DNA of 34,470 nucleotides from Fibrobacter sp. (GTDB lineage Bacteria; Fibrobacterota; Fibrobacteria; Fibrobacterales; Fibrobacteraceae): the NCBI GenBank assembly GCA_024399015.1, contig JAKSIC010000030.1, forward strand, positions 1-34,470. The letters are read 5' to 3'. Shown in pieces: positions 1-34,470 of this stretch; the first letter of the stretch is position 1; each line of letters starts with the position of its first letter. A program made the position numbers and the translations under genes. The notes beneath the pieces were generated by a model, which was not told the DNA's origin, ran no database searches, and worked only from the letters and a program-made list of their open reading frames with translations.

Positions 1-113
1 TTTCCGCAAATAACGGGATTTATTCCACATTCCCGCCAATTTATCAACATTCTATCCACAGAAAAATTTTCGGACCCTCGGCATGTCACTCGAAAAATTC
101 CAAAAAATTTCTG
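1..113. other. AT-rich gap with DnaA-box-like 9-mers
   Basis: No gene is visible here. The stretch is AT-rich and holds TTATCAACA at 41-49 and CTATCCACA at 52-60, each one mismatch from the DnaA-box consensus TTATNCACA. It lies just downstream of a minus-strand gene. Whether DnaA binds cannot be told from the sequence, and two near-matches could be chance. Confidence 0.3.
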
Positions 114-527
114 TTAGGCGGCCTCTTTTTCCTGTTTTTCTCCCTGGTCGAGCTTCTTTCGGCCACGTTTTTTCTTTGTTTCTACCATTATAGGCATGTC
201 CAAATCATCATAACCGTGCTCAACTTGGGCTAAAAAGAACTTCAAAGCCCTTTCAAACTCGGAAAAACGCCCAGAATTGCGGCCATCCATCAGTTTTGCG
301 CTGACACTGTAGCAAAGACCACCATCTTCTGGCTTCTGACAATAGTCCAGACACACAGAAAGATCCACCTGTCGACCATCTCTCTTTAGATGGAATACCA
401 CTTTGTAATTCTTGTTCTTTCTTCCCTGCCAATCCGTATCAAAGCGGCACTTGCGCAGATCACCATCCCACTCACGGGAAACAATAGCCTGTTCCACAGA
501 CTGAATTTCTTGCTGCATGATATCCAT
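114..527 (-). CDS. Hypothetical protein with basic AT-hook-like tail
   Basis: A 137-residue protein of unknown function. I chose the ATG at 527 because GGAGGG lies 5 nt upstream; an in-frame ATG at 575 would add 16 residues but has no such site. The body is a soluble alpha/beta-looking sequence with three Cys and no signal peptide or membrane segment. The last 25 residues are strongly charged and contain Lys-Lys-Arg-Gly-Arg-Lys-Lys, which resembles an AT-hook-like minor-groove contact, so DNA or RNA binding is possible. It is the most downstream of a run of minus-strand genes that includes two sigma-like factors. I do not recognise the family; the regulatory association is inference from the neighbours and the tail only. 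Confidence 0.75.
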   Translation of the reverse strand: MDIMQQEIQSVEQAIVSREWDGDLRKCRFDTDWQGRKNKNYKVVFHLKRDGRQVDLSVCLDYCQKPEDGGLCYSVSAKLMDGRNSGRFSEFERALKFFLAQVEHGYDDLDMPIMVETKKKRGRKKLDQGEKQEKEAA

Positions 528-620
528 GCTTCCCTCCGAAAAATGAAGCGGCATTACTTTGTGCGAATTACACATAAGATGCCGCGAAAAAATGTTATAT
601 GCAATAGTGCAAACAAATGA

Positions 621-640
621 TCTGCAATCGTAGTTGCAGA
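621..640 (-). terminator. Weak hairpin after the sigma-like gene
   Basis: TCTGCAA (621-627) and TTGCAGA (634-640) form a 7-bp stem with a 6-nt loop just past the stop codon of the upstream minus-strand gene. Only a short mixed T tract follows, so termination would be weak. Confidence 0.35.
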
Positions 641-649
641 CAACAAACG

Positions 650-1375
650 CTAAGCAGCGTTGGCAAAGAATTCGCCAAACTTAGGACGGAGCAAATTGCG
701 AACCTGCTTCAAGTAGTTGTAGGTCGCAGTTCGAGTAACATCCATATGGCTTGCAATCACTTCCATGCCATTTTTTTCAAGGCCGTATTCGTAGTATTCA
801 TCAAGAAACTTGATGAGCTTTTCATCACCAGATTCCTTGACTGTGGCAAAAACTTTTTCGACAAGTTCCATGTTCTCGGCGTATTCCACGGGATGAGTTT
901 CTTCATCGCAAACATCACCGGAAATTTCGGCGTAGTAGTCATCGCAAACCTTTTCATAACCGGTTGCATCCAGGAACTTTTCTTCGTCATCGGAAATGCG
1001 CTGGCCCACACGAACAAGACGGTCGTTCTTACGATTGCGAACCCAATCCATAGCGCGGTGCTTCAGTTCACCGACCAGGTAGGCGCCAAACGGAACACCG
1101 AAGGAGCTATCATATTCCGTGACACACTTTTCAAAAACACCGTAGACATCGCTGGCGGCTTCTTCGAATGTGCGACCATTGAAGTTGAAAGTATTGCAGA
1201 ACTTGGACGGGAACTGACCATCCTGAGTATGGCTGTGGACCATCTTCAAAAATTCATGGAGACTGTCGTACAGTCTGTCCTGGGCAATCTTGTTGCCGCT
1301 TTGGGCCATAGTGAGCAGTTGCTGCTGTTCAGCGGTCCAGTTGAGTTTGTTGTTTGCAGAATTTTTGCACTTCAT
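650..1375 (-). CDS. Divergent sigma-70-family-like regulator
   Basis: A 241-residue protein with the overall layout of a sigma-70 factor. Residues around 25-50 resemble region 2.1; around 90-120 the run FGVPFGAY followed by a basic Trp-Val-Arg-Asn-Arg stretch resembles regions 2.3-2.4; near 205-235 a helix-turn-helix-like segment with a basic end resembles region 4. The classical core-binding Asp-Leu-Val-Gln-Glu motif of region 2.2 is not evident, and an acidic insert separates the two halves. The start has GGAAGG 6 nt upstream. It shares FGVPF-x-AY with the next upstream gene. Its leader carries a terminator-like hairpin (1403-1430). It is either a divergent alternative sigma factor or a sigma-derived transcription regulator; I favour the former weakly. 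Confidence 0.65.
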   Translation of the reverse strand: MKCKNSANNKLNWTAEQQQLLTMAQSGNKIAQDRLYDSLHEFLKMVHSHTQDGQFPSKFCNTFNFNGRTFEEAASDVYGVFEKCVTEYDSSFGVPFGAYLVGELKHRAMDWVRNRKNDRLVRVGQRISDDEEKFLDATGYEKVCDDYYAEISGDVCDEETHPVEYAENMELVEKVFATVKESGDEKLIKFLDEYYEYGLEKNGMEVIASHMDVTRTATYNYLKQVRNLLRPKFGEFFANAA

Positions 1376-1402
1376 ATACTACCTTCCTAGAAAAACGCGA
1401 TC

Positions 1403-1451
1403 AAAAAACACAAGACTACCAAATAGTCTTATGAGGTTCTTTTTAAGAACC
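1403..1451 (-). promoter_or_regulatory. Two leader hairpins, one terminator-like, before the sigma-like gene
   Basis: On the minus strand a first stem (arms 1445-1451 and 1435-1441, loop of three) is followed by a second stem (1424-1430 with 1412-1418, loop of five) and then GTG plus six T (complement of 1403-1408). That is the form of an intrinsic terminator, placed about 30 nt before the start codon of the gene at 1375. It may end read-through from the upstream sigma gene or act as an attenuator. A TATAGTAT-like -10 lies near 1495-1505. Confidence 0.5.
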
Positions 1452-1644
1452 AGTCCCCTAAACAAAATGTGCGGATTAGATTTTAGTCATCTCTATACTA
1501 TAAATATAGAAAAAAGCATCTGTCAGAAAATGACAAATCTTGAAAAATTTTTCTCTTATACGATTACACACAAAAACAAAAAATCCAACAAAATTTTTCA
1601 TCAACTATATTATCGTAATTTGTCTGGATTTTGTCAAAACTTTT

Positions 1645-2448
1645 TTATCGTCGCGACGAATCTAGTTTTTTCTCCAACGTTAGCAACGCTTCCAGTTCTA
1701 GCTGACGCGTGCGTTCTCTTGAGATTCCACACTGCTCTCCCACCTTTTCAAGGGACGGAATTTTTTGATTATCCGAAAAATATCTTGTACGTATTATATT
1801 ACGTTGTCCGTCCTTAAGGGAGTCGACACATTCATTCAAGTAGCCAGCCGTATTTGTCTTGATGAAATGCAGTTCCGGGTTCTCGGAGAGATCAGCAACA
1901 TCCCCCATGTCGTCAGAAAATTCAACGACATTTGTTGCAAGAGAATTCTTCAGCGTGCGAGGATTTTTTCCCTGACTTTCCGGAATGCGAACAACCTCGC
2001 TATTGTAAACAACCAGCCTGCTCAAATATTTTCGAATCCATGTGGTAGCGTAGGCTTCGAAAGGAACACCGAAAGTTACATCGAAAGTATCGACCGCCCG
2101 AAGCAAGCCAGTAAATGCTTCCTGGACAAGGTCAAGATAGTCCTGGTTCCTATGCCCGTATCGACGAACCAAACGGTGTACTATATATATATATTGTTGC
2201 GAAAGAGAATTGCGGAGGTGAATAGCCTCGTTGCAAATTTCCCGGAGATAACGGACGAGGGCCCGATTCTCTTTTTTTTGAAGGTAAAATCCACTATAGG
2301 CATTATTTTTTGTGTTCCACAGGAAATCAAGAAAACGCCTATTGCTGTCCAGCCTAGGTTTCTTCCCACCAGTTTCCAGGTAGATTCCGAGATCTATGAT
2401 TTCTTCCCTGAGAGTCTGTAATCGTGCAAATGATTTTCCTTGCCCCAT
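1645..2448 (-). CDS. Sigma-70 family RNA polymerase sigma factor
   Basis: A group-3-like sigma factor of about 267 residues. Region 2 is clear around residues 105-150: a DLVQEAF core-binding element, then TFDVTFGVPFEAYA and a Trp-Ile-Arg-Lys stretch that would recognise and melt the -10. Region 4 near the C-terminus has the typical helix-turn-helix with CGISRERTRQLE. Region 1.1 is absent and the N-terminal 80 residues are not recognisable. Start choice is uncertain: ATG at 2448 follows AGGGGG almost directly, while an in-frame TTG at 2463 has no ribosome site. A TAAAAT box at 2464-2469 would put the transcript start near 2457, which favours 2448. It directly precedes a second sigma-like gene on the same strand. 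Promoter targets are unknown. Confidence 0.9.
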   Translation of the reverse strand: MGQGKSFARLQTLREEIIDLGIYLETGGKKPRLDSNRRFLDFLWNTKNNAYSGFYLQKKENRALVRYLREICNEAIHLRNSLSQQYIYIVHRLVRRYGHRNQDYLDLVQEAFTGLLRAVDTFDVTFGVPFEAYATTWIRKYLSRLVVYNSEVVRIPESQGKNPRTLKNSLATNVVEFSDDMGDVADLSENPELHFIKTNTAGYLNECVDSLKDGQRNIIRTRYFSDNQKIPSLEKVGEQCGISRERTRQLELEALLTLEKKLDSSRR

Positions 2449-2463
2449 CCCCCTAATATCCAA

Positions 2464-2482
2464 ATTTTAAAGTGTCGCGACA
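2464..2482 (-). promoter_or_regulatory. -10 box with TGTCGCGACA palindrome
   Basis: On the minus strand TAAAAT (2464-2469) sits just before the sigma factor start, and the perfect palindrome TGTCGCGACA (2473-2482) lies where the spacer between -35 and -10 would be. Such placement suits a repressor operator. A related 12-bp palindrome, TCGTCGCGACGA, occurs at 1648-1659 at the end of the same gene. Confidence 0.35.
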
Positions 2483-2492
2483 AGACCAATTT

Positions 2493-2774
2493 TCAAAAAA
2501 TTTTCATAGCTAGGCAGCCATGGGGAACGCCACTGAATCTGCAGTAGAAAATGCCGCGGGAGCCCCCACATAAAAAAGGAAAGTCCCCCGCATCAGCGAA
2601 GGACTTCTTGTGCTTAAAGTTTCGGTTGTAGAGTTTCTTGTTTTTGATGACTCGGGTGCGAAGTGTCGCGCCGTTTGCGGAGCCATCGATTCTTAAGGCT
2701 CGCATCGCCGCGGTTTCTTTCGCGGAGCCGTCCTTGGCGTTGCCGGCAATGACCAGCTTTTCTCTTTTTGCCAT
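2493..2774 (-). CDS. Small basic hypothetical protein
   Basis: A 93-residue ORF with a convincing start: AAGGAG lies 7 nt before the ATG at 2774. The first 55 residues are basic and Ala/Lys-rich, with no signal peptide or known motif. The remaining part is doubtful: codons for about residues 55-65 lie inside a terminator-shaped hairpin (2572-2606) and the last 25 residues are of different composition. Either the functional product is shorter and the reading frame has lost its stop, or the transcript is a short regulatory RNA with a leader ORF. It faces the ribonuclease gene across a 47-bp divergent intergenic space. Confidence 0.5.
   Translation of the reverse strand: MAKREKLVIAGNAKDGSAKETAAMRALRIDGSANGATLRTRVIKNKKLYNRNFKHKKSFADAGDFPFLCGGSRGIFYCRFSGVPHGCLAMKIF
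2572..2606 (-). terminator. Rho-independent terminator inside a small ORF
   Basis: Arms 2601-2606 and 2581-2586 pair (AAGTCC/GGACTT), with an inner CGC/GCG stem closed by a 4-nt loop; on the minus strand a T-rich tract (complement of 2572-2577) follows after three bases. Confidence 0.55.
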
Positions 2775-2808
2775 AATGATCTCCTTGGAACATAATTTAG
2801 AATTTTTT

Positions 2809-2822
2809 TATATTCCCATATA
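2809..2822 (+). promoter_or_regulatory. -10 box 7 nt before the ribonuclease start
   Basis: TATATT at 2809-2814 is followed after 7 nt by the ATG at 2822, with no Shine-Dalgarno. Transcription would start at or next to the start codon, as in leaderless messages. Confidence 0.4.
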
Positions 2823-3328
2823 TGCTATATCGTAAATTTCCAACGGTTTGTCAAATTTTTTTCGTACTTTTTTTTCTTTGCTGTTTTGGATGTAGTTCAC
2901 CGACAATTAGCGCTACAACAGATGATTTTACTGAAAATAGTCAACTGGGAAATCCTGGGACCGCCAACACTGTAACAGAAAACGGCCAGTACACAACCCG
3001 TGACGCAGTTGGTGCATACATCTGCAAATTCAATAAGCTTCCCAGCAACTATATAAACAAGAGTAAGGGTCAAGCCCTGTACGAAGAAAAAACAGGAAAC
3101 ACTTTCAGCAAGTGGAACTTTAATCCCTGGAAAACTTTGGGCGTCATGATTGGCGGAGACAATTTCGACAACAGGGAAGGATTGCTGCCCAGCGGATCTT
3201 ACCACGAAGCCGACGTGGACTATGGCAACGCTACAAGCCGCGGCACAAAGCGACTGGTTTATCAAAGCGGGTGTGTTATATATTACACCGCGGACCACTA
3301 CGAAACTTTCAAAAAGCTAAACTTCTAA
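2822..3328 (+). CDS. Secreted barnase-like guanyl-specific ribonuclease
   Basis: 168 residues: a hydrophobic export signal (about residues 8-24, ending Cys-Phe-Gly-Cys, possibly a lipoprotein site), a Ser/Thr-rich linker to about 55, then a full barnase-type N1/T1 ribonuclease domain. The catalytic set is present: Glu129 in HEADVDY (barnase Glu73), Arg140 and Arg144 in R-x-x-x-R-LVY (Arg83/Arg87) and His159 in DHYETF (His102). Such enzymes cleave RNA after guanine to a 2',3'-cyclic phosphate. The family is normally exported and held in check by the cytoplasmic inhibitor barstar; no barstar-like gene is seen nearby. Likely roles are RNA scavenging or toxicity to competitors. Function of the family is well established; the biological use here is inference. 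Confidence 0.93.
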   Translation: MLYRKFPTVCQIFFVLFFLCCFGCSSPTISATTDDFTENSQLGNPGTANTVTENGQYTTRDAVGAYICKFNKLPSNYINKSKGQALYEEKTGNTFSKWNFNPWKTLGVMIGGDNFDNREGLLPSGSYHEADVDYGNATSRGTKRLVYQSGCVIYYTADHYETFKKLNF

Positions 3329-3364
3329 GCTGGCAAAACACCATAGGCAACTTTTCCAAAAAAT

Positions 3365-4279
3365 ATGATCGCCCTTCGTAAAACTTCAGCCCGGATCTTT
3401 GCAAGTGTCGCCTACGCGATACTTCGTTTGACGGGTTGGAAAAAGAAGACTGTTCTGGCAAATTTCATACACGTTTCACAGGGAACGTGGGGCAGGGAAG
3501 GCGCAAGCCCGAAATCAAGTTTCGCAGAATTGGACCCGCGCGATCTCTACAAAAAAATGTTGAAGAACTTGACCCGACATGTGGGGGAGTTGCTTTTCTG
3601 TTTTGACACCTACAAGAATCTGCCCGAGGCGTGTGCGGAAAATTCAGCGGCCACAGCCTACCCCTGCAAAGTCGGCGGTGTAAATTTTGAATTGGCGGAA
3701 GGTGCCGCGGCGGTTGTAGAAAAAATGCGCAGGGGCGGAATTTTTCTCACGGCGCACTACGGAAACTACGAAGCTAGTGGCGCTTGGCTCTGCGCACTTG
3801 GCGTCCCGCTGAAAGCAAGTTTTATTCCGCTGAAACCTGAATGGCTTAACCGACATATATATAATAAGGTGCGAAGCGTTCACGGAAGACCTTATTCTGT
3901 TGACGCCCAGACTCCACGAGATTTTTTACGGATCCTTGACAGCGGAGAACTTTTCTGCCTGCTGGCCGATCAGGACAGCAGAATCGGAAGCGCACTTGAT
4001 GGAACATTCCTCGGCCGACCGGTTCGCCACAATCCTGTTCCCGACTTTCTGCTGAAACATCGCCCGAACACGCCCATATTTTTCTGCTGGATCGAGGAAC
4101 TTCCCGGACGCAAAATTTTGCATGCGGAGGAAGTCACAGCCCATGACCCGCTCAACTCCATCGTTGACGGTCCCTACTGCCAATGGCTCATGTCCCGCAT
4201 AAAAGAAAATCCAGCCCTTTGGTATGGCTGGACTCACCGCCGCTTCCACAGCACTAAACCTGAAATTTACAGCAACTAG
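3365..4279 (+). CDS. LpxL/HtrB-family lipid A acyltransferase
   Basis: 304 residues, the normal size for lipid A late acyltransferases, which transfer an acyl chain from acyl-ACP to the Kdo-lipid A precursor at the inner face of the cytoplasmic membrane. The catalytic H-x4-E motif is His131-Tyr-Gly-Asn-Tyr-Glu136, preceded by GGIFLTA. A conserved LLADQD segment follows near residue 200, then the phosphate/anchor region and a Trp-rich tail (ALWYGWTHRR). A short N-terminal amphipathic stretch is consistent with membrane attachment. Start ATG at 3365 follows AT-rich sequence without a strong ribosome site, 36 nt after the ribonuclease gene. The stop overlaps the end of a convergent, frameshifted lipoprotein gene by four bases. 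Confidence 0.9.
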   Translation: MIALRKTSARIFASVAYAILRLTGWKKKTVLANFIHVSQGTWGREGASPKSSFAELDPRDLYKKMLKNLTRHVGELLFCFDTYKNLPEACAENSAATAYPCKVGGVNFELAEGAAAVVEKMRRGGIFLTAHYGNYEASGAWLCALGVPLKASFIPLKPEWLNRHIYNKVRSVHGRPYSVDAQTPRDFLRILDSGELFCLLADQDSRIGSALDGTFLGRPVRHNPVPDFLLKHRPNTPIFFCWIEELPGRKILHAEEVTAHDPLNSIVDGPYCQWLMSRIKENPALWYGWTHRRFHSTKPEIYSN

Positions 4280-4547
4280 TAGTGACCAAAGAAGTCACTC
4301 ACCTCAAAAATAAATCTGTATTTTTTTCCTTCGGAATCAGTAGCATCCATCTGGTCAAAATAGCGTCCGTTTTCTTCAATCAAGGCCTGACCAGTTGGAT
4401 TGAATCCATTCAAATAAAGAAAATCATATTCCTCGCCAATGCTGATAAATATGCAGGAGCTGTAGAAATCTGGGTCTCGGAAACACCCCTGTTTCCCGCA
4501 CAGGCGACCAGCATTAACATAGCCAGTACAAAAAGAATTTTTTTCAT
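4276..4547 (-). pseudogene. Small lipoprotein gene broken by a one-base frameshift
   Basis: The ATG at 4547 has AGGAGG 4 nt upstream and starts a lipoprotein signal (MKKILFVLAMLMLVAC, Cys16). In that frame translation stops at 4410 after 45 residues. A protein-like continuation lies in another minus frame, stopping at 4276: Gly-Glu-Glu-Tyr-Asp-Phe, later NGFNPTGQALIEENG and ending FEVSDFFGHY. Adding one G to the G4 run (C4 on the plus strand, 4486-4489) joins the frames into a roughly 90-residue lipoprotein. It could be a true mutation, a phase-variable tract or a sequencing error. The function of the intact protein is not recognised. The end overlaps the convergent acyltransferase gene. Confidence 0.7.
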
Positions 4548-4635
4548 GTATCCTCCTCTAGAAAAAGAACCATCCCATTCATAGTAAATGTACAAAACTC
4601 TCTTTTATCATAATCGGACATAAAAATTAATTTTA

Positions 4636-4651
4636 TACATTATCTCCTGTG
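4636..4651 (+). promoter_or_regulatory. -10 box 7 nt before a GTG start
   Basis: TACATT (4636-4641) lies 7 nt before the GTG at 4649; the intervening ATCTCCT is not a ribosome site. The same arrangement, including ATCTCC, precedes the VOC gene at 9591. Confidence 0.4.
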
Positions 4652-5323
4652 AAACGGATTCTTGTCATACTTCTGATATTGGCGACCAGCGCAATGTGCT
4701 GGCCCCGAGAAGAATTTGACCGAACATTTGACGGGAACCGCTATCTTTTTGCCGGGTATTCCCAAACTCCAACTTTCAGCAGTACAAGCCTGGACCTCGA
4801 TTTCGGTACATCCGTCTTCCTATTCAAGGGCTACGACATGGAAATCGGTTTTGACTTTCTCCATTTCCAGGTCGCCATGACCGAAAACTTCCAGAAGGTT
4901 TCCGACGAATCATTGTGGAGCTTGTTCACCATCGCACCCTTTGCAGCTTCGTTCGGAGTCGCACTCCTTGGCGGCCCGGAACAATTTCGTTTTATCGGCG
5001 AAGTGGGGATGTTCACCATGGCCTACCTTTGGCGAGGCACTTTGTTCCTTCCCGTCGTTCCTGACGGTTGGCTCGGCGTCATCAACAAACACCGTTTCGT
5101 CACCCAGATTATCACAAAGGGCTGGCACCTGAAAAGTTTCACATTCCAAGATGACTTTGGACTTCGCTTTTATATTGATCGCGGATGGAAGGATGAATCC
5201 AAGGATCACAGCCACGACCGCTATCGAAAATTTTTCATCGATGCGGGGTGCCGTTTCGAAAAGAACTTCGTGAAGGACGCAAAGTACAAACTGTTCCTAC
5301 AAGTCGGACACAGCTCGTACTAA
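4649..5323 (+). CDS. Exported hypothetical envelope protein
   Basis: 224 residues beginning with a GTG. A signal peptide (about 1-18, ending near Ser-Ala-Met-Cys-Trp) is followed by alternating aromatic/polar strands typical of small outer-membrane or periplasmic beta proteins, and it ends with Tyr. No enzyme motif is visible. The start has no Shine-Dalgarno but a -10-like box 7 nt upstream, suggesting a leaderless message. Its stop is only 5 bp from the end of the convergent membrane-protein gene. The family is not recognised. Confidence 0.75.
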   Translation: MKRILVILLILATSAMCWPREEFDRTFDGNRYLFAGYSQTPTFSSTSLDLDFGTSVFLFKGYDMEIGFDFLHFQVAMTENFQKVSDESLWSLFTIAPFAASFGVALLGGPEQFRFIGEVGMFTMAYLWRGTLFLPVVPDGWLGVINKHRFVTQIITKGWHLKSFTFQDDFGLRFYIDRGWKDESKDHSHDRYRKFFIDAGCRFEKNFVKDAKYKLFLQVGHSSY

Positions 5324-5328
5324 TCCAT

Positions 5329-6135
5329 TTATTTTTCCGGAGGGGGAGGCGGAGCATCATCTGCGTATGTTACCGGGCCCTCGGATTTTTCTGTCGAAGA
5401 TTTCTCAGACTCATAGGTCGCTGCCTGAACCTGGCTGGCGGCCTTTTCAATTTCACGTTCACGGAGAACCTGGTCCACCTTCTGGCGGAGAACCTGTTCC
5501 TCGTGCAACTTGAACAGGCATTCTTCCTGGGCGATGTAAGCCGTGAAGACTTTTATATAGAGGACCAAGGCGGCCACTCCCAACACTGCGCCAGTCCCTA
5601 CGACAATTTTCATTTCCTCGATAGAACCCATGATCGTCGACACGATGGTCAGGCCAATCCAGATATTCAAAAAATTCATCGGAACGGTCGGGCAATCCCC
5701 ATTCCGGGAGTCCAGTTCAGCCTGAGTCCTCTTGATCAAAGACTTGAAAACGAAATAATGGACAATCTGTCCCACGAACGGAATGAGACACAAAATCGTA
5801 GCAGCCCAGGGTGACATTGCATCCGGTTGCAACTTTTTCATATTCTGGGTGGAACGGAAAAACCAGCAAATCCAATGAACCGCCATAATAATAATAGTGA
5901 TGCTAAGAGCAAAACCTACAAAGGCAATTCCCAAAACCAGAAGCAACATGCTCATAGCCATGGGAGCATCCGGATTCTGGACCATCTGACCATTGGCCAT
6001 ATTCCATACGCTGTAACCCAGAAGCATCATCACAACCATCAAGATCAGAAAAATTTTCAGGCAAAGGAGGGTGCGCTTTCCGCGGAAGGTATTATCCAAT
6101 AATTTTTCCATTTTTGTCTCGTCTATTTGACTCAT
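5329..6135 (-). CDS. Multi-pass membrane protein, DUF4328-like
   Basis: 268 residues with about five hydrophobic segments (roughly 25-47, 62-88, 108-128, 150-168, 175-198). The stretch WICWFFRSTQNMKKL followed by Pro-Trp-Ala and a further membrane span resembles DUF4328 proteins, which have no assigned role. The cytoplasmic tail (200-268) is charged, possibly coiled coil, and ends in a run of prolines (PPPPPEK). The next in-frame Met is at residue 9. It stands alone between a convergent neighbour and the 500-bp AT-rich gap upstream. Family assignment is by general resemblance only. Confidence 0.7.
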   Translation of the reverse strand: MSQIDETKMEKLLDNTFRGKRTLLCLKIFLILMVVMMLLGYSVWNMANGQMVQNPDAPMAMSMLLLVLGIAFVGFALSITIIIMAVHWICWFFRSTQNMKKLQPDAMSPWAATILCLIPFVGQIVHYFVFKSLIKRTQAELDSRNGDCPTVPMNFLNIWIGLTIVSTIMGSIEEMKIVVGTGAVLGVAALVLYIKVFTAYIAQEECLFKLHEEQVLRQKVDQVLREREIEKAASQVQAATYESEKSSTEKSEGPVTYADDAPPPPPEK

Positions 6136-6579
6136 AATATAGAAAATTTTATTCAGGTAGTGGAAAGGGCTATGTTGACAAGTTGTTGTATAAGTTCAAT
6201 TCATTAACAAATGTGCCATAATTAATAAACATAATATTAACATACAAGTATTTTGTGATTTTAGTGGTCCTGATTAGGTTTTCAACAAATCAACAACAGC
6301 ACATAGGAAATGTTCCACGTGAAACATATCAGTATCTTTTTGATTTTCAATAAGTTTTACCGAAGATTTTGATCCGAGTAGTAATTTTCCCACAAAATAG
6401 TCAACAATTATACCCTTCCGTGCATGGCATTGTTGATAAATCGTGATTACGTATTTTGTTGACAATGATATCAACATTGTCATAGTATTAGTTCAATCGC
6501 CAGTACTTTTGTTGATTAAAAGTTTACAATCTATCAACATTCATTTTTTACTTTGATGTTTCCGTGAAACGAAAAATCA
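6136..6579. other. AT-rich gene-free region with TCAACA boxes and a parS site; possible origin
   Basis: About 440 bp without a credible gene. TCAACA or its complement TGTTGA occurs eight times between 6282 and 6539 (6282, 6290, 6401, 6431, 6457, 6471, 6510, 6534), several within TTATCAACA-like 9-mers close to DnaA boxes. An 8-bp inverted repeat TGACAATG/CATTGTCA lies at 6460-6482. A parS site is at 6311-6326. Dense 9-mers, high AT content and proximity to parABS fit an origin of replication or an operator cluster. dnaA is not in the window. Confidence 0.4.
6311..6326. promoter_or_regulatory. parS-like site 1 (intergenic)
   Basis: TGTTCCACGTGAAACA matches the ParB-binding consensus TGTTNCACGTGAAACA at all positions. 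It lies in the AT-rich gap, the outermost of six such sites on the far side from parAB. Confidence 0.9.
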
Positions 6580-6580
6580 T

Positions 6581-6611
6581 AAAAAAAAGCCCGCAGACCG
6601 AAATCCGCGGG
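6581..6611 (-). terminator. Rho-independent terminator of the PPOX gene
   Basis: On the minus strand arms 6604-6611 and 6590-6597 form an 8-bp GC-rich stem with one mismatch, followed by eight T (complement of 6581-6588). Confidence 0.8.
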
Positions 6612-6633
6612 TAAAAATTTTGACTCTGAAAAA

Positions 6634-7032
6634 TTAGAATTTCACGGTTCTGGGAGCGCCGCCGAAACTATAGAAGGTGGCTTCGCCGTTTTCGAAATAG
6701 AGAACTTCGGTATTTTCGTCGTCAGGGGAATACATGGACTTGAGGCTGGGGTAGTTTTCAAGCATGTGGACCTTGGGTTCACGGCGATCATCGTGAACCA
6801 ATTTACCGGAAACTCGAATCCAACTTGCACCGGACTTGTCCATGGCGCAAATTTCCACCTTGCCGTTGGCCTGGATCTGTTTGGATACATCCTTGGACTT
6901 GCCAGTCTGAATGTAGAGCTTGCCTTCGAAGATTTCGATGGTGCCGAAGGGGCGAACCTTGGGCTGGTCGCCATCTACAGTTGCCAGGAAATAGGTGCCG
7001 CACTTCTTGATGAATTCTTTTACTTCTTCCAT
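6634..7032 (-). CDS. Pyridoxamine 5'-phosphate oxidase-like flavoprotein
   Basis: 132 residues, one split-barrel domain of the PPOX/FMN-binding superfamily. The N-terminal helix, the strand FLATVDGDQPKVRPFG that binds the flavin phosphate side, and the GKLYIQTGKSKDVSKQI segment are typical of the small general-stress-like branch rather than of true PdxH, which is longer. It probably binds FMN or F420 and reduces or senses an unknown small molecule. No clear Shine-Dalgarno is seen before the ATG at 7032. It is monocistronic, with a good terminator downstream. Confidence 0.88.
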   Translation of the reverse strand: MEEVKEFIKKCGTYFLATVDGDQPKVRPFGTIEIFEGKLYIQTGKSKDVSKQIQANGKVEICAMDKSGASWIRVSGKLVHDDRREPKVHMLENYPSLKSMYSPDDENTEVLYFENGEATFYSFGGAPRTVKF

Positions 7033-7165
7033 AGTTTTAGTAGGATGTAGACAGTAGAAAGTAGGATGTTTGAATCTTCTTGCTACCGTACTGGGTTGAG
7101 GGTTTAGAGATTTGAGGTGCCTGCCAAGGCGGGTTTTGAGGGTAGTTGAAATATTTCACTGCAAT

Positions 7166-7699
7166 TCAATATTGATAGCACGTATAATCGCCAGTAATGT
7201 CATATACTTCACCATCATACTTCAAAGACTTGGCATCAGCGTATTCATTATCTATTTCAAAATAGTGTGTGGAATGGCATGTACAGCTTGAAACAGCCTT
7301 GTCTTCACCATAGGATATGGATAAGGTGTCTCCAGACAACCGATATTTAATGGTGGCCACAATACCACAGTAATCCATTGCATAAAATTTCAATGTGCAG
7401 GAAGATGTTCCATGGCATGGTCCAAAGCACGATATCATTGCTAAATTATGAACTTCAATAGGTTCTATTTCTATTGGTTCCACAGGGTAATAGGTTGCGG
7501 TATCACTTTCTTCAGAAACTTCCTTCGCCAACGCCAGGGCATTTTCGGAATTTTCCTTACAGCCTTCCATGCGAATGTTCACTGATCCTTTTGAAGAAGA
7601 ATGGATGCTTGTATCTGCATTGGAGCTACTGTCATCAGAACAGCTGCTGAGGAAAAGCATCAAAAGGGAAAATGATATGAGGGAGAGAAAGTACTTCAT
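7166..7699 (-). CDS. Hypothetical lipoprotein with CSDDSSSN start
   Basis: 177 residues. The signal peptide ends in a lipobox Leu-Ser-Ser-Cys (Cys20), followed by Ser-Asp-Asp-Ser-Ser-Ser-Asn, a lipoprotein start repeated in this genome (see 29759-30328). After a Ser-rich linker the mature part contains eight or more Cys, including CFGPCHGTSSC and CTCHSTHYF, suggesting disulfides in the periplasm or at the outer surface. No Shine-Dalgarno is visible. An AT-rich region with TATAATATAG-type -10 boxes lies 40-60 bp upstream. Function not recognised. Confidence 0.8.
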   Translation of the reverse strand: MKYFLSLISFSLLMLFLSSCSDDSSSNADTSIHSSSKGSVNIRMEGCKENSENALALAKEVSEESDTATYYPVEPIEIEPIEVHNLAMISCFGPCHGTSSCTLKFYAMDYCGIVATIKYRLSGDTLSISYGEDKAVSSCTCHSTHYFEIDNEYADAKSLKYDGEVYDITGDYTCYQY

Positions 7700-7871
7700 T
7701 GTTATGGGCTTTGGGATACTGAATAATCTTTAGCAAATATACTATATAATATAGTCGTCCGACCAATCCTTTAACTATATTTTGCTGGTCAATGGTGCTA
7801 GATCCTTCGGTCCCCATAACCCAAAGCGCAGCGCCCCAGCCTACATTTCACTAACCACTGTTTACTAAATT

Positions 7872-8375
7872 ATGATCATCCGCAGAGCAACTACAGAAGA
7901 CTTTTCCCAAATGCTTCCCATCTTCAGGGAAGTAATTGAGGGTGGCGACGCCTATGATTTTGAAGAAACTGCCAGCGACCAGGACGCATTCGACTACTGG
8001 TTTGGAAAGGGTGTTACCAGTTTCGTGGCTGTAGATGACGATCCGGTATCTGCAAATCAGGGCAAGGTCTTGGGCTTTTACAAGATTATCCAGAACCATC
8101 GTGGGCGAGGTAGCCATGTGGCAAACGCCAGTTTCATGGTTTCACGTGAAACACGGGGGCGGGGAATTGGGCGAAAACTGGGGGAGGATTGCCTTCGTCA
8201 GGCAAAAGAAATGGGCTTCAAGGCCATGCAGTTCAACTTCGTCATCAGTACCAACGAACCCGCCATGAAGTTGTGGAAAAGTCTGGGCTACAAGGAACTC
8301 TGCCGACTGCCCGGCGCATTCAACCATAAGAAGCTAGGTTTCGTAGATGCGGTGATCTTCTTCCAGGAACTATAG
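7872..8375 (+). CDS. GNAT-family N-acetyltransferase
   Basis: 167 residues covering a complete GNAT fold. The acetyl-CoA pyrophosphate loop is R-G-R-G-I-G-R-K-L-G at about residues 95-104, preceded by the beta-4 strand (ASFMVSRET). The C-terminal part has the usual Asn-Glu-Pro-Ala-x-x-Leu-Trp-x-x-Leu-Gly-Tyr helix (NEPAMKLWKSLGY). The acyl acceptor cannot be predicted. A parS site lies inside the coding sequence (8138-8153), over the codons for VSRET just before the cofactor loop. The start lacks a Shine-Dalgarno and follows an AT-rich TACTAAATT. Confidence 0.9.
   Translation: MIIRRATTEDFSQMLPIFREVIEGGDAYDFEETASDQDAFDYWFGKGVTSFVAVDDDPVSANQGKVLGFYKIIQNHRGRGSHVANASFMVSRETRGRGIGRKLGEDCLRQAKEMGFKAMQFNFVISTNEPAMKLWKSLGYKELCRLPGAFNHKKLGFVDAVIFFQEL
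8138..8153. promoter_or_regulatory. parS-like site 2 (inside GNAT gene)
   Basis: GGTTTCACGTGAAACA differs from the parS consensus only at its first base. It is embedded in codons of the GNAT gene. Confidence 0.85.
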
Positions 8376-8420
8376 AGGTTCAAGGCTCGAGTATATAATC
8401 ATCACAGGCCTCAGGAGATT

Positions 8421-8458
8421 AAAAAGTCCCAGGAACGAATCAGCCTCCTGGAATTTTT
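8421..8458 (+). terminator. Terminator after the GNAT gene
   Basis: CCAGGA (8429-8434) pairs with TCCTGG (8446-8451); an outer A5/T5 pairing extends the stem and AATTTTT follows. Confidence 0.6.
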
Positions 8459-8491
8459 ATATATTACTAGTGGTTATCGGGGGACCACTTT

Positions 8492-9061
8492 ATGCAACGC
8501 ACTGCATTTTCCTTCCCTTCATTTTTCACCATTCTCATTTTGCTTCTAGGTATGTTTTGCCAGGAAGGTTGCTCCCTTTACCATAACTTCATCTGGTACG
8601 AACCCAACTTATTGGATGATAATGGCAAGGTGATTCCACCTGAAAGTACATTTGAAGGTAATCCAGAATCACTAAATACCGACTACGAAATCTGGGATTA
8701 CTACACCAAAACTACTGCTAACTCATGGCTCATTTTTTTTATCCCATTTATTCCCTTGGGAGAAAATTATCAGGGTCCACATCCTGATCGCCACACAGGG
8801 GACTTTGTAATATGGACTAAAAAAGGTGAGGAATGTCCTGTGGTATACGCCAACGACGATCTTTTTTATGGAAAGATTTTGGAAAACGAGCCGGAAGATA
8901 TTACCGGGATTAATAATCACTACGACCTATGTCATTATGGAAAGTTACCCATCGATAAGCAGCAAGTATATACTATAAAACACAAAGGGGAAGAAAAACG
9001 ATACCTCTTTGTAAAGAGACAGTGGTGGGGTTATCATCCATTTTGGTATCCGGATGCCTAA
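8492..9061 (+). CDS. Hypothetical lipoprotein, first of a related pair
   Basis: 189 residues with a long hydrophobic signal and a probable lipidation Cys27 (Gln-Glu-Gly-Cys). A second hydrophobic run (LIFFIPFIPLG, near 80-90) is too short for a confident membrane helix. It shares several elements in order with the next protein: a Pro-containing Ile/Phe run, a Glu-Cys-Pro-Val strand, a Tyr-Asp-Leu-Cys motif and a Lys-Gly-Glu near the end. No enzyme motif is seen. A small hairpin GTGGT/ACCAC (8470-8488) immediately precedes the start, with a G-rich loop that may serve as the ribosome site. Confidence 0.7.
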   Translation: MQRTAFSFPSFFTILILLLGMFCQEGCSLYHNFIWYEPNLLDDNGKVIPPESTFEGNPESLNTDYEIWDYYTKTTANSWLIFFIPFIPLGENYQGPHPDRHTGDFVIWTKKGEECPVVYANDDLFYGKILENEPEDITGINNHYDLCHYGKLPIDKQQVYTIKHKGEEKRYLFVKRQWWGYHPFWYPDA

Positions 9062-9085
9062 TGCAAATAATGAGTAGGAATGTAT

Positions 9086-9529
9086 ATGAAGACTATTTTA
9101 CGACTATTGATTATTGCATTTTGCTTTGAGTTCTGTTCTTGTGCGCATCTTTATGTCTCTACATCCTGGAGACCTGAAAATGGGACAATCACCGAAAACC
9201 TGAATGTTGACGAAAAAAGATACAACTCGGGAATTGGTCTAGCTGGCATTATCATACCAATAATTCCGACGTGGTTCCATAACTCTGGATTTACACTTGA
9301 AATAAAAGTGCCTGATACAGAGGACAATGAATGTCCTGTATTGACTACTTCTCTTGGAAAATACAAGGGTTCATATTGGAAATATGACCACTTATGTGCC
9401 TATTTTCTTTCTGAAGAAGGCAATGTCGTAGATGGGGAAATACCCGCAACTATCCAATGGAAAGGCGAAACCATTCCTTTTACATTGTCCAAACACTACG
9501 ACATCCGCTTCAATTTTTGGGGAATGTAG
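9086..9529 (+). CDS. Hypothetical lipoprotein, second of a related pair
   Basis: 147 residues from the ATG at 9086, which has AGGA at 6-nt spacing; the in-frame ATG at 9080 touches that site and is unlikely. The signal ends Phe-Cys-Ser-Cys-Ala (probable lipid site Cys19). The mature part has IPIIPTW, NECPVL, YDHLCAY and a terminal aromatic strand, in the same order as the preceding protein, so the two may be diverged duplicates. They are 24 bp apart and probably co-transcribed. Function is not recognised. Confidence 0.72.
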   Translation: MKTILRLLIIAFCFEFCSCAHLYVSTSWRPENGTITENLNVDEKRYNSGIGLAGIIIPIIPTWFHNSGFTLEIKVPDTEDNECPVLTTSLGKYKGSYWKYDHLCAYFLSEEGNVVDGEIPATIQWKGETIPFTLSKHYDIRFNFWGM

Positions 9530-9559
9530 TATTCTTTGTTGGCGGGCTTCGCCTTGCTG

Positions 9560-9575
9560 TGTTTCACGTGAAACT
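9560..9575. promoter_or_regulatory. parS-like site 3 (intergenic)
   Basis: TGTTTCACGTGAAACT, one mismatch at the last base. It lies 4 bp upstream of the -10 box of the VOC gene, so bound ParB could cover that promoter. Confidence 0.85.
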
Positions 9576-9578
9576 TTA

Positions 9579-9590
9579 TATATTATCTCC
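9579..9590 (+). promoter_or_regulatory. -10 box 6 nt before the VOC start
   Basis: TATATT (9579-9584) then ATCTCC then ATG; no Shine-Dalgarno. Suggests a leaderless message starting at 9591. Confidence 0.45.
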
Positions 9591-9971
9591 ATGAAGATTG
9601 AACACGTCGCCATTTGGGTTCAGGATATTGAAAAAATTTGTGGCTTCTACCAGAAGTATTTCAACGCTACCATTGGACCACTTTACCATAATCCTGTGAA
9701 AGGTTTCTCCAGCCGCTTCCTCACATTTGATGGAGGGGCCCGACTGGAAGTAATGAACCGAAGAGATATTCAATCTTCAATATCTTATGAACATTTGGGG
9801 TGGGCACACATATCTTTATCTTTGGGTTCCAAGGAAATGGTGGATAAGTTGACCCAGCAAATGGAAGATGAGGGCATTACCGTGGTGGGGAAGCCCCGCA
9901 CCACTGGAGATGGGTACTACGAAAGTGTAGTCCAGGATCCCGAAGGAAACCTCATCGAACTGACTATTTAA
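9591..9971 (+). CDS. VOC (glyoxalase/bleomycin-resistance) family protein
   Basis: 126 residues, one vicinal-oxygen-chelate module pair. The start strand is MKIEHVAIWVQDIE with metal-ligand candidate His5; the other candidates are Glu near residue 50 (ARLEVM), His in AHISLS, and the terminal Glu in DPEGNLIELTI. That is the glyoxalase I-like pattern of metal ligands; the true substrate is unknown. I start at 9591, because the longer frame upstream would read through the parS site and has no ribosome site. The next gene begins 13 bp after its stop, so the two are probably an operon. Confidence 0.88.
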   Translation: MKIEHVAIWVQDIEKICGFYQKYFNATIGPLYHNPVKGFSSRFLTFDGGARLEVMNRRDIQSSISYEHLGWAHISLSLGSKEMVDKLTQQMEDEGITVVGKPRTTGDGYYESVVQDPEGNLIELTI

Positions 9972-9984
9972 TAGAAGGTATATC

Positions 9985-10449
9985 ATGGCAAAATCTATCT
10001 GCGGTGCAAATTGCGATCAATGCTCCATGAAGGAAAGCTGTTACGGCTGCATCAAGACCAAGGGAAAACCCTTCGGTGGTAAATGTGTTTTAGCAGAATG
10101 TTGCCTGGGCAAGAAAATGAAACGCTGTGAACAGTGCCAAAGTTCCGAAGGTTCCTGCTGCAAGAAGGTAGAACTCCTCAAGGAAATCAACAGCCTCAAA
10201 GTGACCGGCATGCCCAAGGTGAAGGAACTTTTTGCCCTGAACGGCTCCTTCGTCAACATGGAATACTGCCTACCCAATGGACAGAAAGTCAAACTTCTAA
10301 ACGATAATGATATCTATCTGGGGAATCAACTGCCCAAGAAAGACAGCAAACGATGCTATGGAATCGCTGCCAACAACTCCCATATATTGGTATGCGAATA
10401 TGGGGAAGACGGCGCCGATCCCGAAATCGTGATCTACAAGAAGAGGTAA
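9985..10449 (+). CDS. Cys-rich DUF3795-type protein
   Basis: 154 residues. The N-terminal 55 contain many Cys (Cys7, Cys11, Cys14, Cys19, Cys22, then pairs further on), a layout like DUF3795 proteins, presumed metal binders. The C-terminal half is a small domain without obvious motif. AGAAGG lies 7 nt before the start. It follows the VOC gene closely and is followed by a repeat-rich, gene-free region. The biochemical role is unknown. Confidence 0.75.
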   Translation: MAKSICGANCDQCSMKESCYGCIKTKGKPFGGKCVLAECCLGKKMKRCEQCQSSEGSCCKKVELLKEINSLKVTGMPKVKELFALNGSFVNMEYCLPNGQKVKLLNDNDIYLGNQLPKKDSKRCYGIAANNSHILVCEYGEDGADPEIVIYKKR

Positions 10450-10549
10450 TGTTTGGTTCGCTATCGAATGTTGCTGCACTACGTGCCCTACCTTAATCGG
10501 CTCAGCCATGCCAGAATATAAATATTCTGTCGCGGCATTCGCCTCATAA

Positions 10550-10565
10550 GGTTTCACGTGAAACA
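10550..10565. promoter_or_regulatory. parS-like site 4 (intergenic)
   Basis: GGTTTCACGTGAAACA; differs from consensus only at the first base. Confidence 0.85.
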
Positions 10566-10583
10566 CGCACAAGGTTTGGATGC

Positions 10584-10605
10584 AAAAACAAGCTTGCTTG
10601 TTTTT
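10584..10605. terminator. Bidirectional terminator-like hairpin
   Basis: AAAAACAAGC and GCTTGTTTTT are perfectly complementary around a TT centre, with a T tract on either strand. Confidence 0.6.
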
Positions 10606-10769
10606 ATAGCCAAACCGCAGGGTGTAGCATGCGAAGCATGCCAACACGCAGACCTAGCGAAATACCACAACATTTTCTATATTTACAGAAAATAGCTACG
10701 GCTCAGAAATGAGCAAGCAAGCTTGCTCGCTTCATTCGCCTTGACTATTTTTATACTTGTCGATTCTTA

Positions 10770-10784
10770 GCGGGCATGTCCCGC
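10770..10784 (+). other. GC hairpin at the head of the queD leader
   Basis: GCGGG (10770-10774) pairs with CCCGC (10780-10784) around a 5-nt loop, immediately 5' of the riboswitch-like element. It may be an insulating stem or part of the leader fold. Confidence 0.5.
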
Positions 10785-10824
10785 GGACAGTTCGAAAACC
10801 ATCCTGTCTTTAAACAAAACTAGG
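10785..10824 (+). promoter_or_regulatory. Candidate preQ1-I riboswitch before queD
   Basis: P1 is GACAG (10786-10790) with CTGTC (10804-10808). The loop starts TTCG and has AACC (10797-10800), and the 3' tail is TTTAAACAAAACTAGG (10809-10824). The A-rich tail ending in AGG and the AACC loop closely resemble the compact preQ1-I aptamer known from Thermoanaerobacter tengcongensis. The tail's AGG is also the only Shine-Dalgarno, 6 nt before the ATG at 10831, so pseudoknot pairing of loop CC with tail GG would hide it when preQ1 binds. This predicts translational shut-off of queuosine-precursor synthesis by its product. Context with queD-queE supports it strongly; no covariance search was run. 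Confidence 0.82.
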
Positions 10825-10830
10825 TACCCC

Positions 10831-11163
10831 ATGTACAGAATCTCGAAGCGCTTCGAAATATCCGGAGCCCATAAGTTGGCACTTTCCTACGAAAGTAAAT
10901 GCCAGAATCTCCACGGTCATAACTGGATCATTACGGTCCACTGCCAGTCCAAGACATTGAATGCCGACGGAATGGTCATCGATTTCAAGACCGTCAAGGA
11001 AACCATCTCACAGCAGCTGGACCACAAGTACATTAACGATGTGGTCGATTTCAACCCCACGGCAGAGAATATTGCCAAGTGGATTTGCGACCAGATTCCC
11101 CACTGCTATAAGGTGACGGTCCAGGAAAGCGAAGGCAATATTGCCGAATACGAAATCGATTAA
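10831..11163 (+). CDS. queD: 6-carboxytetrahydropterin synthase
   Basis: 110 residues. QueD converts dihydroneopterin triphosphate to 6-carboxytetrahydropterin, the second step of the 7-deazaguanine (preQ0/queuosine) pathway. Zinc ligands are His14, His28 and His30 (LHGHNW); the catalytic Cys24 sits in KCQNLHGH. LDHKYIND and the Glu of TAENIAKW complete the family pattern, and VQESEGN near the end is the substrate-binding Glu region. Length is at the short end of normal. The ribosome site lies in the preQ1-like aptamer. queE follows after 18 bp; queC and queF are not in the window. Confidence 0.95.
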   Translation: MYRISKRFEISGAHKLALSYESKCQNLHGHNWIITVHCQSKTLNADGMVIDFKTVKETISQQLDHKYINDVVDFNPTAENIAKWICDQIPHCYKVTVQESEGNIAEYEID

Positions 11164-11181
11164 AACTGTCCGTGGTACATT

Positions 11182-11853
11182 ATGAAAATCTCTGAAATCT
11201 TCCTGAGTATCGAGGGGGAGGGTATCCGCACAGGCGCCCCTGCCGTCTTCATCCGTCTGTTCGGTTGTAATCTCCGATGCAAATATTGTGACTCCATGTA
11301 TGCCGTGAAGGGTTCCGATTATACGGAAATGACTCCCAAAGAAGTAATGGAAAAGGTCCAGTCTTTCAACACCAAGTACATTACTTTGACCGGTGGGGAG
11401 CCACTTATCCACAAGGATGTGAAAGTTTTATTGAAAATGTTGGACGATTCCGGCTTCGAAATCAATATCGAAACCAATGGAACTCAACCCAAGCCAAAGG
11501 GAATAAAACACCTAATCTGTACCATGGACTGGAAATCCCCTAGTAGCGGAATGACCGCCAAAATGAGATTGGAGAACATGATGACCCTTGGACAGAAGGA
11601 TGTTTTGAAGTTCGTGGTAGGAACAGTTGAGGATCTGGAAGATGCCGCCAAGGTGGTAGCCACCATGGAAAACCATTTCAACCACCACCAAAAAAGACTC
11701 CCCACATTCTATGTTTCTCCCATCTTCGGGACTATGAAATATGAGGATACGGTGAACTGGATTCTCGGGAATGAAGTAATGCATCGAAACAATGTTCGCT
11801 TCCAAGTTCAGCTCCATAAGATTATCTGGGACCCCGAAGCAAGGGGAGTATAA
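11182..11853 (+). CDS. queE: 7-carboxy-7-deazaguanine synthase, radical SAM
   Basis: 223 residues. QueE rearranges carboxytetrahydropterin to 7-carboxy-7-deazaguanine using SAM and a [4Fe-4S] cluster. The cluster Cys are Cys29, Cys33 and Cys36 (C-N-L-R-C-K-Y-C), the standard CxxxCxxC spacing. Other marks are SIEGEG near residue 10, TGGEPL for SAM binding and INIETNGT in the barrel. It probably shares the queD transcript and its riboswitch control. A terminator follows at 11891-11916. Confidence 0.95.
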   Translation: MKISEIFLSIEGEGIRTGAPAVFIRLFGCNLRCKYCDSMYAVKGSDYTEMTPKEVMEKVQSFNTKYITLTGGEPLIHKDVKVLLKMLDDSGFEINIETNGTQPKPKGIKHLICTMDWKSPSSGMTAKMRLENMMTLGQKDVLKFVVGTVEDLEDAAKVVATMENHFNHHQKRLPTFYVSPIFGTMKYEDTVNWILGNEVMHRNNVRFQVQLHKIIWDPEARGV

Positions 11854-11890
11854 AAAAGAAATGTTGGTGTCCTTCGGACACTACATCCTG

Positions 11891-11916
11891 GCCCTCGGCA
11901 ATGCCTTGGGCTTTTT
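11891..11916 (+). terminator. Terminator of the queDE operon
   Basis: GCCC/GGGC outer and GGC/GCC inner stems (11891-11911) followed by TTTTT. A further small hairpin with a TTC loop (about 11870-11884) precedes it. Confidence 0.75.
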
Positions 11917-11917
11917 C

Positions 11918-12631
11918 TTATAAGGAATCTTTCCCAGAATTCAAATCCACAATCCACATTAACCGTTGGATGTATTTAGGCAGGATATCGTGGATTAATG
12001 TTGAAGAGTCATCGTCTGGGGTGAACGTTTCTTCTTGTTCCATCATGTCGCTCATGACAGGAGGGAGTACACCAAAGAGATTCTTTACTTCTTCTGCAGT
12101 ATATTGCCGATGGAGGATGGGTTCACCAGACAGAGTCTTGATGGCGGCAAGTTCTTCCGCTGGGTAAAACTTGCAGGGCTTCCAGACTTCATTGCCATAC
12201 TTATCTCTGAAACCCGCAGCTCCGAAAAGACGGCAAATGGATGCCCGGCCACCATAAATGGTGCAATGCCCCGGAAGGTTCGTCCCCGAAATATCTTCCC
12301 GGAAGAATGGACAACGTTGGTGCGATTGTTCCACGTGAAACATGCGACGGAGAACGTCATACCAGTGATCTTCTTCCGCTATTTTCTGGGCTACTTCAGG
12401 TTGATTGCACAATAGCCAGGCGGCCATGTACAGAGCTTCACTTTCCAATAAATCGGGTTCGAAATGTTCACAGCATTTGCCACAGCCCTGAGGGCAGGTG
12501 AACTTGGACTTTTCAAACCATTCCCGTTGCTTTTCTTCGATCCGGGAATAAACAGCATCCATCTCGACCAGGATGTCGTATTCTTCAGTACCCCTCAGCT
12601 GAGCAAGTATGGGGGCAATTTCAGAAATCAT
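11918..12631 (-). CDS. YkgJ-type zinc/iron-chelating cysteine cluster protein
   Basis: 237 residues. The family pattern is present: CPQGCGKCC near residues 46-54, CPFF near 107, HC-x-IYGGRASICRLF near 122-135 and a late Cys (KPCKFYP). These Cys are thought to bind zinc or an Fe-S cluster; the physiological role of the family is unknown. The start at 12631 has GGAAGG at 5-nt spacing, but that site is buried in a 9-bp hairpin (12635-12671). A parS site (12327-12342) overlaps the codons for MFHVEQ. The macrodomain gene lies 88 bp upstream on the same strand. Confidence 0.88.
   Translation of the reverse strand: MISEIAPILAQLRGTEEYDILVEMDAVYSRIEEKQREWFEKSKFTCPQGCGKCCEHFEPDLLESEALYMAAWLLCNQPEVAQKIAEEDHWYDVLRRMFHVEQSHQRCPFFREDISGTNLPGHCTIYGGRASICRLFGAAGFRDKYGNEVWKPCKFYPAEELAAIKTLSGEPILHRQYTAEEVKNLFGVLPPVMSDMMEQEETFTPDDDSSTLIHDILPKYIQRLMWIVDLNSGKDSL
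12327..12342. promoter_or_regulatory. parS-like site 5 (inside YkgJ-type gene)
   Basis: TGTTCCACGTGAAACA, a full consensus match, embedded in codons of the minus-strand gene. Confidence 0.9.
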
Positions 12632-12634
12632 AAA

Positions 12635-12671
12635 TGCCTTCCTGTTGCCAAAAATCTAGCAAAGGAAGGCA
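12635..12671 (-). promoter_or_regulatory. Hairpin sequestering the YkgJ-gene ribosome site
   Basis: On the minus strand TGCCTTCCT (12671-12663) pairs with AGGAAGGCA (12643-12635), with an inner TTGC/GCAA stem. The 3' arm contains the Shine-Dalgarno GGAAGG. No T tract follows, so it is not a normal terminator. Confidence 0.6.
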
Positions 12672-12719
12672 CCCATTGGTACGAATTTTCTTCAAATATT
12701 TTTCTTACTTTCTGGCAGT

Positions 12720-13229
12720 TCAAGGTGCCATCATCTTCAAAACATCTTGGTAAATTTTCAACATGTCTTCACCAAAGCAGCAGAAGATTACCTTTTTCAC
12801 CTTTTGAACGGGGTAGTTTCGAACTGCCCAAATGGCAATTTCGGTAGCTTCCTTTTTCGGATAGCCATAGACCCCGGTGGAGATGGCAGAGAAAGCAACC
12901 GTCTCGCAATTATTTTCCTCGGCCAGTTTCATGGAGTTCACATAACAGTTTTTCAGCTGTTCAGGCTCACCATGAAAACCGTCCCGGAAGATAGGACCTG
13001 GGGTATGAATAACATACTTTGCTGGCAATTTGAATCCAGGGGTGATTCTTGCTTCTCCAGTTTCGCAGCCACCAAATACTCGACAAGCTTCTAACAGTTC
13101 TCTTCCGGCTGCACGATGGATGGCGCCATCCACACCTCCACCACCAAGCAAAGATCTGTTGGCAGCGTTCACAATGGCATCCACTTTAAGCTTAGTGATG
13201 TCACCTTGAATGACCTCAATTTCCAGCAT
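12720..13229 (-). CDS. Macrodomain protein, ADP-ribose deacetylase type
   Basis: 169 residues, one macrodomain of the YmdB/MacroD class, which hydrolyses O-acetyl-ADP-ribose and removes mono-ADP-ribose from acidic residues. Diagnostic segments: GDITKLKVDAIVNAAN at 9-24, LLGGGGVDGAIHRAAG at 27-42 (substrate loop 1, catalytic Asp34) and AISTGVYGYP near 115-124 (loop 2). AGGAGG lies 6 nt before the ATG. The gene starts next to the AT-rich region that precedes rsmG. Substrate in vivo is unknown. Confidence 0.95.
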   Translation of the reverse strand: MLEIEVIQGDITKLKVDAIVNAANRSLLGGGGVDGAIHRAAGRELLEACRVFGGCETGEARITPGFKLPAKYVIHTPGPIFRDGFHGEPEQLKNCYVNSMKLAEENNCETVAFSAISTGVYGYPKKEATEIAIWAVRNYPVQKVKKVIFCCFGEDMLKIYQDVLKMMAP

Positions 13230-13611
13230 ATTCCACCTCCTCTTTTTGTCTGATTCAACAAAAGTTCACAGCCTTTTTCAAAAATTAATTCTTTTTGAAT
13301 TAATGAGTTAGCCTATCCCAAAATTTTTTATTCACAAAAACCCAACATCAATTAAAAAAATATCCACAGATATTTTTAGAAAATTCATTGGCCGGGCTTC
13401 CTTTTGTTGATTTTATTTTTTTCCTTATCTAAATTATGTCATGGTTTGTTTCACGTGAAACATGCGATAGTGAGTGTCGCAGAAAAAATGTACGCATTTT
13501 TTCTATGACCGAGCATGAGCATGTAGCGCTTGCACCCGATTTTATTTTTATGAATTAGGCAAGCGCCAACATCCCATAGGATGTTGAGTTTCACAAAAGA
13601 AGGAAGCGATA
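13230..13611. other. AT-rich gap before rsmG with DnaA-box-like sites and parS
   Basis: No gene is seen. A perfect TTATNCACA match (TTATTCACA, 13328-13336) and a near match (ATATCCACA, 13360-13368) occur in AT-rich sequence. A perfect parS is at 13447-13462. A 10-bp hairpin AGAAAAAATG/CATTTTTTCT (13481-13504) is flanked by words shared with the repeat at 32.6 kb. An 8-bp hairpin CAACATCC/GGATGTTG (13567-13586) precedes the rsmG ribosome site. It may contain the rsmG-parAB promoter and could be an origin candidate. Confidence 0.5.
13447..13462. promoter_or_regulatory. parS site 6 (upstream of rsmG-parAB)
   Basis: TGTTTCACGTGAAACA is a perfect 16-bp palindrome and full consensus, 150 bp before the operon that encodes ParA and ParB. 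Confidence 0.95.
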
Positions 13612-14259
13612 TTGAAACCGTCAATGGACGAAATGCAAAAAAATCTGCTGCTGAAATTCCTTGCCGATAATGGTGTGGAACTGTCCGCAGATACCTTGGA
13701 CAAGCTGTACAAGTTTGCTGATTTGGTGGTGGAGACCAAGGAATTCGGCAACCTGATTTCGCCGAAGGATTCCGAGAAAATTCTCTCCCGCCACATTACC
13801 GACTCCCTGGTGCCTTATATATATATGTCTAAAAATAACGTTGCCCTCAAGGGTAAACGTTGGGCAGACATGGGTGCAGGTGCAGGCTGCCCGTCATTCC
13901 CGCTGGCAATCGCCATGCCGGATGTTCAGTTTTATGCAGTGGAACCCCGCAACAAGCGTGTGCAGTTCATGAACTTTGTGAAGGATGAATTGCACCTGGA
14001 CAACATGACCGTCGTAGGCAAGCGATTCGAAACTTCCGGTCTTGCCTACCTGGACTTCATCAGCTGCCGTGCGCTTTCCACTTTCGAGAACGACTGGGAA
14101 CGCGCCCAGCCGGGTCTTGCCCGGGGTGGCATTTTCGCCACCTTGAAGAGTTACAATAATATCGTTCACCTGGAAAACGATCCGGCAGTACACATATATA
14201 AATATGCATTGCCCCAGGAAGAACAGGAATATGCTTTAGTTACAAGAGGTAACGAATGA
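13612..14259 (+). CDS. rsmG: 16S rRNA (guanine-527-N7)-methyltransferase
   Basis: 215 residues. RsmG (GidB) places m7G527 in 16S rRNA using SAM; its loss gives low-level streptomycin resistance in other bacteria. The SAM motif WADMGAGAGCPSFPLAI at about 84-100 corresponds to the family's LDLGTGAGFPG signature, followed by VEPRNKRVQFM. I accept the TTG start because AAGGA lies 7 nt upstream; the ATG at 13624 has none. The stop overlaps the parA start by four bases (ATGA), as expected for translational coupling. The gene order gidB-parA-parB is common close to replication origins. Confidence 0.95.
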   Translation: MKPSMDEMQKNLLLKFLADNGVELSADTLDKLYKFADLVVETKEFGNLISPKDSEKILSRHITDSLVPYIYMSKNNVALKGKRWADMGAGAGCPSFPLAIAMPDVQFYAVEPRNKRVQFMNFVKDELHLDNMTVVGKRFETSGLAYLDFISCRALSTFENDWERAQPGLARGGIFATLKSYNNIVHLENDPAVHIYKYALPQEEQEYALVTRGNE

Positions 14260-15041
14260 GTAAAGTGATCGCCATATGCAACCAGAAGGGTGGTGTAGGT
14301 AAGACTACCACCGCTGTGAATCTGGCTGCAAGTTTTGCCGCTCTGGAGAAGAGAACTCTCCTCATCGACATGGACCCCCAGGGCAACGCATCCCAGGGTC
14401 TGGGTTTCAACGACATGCAGGACGTGGATGTCCACGAAATTCTGAATCTTGCAGAAAACCCGGATAACATCACTTATGATAATCTCAAGGAAGCAATCCT
14501 TGATACTAGCCTTGATTTCCTGAAGATCATCACTTCCGGTCCGGACCTTGCCATCATGGAAATCGAACTGGTGAACGTCATGAGCCGCGAACGTCGTCTC
14601 GAACGCGTGATGAATGTTCTGAAGCAGAACTTCGACTTTATCATCATCGATGCACCTCCCAGCTTGAACTTGTTAACACTTAACGTTCTCACGGCTGCAA
14701 CCAGCGTACTTATCCCGGTGCAGTGTGAATATTATGCCCTTCAGGGTATGACTGAACTTTTCAAGACTATCCGCGAAGTTCAGAAGAACCTGAATGCAAA
14801 CCTGAAGATCGAAGGTGCTCTCCTCACCATGTACGATTCTCGTCTCAGCCTCTGCAAGCAGGTTGCCGAAGAAGTTCGTGAAAACTTGAGCGACACCGTG
14901 TTCCAGGCAATGATTCCCCGTAACGTGAAGTTGAGTGAAGCTCCCTCTCATGGTAAGCCGGCCATCCTGTACGATGTACAGAGTAGCGGTGCCCAGGCAT
15001 ACATGAAGTTGGCAGAAGAAATTTTGAACAGGGATAAGTAG
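14256..15041 (+). CDS. parA: Chromosome-partitioning ATPase ParA/Soj
   Basis: 261 residues, the usual size for chromosomal ParA without an N-terminal DNA-binding domain. The deviant Walker A, KGGVGKTTT at about 11-19, marks the MinD/ParA class; LLIDMDPQGNAS is motif A' and IIIDAPPSLNLL is Walker B. ATP-bound dimers bind nucleoid DNA, and ParB-parS complexes move along the gradient. It overlaps rsmG and is 8 bp from parB; six parS sites lie within 8 kb upstream. Confidence 0.97.
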   Translation: MSKVIAICNQKGGVGKTTTAVNLAASFAALEKRTLLIDMDPQGNASQGLGFNDMQDVDVHEILNLAENPDNITYDNLKEAILDTSLDFLKIITSGPDLAIMEIELVNVMSRERRLERVMNVLKQNFDFIIIDAPPSLNLLTLNVLTAATSVLIPVQCEYYALQGMTELFKTIREVQKNLNANLKIEGALLTMYDSRLSLCKQVAEEVRENLSDTVFQAMIPRNVKLSEAPSHGKPAILYDVQSSGAQAYMKLAEEILNRDK

Positions 15042-15049
15042 GTTTTATA

Positions 15050-16042
15050 ATGGGTAAGAAATCTTTCGCATTCGGTAGCAGTCTGGGCGCTATGCTCCAG
15101 AAGAGCAACATCAATATTTCTGACTTGAATTCTTCCAGCGAATCTGTCAACAGTGAAGACAAGAATTCTGAAAACCAGCAGAAGATTGTTGAAATCGATG
15201 TCAACCTGGTTGACCCCAACCCGTTCCAGCCTCGTAAGTCTTTCAACGACGACGAACTTTTGGAACTTGCCGAAACCATCGAAAAGCATGGTCTGATTCA
15301 GCCCATCACTGTCCGCAAGGTGGGCGACCGTTACCAGATCATCAGCGGTGAACGTCGTACCCGCGCTACCAAGCTTGCTGGTCTTTCTACCATCAAGGCT
15401 CAGGTCTATGAAAACCTGGACGACAAGATCATGGGCGAATGGGCCCTTATCGAAAACATCCAGCGTGTGGACTTGAACCCTGTTGAAGTTGCACAGTCTT
15501 ATCAACAATTGATCGAACTTCACGGCTATACCCACGATGATTTGGCCAAGACTGTTGGTAAGTCCCGCTCTGCAATCACCAATGCACTTCGTTTGCTGAA
15601 GCTCCCGACTCAGGTTCTTGACTGGATCCAGGAAGGCAAGATTGCTTCCGGCGCCGCACGCGCCCTCTGCTCCGACAAGGTTGAAAACGCAGAAGAGCTG
15701 GCAAAGCGCATCATCGAAGAAGGCCTGAACGTCCGTCAGATTGAAGCCATCATCCGCGGTGAAGAAATTGCACCTGCAGCTCAGCCGGCTGAATCCACCG
15801 AGGAACCGGTGGAAGTTCACAGTGGCAACGAAGCTGATTCCGGTGAAACACCGGCACAGCCTGCACCCAAGCGTGAACTCAGCGCCGACTTGAAGAATTT
15901 CGAAAACCGTCTCGAAACTTTCTTCGGCACCAAGGTCCAGCTGAATCCCAGCGCATCTTCCGAATCCAAGGGCACCATCGTCATCAACTACTATAGCATG
16001 GACGACCTGACCCGAATCCAGGAACTGATGGAAAACCGCTAA
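15050..16042 (+). CDS. parB: Chromosome-partitioning protein ParB/Spo0J
   Basis: 330 residues. The N-terminal CTP-binding ParB/Srx fold includes PNPFQPRK, ISGERRTRA and ENIQRVDLNPVE; in this family these bind CTP and drive clamp closure on parS. A helix-turn-helix follows (LAKTVGKSRSAITNALRLL), which recognises parS. A Glu/Pro-rich linker (about 235-275) joins a C-terminal dimerisation domain. The first 40 residues are Ser/Asn-rich. All catalytic signatures look intact. It is followed after 13 bp by the M23 peptidase gene. Confidence 0.97.
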   Translation: MGKKSFAFGSSLGAMLQKSNINISDLNSSSESVNSEDKNSENQQKIVEIDVNLVDPNPFQPRKSFNDDELLELAETIEKHGLIQPITVRKVGDRYQIISGERRTRATKLAGLSTIKAQVYENLDDKIMGEWALIENIQRVDLNPVEVAQSYQQLIELHGYTHDDLAKTVGKSRSAITNALRLLKLPTQVLDWIQEGKIASGAARALCSDKVENAEELAKRIIEEGLNVRQIEAIIRGEEIAPAAQPAESTEEPVEVHSGNEADSGETPAQPAPKRELSADLKNFENRLETFFGTKVQLNPSASSESKGTIVINYYSMDDLTRIQELMENR

Positions 16043-16055
16043 CCCGAGGCACAAC

Positions 16056-16856
16056 TTGAAGGGTAAGTTTTATACCATACAGATTATTCCGGAAGATTCC
16101 AACGGAATCAAGAAATTCCGCATATCCACAAAGTGGTTCCTTGCGCTGAAAATTTTCTTGGTTTTGTTGATAGCCGTTACCGGAGTGTTCATCTACAAGA
16201 TGGGAAGCATTTCTAGGACTCTCGTACGCTATGAAAAGATGCGCGTGTCCAATGCCCAGCTCATCAAGCAAAACAAGAACTACGAAGAGCTGTTCTCCCG
16301 TCTCGACTCCATTTGGATCCTGGAAGGAAGAATTCAGAACATTCTCGGAACTTTCATCGAGAACGATTCCAATAAGATCAACAGCCTTATCGACCAGAAC
16401 AAGTTTGCCCACACTCCCTCCGAAAAAATCGAAGTGGACTACGAAGGCATTCACGGCTGGATCCCCATGGAAGAAAAAATCCGTCTGGAACGTATTCCAA
16501 ACGTGCTTCCGGTGGTTGGCATCGTCAGCAAGAAGTTCTCTGAAAATAATGAACATTTGGGCACCGACTTTTCAGCAAAGTCCGGAAACCCGATTTTCGC
16601 TTCCGGCAGTGGTGTCGTTCTTTCGGCAGGTCCCGAAGGCGAACTGGGTAACACCGTCGTCATCGACCACAAGAACGGTTACGTTTCTACCTATTCACAC
16701 ATGAAGGAAATCAGGACCAAAAAGGGTCGCTCTGTCAACAAGGGCGAAGTCATCGGTACCATCGGTGAAACCGGGAACGCAAGCGCTCCCCATCTTCACT
16801 ATTCCATCACCAAGGATGGAAAGGCTCTGGATCCCGAGTCCTTCTTCAACTACTAA
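16056..16856 (+). CDS. M23 (LytM) peptidase with membrane anchor and coiled coil
   Basis: 266 residues from a TTG, with GAGG 7 nt upstream. One membrane segment at about 29-47 leaves a short cytoplasmic N-terminus; residues 50-110 look coiled coil; the LytM domain begins near 150. Zinc-site motifs are H-L-G-T-D (H-x3-D) and PHLHY (H-x-H), plus an intervening YSH, so it looks catalytically competent, cutting peptidoglycan cross-bridges in the periplasm. M23-bactofilin pairs are a recurrent arrangement tied to cell shape. What is notable here is its placement directly behind parB. Confidence 0.93.
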   Translation: MKGKFYTIQIIPEDSNGIKKFRISTKWFLALKIFLVLLIAVTGVFIYKMGSISRTLVRYEKMRVSNAQLIKQNKNYEELFSRLDSIWILEGRIQNILGTFIENDSNKINSLIDQNKFAHTPSEKIEVDYEGIHGWIPMEEKIRLERIPNVLPVVGIVSKKFSENNEHLGTDFSAKSGNPIFASGSGVVLSAGPEGELGNTVVIDHKNGYVSTYSHMKEIRTKKGRSVNKGEVIGTIGETGNASAPHLHYSITKDGKALDPESFFNY

Positions 16857-16879
16857 GTTTTTTCAACAAGAGGAAAACA

Positions 16880-17260
16880 ATGGCTACAAAAGAACAGGAA
16901 ATCACACAGATTGGTCATAGCGTCACCATCAAGGGCGACATCATCGGCAAGAGCGACGTCCGCGTTGCAGGCAACGTGAATGGCAGCATCGCTATCGAAG
17001 GCGAACTGATCATTGAACGCCAGGGCTATGTCGAAGGCGAAATCAAGACCAACTCTGCAGTTGTCGCTGGTTCCGTCAAGGGTAACATTGACTGCTCTGA
17101 AAAGCTCATCCTTGAAAGCAACTCCCAGTTTGTCGGCAACATCAAGACCAAGTTGCTCATCATCCAGGAAGGTGCAGTTTTCCAGGGTAACTGCCAGATG
17201 GGTGCTACTTCCCAGCCTAAGCAGCAGGAAAAGCAGCCTGCAAAGGAAATCAATCTCTAA
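16880..17260 (+). CDS. Bactofilin
   Basis: 126 residues: a short N-terminal tail, a central beta-helical bactofilin domain (about 12-105) built from short repeats with Val/Ile every second position (for example VNGSIAIEGELIIERQGYVEGEI), and a Gln/Lys/Pro-rich tail. Bactofilins form non-polar filaments without nucleotide and scaffold cell-wall enzymes or ParABS complexes. GAGGAAA lies 6-7 nt upstream. It ends the rsmG-parA-parB-M23 operon. Strong family match. Confidence 0.95.
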   Translation: MATKEQEITQIGHSVTIKGDIIGKSDVRVAGNVNGSIAIEGELIIERQGYVEGEIKTNSAVVAGSVKGNIDCSEKLILESNSQFVGNIKTKLLIIQEGAVFQGNCQMGATSQPKQQEKQPAKEINL

Positions 17261-17526
17261 TCAACACACTTACTAATAATCTCTACTTATTTATATAAAT
17301 AGTATTGATTATTGGTCGGGTGAATAGTTGATAGAATTTTCAAACGGAAAATATATCACATTGATTTTCAATCAGTTATGGATTTAACTCAATCGTGGTG
17401 AAATGTTGAAAATTCAAAACTTATTCACTTTTTTCAACGTTGATTAGTGTTGAAGGTTAGTTTTCAATATTAGTTCACAGAGAAATCACAGAACAGTATT
17501 GAAAACTCTGCCGAAAATCTTACTTT
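17261..17526. other. AT-rich gap with TGTTGA-type boxes
   Basis: No gene is credible. It contains a palindromic ATTTATATAAAT (about 17289-17300), TTATTCACT (17421-17429, one mismatch to a DnaA box), TCAACGTTGA (17434-17443) and two TGTTGA words (17404, 17449). The same box type is dense at 6.2-6.6 kb, which suggests a common binding protein. Confidence 0.4.
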
Positions 17527-17598
17527 GTGCATGATTATAGTCACAAAAGCGAGAAATTTTCAAAAACTTACACAACTGTTACAACGAATAACTTATAT

Positions 17599-17610
17599 TA
17601 TAACCACTAT
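17599..17610 (+). promoter_or_regulatory. -10 box 6 nt before the phosphoesterase start
   Basis: TATAAC (17599-17604), then six bases, then ATG at 17611; no Shine-Dalgarno. Candidate leaderless start. Confidence 0.4.
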
Positions 17611-18354
17611 ATGGGTTCTGAAGTTCTAAAAATAGGCCAAATTTCCGATTTGCACATCGGTGACGACGAAAGCCTGGTCCAGGATATCGACGTCCGTGCA
17701 AACTTTATGAAGGCCTTGAAGTCCGAGTCGATGAAGGGAATTGACCTCTTGGTCCTTTCCGGTGACTTGGCTAATGAAGATGCAGAACCTGGTGCATACA
17801 AGTATATCGCTGACATCATCAAGGGTCTTGATGTACCTTGTTGTGTAATTCCCGGAAATCATGACCGCATTGAAGTTATGGAACAGCACCTTGATCTAAA
17901 GGGCAAGGTCCATAATGGTAAGTGCTATTATCGCTACGATATCGCCGGCAGAAGCATTTTCTTCTTGGATAGTGCTTGCGGCGAAGTTTCCAGTGAACAG
18001 CTGGATTGGCTGAAGGATGAAGCTGCCAAGGTCAAGGGTGAAATTCTTTTGTTCGTTCACCATCCGCCTTGCCACTGCGGACACCGCTTCATGGATCTTC
18101 GTTTCTATATGAAGAACATGTTGGAAGTCCAGAAGGTGCTGGCTGAAATCCCGAACCTTACGCATATTTTCACAGGACACTACCATCAAGAGTTCGAAGT
18201 GTCGCTGGGACGTCAAATGGTTCATGTAGCACCTGCATGCCAGATGCAAATTGATCCGAACACCCCCTATTTTAACCTGAAAAGTTCCGCTCCGGGCTGG
18301 CAAGTTATTAATTGGGGAGAAAATTTCGTAGATTCTAAAGTTTATTTCGAATAA
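17611..18354 (+). CDS. Calcineurin-like metallophosphoesterase, CpdA-like
   Basis: 247 residues from the ATG at 17611; the frame is open further upstream but the homologous part begins here. The five metal-binding motifs are in order: SDLHIG (D-x-H), SGDLANED (GD), PGNHDR (GNHD), FVHHPP (H) and TGHYHQEF (GHxH). This is the arrangement of class III cyclic-nucleotide phosphodiesterases such as CpdA, but the exact phosphodiester or phosphomonoester substrate cannot be told. It stands alone; tRNA-Met follows with its own promoter. Confidence 0.9.
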   Translation: MGSEVLKIGQISDLHIGDDESLVQDIDVRANFMKALKSESMKGIDLLVLSGDLANEDAEPGAYKYIADIIKGLDVPCCVIPGNHDRIEVMEQHLDLKGKVHNGKCYYRYDIAGRSIFFLDSACGEVSSEQLDWLKDEAAKVKGEILLFVHHPPCHCGHRFMDLRFYMKNMLEVQKVLAEIPNLTHIFTGHYHQEFEVSLGRQMVHVAPACQMQIDPNTPYFNLKSSAPGWQVINWGENFVDSKVYFE

Positions 18355-18358
18355 CCCC

Positions 18359-18387
18359 TTGAAATAATTTTAGTCTTTATCTAAATT
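18359..18387 (+). promoter_or_regulatory. Sigma-70-type promoter of tRNA-Met
   Basis: TTGAAA (18359-18364), 17-bp spacer, TAAATT (18382-18387); the tRNA begins 12 bp further. It overlaps the TAA-adjacent end of the preceding gene by no coding base. Confidence 0.6.
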
Positions 18388-18399
18388 TGGTGAAACTTT

Positions 18400-18472
18400 G
18401 GCGGCTTAGCTCAGTTGGTAGAGCGTCGGAATCATAATCCGCAGGTCTGTGGTTCGAGCCCACAAGCCGCTA
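18400..18472 (+). tRNA. tRNA-Met (CAU)
   Basis: A full cloverleaf: acceptor 18400-18406 with 18465-18471, D arm GCTC/GAGC, anticodon loop ATCATAA giving CAU, T arm TGTGG-TTCGAGC-CCACA. CCA is not encoded; the discriminator is A. The first acceptor pair is G-U and the outermost anticodon-stem pair is T-C. It is not an initiator by acceptor sequence. A CAU anticodon could also be tRNA-Ile2 after lysidine modification. Confidence 0.9.
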
Positions 18473-18491
18473 GTATTAAAAAGAGGCAGAT

Positions 18492-18923
18492 ATGTCAAAA
18501 CGAATTCTCGCAATCACGTTCTTGATTATCGCCTCTTTTTTTGTTGCCTGCTCTGAAGAAGAACAGGTTAAGCCGCAGATGGAACAGCTTCAGGTTCAGA
18601 CCCCGAAGTCTGTGCCTATCGTGCAGGTAGATGCCTTCACTGCTCCGGCTTCTTCCGCAATCACTACTGAAAAGGCCAAGTATTATGCAAAGGCAAGCGC
18701 AGGCCTTATGGAACTTGGTTTCCGCTGGTCTGACCGCATCGATAGAGCCGGTGAAGCAGAAAAGGTCCAGATCCTGAATGCATACAATGTTGCACGTGAC
18801 CAGCTCTGTGCACGAATCGGTCTCGCAGGTATCGCCGAATATAACTGGATTACCACTGTCGCCCTCCCGGATCCCAAGAACAAGGCTGTGTTCGAAAGCG
18901 CCGGCGTCAAGACGAACAACTAA
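18492..18923 (+). CDS. Hypothetical lipoprotein
   Basis: 143 residues with a lipobox Phe-Val-Ala-Cys (Cys20) and an acidic Ser-Glu-Glu-Glu after it. The linker (22-60) is Gln/Pro/Val-rich; the rest is mainly helical (AKYYAKASAGLMELGFRWSDRI). No known motif. AGAGG lies 7 nt before the ATG. It starts 19 bp after tRNA-Met and may be co-transcribed with it; a good terminator follows. Confidence 0.8.
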   Translation: MSKRILAITFLIIASFFVACSEEEQVKPQMEQLQVQTPKSVPIVQVDAFTAPASSAITTEKAKYYAKASAGLMELGFRWSDRIDRAGEAEKVQILNAYNVARDQLCARIGLAGIAEYNWITTVALPDPKNKAVFESAGVKTNN

Positions 18924-18965
18924 TCGCATTGGTTGATGCCGTGCAAAGCGGCGCAGGATTTTATG

Positions 18966-18992
18966 GCGGGCTTTTTGGCCTGCTTTTTTTTT
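18966..18992 (+). terminator. Rho-independent terminator
   Basis: GCGGGC (18966-18971) pairs with GCCTGC (18978-18983), one G-U pair, followed by nine T. Confidence 0.85.
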
Positions 18993-19122
18993 GGGATTTT
19001 TCTCTAAAAAAATTTCATGGTGACTTTATCGCCTGATTTAAGTGCTTAATCGGGAAAAACAGATGTGCATGTTGCCTACCTTGCTTTTTTTATTTATTAT
19101 GGGCTAAAAATTTAAGAGAACC

Positions 19123-20694
19123 ATGTTCCGTCTACTTGTCATAAGTCTATTGCTTGTTGTTTCTGCGTGTTGGTCGCAGATTCAGTTGGACAGTGCAGAC
19201 CGCATCAAAGCAATTCGAATTCTCCTGGAGAAGGATTCTGTCATCAGTGTCCAGCAGGCCATGGAACTGCGCGACTACTTACGCCATCTCGATAATATCT
19301 CCCCGGCAAAATCCGCCGATGATGTGAACGATTCCTGGAGAAGCAGCCCTCTGCTTTCGGAGGCCGCCGTCTCCAAGAACAGTATTTCCGCCCCGATAAT
19401 TGCTGGCGAAGTTCTTGGCCAGAATGTCTTTGTATGGTCGTGGGACTACTATGTGCTCAACAAGGATTACGCCCATACCAATCTTGATTATTGGAAGCGT
19501 AATTTAAGGGAAGGCTGGGACTGGGACCACAATCATTGGGCCATCAATTTTTATGGACATCCTTACCAAGGTTCCATGTACTACGCCGCGGCACGTTCGG
19601 GCGGTTATGGGTTTTACCGCAGCCTGCTCTGGGCGGGACTTGGCAGTCTAACATGGGAAATGTTTGCGGAAACCGAGTACCCTGCGCCCAATGACCTTGT
19701 GACTACCACGATCGCGGGGTCCATGTACGGTGAAGTTCTTTATAGGCTTTCTAGACTCGTCTATAATAAGAAGGAAGTTCCCTGGTACAGGCAATTGGCG
19801 GCATTCGTCCTGGAGCCTGCCGGATTCTTGCAACGCAAGGTCTTCGGTAATAGGGATCCTTACATCGGTTGGGTTCCCATCGAGCTTACAATTGCTGTTG
19901 GTGGCGGTTCCCGATTTGGCAGTGACTACCGATTCGGTACAAAGGCGGCTGATGAACTTGACAAGGAGTGGAACGACCATTATGCATTTCTTGCCGGCCA
20001 TCTGGAATATGGTAAGCCCTACAATATCGTAAAGCAGCCTTTTGATTATTTCACTCTCGACGCTACAGGCGAAGTCGGTTTCGAAGGCGGCGTGCTTCAG
20101 CTTGATGTGATGGGAAAGCTGAGGAACAATGGCATTCACGGCAATGGCCATTGGCTTGATTTCTCTGTGAACCTGGACTATGAATCTTTCTACGGCGACC
20201 TGGCGACGGTCAGCACTATTTCTCTTGGCGGCGCCTTGGATCTTGCCTTGTGGCTTACTCCCAACTTGCGTTTCCGTGTTATGAATCAGGCTTACTGGAT
20301 TGTCCTTGGTACAGCCGACATGGGCTATGATGACATTATCAAGGAAATGCATCCGGAATATGAAAACAACATGAACAACTACCAGTACAATACTGGTGCC
20401 AAGTACAGCTTAATGTTGGAAGTTCAGTACAAGCAGAAGTTCCGCGTGTATAACAAACTTGTGGTGGATGCCATGCGAACCATTCCTAATTCGTTGCCCC
20501 ATTATGGCGCCAACGGATGGGACTTCCTCGTGTTGAACAATACGTTCCTGGAATACACCGTGAATTCCTGGTTGCAGATCGGAAGCCGTCTTGATACATA
20601 TGTCAAGATGGCAGCCTACTCCAATGGTTTGTTTGAGCCTATGAGCCGCAGAATTTTCAACTACGGTGCATATTGCAATTTCCACATTTTCTAG
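19123..20694 (+). CDS. DUF3943 outer-membrane-type protein
   Basis: 523 residues. A signal peptide (1-18) precedes a helical region, then the DUF3943 signature at about 140-210: NHWAINFYGHPYQGSMYYAAARS, a GSLTWEMFAE segment, PAPNDLVTTT and GSMYGEVLYRLS. The C-terminal half alternates short aromatic beta strands and ends in Phe, as in outer-membrane barrels. The family is of unknown function and found in Bacteroidetes-like envelopes. The ATG follows AAGAGAACC, a weak ribosome site. It converges on the histidine acid phosphatase gene with a 27-bp gap. Confidence 0.85.
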   Translation: MFRLLVISLLLVVSACWSQIQLDSADRIKAIRILLEKDSVISVQQAMELRDYLRHLDNISPAKSADDVNDSWRSSPLLSEAAVSKNSISAPIIAGEVLGQNVFVWSWDYYVLNKDYAHTNLDYWKRNLREGWDWDHNHWAINFYGHPYQGSMYYAAARSGGYGFYRSLLWAGLGSLTWEMFAETEYPAPNDLVTTTIAGSMYGEVLYRLSRLVYNKKEVPWYRQLAAFVLEPAGFLQRKVFGNRDPYIGWVPIELTIAVGGGSRFGSDYRFGTKAADELDKEWNDHYAFLAGHLEYGKPYNIVKQPFDYFTLDATGEVGFEGGVLQLDVMGKLRNNGIHGNGHWLDFSVNLDYESFYGDLATVSTISLGGALDLALWLTPNLRFRVMNQAYWIVLGTADMGYDDIIKEMHPEYENNMNNYQYNTGAKYSLMLEVQYKQKFRVYNKLVVDAMRTIPNSLPHYGANGWDFLVLNNTFLEYTVNSWLQIGSRLDTYVKMAAYSNGLFEPMSRRIFNYGAYCNFHIF

Positions 20695-20721
20695 ACTGCG
20701 GAAAATTTCCTAGACGAAATC

Positions 20722-22140
20722 CTACTGGATTTTCTTGCTGTAGAATTCTCTAACATCGTCCCAGCGGTAGTAAGGTGCCGTTGGGCATTTTTCATTCTTG
20801 GCGAGCTTTGCCTGGTCGCAATTGATGGGTGCGGTAACTTCCAGCTCATTGTAGAGGAACTTTACGAGGATGGGCTTGGTGGAAACTGCGCCGGGCTTGG
20901 AACTGGTAACGGAGCTGCGCGGGTCCTTGTAGAAGACCATCTGGAGGTTTGCCGCCATGGGGATGATCTTGAAGTCGGTCCATTGTTCATGAAGTTTCGA
21001 GAGGTCCCTGACCTGGGCGCTTGCGATGCTAAGTTCCATGAGGCCTGCCAGCGGAAGGATGGCGGTATCGTGGCCGAAGCGTAGAGTTGCTGCTGCGGGA
21101 TCTTCGTCAAAGCGAATGACTTTATCGGCTTCGTCCATGATGTGCTTCAGAACAGGCTTTGCAGTGTTGATGCCGTCATCGCCTGTAAGGGGGCAGGTAC
21201 CGAGAACGCTGTACCACCAGGCGTTCTGTGCCTTCCAGCGGTTCAGTTTCTCCTGCTTGCTGAAGAGCCTGTCAAAAATGATCAGGCTGTTGTCTTCCTC
21301 CATTCCCTGGAGGCTGCCGCTGATTTCGAACATCTTGTTGTAGAGATCGGAGACGTTGATATTTTTCTGGACGTAGGTGGTGTCCGCAAAGAGAGTTTGT
21401 TCAAAATTCCTTGTGGAGATGTTCTGCCACAGCTTATCGCTTTCAGCCTTGTACTCGGCGGTTTCCGCGTAGTTTTTGGTGATGTCGAAGCTGAAGGTGT
21501 TGATGAAAGCCATAAGGCTCTTGCCTGTTTCCTGATGGATTTCGACCTTGGGCTTCTGCGCACGGAGTTCACCAAGGAAGGCGCTCATGCTGAGGATGCA
21601 ACGTCCGGATGTGCTTGCGTACGCGTCGACGTGTGCGGGAACTTTTCTGCCCTTGGCGCCTGCGCGGTTTGCAGTCGCGCGATCGTTGAACACCTCGGGA
21701 AAGTTCTTCACCATTCTTCTTGCGATGCCTTCATGCTGCTTGGCGCCAAGAGCGGTAAGGTCGCCGGCCCGAGAGGCGGCCTTGTCCATCAGGAGTTTGG
21801 AGGCGGCCATGACGTACTTGCCTGTCATGGAAAGTGCCTTGGCGGTATCGGCCTTTGCCAAGGTCTCGTAGATGTACTTGTAGTCATCGGCGCTGTAATG
21901 ATAGCGGCTTCCGTGACGTCCGTAATGGCTGATATAGAAAGGCTTGTAGCCTGCAGGCGCCTTGGTGTACTTTACGGAATTGTCCGGCTCCTGGTAGGGA
22001 AGGTAACCGCTTGCGGTATATTCCGGATGGGCAAGCATCAGGCTGTCGGTAGTTTGGGCGTTAGCCTGCAGTGCAAGAAAAGCGATTCCTGCGGTAACAG
22101 GAAAAAGCCACTTATATGTCTTAGAAAAAAAATCGCGCAT
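20722..22140 (-). CDS. Histidine acid phosphatase (clade-2), phytase/MINPP-like
   Basis: 472 residues with a signal peptide (about 1-29, ending ANAQ). The catalytic RHGxR motif is Arg75-His76-Gly77-Ser78-Arg79 (SHYGRHGSRYHY) and the proton-donor HD motif is in FGHDTAILPLAG near residue 355. Clade-2 histidine phosphatases form a phosphohistidine and hydrolyse phytate, inositol polyphosphates or sugar phosphates; the length and the YGRHGSRY sequence resemble multiple inositol polyphosphate phosphatases. The enzyme should be periplasmic or secreted, where it could release phosphate from plant phytate. Substrate is inference. Confidence 0.9.
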   Translation of the reverse strand: MRDFFSKTYKWLFPVTAGIAFLALQANAQTTDSLMLAHPEYTASGYLPYQEPDNSVKYTKAPAGYKPFYISHYGRHGSRYHYSADDYKYIYETLAKADTAKALSMTGKYVMAASKLLMDKAASRAGDLTALGAKQHEGIARRMVKNFPEVFNDRATANRAGAKGRKVPAHVDAYASTSGRCILSMSAFLGELRAQKPKVEIHQETGKSLMAFINTFSFDITKNYAETAEYKAESDKLWQNISTRNFEQTLFADTTYVQKNINVSDLYNKMFEISGSLQGMEEDNSLIIFDRLFSKQEKLNRWKAQNAWWYSVLGTCPLTGDDGINTAKPVLKHIMDEADKVIRFDEDPAAATLRFGHDTAILPLAGLMELSIASAQVRDLSKLHEQWTDFKIIPMAANLQMVFYKDPRSSVTSSKPGAVSTKPILVKFLYNELEVTAPINCDQAKLAKNEKCPTAPYYRWDDVREFYSKKIQ

Positions 22141-22211
22141 CGGATCAAGATCCTTCTTTTGAACTGCTAAAATATAAATCTATTTTTAATGAGTAAAGTG
22201 TTGGAAGATAT

Positions 22212-23126
22212 ATGCAGATATGCCTGACTAAATTTTTCTTATGGACCATCATAGCTTGCCTCTTCTTGAGTATGCAGGTCTATGCCGAATCTTCTATTGT
22301 GGAGCGGTTCGACAAGCCCTACTCTTTGCGGCTGCTAATCAACTATAACTATATGTCCTTGTGGAATAGTAACGATGATAGGCATACTTTGCGTTCTATG
22401 CGTCCTGTGGATGTTGGTATTGGCGCAGGCTTCAAGGATTTCTTCTTTGACTTCAAGTATTCCATGGGTTTTACATCCGGGGATAACAATTTTGCCACGA
22501 GTTGTTTTGACACTGGTCTAGATTTCTTTCCCAAGGATTTATGGCTTCATTTGAAGTTCCGTGGATACCAGGGTTTTTCGTACAGTGAAGATAAGGACGA
22601 AAAGGAAGATGATGTTTTGGTGGATGACGATGGGGTAAAACTGGACTTTCGCCAAAGGGACATCTTTGCGTCGGCCATCTGGGTTACAGCAGGCAGGGAA
22701 CAGTTCTCGGTTCGTGCACCCTTCTTTTTGGATCGGATTCAGAGTAAATCGGCTGGCAGCTTACTCTTTGGTGGCAAGTTTCAGGTGAGTATATCCAGGG
22801 ACCATGACAAGGTTATTGATTTCTATTCCAGCAGACGAGATGTATATAGTGCCTGGGTTCAGAGTGGCTATAGCTATACTTGGGTCTTTGATAATAATTT
22901 GTTTGTAAACATCTGGGGCTTAGTCGGTCTTGCCTTTGGTGCAACGAATGATAAGTCTTTTGGATTTATTCCCGATGTCAACGGAAAGTTTGCGTTTGGC
23001 CGTTGGCATAATTTATGGTCATGGAATATGGTGCTGCAGATGGACTATTCCCCGGCGATTTTTAGGGAATACGTGGAACATCATCTTTTGGGCAGCTTCG
23101 AGATTCTTGTGGTCAAGAGATTCTAA
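22212..23126 (+). CDS. Exported protein, DUF4421-like outer-membrane barrel
   Basis: 304 residues with a signal peptide (about 1-25, ending VYAES). The pattern of RLLINYNYMSL, then MRPVDVGIGAGFKDFFFDFKYS, resembles DUF4421 proteins, predicted outer-membrane barrels. It ends in Phe after alternating aromatic strands. An acidic loop (DKDEKEDDVLVDDDG) is probably surface-exposed. A weak GGAAG precedes the start. The lipoprotein gene follows after 18 bp, so the two are likely an operon. Confidence 0.72.
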   Translation: MQICLTKFFLWTIIACLFLSMQVYAESSIVERFDKPYSLRLLINYNYMSLWNSNDDRHTLRSMRPVDVGIGAGFKDFFFDFKYSMGFTSGDNNFATSCFDTGLDFFPKDLWLHLKFRGYQGFSYSEDKDEKEDDVLVDDDGVKLDFRQRDIFASAIWVTAGREQFSVRAPFFLDRIQSKSAGSLLFGGKFQVSISRDHDKVIDFYSSRRDVYSAWVQSGYSYTWVFDNNLFVNIWGLVGLAFGATNDKSFGFIPDVNGKFAFGRWHNLWSWNMVLQMDYSPAIFREYVEHHLLGSFEILVVKRF

Positions 23127-23144
23127 ACTTTTGGAGGTTAGTCT

Positions 23145-23828
23145 ATGATGAAGCAAATTGGTTTTCTTGCAGTTTTAGCAAGCCTTGTATTTACCGGCTG
23201 TAACACAGCAAATGACCCCGTGAAGCCTCAGCGCTGTCCTACGGTTCCATTGGATAGTGACGGGCAGGCTCTGCCTTCCGAAAGCGCGCCGGCTACAGGT
23301 GCGGATGTTGTATTCAATCAAATAACTGGTGAACAGACTCTGGAGATTTTACTGCCTATACCATTGTCTGAAAAAACTGTGAACATAATTAATGCTTATG
23401 CAGCTGATCCTTTTTCTTTGCCGATCGTAGTTGTACGAAGTCATTTAGATCCTGAAATTGGTACAACAGATTTTAAGGTTTATGGTTATCATGTCAACGA
23501 TATTTTCATGGCGTCTGCGGATGAGTCTGGCGTATTGTACAAGCTCAGCGGTGAACTCGTTGACGAAACCGGCACTATCATGCCTGAAGGACTTTTGGGT
23601 CATGATATGATTGCATTCAATGCTCCTTACGATCCGGAAGTTGCCAGCGATGCGGAATTGGAAGTCACCTATAATGCTGTGGCCCCTAATCTGTGGAGCG
23701 ATTTGATGGAATGGAATGAAAAAATGAACTACGAGATAACTTTTGTCTCGGGTTCCGCTGTAAGCAGCTATCCGGAATCTCTCAATGGCTGGACTGTCAC
23801 CAGGGCAGTCCTGAGATGCGAGGAATAG
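23145..23828 (+). CDS. Hypothetical lipoprotein
   Basis: 227 residues. GGAGG sits 7 nt before the first ATG of an ATG-ATG pair. Lipobox Phe-Thr-Gly-Cys at about Cys19, then a Pro-rich linker (to about 50) and a beta-rich domain with no recognised motif. Probably anchored in the outer membrane near the product of the upstream gene. It is followed by a strong terminator, before secA. Confidence 0.8.
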   Translation: MMKQIGFLAVLASLVFTGCNTANDPVKPQRCPTVPLDSDGQALPSESAPATGADVVFNQITGEQTLEILLPIPLSEKTVNIINAYAADPFSLPIVVVRSHLDPEIGTTDFKVYGYHVNDIFMASADESGVLYKLSGELVDETGTIMPEGLLGHDMIAFNAPYDPEVASDAELEVTYNAVAPNLWSDLMEWNEKMNYEITFVSGSAVSSYPESLNGWTVTRAVLRCEE

Positions 23829-23840
23829 TTTCATTGCAAT

Positions 23841-23866
23841 AAAAACAGGCGATTCAGCCTGTTTTT
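23841..23866 (+). terminator. Rho-independent terminator
   Basis: AAAAACAGGC and GCCTGTTTTT form a 10-bp stem with loop GATTCA. Confidence 0.9.
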
Positions 23867-23970
23867 CCGTATTTGGCGTGGTGCTTTGTTCAGCGCTTTT
23901 GCTACATTATCCCCGTAAAATTTTAATCAGTGTCCGGAGGCATTGTCTTCGGCCGTAAAAAGGAATCAAA

Positions 23971-26943
23971 ATGAGTATTGTAGATACCGTATTGCACAAG
24001 ATTTTCGGTACACCTCACGAACGTAAGGTGAAGCAGCTTCGTCCGATCATCAACAAGATCAACGAAACCCGCAAGGCCCTGGAAGCCCTGGATGACGCCG
24101 CTCTCGCAGCAAAGAGCGCAGAATTCCGTGAAAAGCTGAATAACGGTGCAACTCTCGATGATATCAAGGTGGAAGCATTCGCTGTCTGTAAGGAAGCTTG
24201 CGACCGCCGTCTCGGTATCTTCAACATCTTCAAGCCGGAAAACAACTTCGATTTCAGCAAGTTGGGTGACCTTCAGCAGTATACTGACGCTGCCAAGGCT
24301 GAACTTGCCGCCGGTAAGAATGAATGGGAAGTCTACATGCCGGCTTCCGTCTACGCAAAGGTCCGTGAACTTTACCCGGATTCCGTGAAGCCCTTCCGCA
24401 TGATGCCTTTCGATGTCCAGATGATCGGTGGCCTTGTGCTCCACGAAGGTGCCATCGCTGAAATGGCTACTGGTGAAGGTAAGACTCTTGCTGCTGCTCT
24501 CCCGGTTTACCTGAACGCTCTTAGCGGTAAGGGTGTGCACGTGGTGACCGTGAATGACTACCTGGCTGGCCGTGACGCCAAGCAGATGGGTATGGTCTAT
24601 AAGTTCCTGGGCCTTACCGTCGGTCTTATCGTCAATGGTCTTGATCCGGAAACTCGTCGCGAAAGCTACAACTCCGACGTTACCTACGGTACCAACAATG
24701 AATTCGGCTTCGACTACCTCCGCGACAACATGGCTGTGGAACCCAACCATCTCGTGCAGCGCGAACTGAACTTCTGTATCGTTGACGAAGTGGACTCCAT
24801 CTTGATCGATGAAGCTCGTACTCCGCTTATCATCAGTGGTCCTGCCGAAGACGCTACCAGCAAGTACGCCAAGGCAAACGAAATTGCAAAGCAGCTTGTG
24901 AAGAACAAGGACTTCGGCGTGGATGAAAAGGACAAGGTCATCCAACTCACTTCCAAGGGTGTGGCCCATATTGAAAACATCCTCCAGATCACCAACCTTT
25001 ACGGTGAGCATGCTGACTGGGTTCACTTCATTGACAACTCCCTTCGTGCATGGCATCTTTATGAAAAGGATGTGGACTACATCGTACGTGGTGACGAAAT
25101 CGTTATCGTCGATGAAAACACTGGCCGCTTGATGGAAGGCCGTCGTTATAGCAACGGTATGCACCAGGCTATCGAAGCCAAGGAAAACGTGCAGATCCGT
25201 CGCGAAAACCAGACCCTCGCTACCATTACCTTCCAGAACTACTTCCGTATGTACAAGAAGTTGTCTGGTATGACCGGTACTGCAGAAACTGAAGCTACCG
25301 AATTCATCAAGATTTATAACATGAACACTTGGGTTATCCCGACTAACAGACCGTGTGTCCGTAAGGATGAACAGGATCTGGTCTTTAAGTCTGAAGATGC
25401 CAAGTGGCGCGCCATCGTCGCTGAAATCAAGGAACGTCACTCTAAGGGCCAGCCGCTCCTCGTGGGTACCGCTTCCATTGAAAAGTCTGAACACCTGCAT
25501 GGCCTCCTGGAAAAGGAAGGCATCCCGCATGAAGTGCTTAACGCAAAGAACCATGGCCGTGAAGCTGAAATCATTCAGTACGCTGGCCACAAGGGCAAGG
25601 TGACCATCGCTACCAACATGGCTGGTCGTGGCACTGACATTGCTCTCGGTGAAGGTGTTTCCGAACTTGGTGGTTTGCACGTCCTCGGTACTGAACGTCA
25701 TGAATCCCGCCGTATCGACAACCAGCTCCGTGGTCGTTCCGGCCGTCAGGGTGACAACGGTTCCAGCCAGTACTTCCTGTCTCTCGATGACAACTTGATG
25801 CGCATCTTCGGTGGCGACAACGTCAAGAACCTCATGAGCCGTTTCGGCGTGGGCGAAGACGAAGTGATTACCCACCCCATCGTTTCCCGCTCCATCCGTG
25901 GCGCCCAGCGTCGCGTGGAAGGCCAGAGCTTCGATATCCGTAAGCACTTGCTGGACTACGATAACGTGATGAACGAACAGCGTAAGGTGATCTACGGCCT
26001 CCGTCGTCGTATCCTGAACGGTGAAGACATCAGTGAAGAAATTATGAACCGCATTGAAGACGCTCTTGATATCAAGGTGTCTCAGTACGTTCCGGCCGGC
26101 ACTTACCAGGAACAGTGGAACCTGGAAGGCCTGCATGTAGACCTGCAGCGTTCTCTCGGTCTCGAATACAACCTGACTATGGAAGACGCAGCATCCAAGA
26201 CTCCGGAAACCGTTCTTGATGAAATCCTCGGCATGTGCAAGGCCCGCTATGAAAAGCTTGGCAAGATCATTCCGGAAAAGGATTTCGGTCAGATCCAGCG
26301 TCGCTTCCTCCTTATGACCATCGACCAGGTCTGGAAGGAACATCTGTATGCAATGGACCAGTTGAAGGACTCCATCCGTTTCCATGGTTACGCACAGAAG
26401 GATCCTCTGATGGTTTACAAGAGCGAAGGCTTCAAGCTCTTCGAAGGCTGCATGGAAAAGATTGCATCCCTCACCGCTCTCCGCATCTTGAACATCCGCA
26501 TTACTCTTCCCAATGGCGTGACTGTGTCTCCGGACCAGTTGCAGCTTAAGCCGCAGGAACAGATTGACGCAGAACGCGCCGCTGCAGAAAAGGCTATGGC
26601 TGAACAGGCTCAGCAGGCTCAGGGTGCAGAAGCCGCTTCCGCCGAGGTTCCGGCTGCTGAAGCTCCTGCGGAGGAAATGAGTGCCGAAGGGGCAAAGGCT
26701 GCAGGCCTCGCTGGCGAAGCTGCCGCATCTGAAACTAATGCAATCTCCGAGGAACAGCAGGCTCAGCCGGTTTCCTCTTCCGCATTGCCGGGTGCCCAGA
26801 ATGCCGCAGTACATCGCGCCATGGCAAATGCCGCTGCTCGTCGCGCTGCCGCCCAGGCTCCGAAGATGGGTCGCAATGACATGTGCTGGTGCGGTTCTGG
26901 CCTCAAGTACAAGAAGTGCCACGGCAAGGACATCGCTGACTAA
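23971..26943 (+). CDS. secA: Preprotein translocase ATPase SecA
   Basis: 990 residues, the motor that pushes unfolded preproteins through SecYEG. Walker A is MATGEGKT in the first nucleotide-binding domain (about 165-172), Walker B/DEAD region DEVDSILIDEARTP (about 272-285), the second domain shows VGTASIEKSE, NMAGRGTDI and QLRGRSGRQGD. The helical scaffold and two-helix finger follow (KEHLYAMDQLKDSIRFHGYAQKDP). An Ala/Glu/Gln-rich linker of about 95 residues leads to an intact zinc tail CWCGSGLKYKKCHGK, which contacts SecB or ribosomes in other bacteria. Codon use is strongly biased, as for highly expressed genes. tmk begins 33 bp downstream. Confidence 0.99.
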   Translation: MSIVDTVLHKIFGTPHERKVKQLRPIINKINETRKALEALDDAALAAKSAEFREKLNNGATLDDIKVEAFAVCKEACDRRLGIFNIFKPENNFDFSKLGDLQQYTDAAKAELAAGKNEWEVYMPASVYAKVRELYPDSVKPFRMMPFDVQMIGGLVLHEGAIAEMATGEGKTLAAALPVYLNALSGKGVHVVTVNDYLAGRDAKQMGMVYKFLGLTVGLIVNGLDPETRRESYNSDVTYGTNNEFGFDYLRDNMAVEPNHLVQRELNFCIVDEVDSILIDEARTPLIISGPAEDATSKYAKANEIAKQLVKNKDFGVDEKDKVIQLTSKGVAHIENILQITNLYGEHADWVHFIDNSLRAWHLYEKDVDYIVRGDEIVIVDENTGRLMEGRRYSNGMHQAIEAKENVQIRRENQTLATITFQNYFRMYKKLSGMTGTAETEATEFIKIYNMNTWVIPTNRPCVRKDEQDLVFKSEDAKWRAIVAEIKERHSKGQPLLVGTASIEKSEHLHGLLEKEGIPHEVLNAKNHGREAEIIQYAGHKGKVTIATNMAGRGTDIALGEGVSELGGLHVLGTERHESRRIDNQLRGRSGRQGDNGSSQYFLSLDDNLMRIFGGDNVKNLMSRFGVGEDEVITHPIVSRSIRGAQRRVEGQSFDIRKHLLDYDNVMNEQRKVIYGLRRRILNGEDISEEIMNRIEDALDIKVSQYVPAGTYQEQWNLEGLHVDLQRSLGLEYNLTMEDAASKTPETVLDEILGMCKARYEKLGKIIPEKDFGQIQRRFLLMTIDQVWKEHLYAMDQLKDSIRFHGYAQKDPLMVYKSEGFKLFEGCMEKIASLTALRILNIRITLPNGVTVSPDQLQLKPQEQIDAERAAAEKAMAEQAQQAQGAEAASAEVPAAEAPAEEMSAEGAKAAGLAGEAAASETNAISEEQQAQPVSSSALPGAQNAAVHRAMANAAARRAAAQAPKMGRNDMCWCGSGLKYKKCHGKDIAD

Positions 26944-26976
26944 TCAGTCGCAGTAACGTGACTTAGGTTGTTCGCA

Positions 26977-27606
26977 ATGAAGACGGCAAAGCACTTTATT
27001 TCTCTCGAAGGCATCGACGGCTCCGGCAAGTCAACGCAGATTGACATGCTGATCAAGGAGCTGGAGGCCGCCGGCTACGAAGTGGTGAAACTTCGTGAAC
27101 CGGGGGGCGCCAAGATTTCCGAACAAATTCGCGGAATCCTTCTGGACCCTGCCTTCAAGGGAATTATGGGCGACGATACGGAACTGCTTTTGTACAATGC
27201 GGCCCGCGCCCAGGTGATTGCCGAAATCATCAAGCCTGCACTTGCTGCCGGCAAGATCGTGATTGCAGACCGATTCGCGTGGAGCACTTTTGCCTACCAG
27301 GGTTATGCCCGCGGGCTTGGCGCCGAGAAGGTGCAGCGCCTTACGGAGCTTACCTGTGGCGACTGCTTCCCGGAGCTGACTGTAGTTATTGATATCAGCG
27401 TAGAATGCAGCCGTGCACGCACCGCCAAGCGCGGGGGCGCTCCCGACCGTCTTGAAAGCGAAAAGTCTGAATTCTTCGAGAAGGTTCGCCAAGGTTATCT
27501 GGCCGCTGCCCGCGACTATAGCGACTGCGTTCAGGCCGTCAATGGCGAACGTTCTCCGGAAGAAGTTTTCGCTGACTTGTGGAAGCTTGTTAAGTCCAAA
27601 CTTTAA
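26977..27606 (+). CDS. tmk: Thymidylate kinase
   Basis: 209 residues. Tmk phosphorylates dTMP to dTDP with ATP. The P-loop GIDGSGKST is at about 12-20; ADRFAWSTFAYQG carries the DR(Y/F) dTMP-binding motif and the lid contains ARTAKRGGAPDRLE. I use the ATG at 26977, as AGG lies 9 nt upstream; a TTG at 26968 would add three residues. It follows secA closely and precedes the acyltransferase gene by 21 bp, so read-through from secA is likely. Confidence 0.95.
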   Translation: MKTAKHFISLEGIDGSGKSTQIDMLIKELEAAGYEVVKLREPGGAKISEQIRGILLDPAFKGIMGDDTELLLYNAARAQVIAEIIKPALAAGKIVIADRFAWSTFAYQGYARGLGAEKVQRLTELTCGDCFPELTVVIDISVECSRARTAKRGGAPDRLESEKSEFFEKVRQGYLAAARDYSDCVQAVNGERSPEEVFADLWKLVKSKL

Positions 27607-27627
27607 TGCCTGCGGTTAGGGGGTAGA

Positions 27628-28767
27628 ATGCCGAAGGTTCTTGGGCTGAAAATGGCTGGCAAAAATCCTGCCATCGAACTCATCCGAATTATTGCCTGCC
27701 TGCTTGTGATCATGGCTCACAGCCAGGTTCCTATTGTAGACGGTTCCTCTATTGTGAATGGCCGTCTCGCTGTTTCTACCATTATTGCAGACGATGTTCC
27801 GTTGTTCCTTTTGGTGACGGGTTTCTTCTTTTTCGGTCGCGTAAAATCCGATGGGGATATTTTCTCCGCCTTCAAGTACAAGCTCAAAAGCTTTGCCGTG
27901 AATATTTACGTGCCTACGCTTATTTATATCATCATTGCGATCTTCTTCAAGTACTCAATTGATCCGAACGTCACATCCCTTGCCAATGCGGATTGGAACT
28001 ACCTGGAACGATTCATCTTCAGGCTCGCTCCTGGTGACCACCTGTGGTACATTTGCACCTACATGTCTTTCGTATTCTTCTTTCCCATGCTTGCGTTCCT
28101 TTGCCAGAACGATCCGCAGAAGAACAAGATGCGACGCACCTTGCTTTGCTTTGCCATCGGTTATGCCGTGGTGGGTGATGTCCTTTATTTCCTTCGTCAT
28201 CCCGTGCTTGACTTGGACAAGTTCCTTTGGGGCTATTGCACCATCTTCCTGATTCTGGGTTACGAACTTTCCTTGTTTGTTCCCAAGTTCCTGTCAAAGG
28301 TTCAGAAGCTGCCTCGTTTGAAACTTGCGTTGATTGGCGCCGGTATCTACCTGCTGGGTTTCGCTGTGAAGTTCGGCCTGCAGCTGTACATGTTCGGTCA
28401 GTTCAATTATGTGGATAATCGATTCAGGTGGCTTCAGTGCTCCCCCTGTTTTGTGACTGCTGTAGGACTGTTCCTTTTGATTTATGCCATTGGTTCCCTG
28501 ATCAAGAAAGATGGCAAGTTTGCCTGGATGGTAAACTTTGTGGGTTCCAGTACATTCATGATTTATTTGTTCCACCAGCTTGCTATTATGAAAACTCTCC
28601 AGTGGAGAACGGATATTTGGTTCAAGTTGGACGCCTGCAAGACGGTTTTTGACTCGTTTGCCTTCTATTTGAGCTATGGTTTGGCTGTTTTGGCGGTAAC
28701 TTTGCCCATTGCCATGGTGTTTAAACTGACATTTGATAATTCTTTGGGCCGTATTTTAAAGAAATAG
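27628..28767 (+). CDS. Acyltransferase-3 family integral membrane protein
   Basis: 379 residues with about ten membrane segments. The N-terminal NPAIELIRIIACLLVIMAH with its Arg and His is the family signature (R/H in TM1), followed by VPLFLLVTGFFFF. Family members O-acylate sugars of surface polysaccharides or lipids using acyl-CoA in the membrane. AGGGGG lies 3-4 nt before the ATG. The target cannot be predicted. It has no polysaccharide-biosynthesis neighbours and follows tmk by 21 bp. Confidence 0.9.
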   Translation: MPKVLGLKMAGKNPAIELIRIIACLLVIMAHSQVPIVDGSSIVNGRLAVSTIIADDVPLFLLVTGFFFFGRVKSDGDIFSAFKYKLKSFAVNIYVPTLIYIIIAIFFKYSIDPNVTSLANADWNYLERFIFRLAPGDHLWYICTYMSFVFFFPMLAFLCQNDPQKNKMRRTLLCFAIGYAVVGDVLYFLRHPVLDLDKFLWGYCTIFLILGYELSLFVPKFLSKVQKLPRLKLALIGAGIYLLGFAVKFGLQLYMFGQFNYVDNRFRWLQCSPCFVTAVGLFLLIYAIGSLIKKDGKFAWMVNFVGSSTFMIYLFHQLAIMKTLQWRTDIWFKLDACKTVFDSFAFYLSYGLAVLAVTLPIAMVFKLTFDNSLGRILKK

Positions 28768-28830
28768 CGAAAAATTAGGGCCAAATGGTAAAAAAACACA
28801 TAAAGTGTGTCCTAATCCATCATAAAAACA

Positions 28831-28836
28831 TATATT
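28831..28836 (+). promoter_or_regulatory. Probable -10 box of the SDR gene
   Basis: TATATT, 40 bp before the ATG at 28877, leaving a leader of roughly 35 nt with AAGGA as ribosome site. No convincing -35 is seen. Confidence 0.4.
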
Positions 28837-28876
28837 TTCTTGCGGATTTAAACACTAACATTCACAAGGAATAAAA

Positions 28877-29650
28877 ATGAAGAATTATTTCGATCTCTCT
28901 GGCCAGGTCGCTGTTGTTACTGGCTGCTCTACCGGTCTCGGTGTTCAGATGGCTAAGGCTCTCGCTAACCAGGGAGCAAAGATTGTTGCAATCGCACGTC
29001 GTAAGGAAATGATCGACAAGGTTGCAGCAGATCTCACCGCCGAATTTGGCGTTGAAACTCTCGCTGTCCAGTGCGACATTACCGACACCGCTAAGGTCGA
29101 AGCAGCTGTTGACGAAATCCTCGCCAAGTTCGGTCGTATCGACATTCTCATCAACAACGCTGGTACCGGCGCTGTTGCTCCGGCAGAAGACATCACCGAC
29201 GATCAGCTCAACCACGAAATGAACGTTGACCTGGGTGGTACCTTCAAGATGGCTCGTGCAGTTGCCAAGAAGGCTATGCTTCCGGCTAAGTACGGTCGTA
29301 TCATCAACATCGCTTCTATGTACGGCCTTGTTGGTAACAAGATCTGCGGTTCTGCACCGTATCACGCAGCAAAGGGTGCTGTTGTTAACCTGACCCGCGC
29401 TCTTGCCGCTGAATGGTCCAGCAAGGGCATCAATGTGAACGCAATCTGCCCGGGTTACTTCTACACCCCGCTCACCAAGGAAACTCTCGACTCCGACTTC
29501 TTCCAGCAGAATGCTAAGACTATGATCCCGGCAGAACGCTATGGAAATGAAGGCGAACTGGACACCGCTGCTATCTTCCTTGCATCCAAGGCTTCTAGCT
29601 ACGTTACCGGCATCATGGTTCCGGTTGACGGCGGCTACACCTGCATGTAG
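28877..29650 (+). CDS. SDR-family dehydrogenase, gluconate 5-dehydrogenase/KduD-like
   Basis: 257 residues, a classical short-chain dehydrogenase. The cofactor motif TGCSTGLG (TGxxxGxG) is at about 16-23, NNAG at about 93-96, and the active site is Ser (about 143, NIASMYG) with YHAAK (Tyr/Lys). LSGQVAVVTG at the start and the VPVDGGYTCM ending fit the KduD/gluconate 5-dehydrogenase subgroup, which oxidises or reduces sugar-acid ketones with NAD(P). Codon bias is strong, suggesting high expression. AAGGA lies 7 nt upstream. No uronate-pathway genes are adjacent, so the substrate is inferred only. Confidence 0.92.
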   Translation: MKNYFDLSGQVAVVTGCSTGLGVQMAKALANQGAKIVAIARRKEMIDKVAADLTAEFGVETLAVQCDITDTAKVEAAVDEILAKFGRIDILINNAGTGAVAPAEDITDDQLNHEMNVDLGGTFKMARAVAKKAMLPAKYGRIINIASMYGLVGNKICGSAPYHAAKGAVVNLTRALAAEWSSKGINVNAICPGYFYTPLTKETLDSDFFQQNAKTMIPAERYGNEGELDTAAIFLASKASSYVTGIMVPVDGGYTCM

Positions 29651-29652
29651 TT

Positions 29653-29691
29653 TAGACGAAAGAACGGACCTTCGGTCCTACAGACGAAAGA
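29653..29691. repeat. Short repeat AGACGAAAGA flanking a TTC-loop hairpin
   Basis: AGACGAAAGA occurs twice (starting about 29654 and 29681) around a GGACC-TTC-GGTCC hairpin. It is in the transcribed tail of the SDR gene. A comparable redundant stretch with AGTAGGATGT twice lies at about 7038-7066. Confidence 0.5.
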
Positions 29692-29729
29692 CGAGAGATA
29701 ATCGAAATTCGGCTGTTCACTATTAAAAG

Positions 29730-29756
29730 ACGCTCGCGGAAACGCGGGCGTTTTTT
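29730..29756. terminator. Bidirectional terminator between SDR and lipoprotein genes
   Basis: ACGCTCGCG and CGCGGGCGT pair around a GAAA tetraloop, followed by six T; AAAAGA precedes it for the other strand. Confidence 0.85.
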
Positions 29757-29758
29757 CG

Positions 29759-30328
29759 TTATTCGCAATCGAGGCAGGTCCATTCGATGACGCCTGAGCC
29801 ATAATTGTTAAAGCGGCTTTTGGTGTATTTCTCAATGTCAATCAAGAAGCCAACGCCGCCCTGGTCAGCATTCTCCGTGCAACAGCCGTCGCAATCCTCA
29901 TCGGAGCACATGTCGTAAACGACAGCATCAATAGAAAAACCATTCTTCTTTAAGCGGAATGTCTTGAGTTTGTACTTTTCGAAGTCTCTTTCATGAATGG
30001 AGATGATATTGTTTTCGCTGACCCATTCTTCAGTCTGTTGATCTTCAAGACCTGCAAACCAGCCTGCCCAGGTACAGCCATTGTACTCAATGCATTCTTC
30101 GCTGTTGGGGGCAGGATAGGATTCGTACCAGGTTAGGTTGGCCTTATTCCAAAGTGTGTCTGCTGTTGCATTCTCTAAAGGCAGGGAACTGCTGGAAACT
30201 TGCTGCTCGCTACTCAGTTCGCTGTTGGATGAACTTGGTGTGGCGGGAGCATTGGCATTACTGGAGGAATCATCGCTACAGGCGGCAAAAAAGATTGCCG
30301 CTGATATTAATACATATTTAAACTTCAT
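29759..30328 (-). CDS. Expansin/barwin-like (double-psi barrel) lipoprotein
   Basis: 189 residues. Lipobox Phe-Ala-Ala-Cys (Cys17) and CSDDSSSN, then a Ser-rich linker to about 50. The mature domain begins with LTWYESYP and an ECIEYNGCTW segment, has the strand AVVYDMCSDEDCDGCC, then GFLIDIEKY and ends with GVIEWTCLDC. The order Y-DxC-x-C, (I)D(I/L)-x-x-x-(F/Y) and G-V-(I/V)-x-W is that of expansin and barwin double-psi beta-barrels. In cellulose degraders these loosen plant walls without hydrolysis. Whether the catalytic Asp is present is unclear. Assignment is by pattern and moderately secure. It converges on the SDR gene. Confidence 0.65.
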   Translation of the reverse strand: MKFKYVLISAAIFFAACSDDSSSNANAPATPSSSNSELSSEQQVSSSSLPLENATADTLWNKANLTWYESYPAPNSEECIEYNGCTWAGWFAGLEDQQTEEWVSENNIISIHERDFEKYKLKTFRLKKNGFSIDAVVYDMCSDEDCDGCCTENADQGGVGFLIDIEKYTKSRFNNYGSGVIEWTCLDCE

Positions 30329-30342
30329 AGTTGTTAATGTAA

Positions 30343-30372
30343 AAAAATCCCGAGGATGCCCCCGGGATTTTT
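30343..30372 (-). terminator. Terminator of tRNA-Leu
   Basis: AAAAATCCCG and CGGGATTTTT form a 10-bp stem with a 10-nt loop; T7 follows on the minus strand. Confidence 0.85.
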
Positions 30373-30373
30373 A

Positions 30374-30456
<83 letters not shown>

Positions 30457-30488
30457 AGGATCGCAAATATAAATAATTATGCGCGGTT

Positions 30489-30953
30489 CTAAATCTCGAT
30501 GGATTCCTCGTCGCTTTGGATAAAGGCAGTGAGGCGTTCCAGGGTGCGTTTTGCAGATTCTTCGTTCAGGAGGGAGCATTCCCAGATGGTGGCCACGCGG
30601 TAACCTTCCAGAGAGAGTTGCCAGTTGGTCTTGATGTCGCGAACCACGTTATTGGTGAACTTGTTGTCCCAGAATTCGGAATTGCTTTTGGGGCGGCTGG
30701 TGAGCTTGCAGCCGTGCTGATGCCAGAAGCAACCATTGATGAAAACTACCACGCCGTACTTGAGGACGAAAATATCCGGAGTGCCGGGGAGGTCGCGACG
30801 GTGCAAGCGGTAACGGAAGCCCTGCTTGAAAAGCCCGCGGCGCACGATGACTTCAGGCTTGGTGTTCTTGGAGTGAACAGCCTGCATCATCTGGGAGCGG
30901 GTCAGCGGGGTTTTCTTTGCGAGCTTTCGGGATTTTATTTTGCCGGTACCCAT
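30489..30953 (-). CDS. vsr: Very short patch repair (Vsr) endonuclease
   Basis: 154 residues. Vsr nicks 5' of the T in T-G mismatches left by deamination of 5-methylcytosine. Compared with E. coli Vsr the alignment is offset by nine: Asp60 (Asp51) in GTPDIF, His78 (His69) in GCFWH, and zinc ligands Cys75, His80, Cys82 plus a later Cys in WECSLL. The position of E. coli His64 is Asn73 here. It starts one base into the stop of the upstream LamG gene (TAATG), with GAGGG 8 nt upstream, so the two are translationally coupled. No cytosine methyltransferase gene is in the window, so the partner methylase, if any, is elsewhere. Confidence 0.93.
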   Translation of the reverse strand: MGTGKIKSRKLAKKTPLTRSQMMQAVHSKNTKPEVIVRRGLFKQGFRYRLHRRDLPGTPDIFVLKYGVVVFINGCFWHQHGCKLTSRPKSNSEFWDNKFTNNVVRDIKTNWQLSLEGYRVATIWECSLLNEESAKRTLERLTAFIQSDEESIEI

Positions 30954-31966
30954 TAGTTAATCCCTCGACCCTTGGAATCGTGCATTTGCTTTTTGCCGTC
31001 GCTAAATAGGATACCCTGCCTCTTGTTGAATCCGACAAATCCGTGGTTCGGGATTTCTCTTTTGCCCCGTAATGAAACGGGACGAATTGATTCTGTAATC
31101 GATGTGTCGGTGGCGAAGGAATTGCCTTCGTTGTAGAGTGCGAAAATTTCCTCGTCGCTTAGGGAGCGGTTATAGAAACGCAAGTCATCGATGCGCCCCT
31201 CGAAAAAACTCCAGAGGGAGCGTGTCCCAAGACGCACGGGGGCTGTTCCATTTTCAACCTGGACACCGTAGGTCTCGTCGAAAAGCGGGTCCTGGTCTTT
31301 TTGGACTCCGTTCTTGAAAAGGGTGATGGTATTTCCAGCCACGTCATAGCGAGCTGCAAAATGAATCCACTCGTTTTCGGTAAGTTCCTCCTGAACATAG
31401 CTTCCGGAACCGAGGCCGCCTTTTAAGTTGAAGGCGTATGCGGACATTCTGTTGGGACGGTTCTCCTGTGATTCCGTCAGGTCCTTGTTGTACATACGGA
31501 AGGTCCATTCATGTTGCTGCGGGATTCCCTTTCCCATCCAGTGGACGTATCCGCCTTTTTCTGCGTTTTTAAAGTTTAGCGTTGCTGGACTGACCCATAC
31601 GGAGATGGTGAGGGCGCCTGTGGTAATGATGCTGAAGGCGTCGTCATCGGGGATCTCCATGTAGCAGTTTGTGTCACCACTAAATACCGCCGCGGAATTT
31701 TTGTTCCCGAATCGGTCTGTGCCGAAAGAGGCTCCCTTGTTGACGATATCGGGAGCTGTGCCGATTAGGGGATCTCTTGTTGCGGGCATGGTTACGCTTG
31801 CCGCATTTTCTAGGCTTCCGTCGGTAAAGGGGTAATAGGCGACAAGGCCGTCTTTGGGAATGGCGGAAGATTCTGCAGCAATAATCGCAGCAGAGTCCGC
31901 AGCAATAGAAATCGCGGCAGTTCCCAAAGTTCCAATAAGAAATTTTTTAAATGAAAGTTTGGCCAT
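30953..31966 (-). CDS. Exported LamG (concanavalin A-like) domain protein
   Basis: 337 residues from the ATG at 31966, which has GGAA at 6-nt spacing; an ATG 12 bp further upstream has none. The N-terminal signal (to about 22) is followed by an Ala/Ile-rich stretch and then one LamG/pentraxin-like jelly roll: DGLVAYYPFTDGSLEN, later ALTISVWVSP, HFAARYD, ITLFKNGV and FEGRIDDLRFYNRSLSDEEI. Such domains bind carbohydrate or protein at the cell surface. The last 30 residues are basic and may be a sorting tail. It is co-transcribed with vsr, an odd partner. Confidence 0.9.
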   Translation of the reverse strand: MAKLSFKKFLIGTLGTAAISIAADSAAIIAAESSAIPKDGLVAYYPFTDGSLENAASVTMPATRDPLIGTAPDIVNKGASFGTDRFGNKNSAAVFSGDTNCYMEIPDDDAFSIITTGALTISVWVSPATLNFKNAEKGGYVHWMGKGIPQQHEWTFRMYNKDLTESQENRPNRMSAYAFNLKGGLGSGSYVQEELTENEWIHFAARYDVAGNTITLFKNGVQKDQDPLFDETYGVQVENGTAPVRLGTRSLWSFFEGRIDDLRFYNRSLSDEEIFALYNEGNSFATDTSITESIRPVSLRGKREIPNHGFVGFNKRQGILFSDGKKQMHDSKGRGIN

Positions 31967-32001
31967 TACGTATTCCATGAAAATAGTATTTTTATTTCAT
32001 C

Positions 32002-32220
32002 ATGAGCAAGGTTTTGATTTTAGTGGGAAGCCCGCGAAAGAGCGGCAATACTGAACTCCTGGCGAACGCCTTTGCCGAGGGGGCTGCTAGTGCGCATCAT
32101 GAAGTATTTTTGGGGCAAATTAGCGAAAATGTGTCACTAAAGAAGAATTTTTCTCAATTTGGTAACAAAAATTACATACAAATTAAACTAAAAAGTGTCA
32201 ATATAATATATCTTTGCTGA
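32002..32220 (+). pseudogene. Truncated flavodoxin/NADPH-dependent FMN reductase remnant
   Basis: The first 35 or so residues are a good flavodoxin-type start: MSKVLILVGSPRKSGNT, with the FMN-phosphate loop SPRKSGNT, then a helix. Complete relatives have 150-200 residues. After about base 32108 the homology ends abruptly, the base composition becomes strongly AT-rich and the frame closes at residue 72. No continuation is found in any frame nearby. It looks like the 5' stub of a gene cut off by deletion or by arrival of the AT-rich island. Start lacks a ribosome site. Confidence 0.75.
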
Positions 32221-32380
32221 TAACAAGCCTATGATTATGCCACTAAAAAGGTGATTTGCTTAATTTGGTGACAAAATTTTTTGATGAAAAGGAAATAGAA
32301 TTTCGTACAAAGTAAAAATTATGTCACCGAATATAAATTTTTTATGAAATAGTGACAATTTTTTTTGAAAAAGAACCTTG
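32110..32380. repeat. AT-rich island with three TGTCAC-N24-GTGACA modules
   Basis: No gene is seen. TGYCAC is followed exactly 30 bases later by GTRACA in three copies: 32132/32162, 32238/32268 and 32322/32352. The arms are inverted repeats; the third copy is perfect. Copies 1 and 2 agree at about 32 of 42 positions across the module. Copy-to-copy distances are 106 and 84 bp. An extra GTGTCA occurs at 32195. No CRISPR-type uniform repeat or known element fits. Confidence 0.65.
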
Positions 32381-32389
32381 TTGCGAACA

Positions 32390-32422
32390 AAAAAGGCCTG
32401 AGCGAAGCTGCTCAGGTCTTTT
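32390..32422. terminator. Bidirectional terminator
   Basis: GGCCTGAGC (32395-32403) pairs with GCTCAGGTC (32410-32418); TTTT follows and AAAAAA precedes. Confidence 0.8.
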
Positions 32423-32431
32423 AAATTTGGT

Positions 32432-32620
32432 GGAACCGCGATTGTCGCGGCATTCGCCTTGCTAGTAATGGCACGCTTCGCGTGCCTTACTTGTCGGCTC
32501 GGAAATGGAAATGAACACGTTCATTTCCGCTTCTCTCGCCTTGCTAATAATTTTGCCACTTCGTGGCGAATTACTGGTCTCGGTCATAGAAACAAGCGAG
32601 CTTGTTCTGCGACACTCGAC
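32432..32620. repeat. Array of five hairpins with alternating conserved spacers
   Basis: Perfect stems: CCGCGA/TCGCGG (32436-32450), GGCACGC/GCGTGCC (32470-32486), GGAAATGAAC/GTTCATTTCC (32507-32528), GCCAC/GTGGC (32555-32567) and AACAAGC/GCTTGTT (32591-32606). Spacers alternate between a type containing TCGCCTTGCTARTAAT and a type containing TTACT-GTC-CGG. Flank words recur at 10.5, 10.7 and 13.5 kb (for example CTCGGTCATAG and CTGCGACACTC). Confidence 0.7.
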
Positions 32621-32621
32621 C

Positions 32622-33161
32622 TTAGTAATTCTCAGCGTTGACTTCGAAGTAGGACTGCGGATGAGCGCAGGTCGGGCAGACTTCAGGAGCCTTGGTGCCA
32701 ACGACGATGTGACCGCAGTTGCGGCATTCCCAAACCTTAACTTCGCTCTTTTCGAAGACTGCGGAAGTTTCCACATTCTTGAGGAGTGCGCGGTAGCGTT
32801 CTTCGTGGTGCTTTTCGATAGCGCCTACCAGGCGGAACTTCTTTGCGAGAGCTGCGAAACCTTCGGCTTCGGCGGTCTTTGCAAATTCTTCGTACATGTC
32901 GGTCCATTCGTAGTTTTCACCGTCGGCTGCGGCCTTCAGGTTTTCTGCAGTGTCACCGATGCCGTTCAGTTCCTTGAACCACATCTTGGCATGTTCCTTT
33001 TCGTTTTCTGCAGTCTTCAGGAACAGTGCTGCGATCTGTTCGAAACCATCCTTCTTTGCGCGGGATGCAAAGTAAGTGTACTTGTTACGAGCCTGGGATT
33101 CGCCTGCAAATGCAGCTTCGAGGTTCTTTTCGGTCTGGGTACCAGCGTACTTGTTTGCCAT
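32622..33161 (-). CDS. Rubrerythrin
   Basis: 179 residues: a four-helix diiron domain and a C-terminal rubredoxin-type domain. Iron ligands lie in [11 protein letters not shown] (Glu20), [10 protein letters not shown] (Glu, His), and [10 protein letters not shown] near residue 115; the rubredoxin iron site is CRNCGH and CPTCAH. Rubrerythrin reduces peroxide in the cytoplasm of anaerobes. AAGGAGAC is 5-6 nt before the start. A TATATT box lies 40-50 bp upstream. Its 3' end abuts the hairpin array. Fits a strict anaerobe. Confidence 0.96.
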
Positions 33162-33240
33162 TTTTATGTCTCCTTGCGATAACGCAAAAAATGAATTTCG
33201 GTTTTAATATACAATGTTTTAAAGGAATCGTCCCATAAAA

Positions 33241-33849
33241 TTAAATCTTGTCCGGTTGCTGTCCGTTGTGGGCGAGCCACTTGCATTCACCTTTTTCCAT
33301 ATTTGTAAAGATTGCCTTGAAGGAGGAGTCTTCAGGGCTGCAGGCGTAGATTCCGAACTGGATTTCGCCAGTGGCCTTGTGCATGTGGCAGACGCGCATC
33401 TGCTTGAACTTGATGCCATCTTCGGAACACTCGATGCAGAAATCGTCTTGGCGGCGGCTAAGGCGGTACCACATGGACTTGATATCTGCACTGACCTCTG
33501 TAGTGGCCCAGTCCGAGTAACCCATGTTTGTGACCACGCTGCCTAAATGCTGAAAACTTTCGTTCTCGTACTCGATGGATGCCTTGAGCCAGTTTTCGCT
33601 ATCAAGGTATACCACCACTCCGCACTGGTCGAAACGGTGCTTGCTATGAAACTCCGTCTTTACGGTAAAGGAAAAGAACTTGTCTGTAGTGCTGATCTGC
33701 AAGACAGGGGCGTTATCATTTCTGAAATGATAGTAGGTCCTTTGCCAAAGATCCGTGTGGGGTGCCGTGACGATTTCGATTCTGTCGTCGTCGATTTTAA
33801 ATTCGGCAGGCTCGCGGGTCCATTTCCAGAGATCCTTGCTGATAGTCAT
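33241..33849 (-). CDS. DUF1349 concanavalin A-like protein
   Basis: 202 residues. Pattern of DUF1349 (YvaG/'regulation of enolase'-like) proteins: WTREPAEFKIDDDRIEI at the start, then TDLWQRTYYHF, FDQCGVVVYLDSENWLKASIEYE, and GEIQFGIYACSPEDSSFKAIFTN. These adopt a jelly-roll fold and are presumed carbohydrate-related, but no activity is established. There is no signal peptide, so it acts in the cytoplasm. The TSCPD gene begins just upstream (30 bp), probably in one transcript. Confidence 0.88.
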   Translation of the reverse strand: MTISKDLWKWTREPAEFKIDDDRIEIVTAPHTDLWQRTYYHFRNDNAPVLQISTTDKFFSFTVKTEFHSKHRFDQCGVVVYLDSENWLKASIEYENESFQHLGSVVTNMGYSDWATTEVSADIKSMWYRLSRRQDDFCIECSEDGIKFKQMRVCHMHKATGEIQFGIYACSPEDSSFKAIFTNMEKGECKWLAHNGQQPDKI

Positions 33850-33879
33850 TTCAAGCCTTTGGACGAGTGCGGACTTTTA

Positions 33880-34125
33880 CTAGATGACTTCGCGAAGTGC
33901 CTTTGCCAGTTGGTCGGCGCAGGAAGTGGACTTGCCGTTGCAGGTGTTGCCTTCCAGGATGTCGGCGATTTCCTTCATGTCCTTGCCTTCGCAGAGCTTG
34001 CCGATGGCCTTCAGGTTGCCATTGCAGCCGCCCAGGAACTTGAGGTTGTACATCTTGCCGTCTTCGTAGTCGAAGGTGATGAGCTGGGCGCAGGTGCCAC
34101 TGGTTCTGAATTCCTTAGTCTGCAT
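33880..34125 (-). CDS. TSCPD-domain protein, TIGR03905 type
   Basis: 81 residues, a stand-alone TSCPD domain. GTCAQLI near residue 10, FLGGCNGNLKAI near 30, and the ending KSTSCADQLAKAL match the family. The same domain ends some ribonucleotide reductases; the free-standing form is of unknown role and may bind metal through its Cys. AGAGGA lies about 4 nt before the ATG. Likely co-transcribed with the DUF1349 gene. Confidence 0.92.
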   Translation of the reverse strand: MQTKEFRTSGTCAQLITFDYEDGKMYNLKFLGGCNGNLKAIGKLCEGKDMKEIADILEGNTCNGKSTSCADQLAKALREVI

Positions 34126-34219
34126 AAAATCCTCTCGTGGCGCCTTGAAAGTCGCCGAATGTGTTTATGAATAATGTAGAAATTGCGGCAGGATTGTGAC
34201 CACTCCCTTGAAAAATGAG

Positions 34220-34403
34220 TATATTATAACCGAACCTTTATTACGGAGTTGGATGTTCTTAATCCATAATTTCGACTTCGGTCGAATTCAAAACTGGGAC
34301 ATTGTTTAACGCGGGCCATGCCGGGTGGCATGACTTGCTCTTTTTCGTGAACCTGCGGCATTGCCTTCGTGATGGGGCTGCCGCAAAAAAAAGGAAATAA
34401 ACA
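34220..34403 (+). promoter_or_regulatory. Structured leader with attenuator-like terminator before a GNAT gene
   Basis: A TATATT -10 (34220-34225) would start a leader of about 170 nt. It holds TTCGAC-TTCG-GTCGAA (34271-34286); a terminator-like hairpin with arms GCGGG/CTTGC and CATGCC/GGCATG (34311-34338) followed by TC and five T (34341-34345); and a GCGGCA/TGCCGC hairpin (34355-34384) just before AAGGAA. This may be a cis-regulatory RNA or a short sRNA ending at about 34345. It matches no riboswitch I know. Confidence 0.5.
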
Positions 34404-34470
34404 ATGTCTAATAATTCTGAATACACTATCCGACAGGAACAGCCTGCCGATTTCTCTGCTGTCGAAAATT
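34404..34470 (+). CDS. GNAT-family acetyltransferase (5' part only)
   Basis: Runs off the window edge after 22 codons. AAGGAAA lies 6 nt before the ATG. The start, with EYTIRQEQPADFSAVEN, is typical of the first beta strand and helix of GNAT acetyltransferases. Identity beyond that cannot be judged. It is preceded by a long structured leader. Confidence 0.7.
   Translation, partial: MSNNSEYTIRQEQPADFSAVEN

Follow-up and report, generated by a model that had tools for sequence, protein, structure and literature searches.

The nearest described concept to the elements analyzed here is that of REP sequences and REPINs with their RAYT (TnpA-REP) proteins, from which the Fibrobacter elements differ in enzyme, copy number, geometry, and domain exchange (PMC3116915, PMC3733652, PMC8266576). 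As in REP/RAYT systems, the arrays of palindromes that we describe fall into several families, each with a cognate nuclease-type gene beside its own palindrome, and solitary copies lie in intergenic DNA. However, RAYTs are HUH/Y1 proteins, whereas the linked Fibrobacter protein is PD-(D/E)XK-like and has no Pfam or NCBIfam family. The Fibrobacter arrays are also low in copy number (six of the class of interest in its genome), consist of three phased modules and two constant boxes, and share only motifs between copies; the high-copy, near-identical recent copies of REP elements were not what we found. Unlike in REP/RAYT systems, specificity in Fibrobacter is switched by exchange of an N-terminal domain together with the array.

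Other systems resemble parts of this arrangement. In type I HsdS and type IIG restriction-modification proteins, as in the family described here, a variable DNA-recognition domain is recombined against a conserved catalytic part so that specificity diversifies among close relatives. In contrast to restriction-modification targets, the Fibrobacter targets are multimodule arrays in the organism's own genome, one of them beside the gene, and no methyltransferase recurred among the immediate neighbors of arrays. Control (C) proteins of restriction-modification systems and toxin-antitoxin operators likewise have palindromes just upstream of the presumed binder's gene, but C proteins are small HTH proteins, and Fibrobacter arrays of the same class, with their full architecture, also occur far from the gene. 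The res sites of the Tn3 family (three resolvase-dimer subsites) share three inverted-repeat subsites at whole-turn spacing with our arrays, whereas the Fibrobacter subsites are equal in length, come with constant boxes, and occur in scattered copies. A Tn3 res site was rejected because no serine recombinase is linked; among immediate array neighbors, no serine resolvase recurred, and only the PD-(D/E)XK-type family did so as a candidate binder. Compact proteins of nuclease type also accompany arrays in TIGR-Tas systems. In the linked protein, a helical hairpin at the N terminus aligned with TasH at a Z of about 8, and since long helices commonly reach this level, we did not accept TIGR-Tas membership on this likeness. 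A Pfam search found no Nop domain in the linked protein, and in contrast to tandem TIGR guide arrays, the Fibrobacter modules lie 53 to 106 bp apart in whole helical turns, each with the same palindrome. A CRISPR- or TIGR-like array was rejected because the repeats are palindromic and spaced, with a palindrome constant within its class and a variable loop.

The window, the whole 34,470-nt stretch that was analyzed, belongs to a 3.34-Mb Fibrobacter genome (G000); the survey of the genus covered 80 genomes, many of them incomplete MAGs. A pattern scan of the window detected exact TGYCAC-N24-GTRACA modules at 32132-32167, 32238-32273, and 32322-32357. An earlier reading of this DNA from its sequence only had described three equal modules spaced 106 and 84 bp apart (start to start), which our scan bore out; 0.03 matches are expected in the window by chance, and no shuffle reached the observed count. 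The arms proved to be 10 bp long (TGTCACYAAA and TTTRGTGACA), forming a 36-bp module, TGTCACYAAA-N16-TTTRGTGACA, that has a variable 16-nt center, with A or T predominating at its four middle positions. The single odd half-site in the window, GTAACA at 32162, is GTGACA in the sister genome G076, in which the rest of the array is nearly identical. The features of the array and its surroundings are as follows.

32132-32357, minus strand: the whole solitary array, class TGTCAC, 226 bp, in the order M1-B1-M2-B2-M3 on the minus strand
32322-32357, minus strand: module M1, a 36-bp palindrome
32307-32315, minus strand: B1 box, TTACTTTGT, 6 bp from M1
32238-32273, minus strand: module M2, a 36-bp palindrome, at a distance of 8 turns from M1 and 10 from M3
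32178-32186, minus strand: B2 box, TTAATTTGT, oriented as B1 and 10 bp from M3
32132-32167, minus strand: module M3, a 36-bp palindrome
32117-32131, no strand: outer AT-rich flank, approximate; the common outer-flank pattern, reading outward, is GTGACA-CATTTTCNNAAAAA
32358-32374, no strand: outer AT-rich flank on the opposite side, approximate
32002-32110, plus strand: remnant of a flavodoxin/NADPH-dependent FMN reductase-like gene beside M3; context, outside the array
32622-33161, minus strand: rubrerythrin-like gene on the M1 side; context, outside the array; matched in 16 of 16 tested genomes

The AT-rich island had been said to begin where a flavodoxin gene is cut off. The gene remnant is indeed there, but the exact coincidence of its end with the outer edge of the array does not hold, as the remnant is also cut off in G076, at a different point. 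We rejected the remnant as an array boundary because the truncation points differ between these two sister genomes. The pseudogene remnant is about 50 codons longer in G076 than at 32002-32110 of the window, so decay next to the array is still in progress.

A search of the genome for further copies, which the sequence-only reading had proposed, showed that its description of the island as an orphan was wrong. Six TGTCAC arrays occur in G000 (C6:31967-32191, C6:37482-37707, C12:164404-164619, C18:34833-35036, the window array on C24, and C42:76581-76806); in one of the two on C6, the middle module is 35 nt long and was not matched by the exact pattern. A lack of other copies and of conservation had been named as speaking against the feature; instead, copies in the genus are many, and their conservation is strong. 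The plan is nearly invariant in 35 TGTCAC arrays from nine genomes: M1, 6 bp, B1, M2 at a variable place, B2, 10 bp, and M3. The outer palindromes are fixed and the middle one movable, and the B boxes (consensus TTAVTTTRT) are direct repeats at fixed offsets. Due to this fixed order and the common orientation of B1 and B2, the array has a direction. The outer flanks of arrays are symmetric, with A/T-rich positions recurring every ~10 bp.

The spacing between modules had been considered loose, but it is quantized in whole helical turns. Start-to-start spacings in TGTCAC arrays are only 74, 84/85, 94/95, and 104 to 106 bp, with outer pairs at 168, 178 to 180, and 189 bp. Over 67 center-to-center spacings from all classes, picked by hand so that, to the best of our judgment, each ortholog group or class contributed a single array, the Rayleigh R was 0.93 at ~10.5 bp; random spacings never exceeded an R of 0.38 across all periods from 8 to 14 bp. 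Such phasing marks a protein complex whose sites must lie on one face of the DNA and is not expected of RNA hairpins. Thus, the whole-turn spacing argues for DNA-protein binding and disfavors the structured RNA that had been offered as one explanation, and the fixed inner geometry is a good fit to the other one, in which a dimeric protein would bind each module.

Strong TGTCAC-class arrays were present in 9 of the 80 Fibrobacter genomes and in none of the genomes from outside the genus in a test that included such genomes; matches to the module outside Fibrobacter were rejected as hairpins without B boxes or a linked protein. Other arrays differ in the hexamer. A hexamer-free pattern of half of M1 plus B1 (TTTRG-N11-TTAVTTTRT-NYG) matched in 39/80 genomes, with almost no matches for a reversed control, and an M1-B1 covariance model matched at an E of ≤0.1 in 57/80 genomes, where lone weak matches may be due to chance. 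No array was found by this model and threshold in 23/80 genomes. The hexamer varies both between and within genomes (GGGTG, GTCYGY, GTAGCA, GTACCC, GTAACC, and others), and its two arms covary (96 double-changed cells versus 43 in shuffles; covariation of 0.48 versus 0.15). In G000, the covariance model revealed the further classes GGGTAC (five arrays), ACTAGC, and ACGGGA. Many arrays of other classes carry B1 and B2 at the same offsets as in the TGTCAC class. We also observed variants of the plan. In the CAGAC class of G032 and G028, a palindrome of another kind, approximately ACGCAGATTCTGCGT, takes the place of the middle module, which suggests a second type of site in the middle position. 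G007 contains about ten ACCCAC-class arrays in which M2 and M3 are only 53 bp (5 turns) apart and the B2 box is missing, and two arrays of different class lie in tandem at G007:C46. A viral scan with the M1-B1 pattern produced 113 scattered stretches, whose palindromes were not checked singly, and the strict module produced one chance-like match.

A comparison of array neighbors with one another, with orthologous loci and the common Fib_succ_major proteins set aside, left one recurrent family, a protein of ~280 amino acids found in different genomes beside non-orthologous arrays that differ in class. It has no family in Pfam or NCBIfam and no sequence relative in the PDB. The protein contains RSKSE, YE, PDF, and WEH motifs, of which SE, PD(F), and WEH are invariant in 24 sequences, with H at the position of the usual lysine. 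Its C-terminal half matches the C terminus of the PADLOC candidate PDC-S68 (E down to 1e-28). In the predicted structure (pLDDT of 88), the C-terminal part aligns with TnsA (Z of 8.4 over 118 residues, 3.6 Å) and also with Bax1, VRR_NUC, and Can2; the best Foldseek matches were the restriction endonucleases DrdV and MunI and an R2 nuclease domain, all with an E of >0.001. These predictions support, with moderate strength, a restriction-endonuclease-like fold with a C-terminal domain of the PD-(D/E)XK type and not of a tyrosine or serine recombinase. In plasmid and phage collections, we detected only the C-terminal nuclease domain, within AAA/RecD-like ATPases, and one remote, nearly full-length relative, which came from human feces and has no array upstream. 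The method used in the viral scan found no viral contig encoding the family.

The protein and the arrays occur together. We found the protein in 48/80 Fibrobacter genomes, namely 46 of the 57 with arrays and 2 of the 23 array-free genomes, leaving 21 with neither (Fisher p = 2e-9), and the numbers of arrays and proteins correlated (Spearman, 0.75), both statistics being computed without correction for phylogeny. Eleven genomes, including the 100% complete G080, had array matches with no detected gene. At least two same-arm palindromes lay within 600 bp upstream of 34/41 linked genes, compared to 4/151 control windows and 5/43 downstream stretches, and M1 with B1 was nearest the start codon in the cases inspected. 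Furthermore, the four linked genes of G000 adjoin its four known classes, one each: TGTCAC on C6, GGGTAC on C40, ACTAGC on C12, and ACGGGA on C23. The array is upstream of the gene on C12, whereas the ACGGGA modules on C23 are on the 3′ side of the gene. Nuclease genes at G063:C9, G032:C4, and G009:C5 have four to six upstream palindromes in repeated pairs ~64 bp apart without recognizable B boxes, a second array layout in more distant family members.

Comparisons of allelic loci indicated which part of the protein may read the palindrome. Locus D carries a TGTCAC array in G000, G009, and G074 and a GGTTAC array in G075 and G076. Between these alleles, the C-terminal part of the locus D protein is 97 to 99% identical, versus ~54% for the first ~125 residues, and DNA homology of G000 to both G075 and G076 stops at the same point inside the gene and resumes beyond the array. 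Similarly, the C40 locus has a GGGTAC allele in G000, G009, and G076 and a GGACTC allele in G024, G075, and G077, with proteins 47% identical at the N terminus and 98% at the C terminus. Because the array and the N-terminal ~125 residues are exchanged as one block, these residues most likely read the palindrome. G076 retains five intact TGTCAC arrays although its locus D protein is now of the GGTTAC type. Thus, a match of class is not obligatory in the short term, and satellites do not disappear at once when their partner is lost.

Most arrays, that of the window included, are intergenic without a linked gene beside them. We consider it likely that the three modules of the window make up a solitary satellite, one of the DNA-binding arrays in a two-part Fibrobacter system that pairs a dialect-matched nuclease-like protein with scattered arrays and works as outlined below. 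For the window array, the best reading is that of a satellite for the protein encoded at G000:C6:36453-37301, which itself has a TGTCAC array directly upstream. The architecture, phasing, class families, gene-array linkage, and block exchange were computed directly; from these we infer cognate protein-array binding, which is well supported, as well as dimerization, autoregulation, and sequestration. The first part of the system would be the ~280-amino-acid protein, whose N-terminal domain varies and whose C-terminal nuclease domain, putatively of the PD-(D/E)XK type, is conserved, and the second would be the ~200- to 230-bp arrays of phased palindromes scattered in intergenic DNA, one class per protein. 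A dimer would read each palindrome via the N-terminal domain, one dimer per module, and the copies on three phased modules would share one face of the DNA. A B-box binder would then join the module-bound copies into a wrapped complex; perhaps this is the constant C-terminal domain, which, as a guess by analogy, might contact the constant B box. At the gene, the wrapped complex would autorepress transcription of the linked gene, and at satellites such as that of the window, it would hold the protein on the chromosome, as an anchor or by sequestration. A role in sequestration leaves unexplained why satellites keep their B boxes, orientation, and phasing.

The main rival is mobility with the protein as mobilizing enzyme: the arrays would be REP/MITE-like miniature mobile elements, the gene-linked array a master, and the window copy a non-autonomous one. 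This explanation, which we regard as unlikely, draws on the patchy distribution of arrays among orthologous loci (G000 has array F, which its sister G076 lacks at that place), on the likeness of the C-terminal fold to TnsA, and on the occurrence in a genome of several palindrome families, each with a single linked nuclease gene, as for REP families and RAYTs (PMC3116915, PMC8266576). However, copies of one class within a genome have different spacers, giving no sign of recent copying, the B boxes are repeated in direct and not inverted orientation, and the array does not include the gene. Locus comparisons with relatives found no clean insertion boundary, target duplication, or recent transposition, and a test for MITEs obtained no clean filled/empty pair with a target-site duplication, only the symmetric outer flanks.

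The protein might instead bind the arrays as sites of chromosome organization (partition-, domain-, or insulator-like), which we hold to be improbable. Consistent with such sites, the arrays are intergenic with an enrichment of convergent gene pairs around them (33/88 versus 53/256; p = 0.003), and their helical phasing suggests a structural complex. In addition, the same intergenic locus can carry different classes in different genomes: locus B in G064 and locus G in G075 have GGTTAC arrays where close relatives have another class. The spacers at locus G are unrelated, indicating replacement of the class and not drift; since arrays in many genomes will sometimes share a locus by chance, the claim of class change rests on close relatives only. 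Against this explanation, arrays cannot be essential given the 23/80 genomes without any, and if the role were purely structural, one would not expect a nuclease domain of catalytic type that has invariant residues.

At G064:C3:49525-70671, a ~21-kb defense island has a TGTCAC array on one side and a second copy of M1 with ~95 bp of flank on the other, which makes the array site an island site in this genome. The island encodes a type IIG restriction-modification protein, an AAA_13/RloC-like protein, Shedu SduA, GmrSD, DUF3800, DUF4357/RAMA, and YhcG nuclease proteins, and others; the arrangement in G075 looks the same, except that the array is of class GGTTAC. At G000:C23:180157-181740, the ACGGGA-class nuclease gene and two modules are flanked by two near-identical tRNA-Gly genes, and this unit looks as if it entered at a tRNA gene. 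Both loci would suit arrays that act as integration or recombination hot spots attracting islands, but the island is the single clear case, no integrase is among its annotated genes, and most arrays have no adjacent island, making this explanation highly improbable.

That the modules are RNA hairpins (structured RNA or terminators) is scarcely credible: the region folds better than shuffles (z = -4.1) and the arms covary, though a palindromic DNA site would do so too, and against hairpins stand the whole-turn spacing, the one hexamer in all modules of a class, the fixed B boxes, the lack of consistent gene orientation around arrays, and the lack of any Rfam family above its gathering score. 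The best Rfam match over the array region, to a T-box at 32275-32464, was rejected as chance (19 bits versus a cutoff of 93).

Returning to the two-part system of protein and satellites, we found in open-license papers no description of such repeats in Fibrobacter or of an array-protein pairing, and the genome paper of F. succinogenes S85 makes no mention of palindromic or intergenic elements (PMC3079729). Because the pairing matches nothing in Rfam, Pfam, NCBIfam, the PDB, or this literature and differs from REP/RAYT systems, it looks like a previously undescribed genome system. We propose, tentatively, that this is a new kind of system and consists of diversifying nuclease-type proteins, each with its own palindrome dialect set by an exchangeable N terminus, and matched arrays at conserved intergenic addresses that would tag self or hold the nuclease; the dialect would switch by joint replacement of array and recognition domain, with the satellites following. 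If true, many unexplained intergenic elements in a dominant fiber-degrading genus of the herbivore gut would be tied to an unnamed nuclease family by one-to-one protein-site pairing. The natural swaps of ~125-residue domains coinciding with a change of DNA target would serve as a ready-made test case for the evolution of DNA specificity, and satellites that switch dialect at the same locus would point to a cell- or element-level function undescribed in the open-license literature searched. Finally, we observed a change in a gene beside array F: at G000:C42:76246-76580, the 3′ end of tgt (queuine tRNA-ribosyltransferase) is replaced, and its apparent original end lies ~150 bp downstream, whereas the sister genome G076 has neither array F nor the change in tgt.
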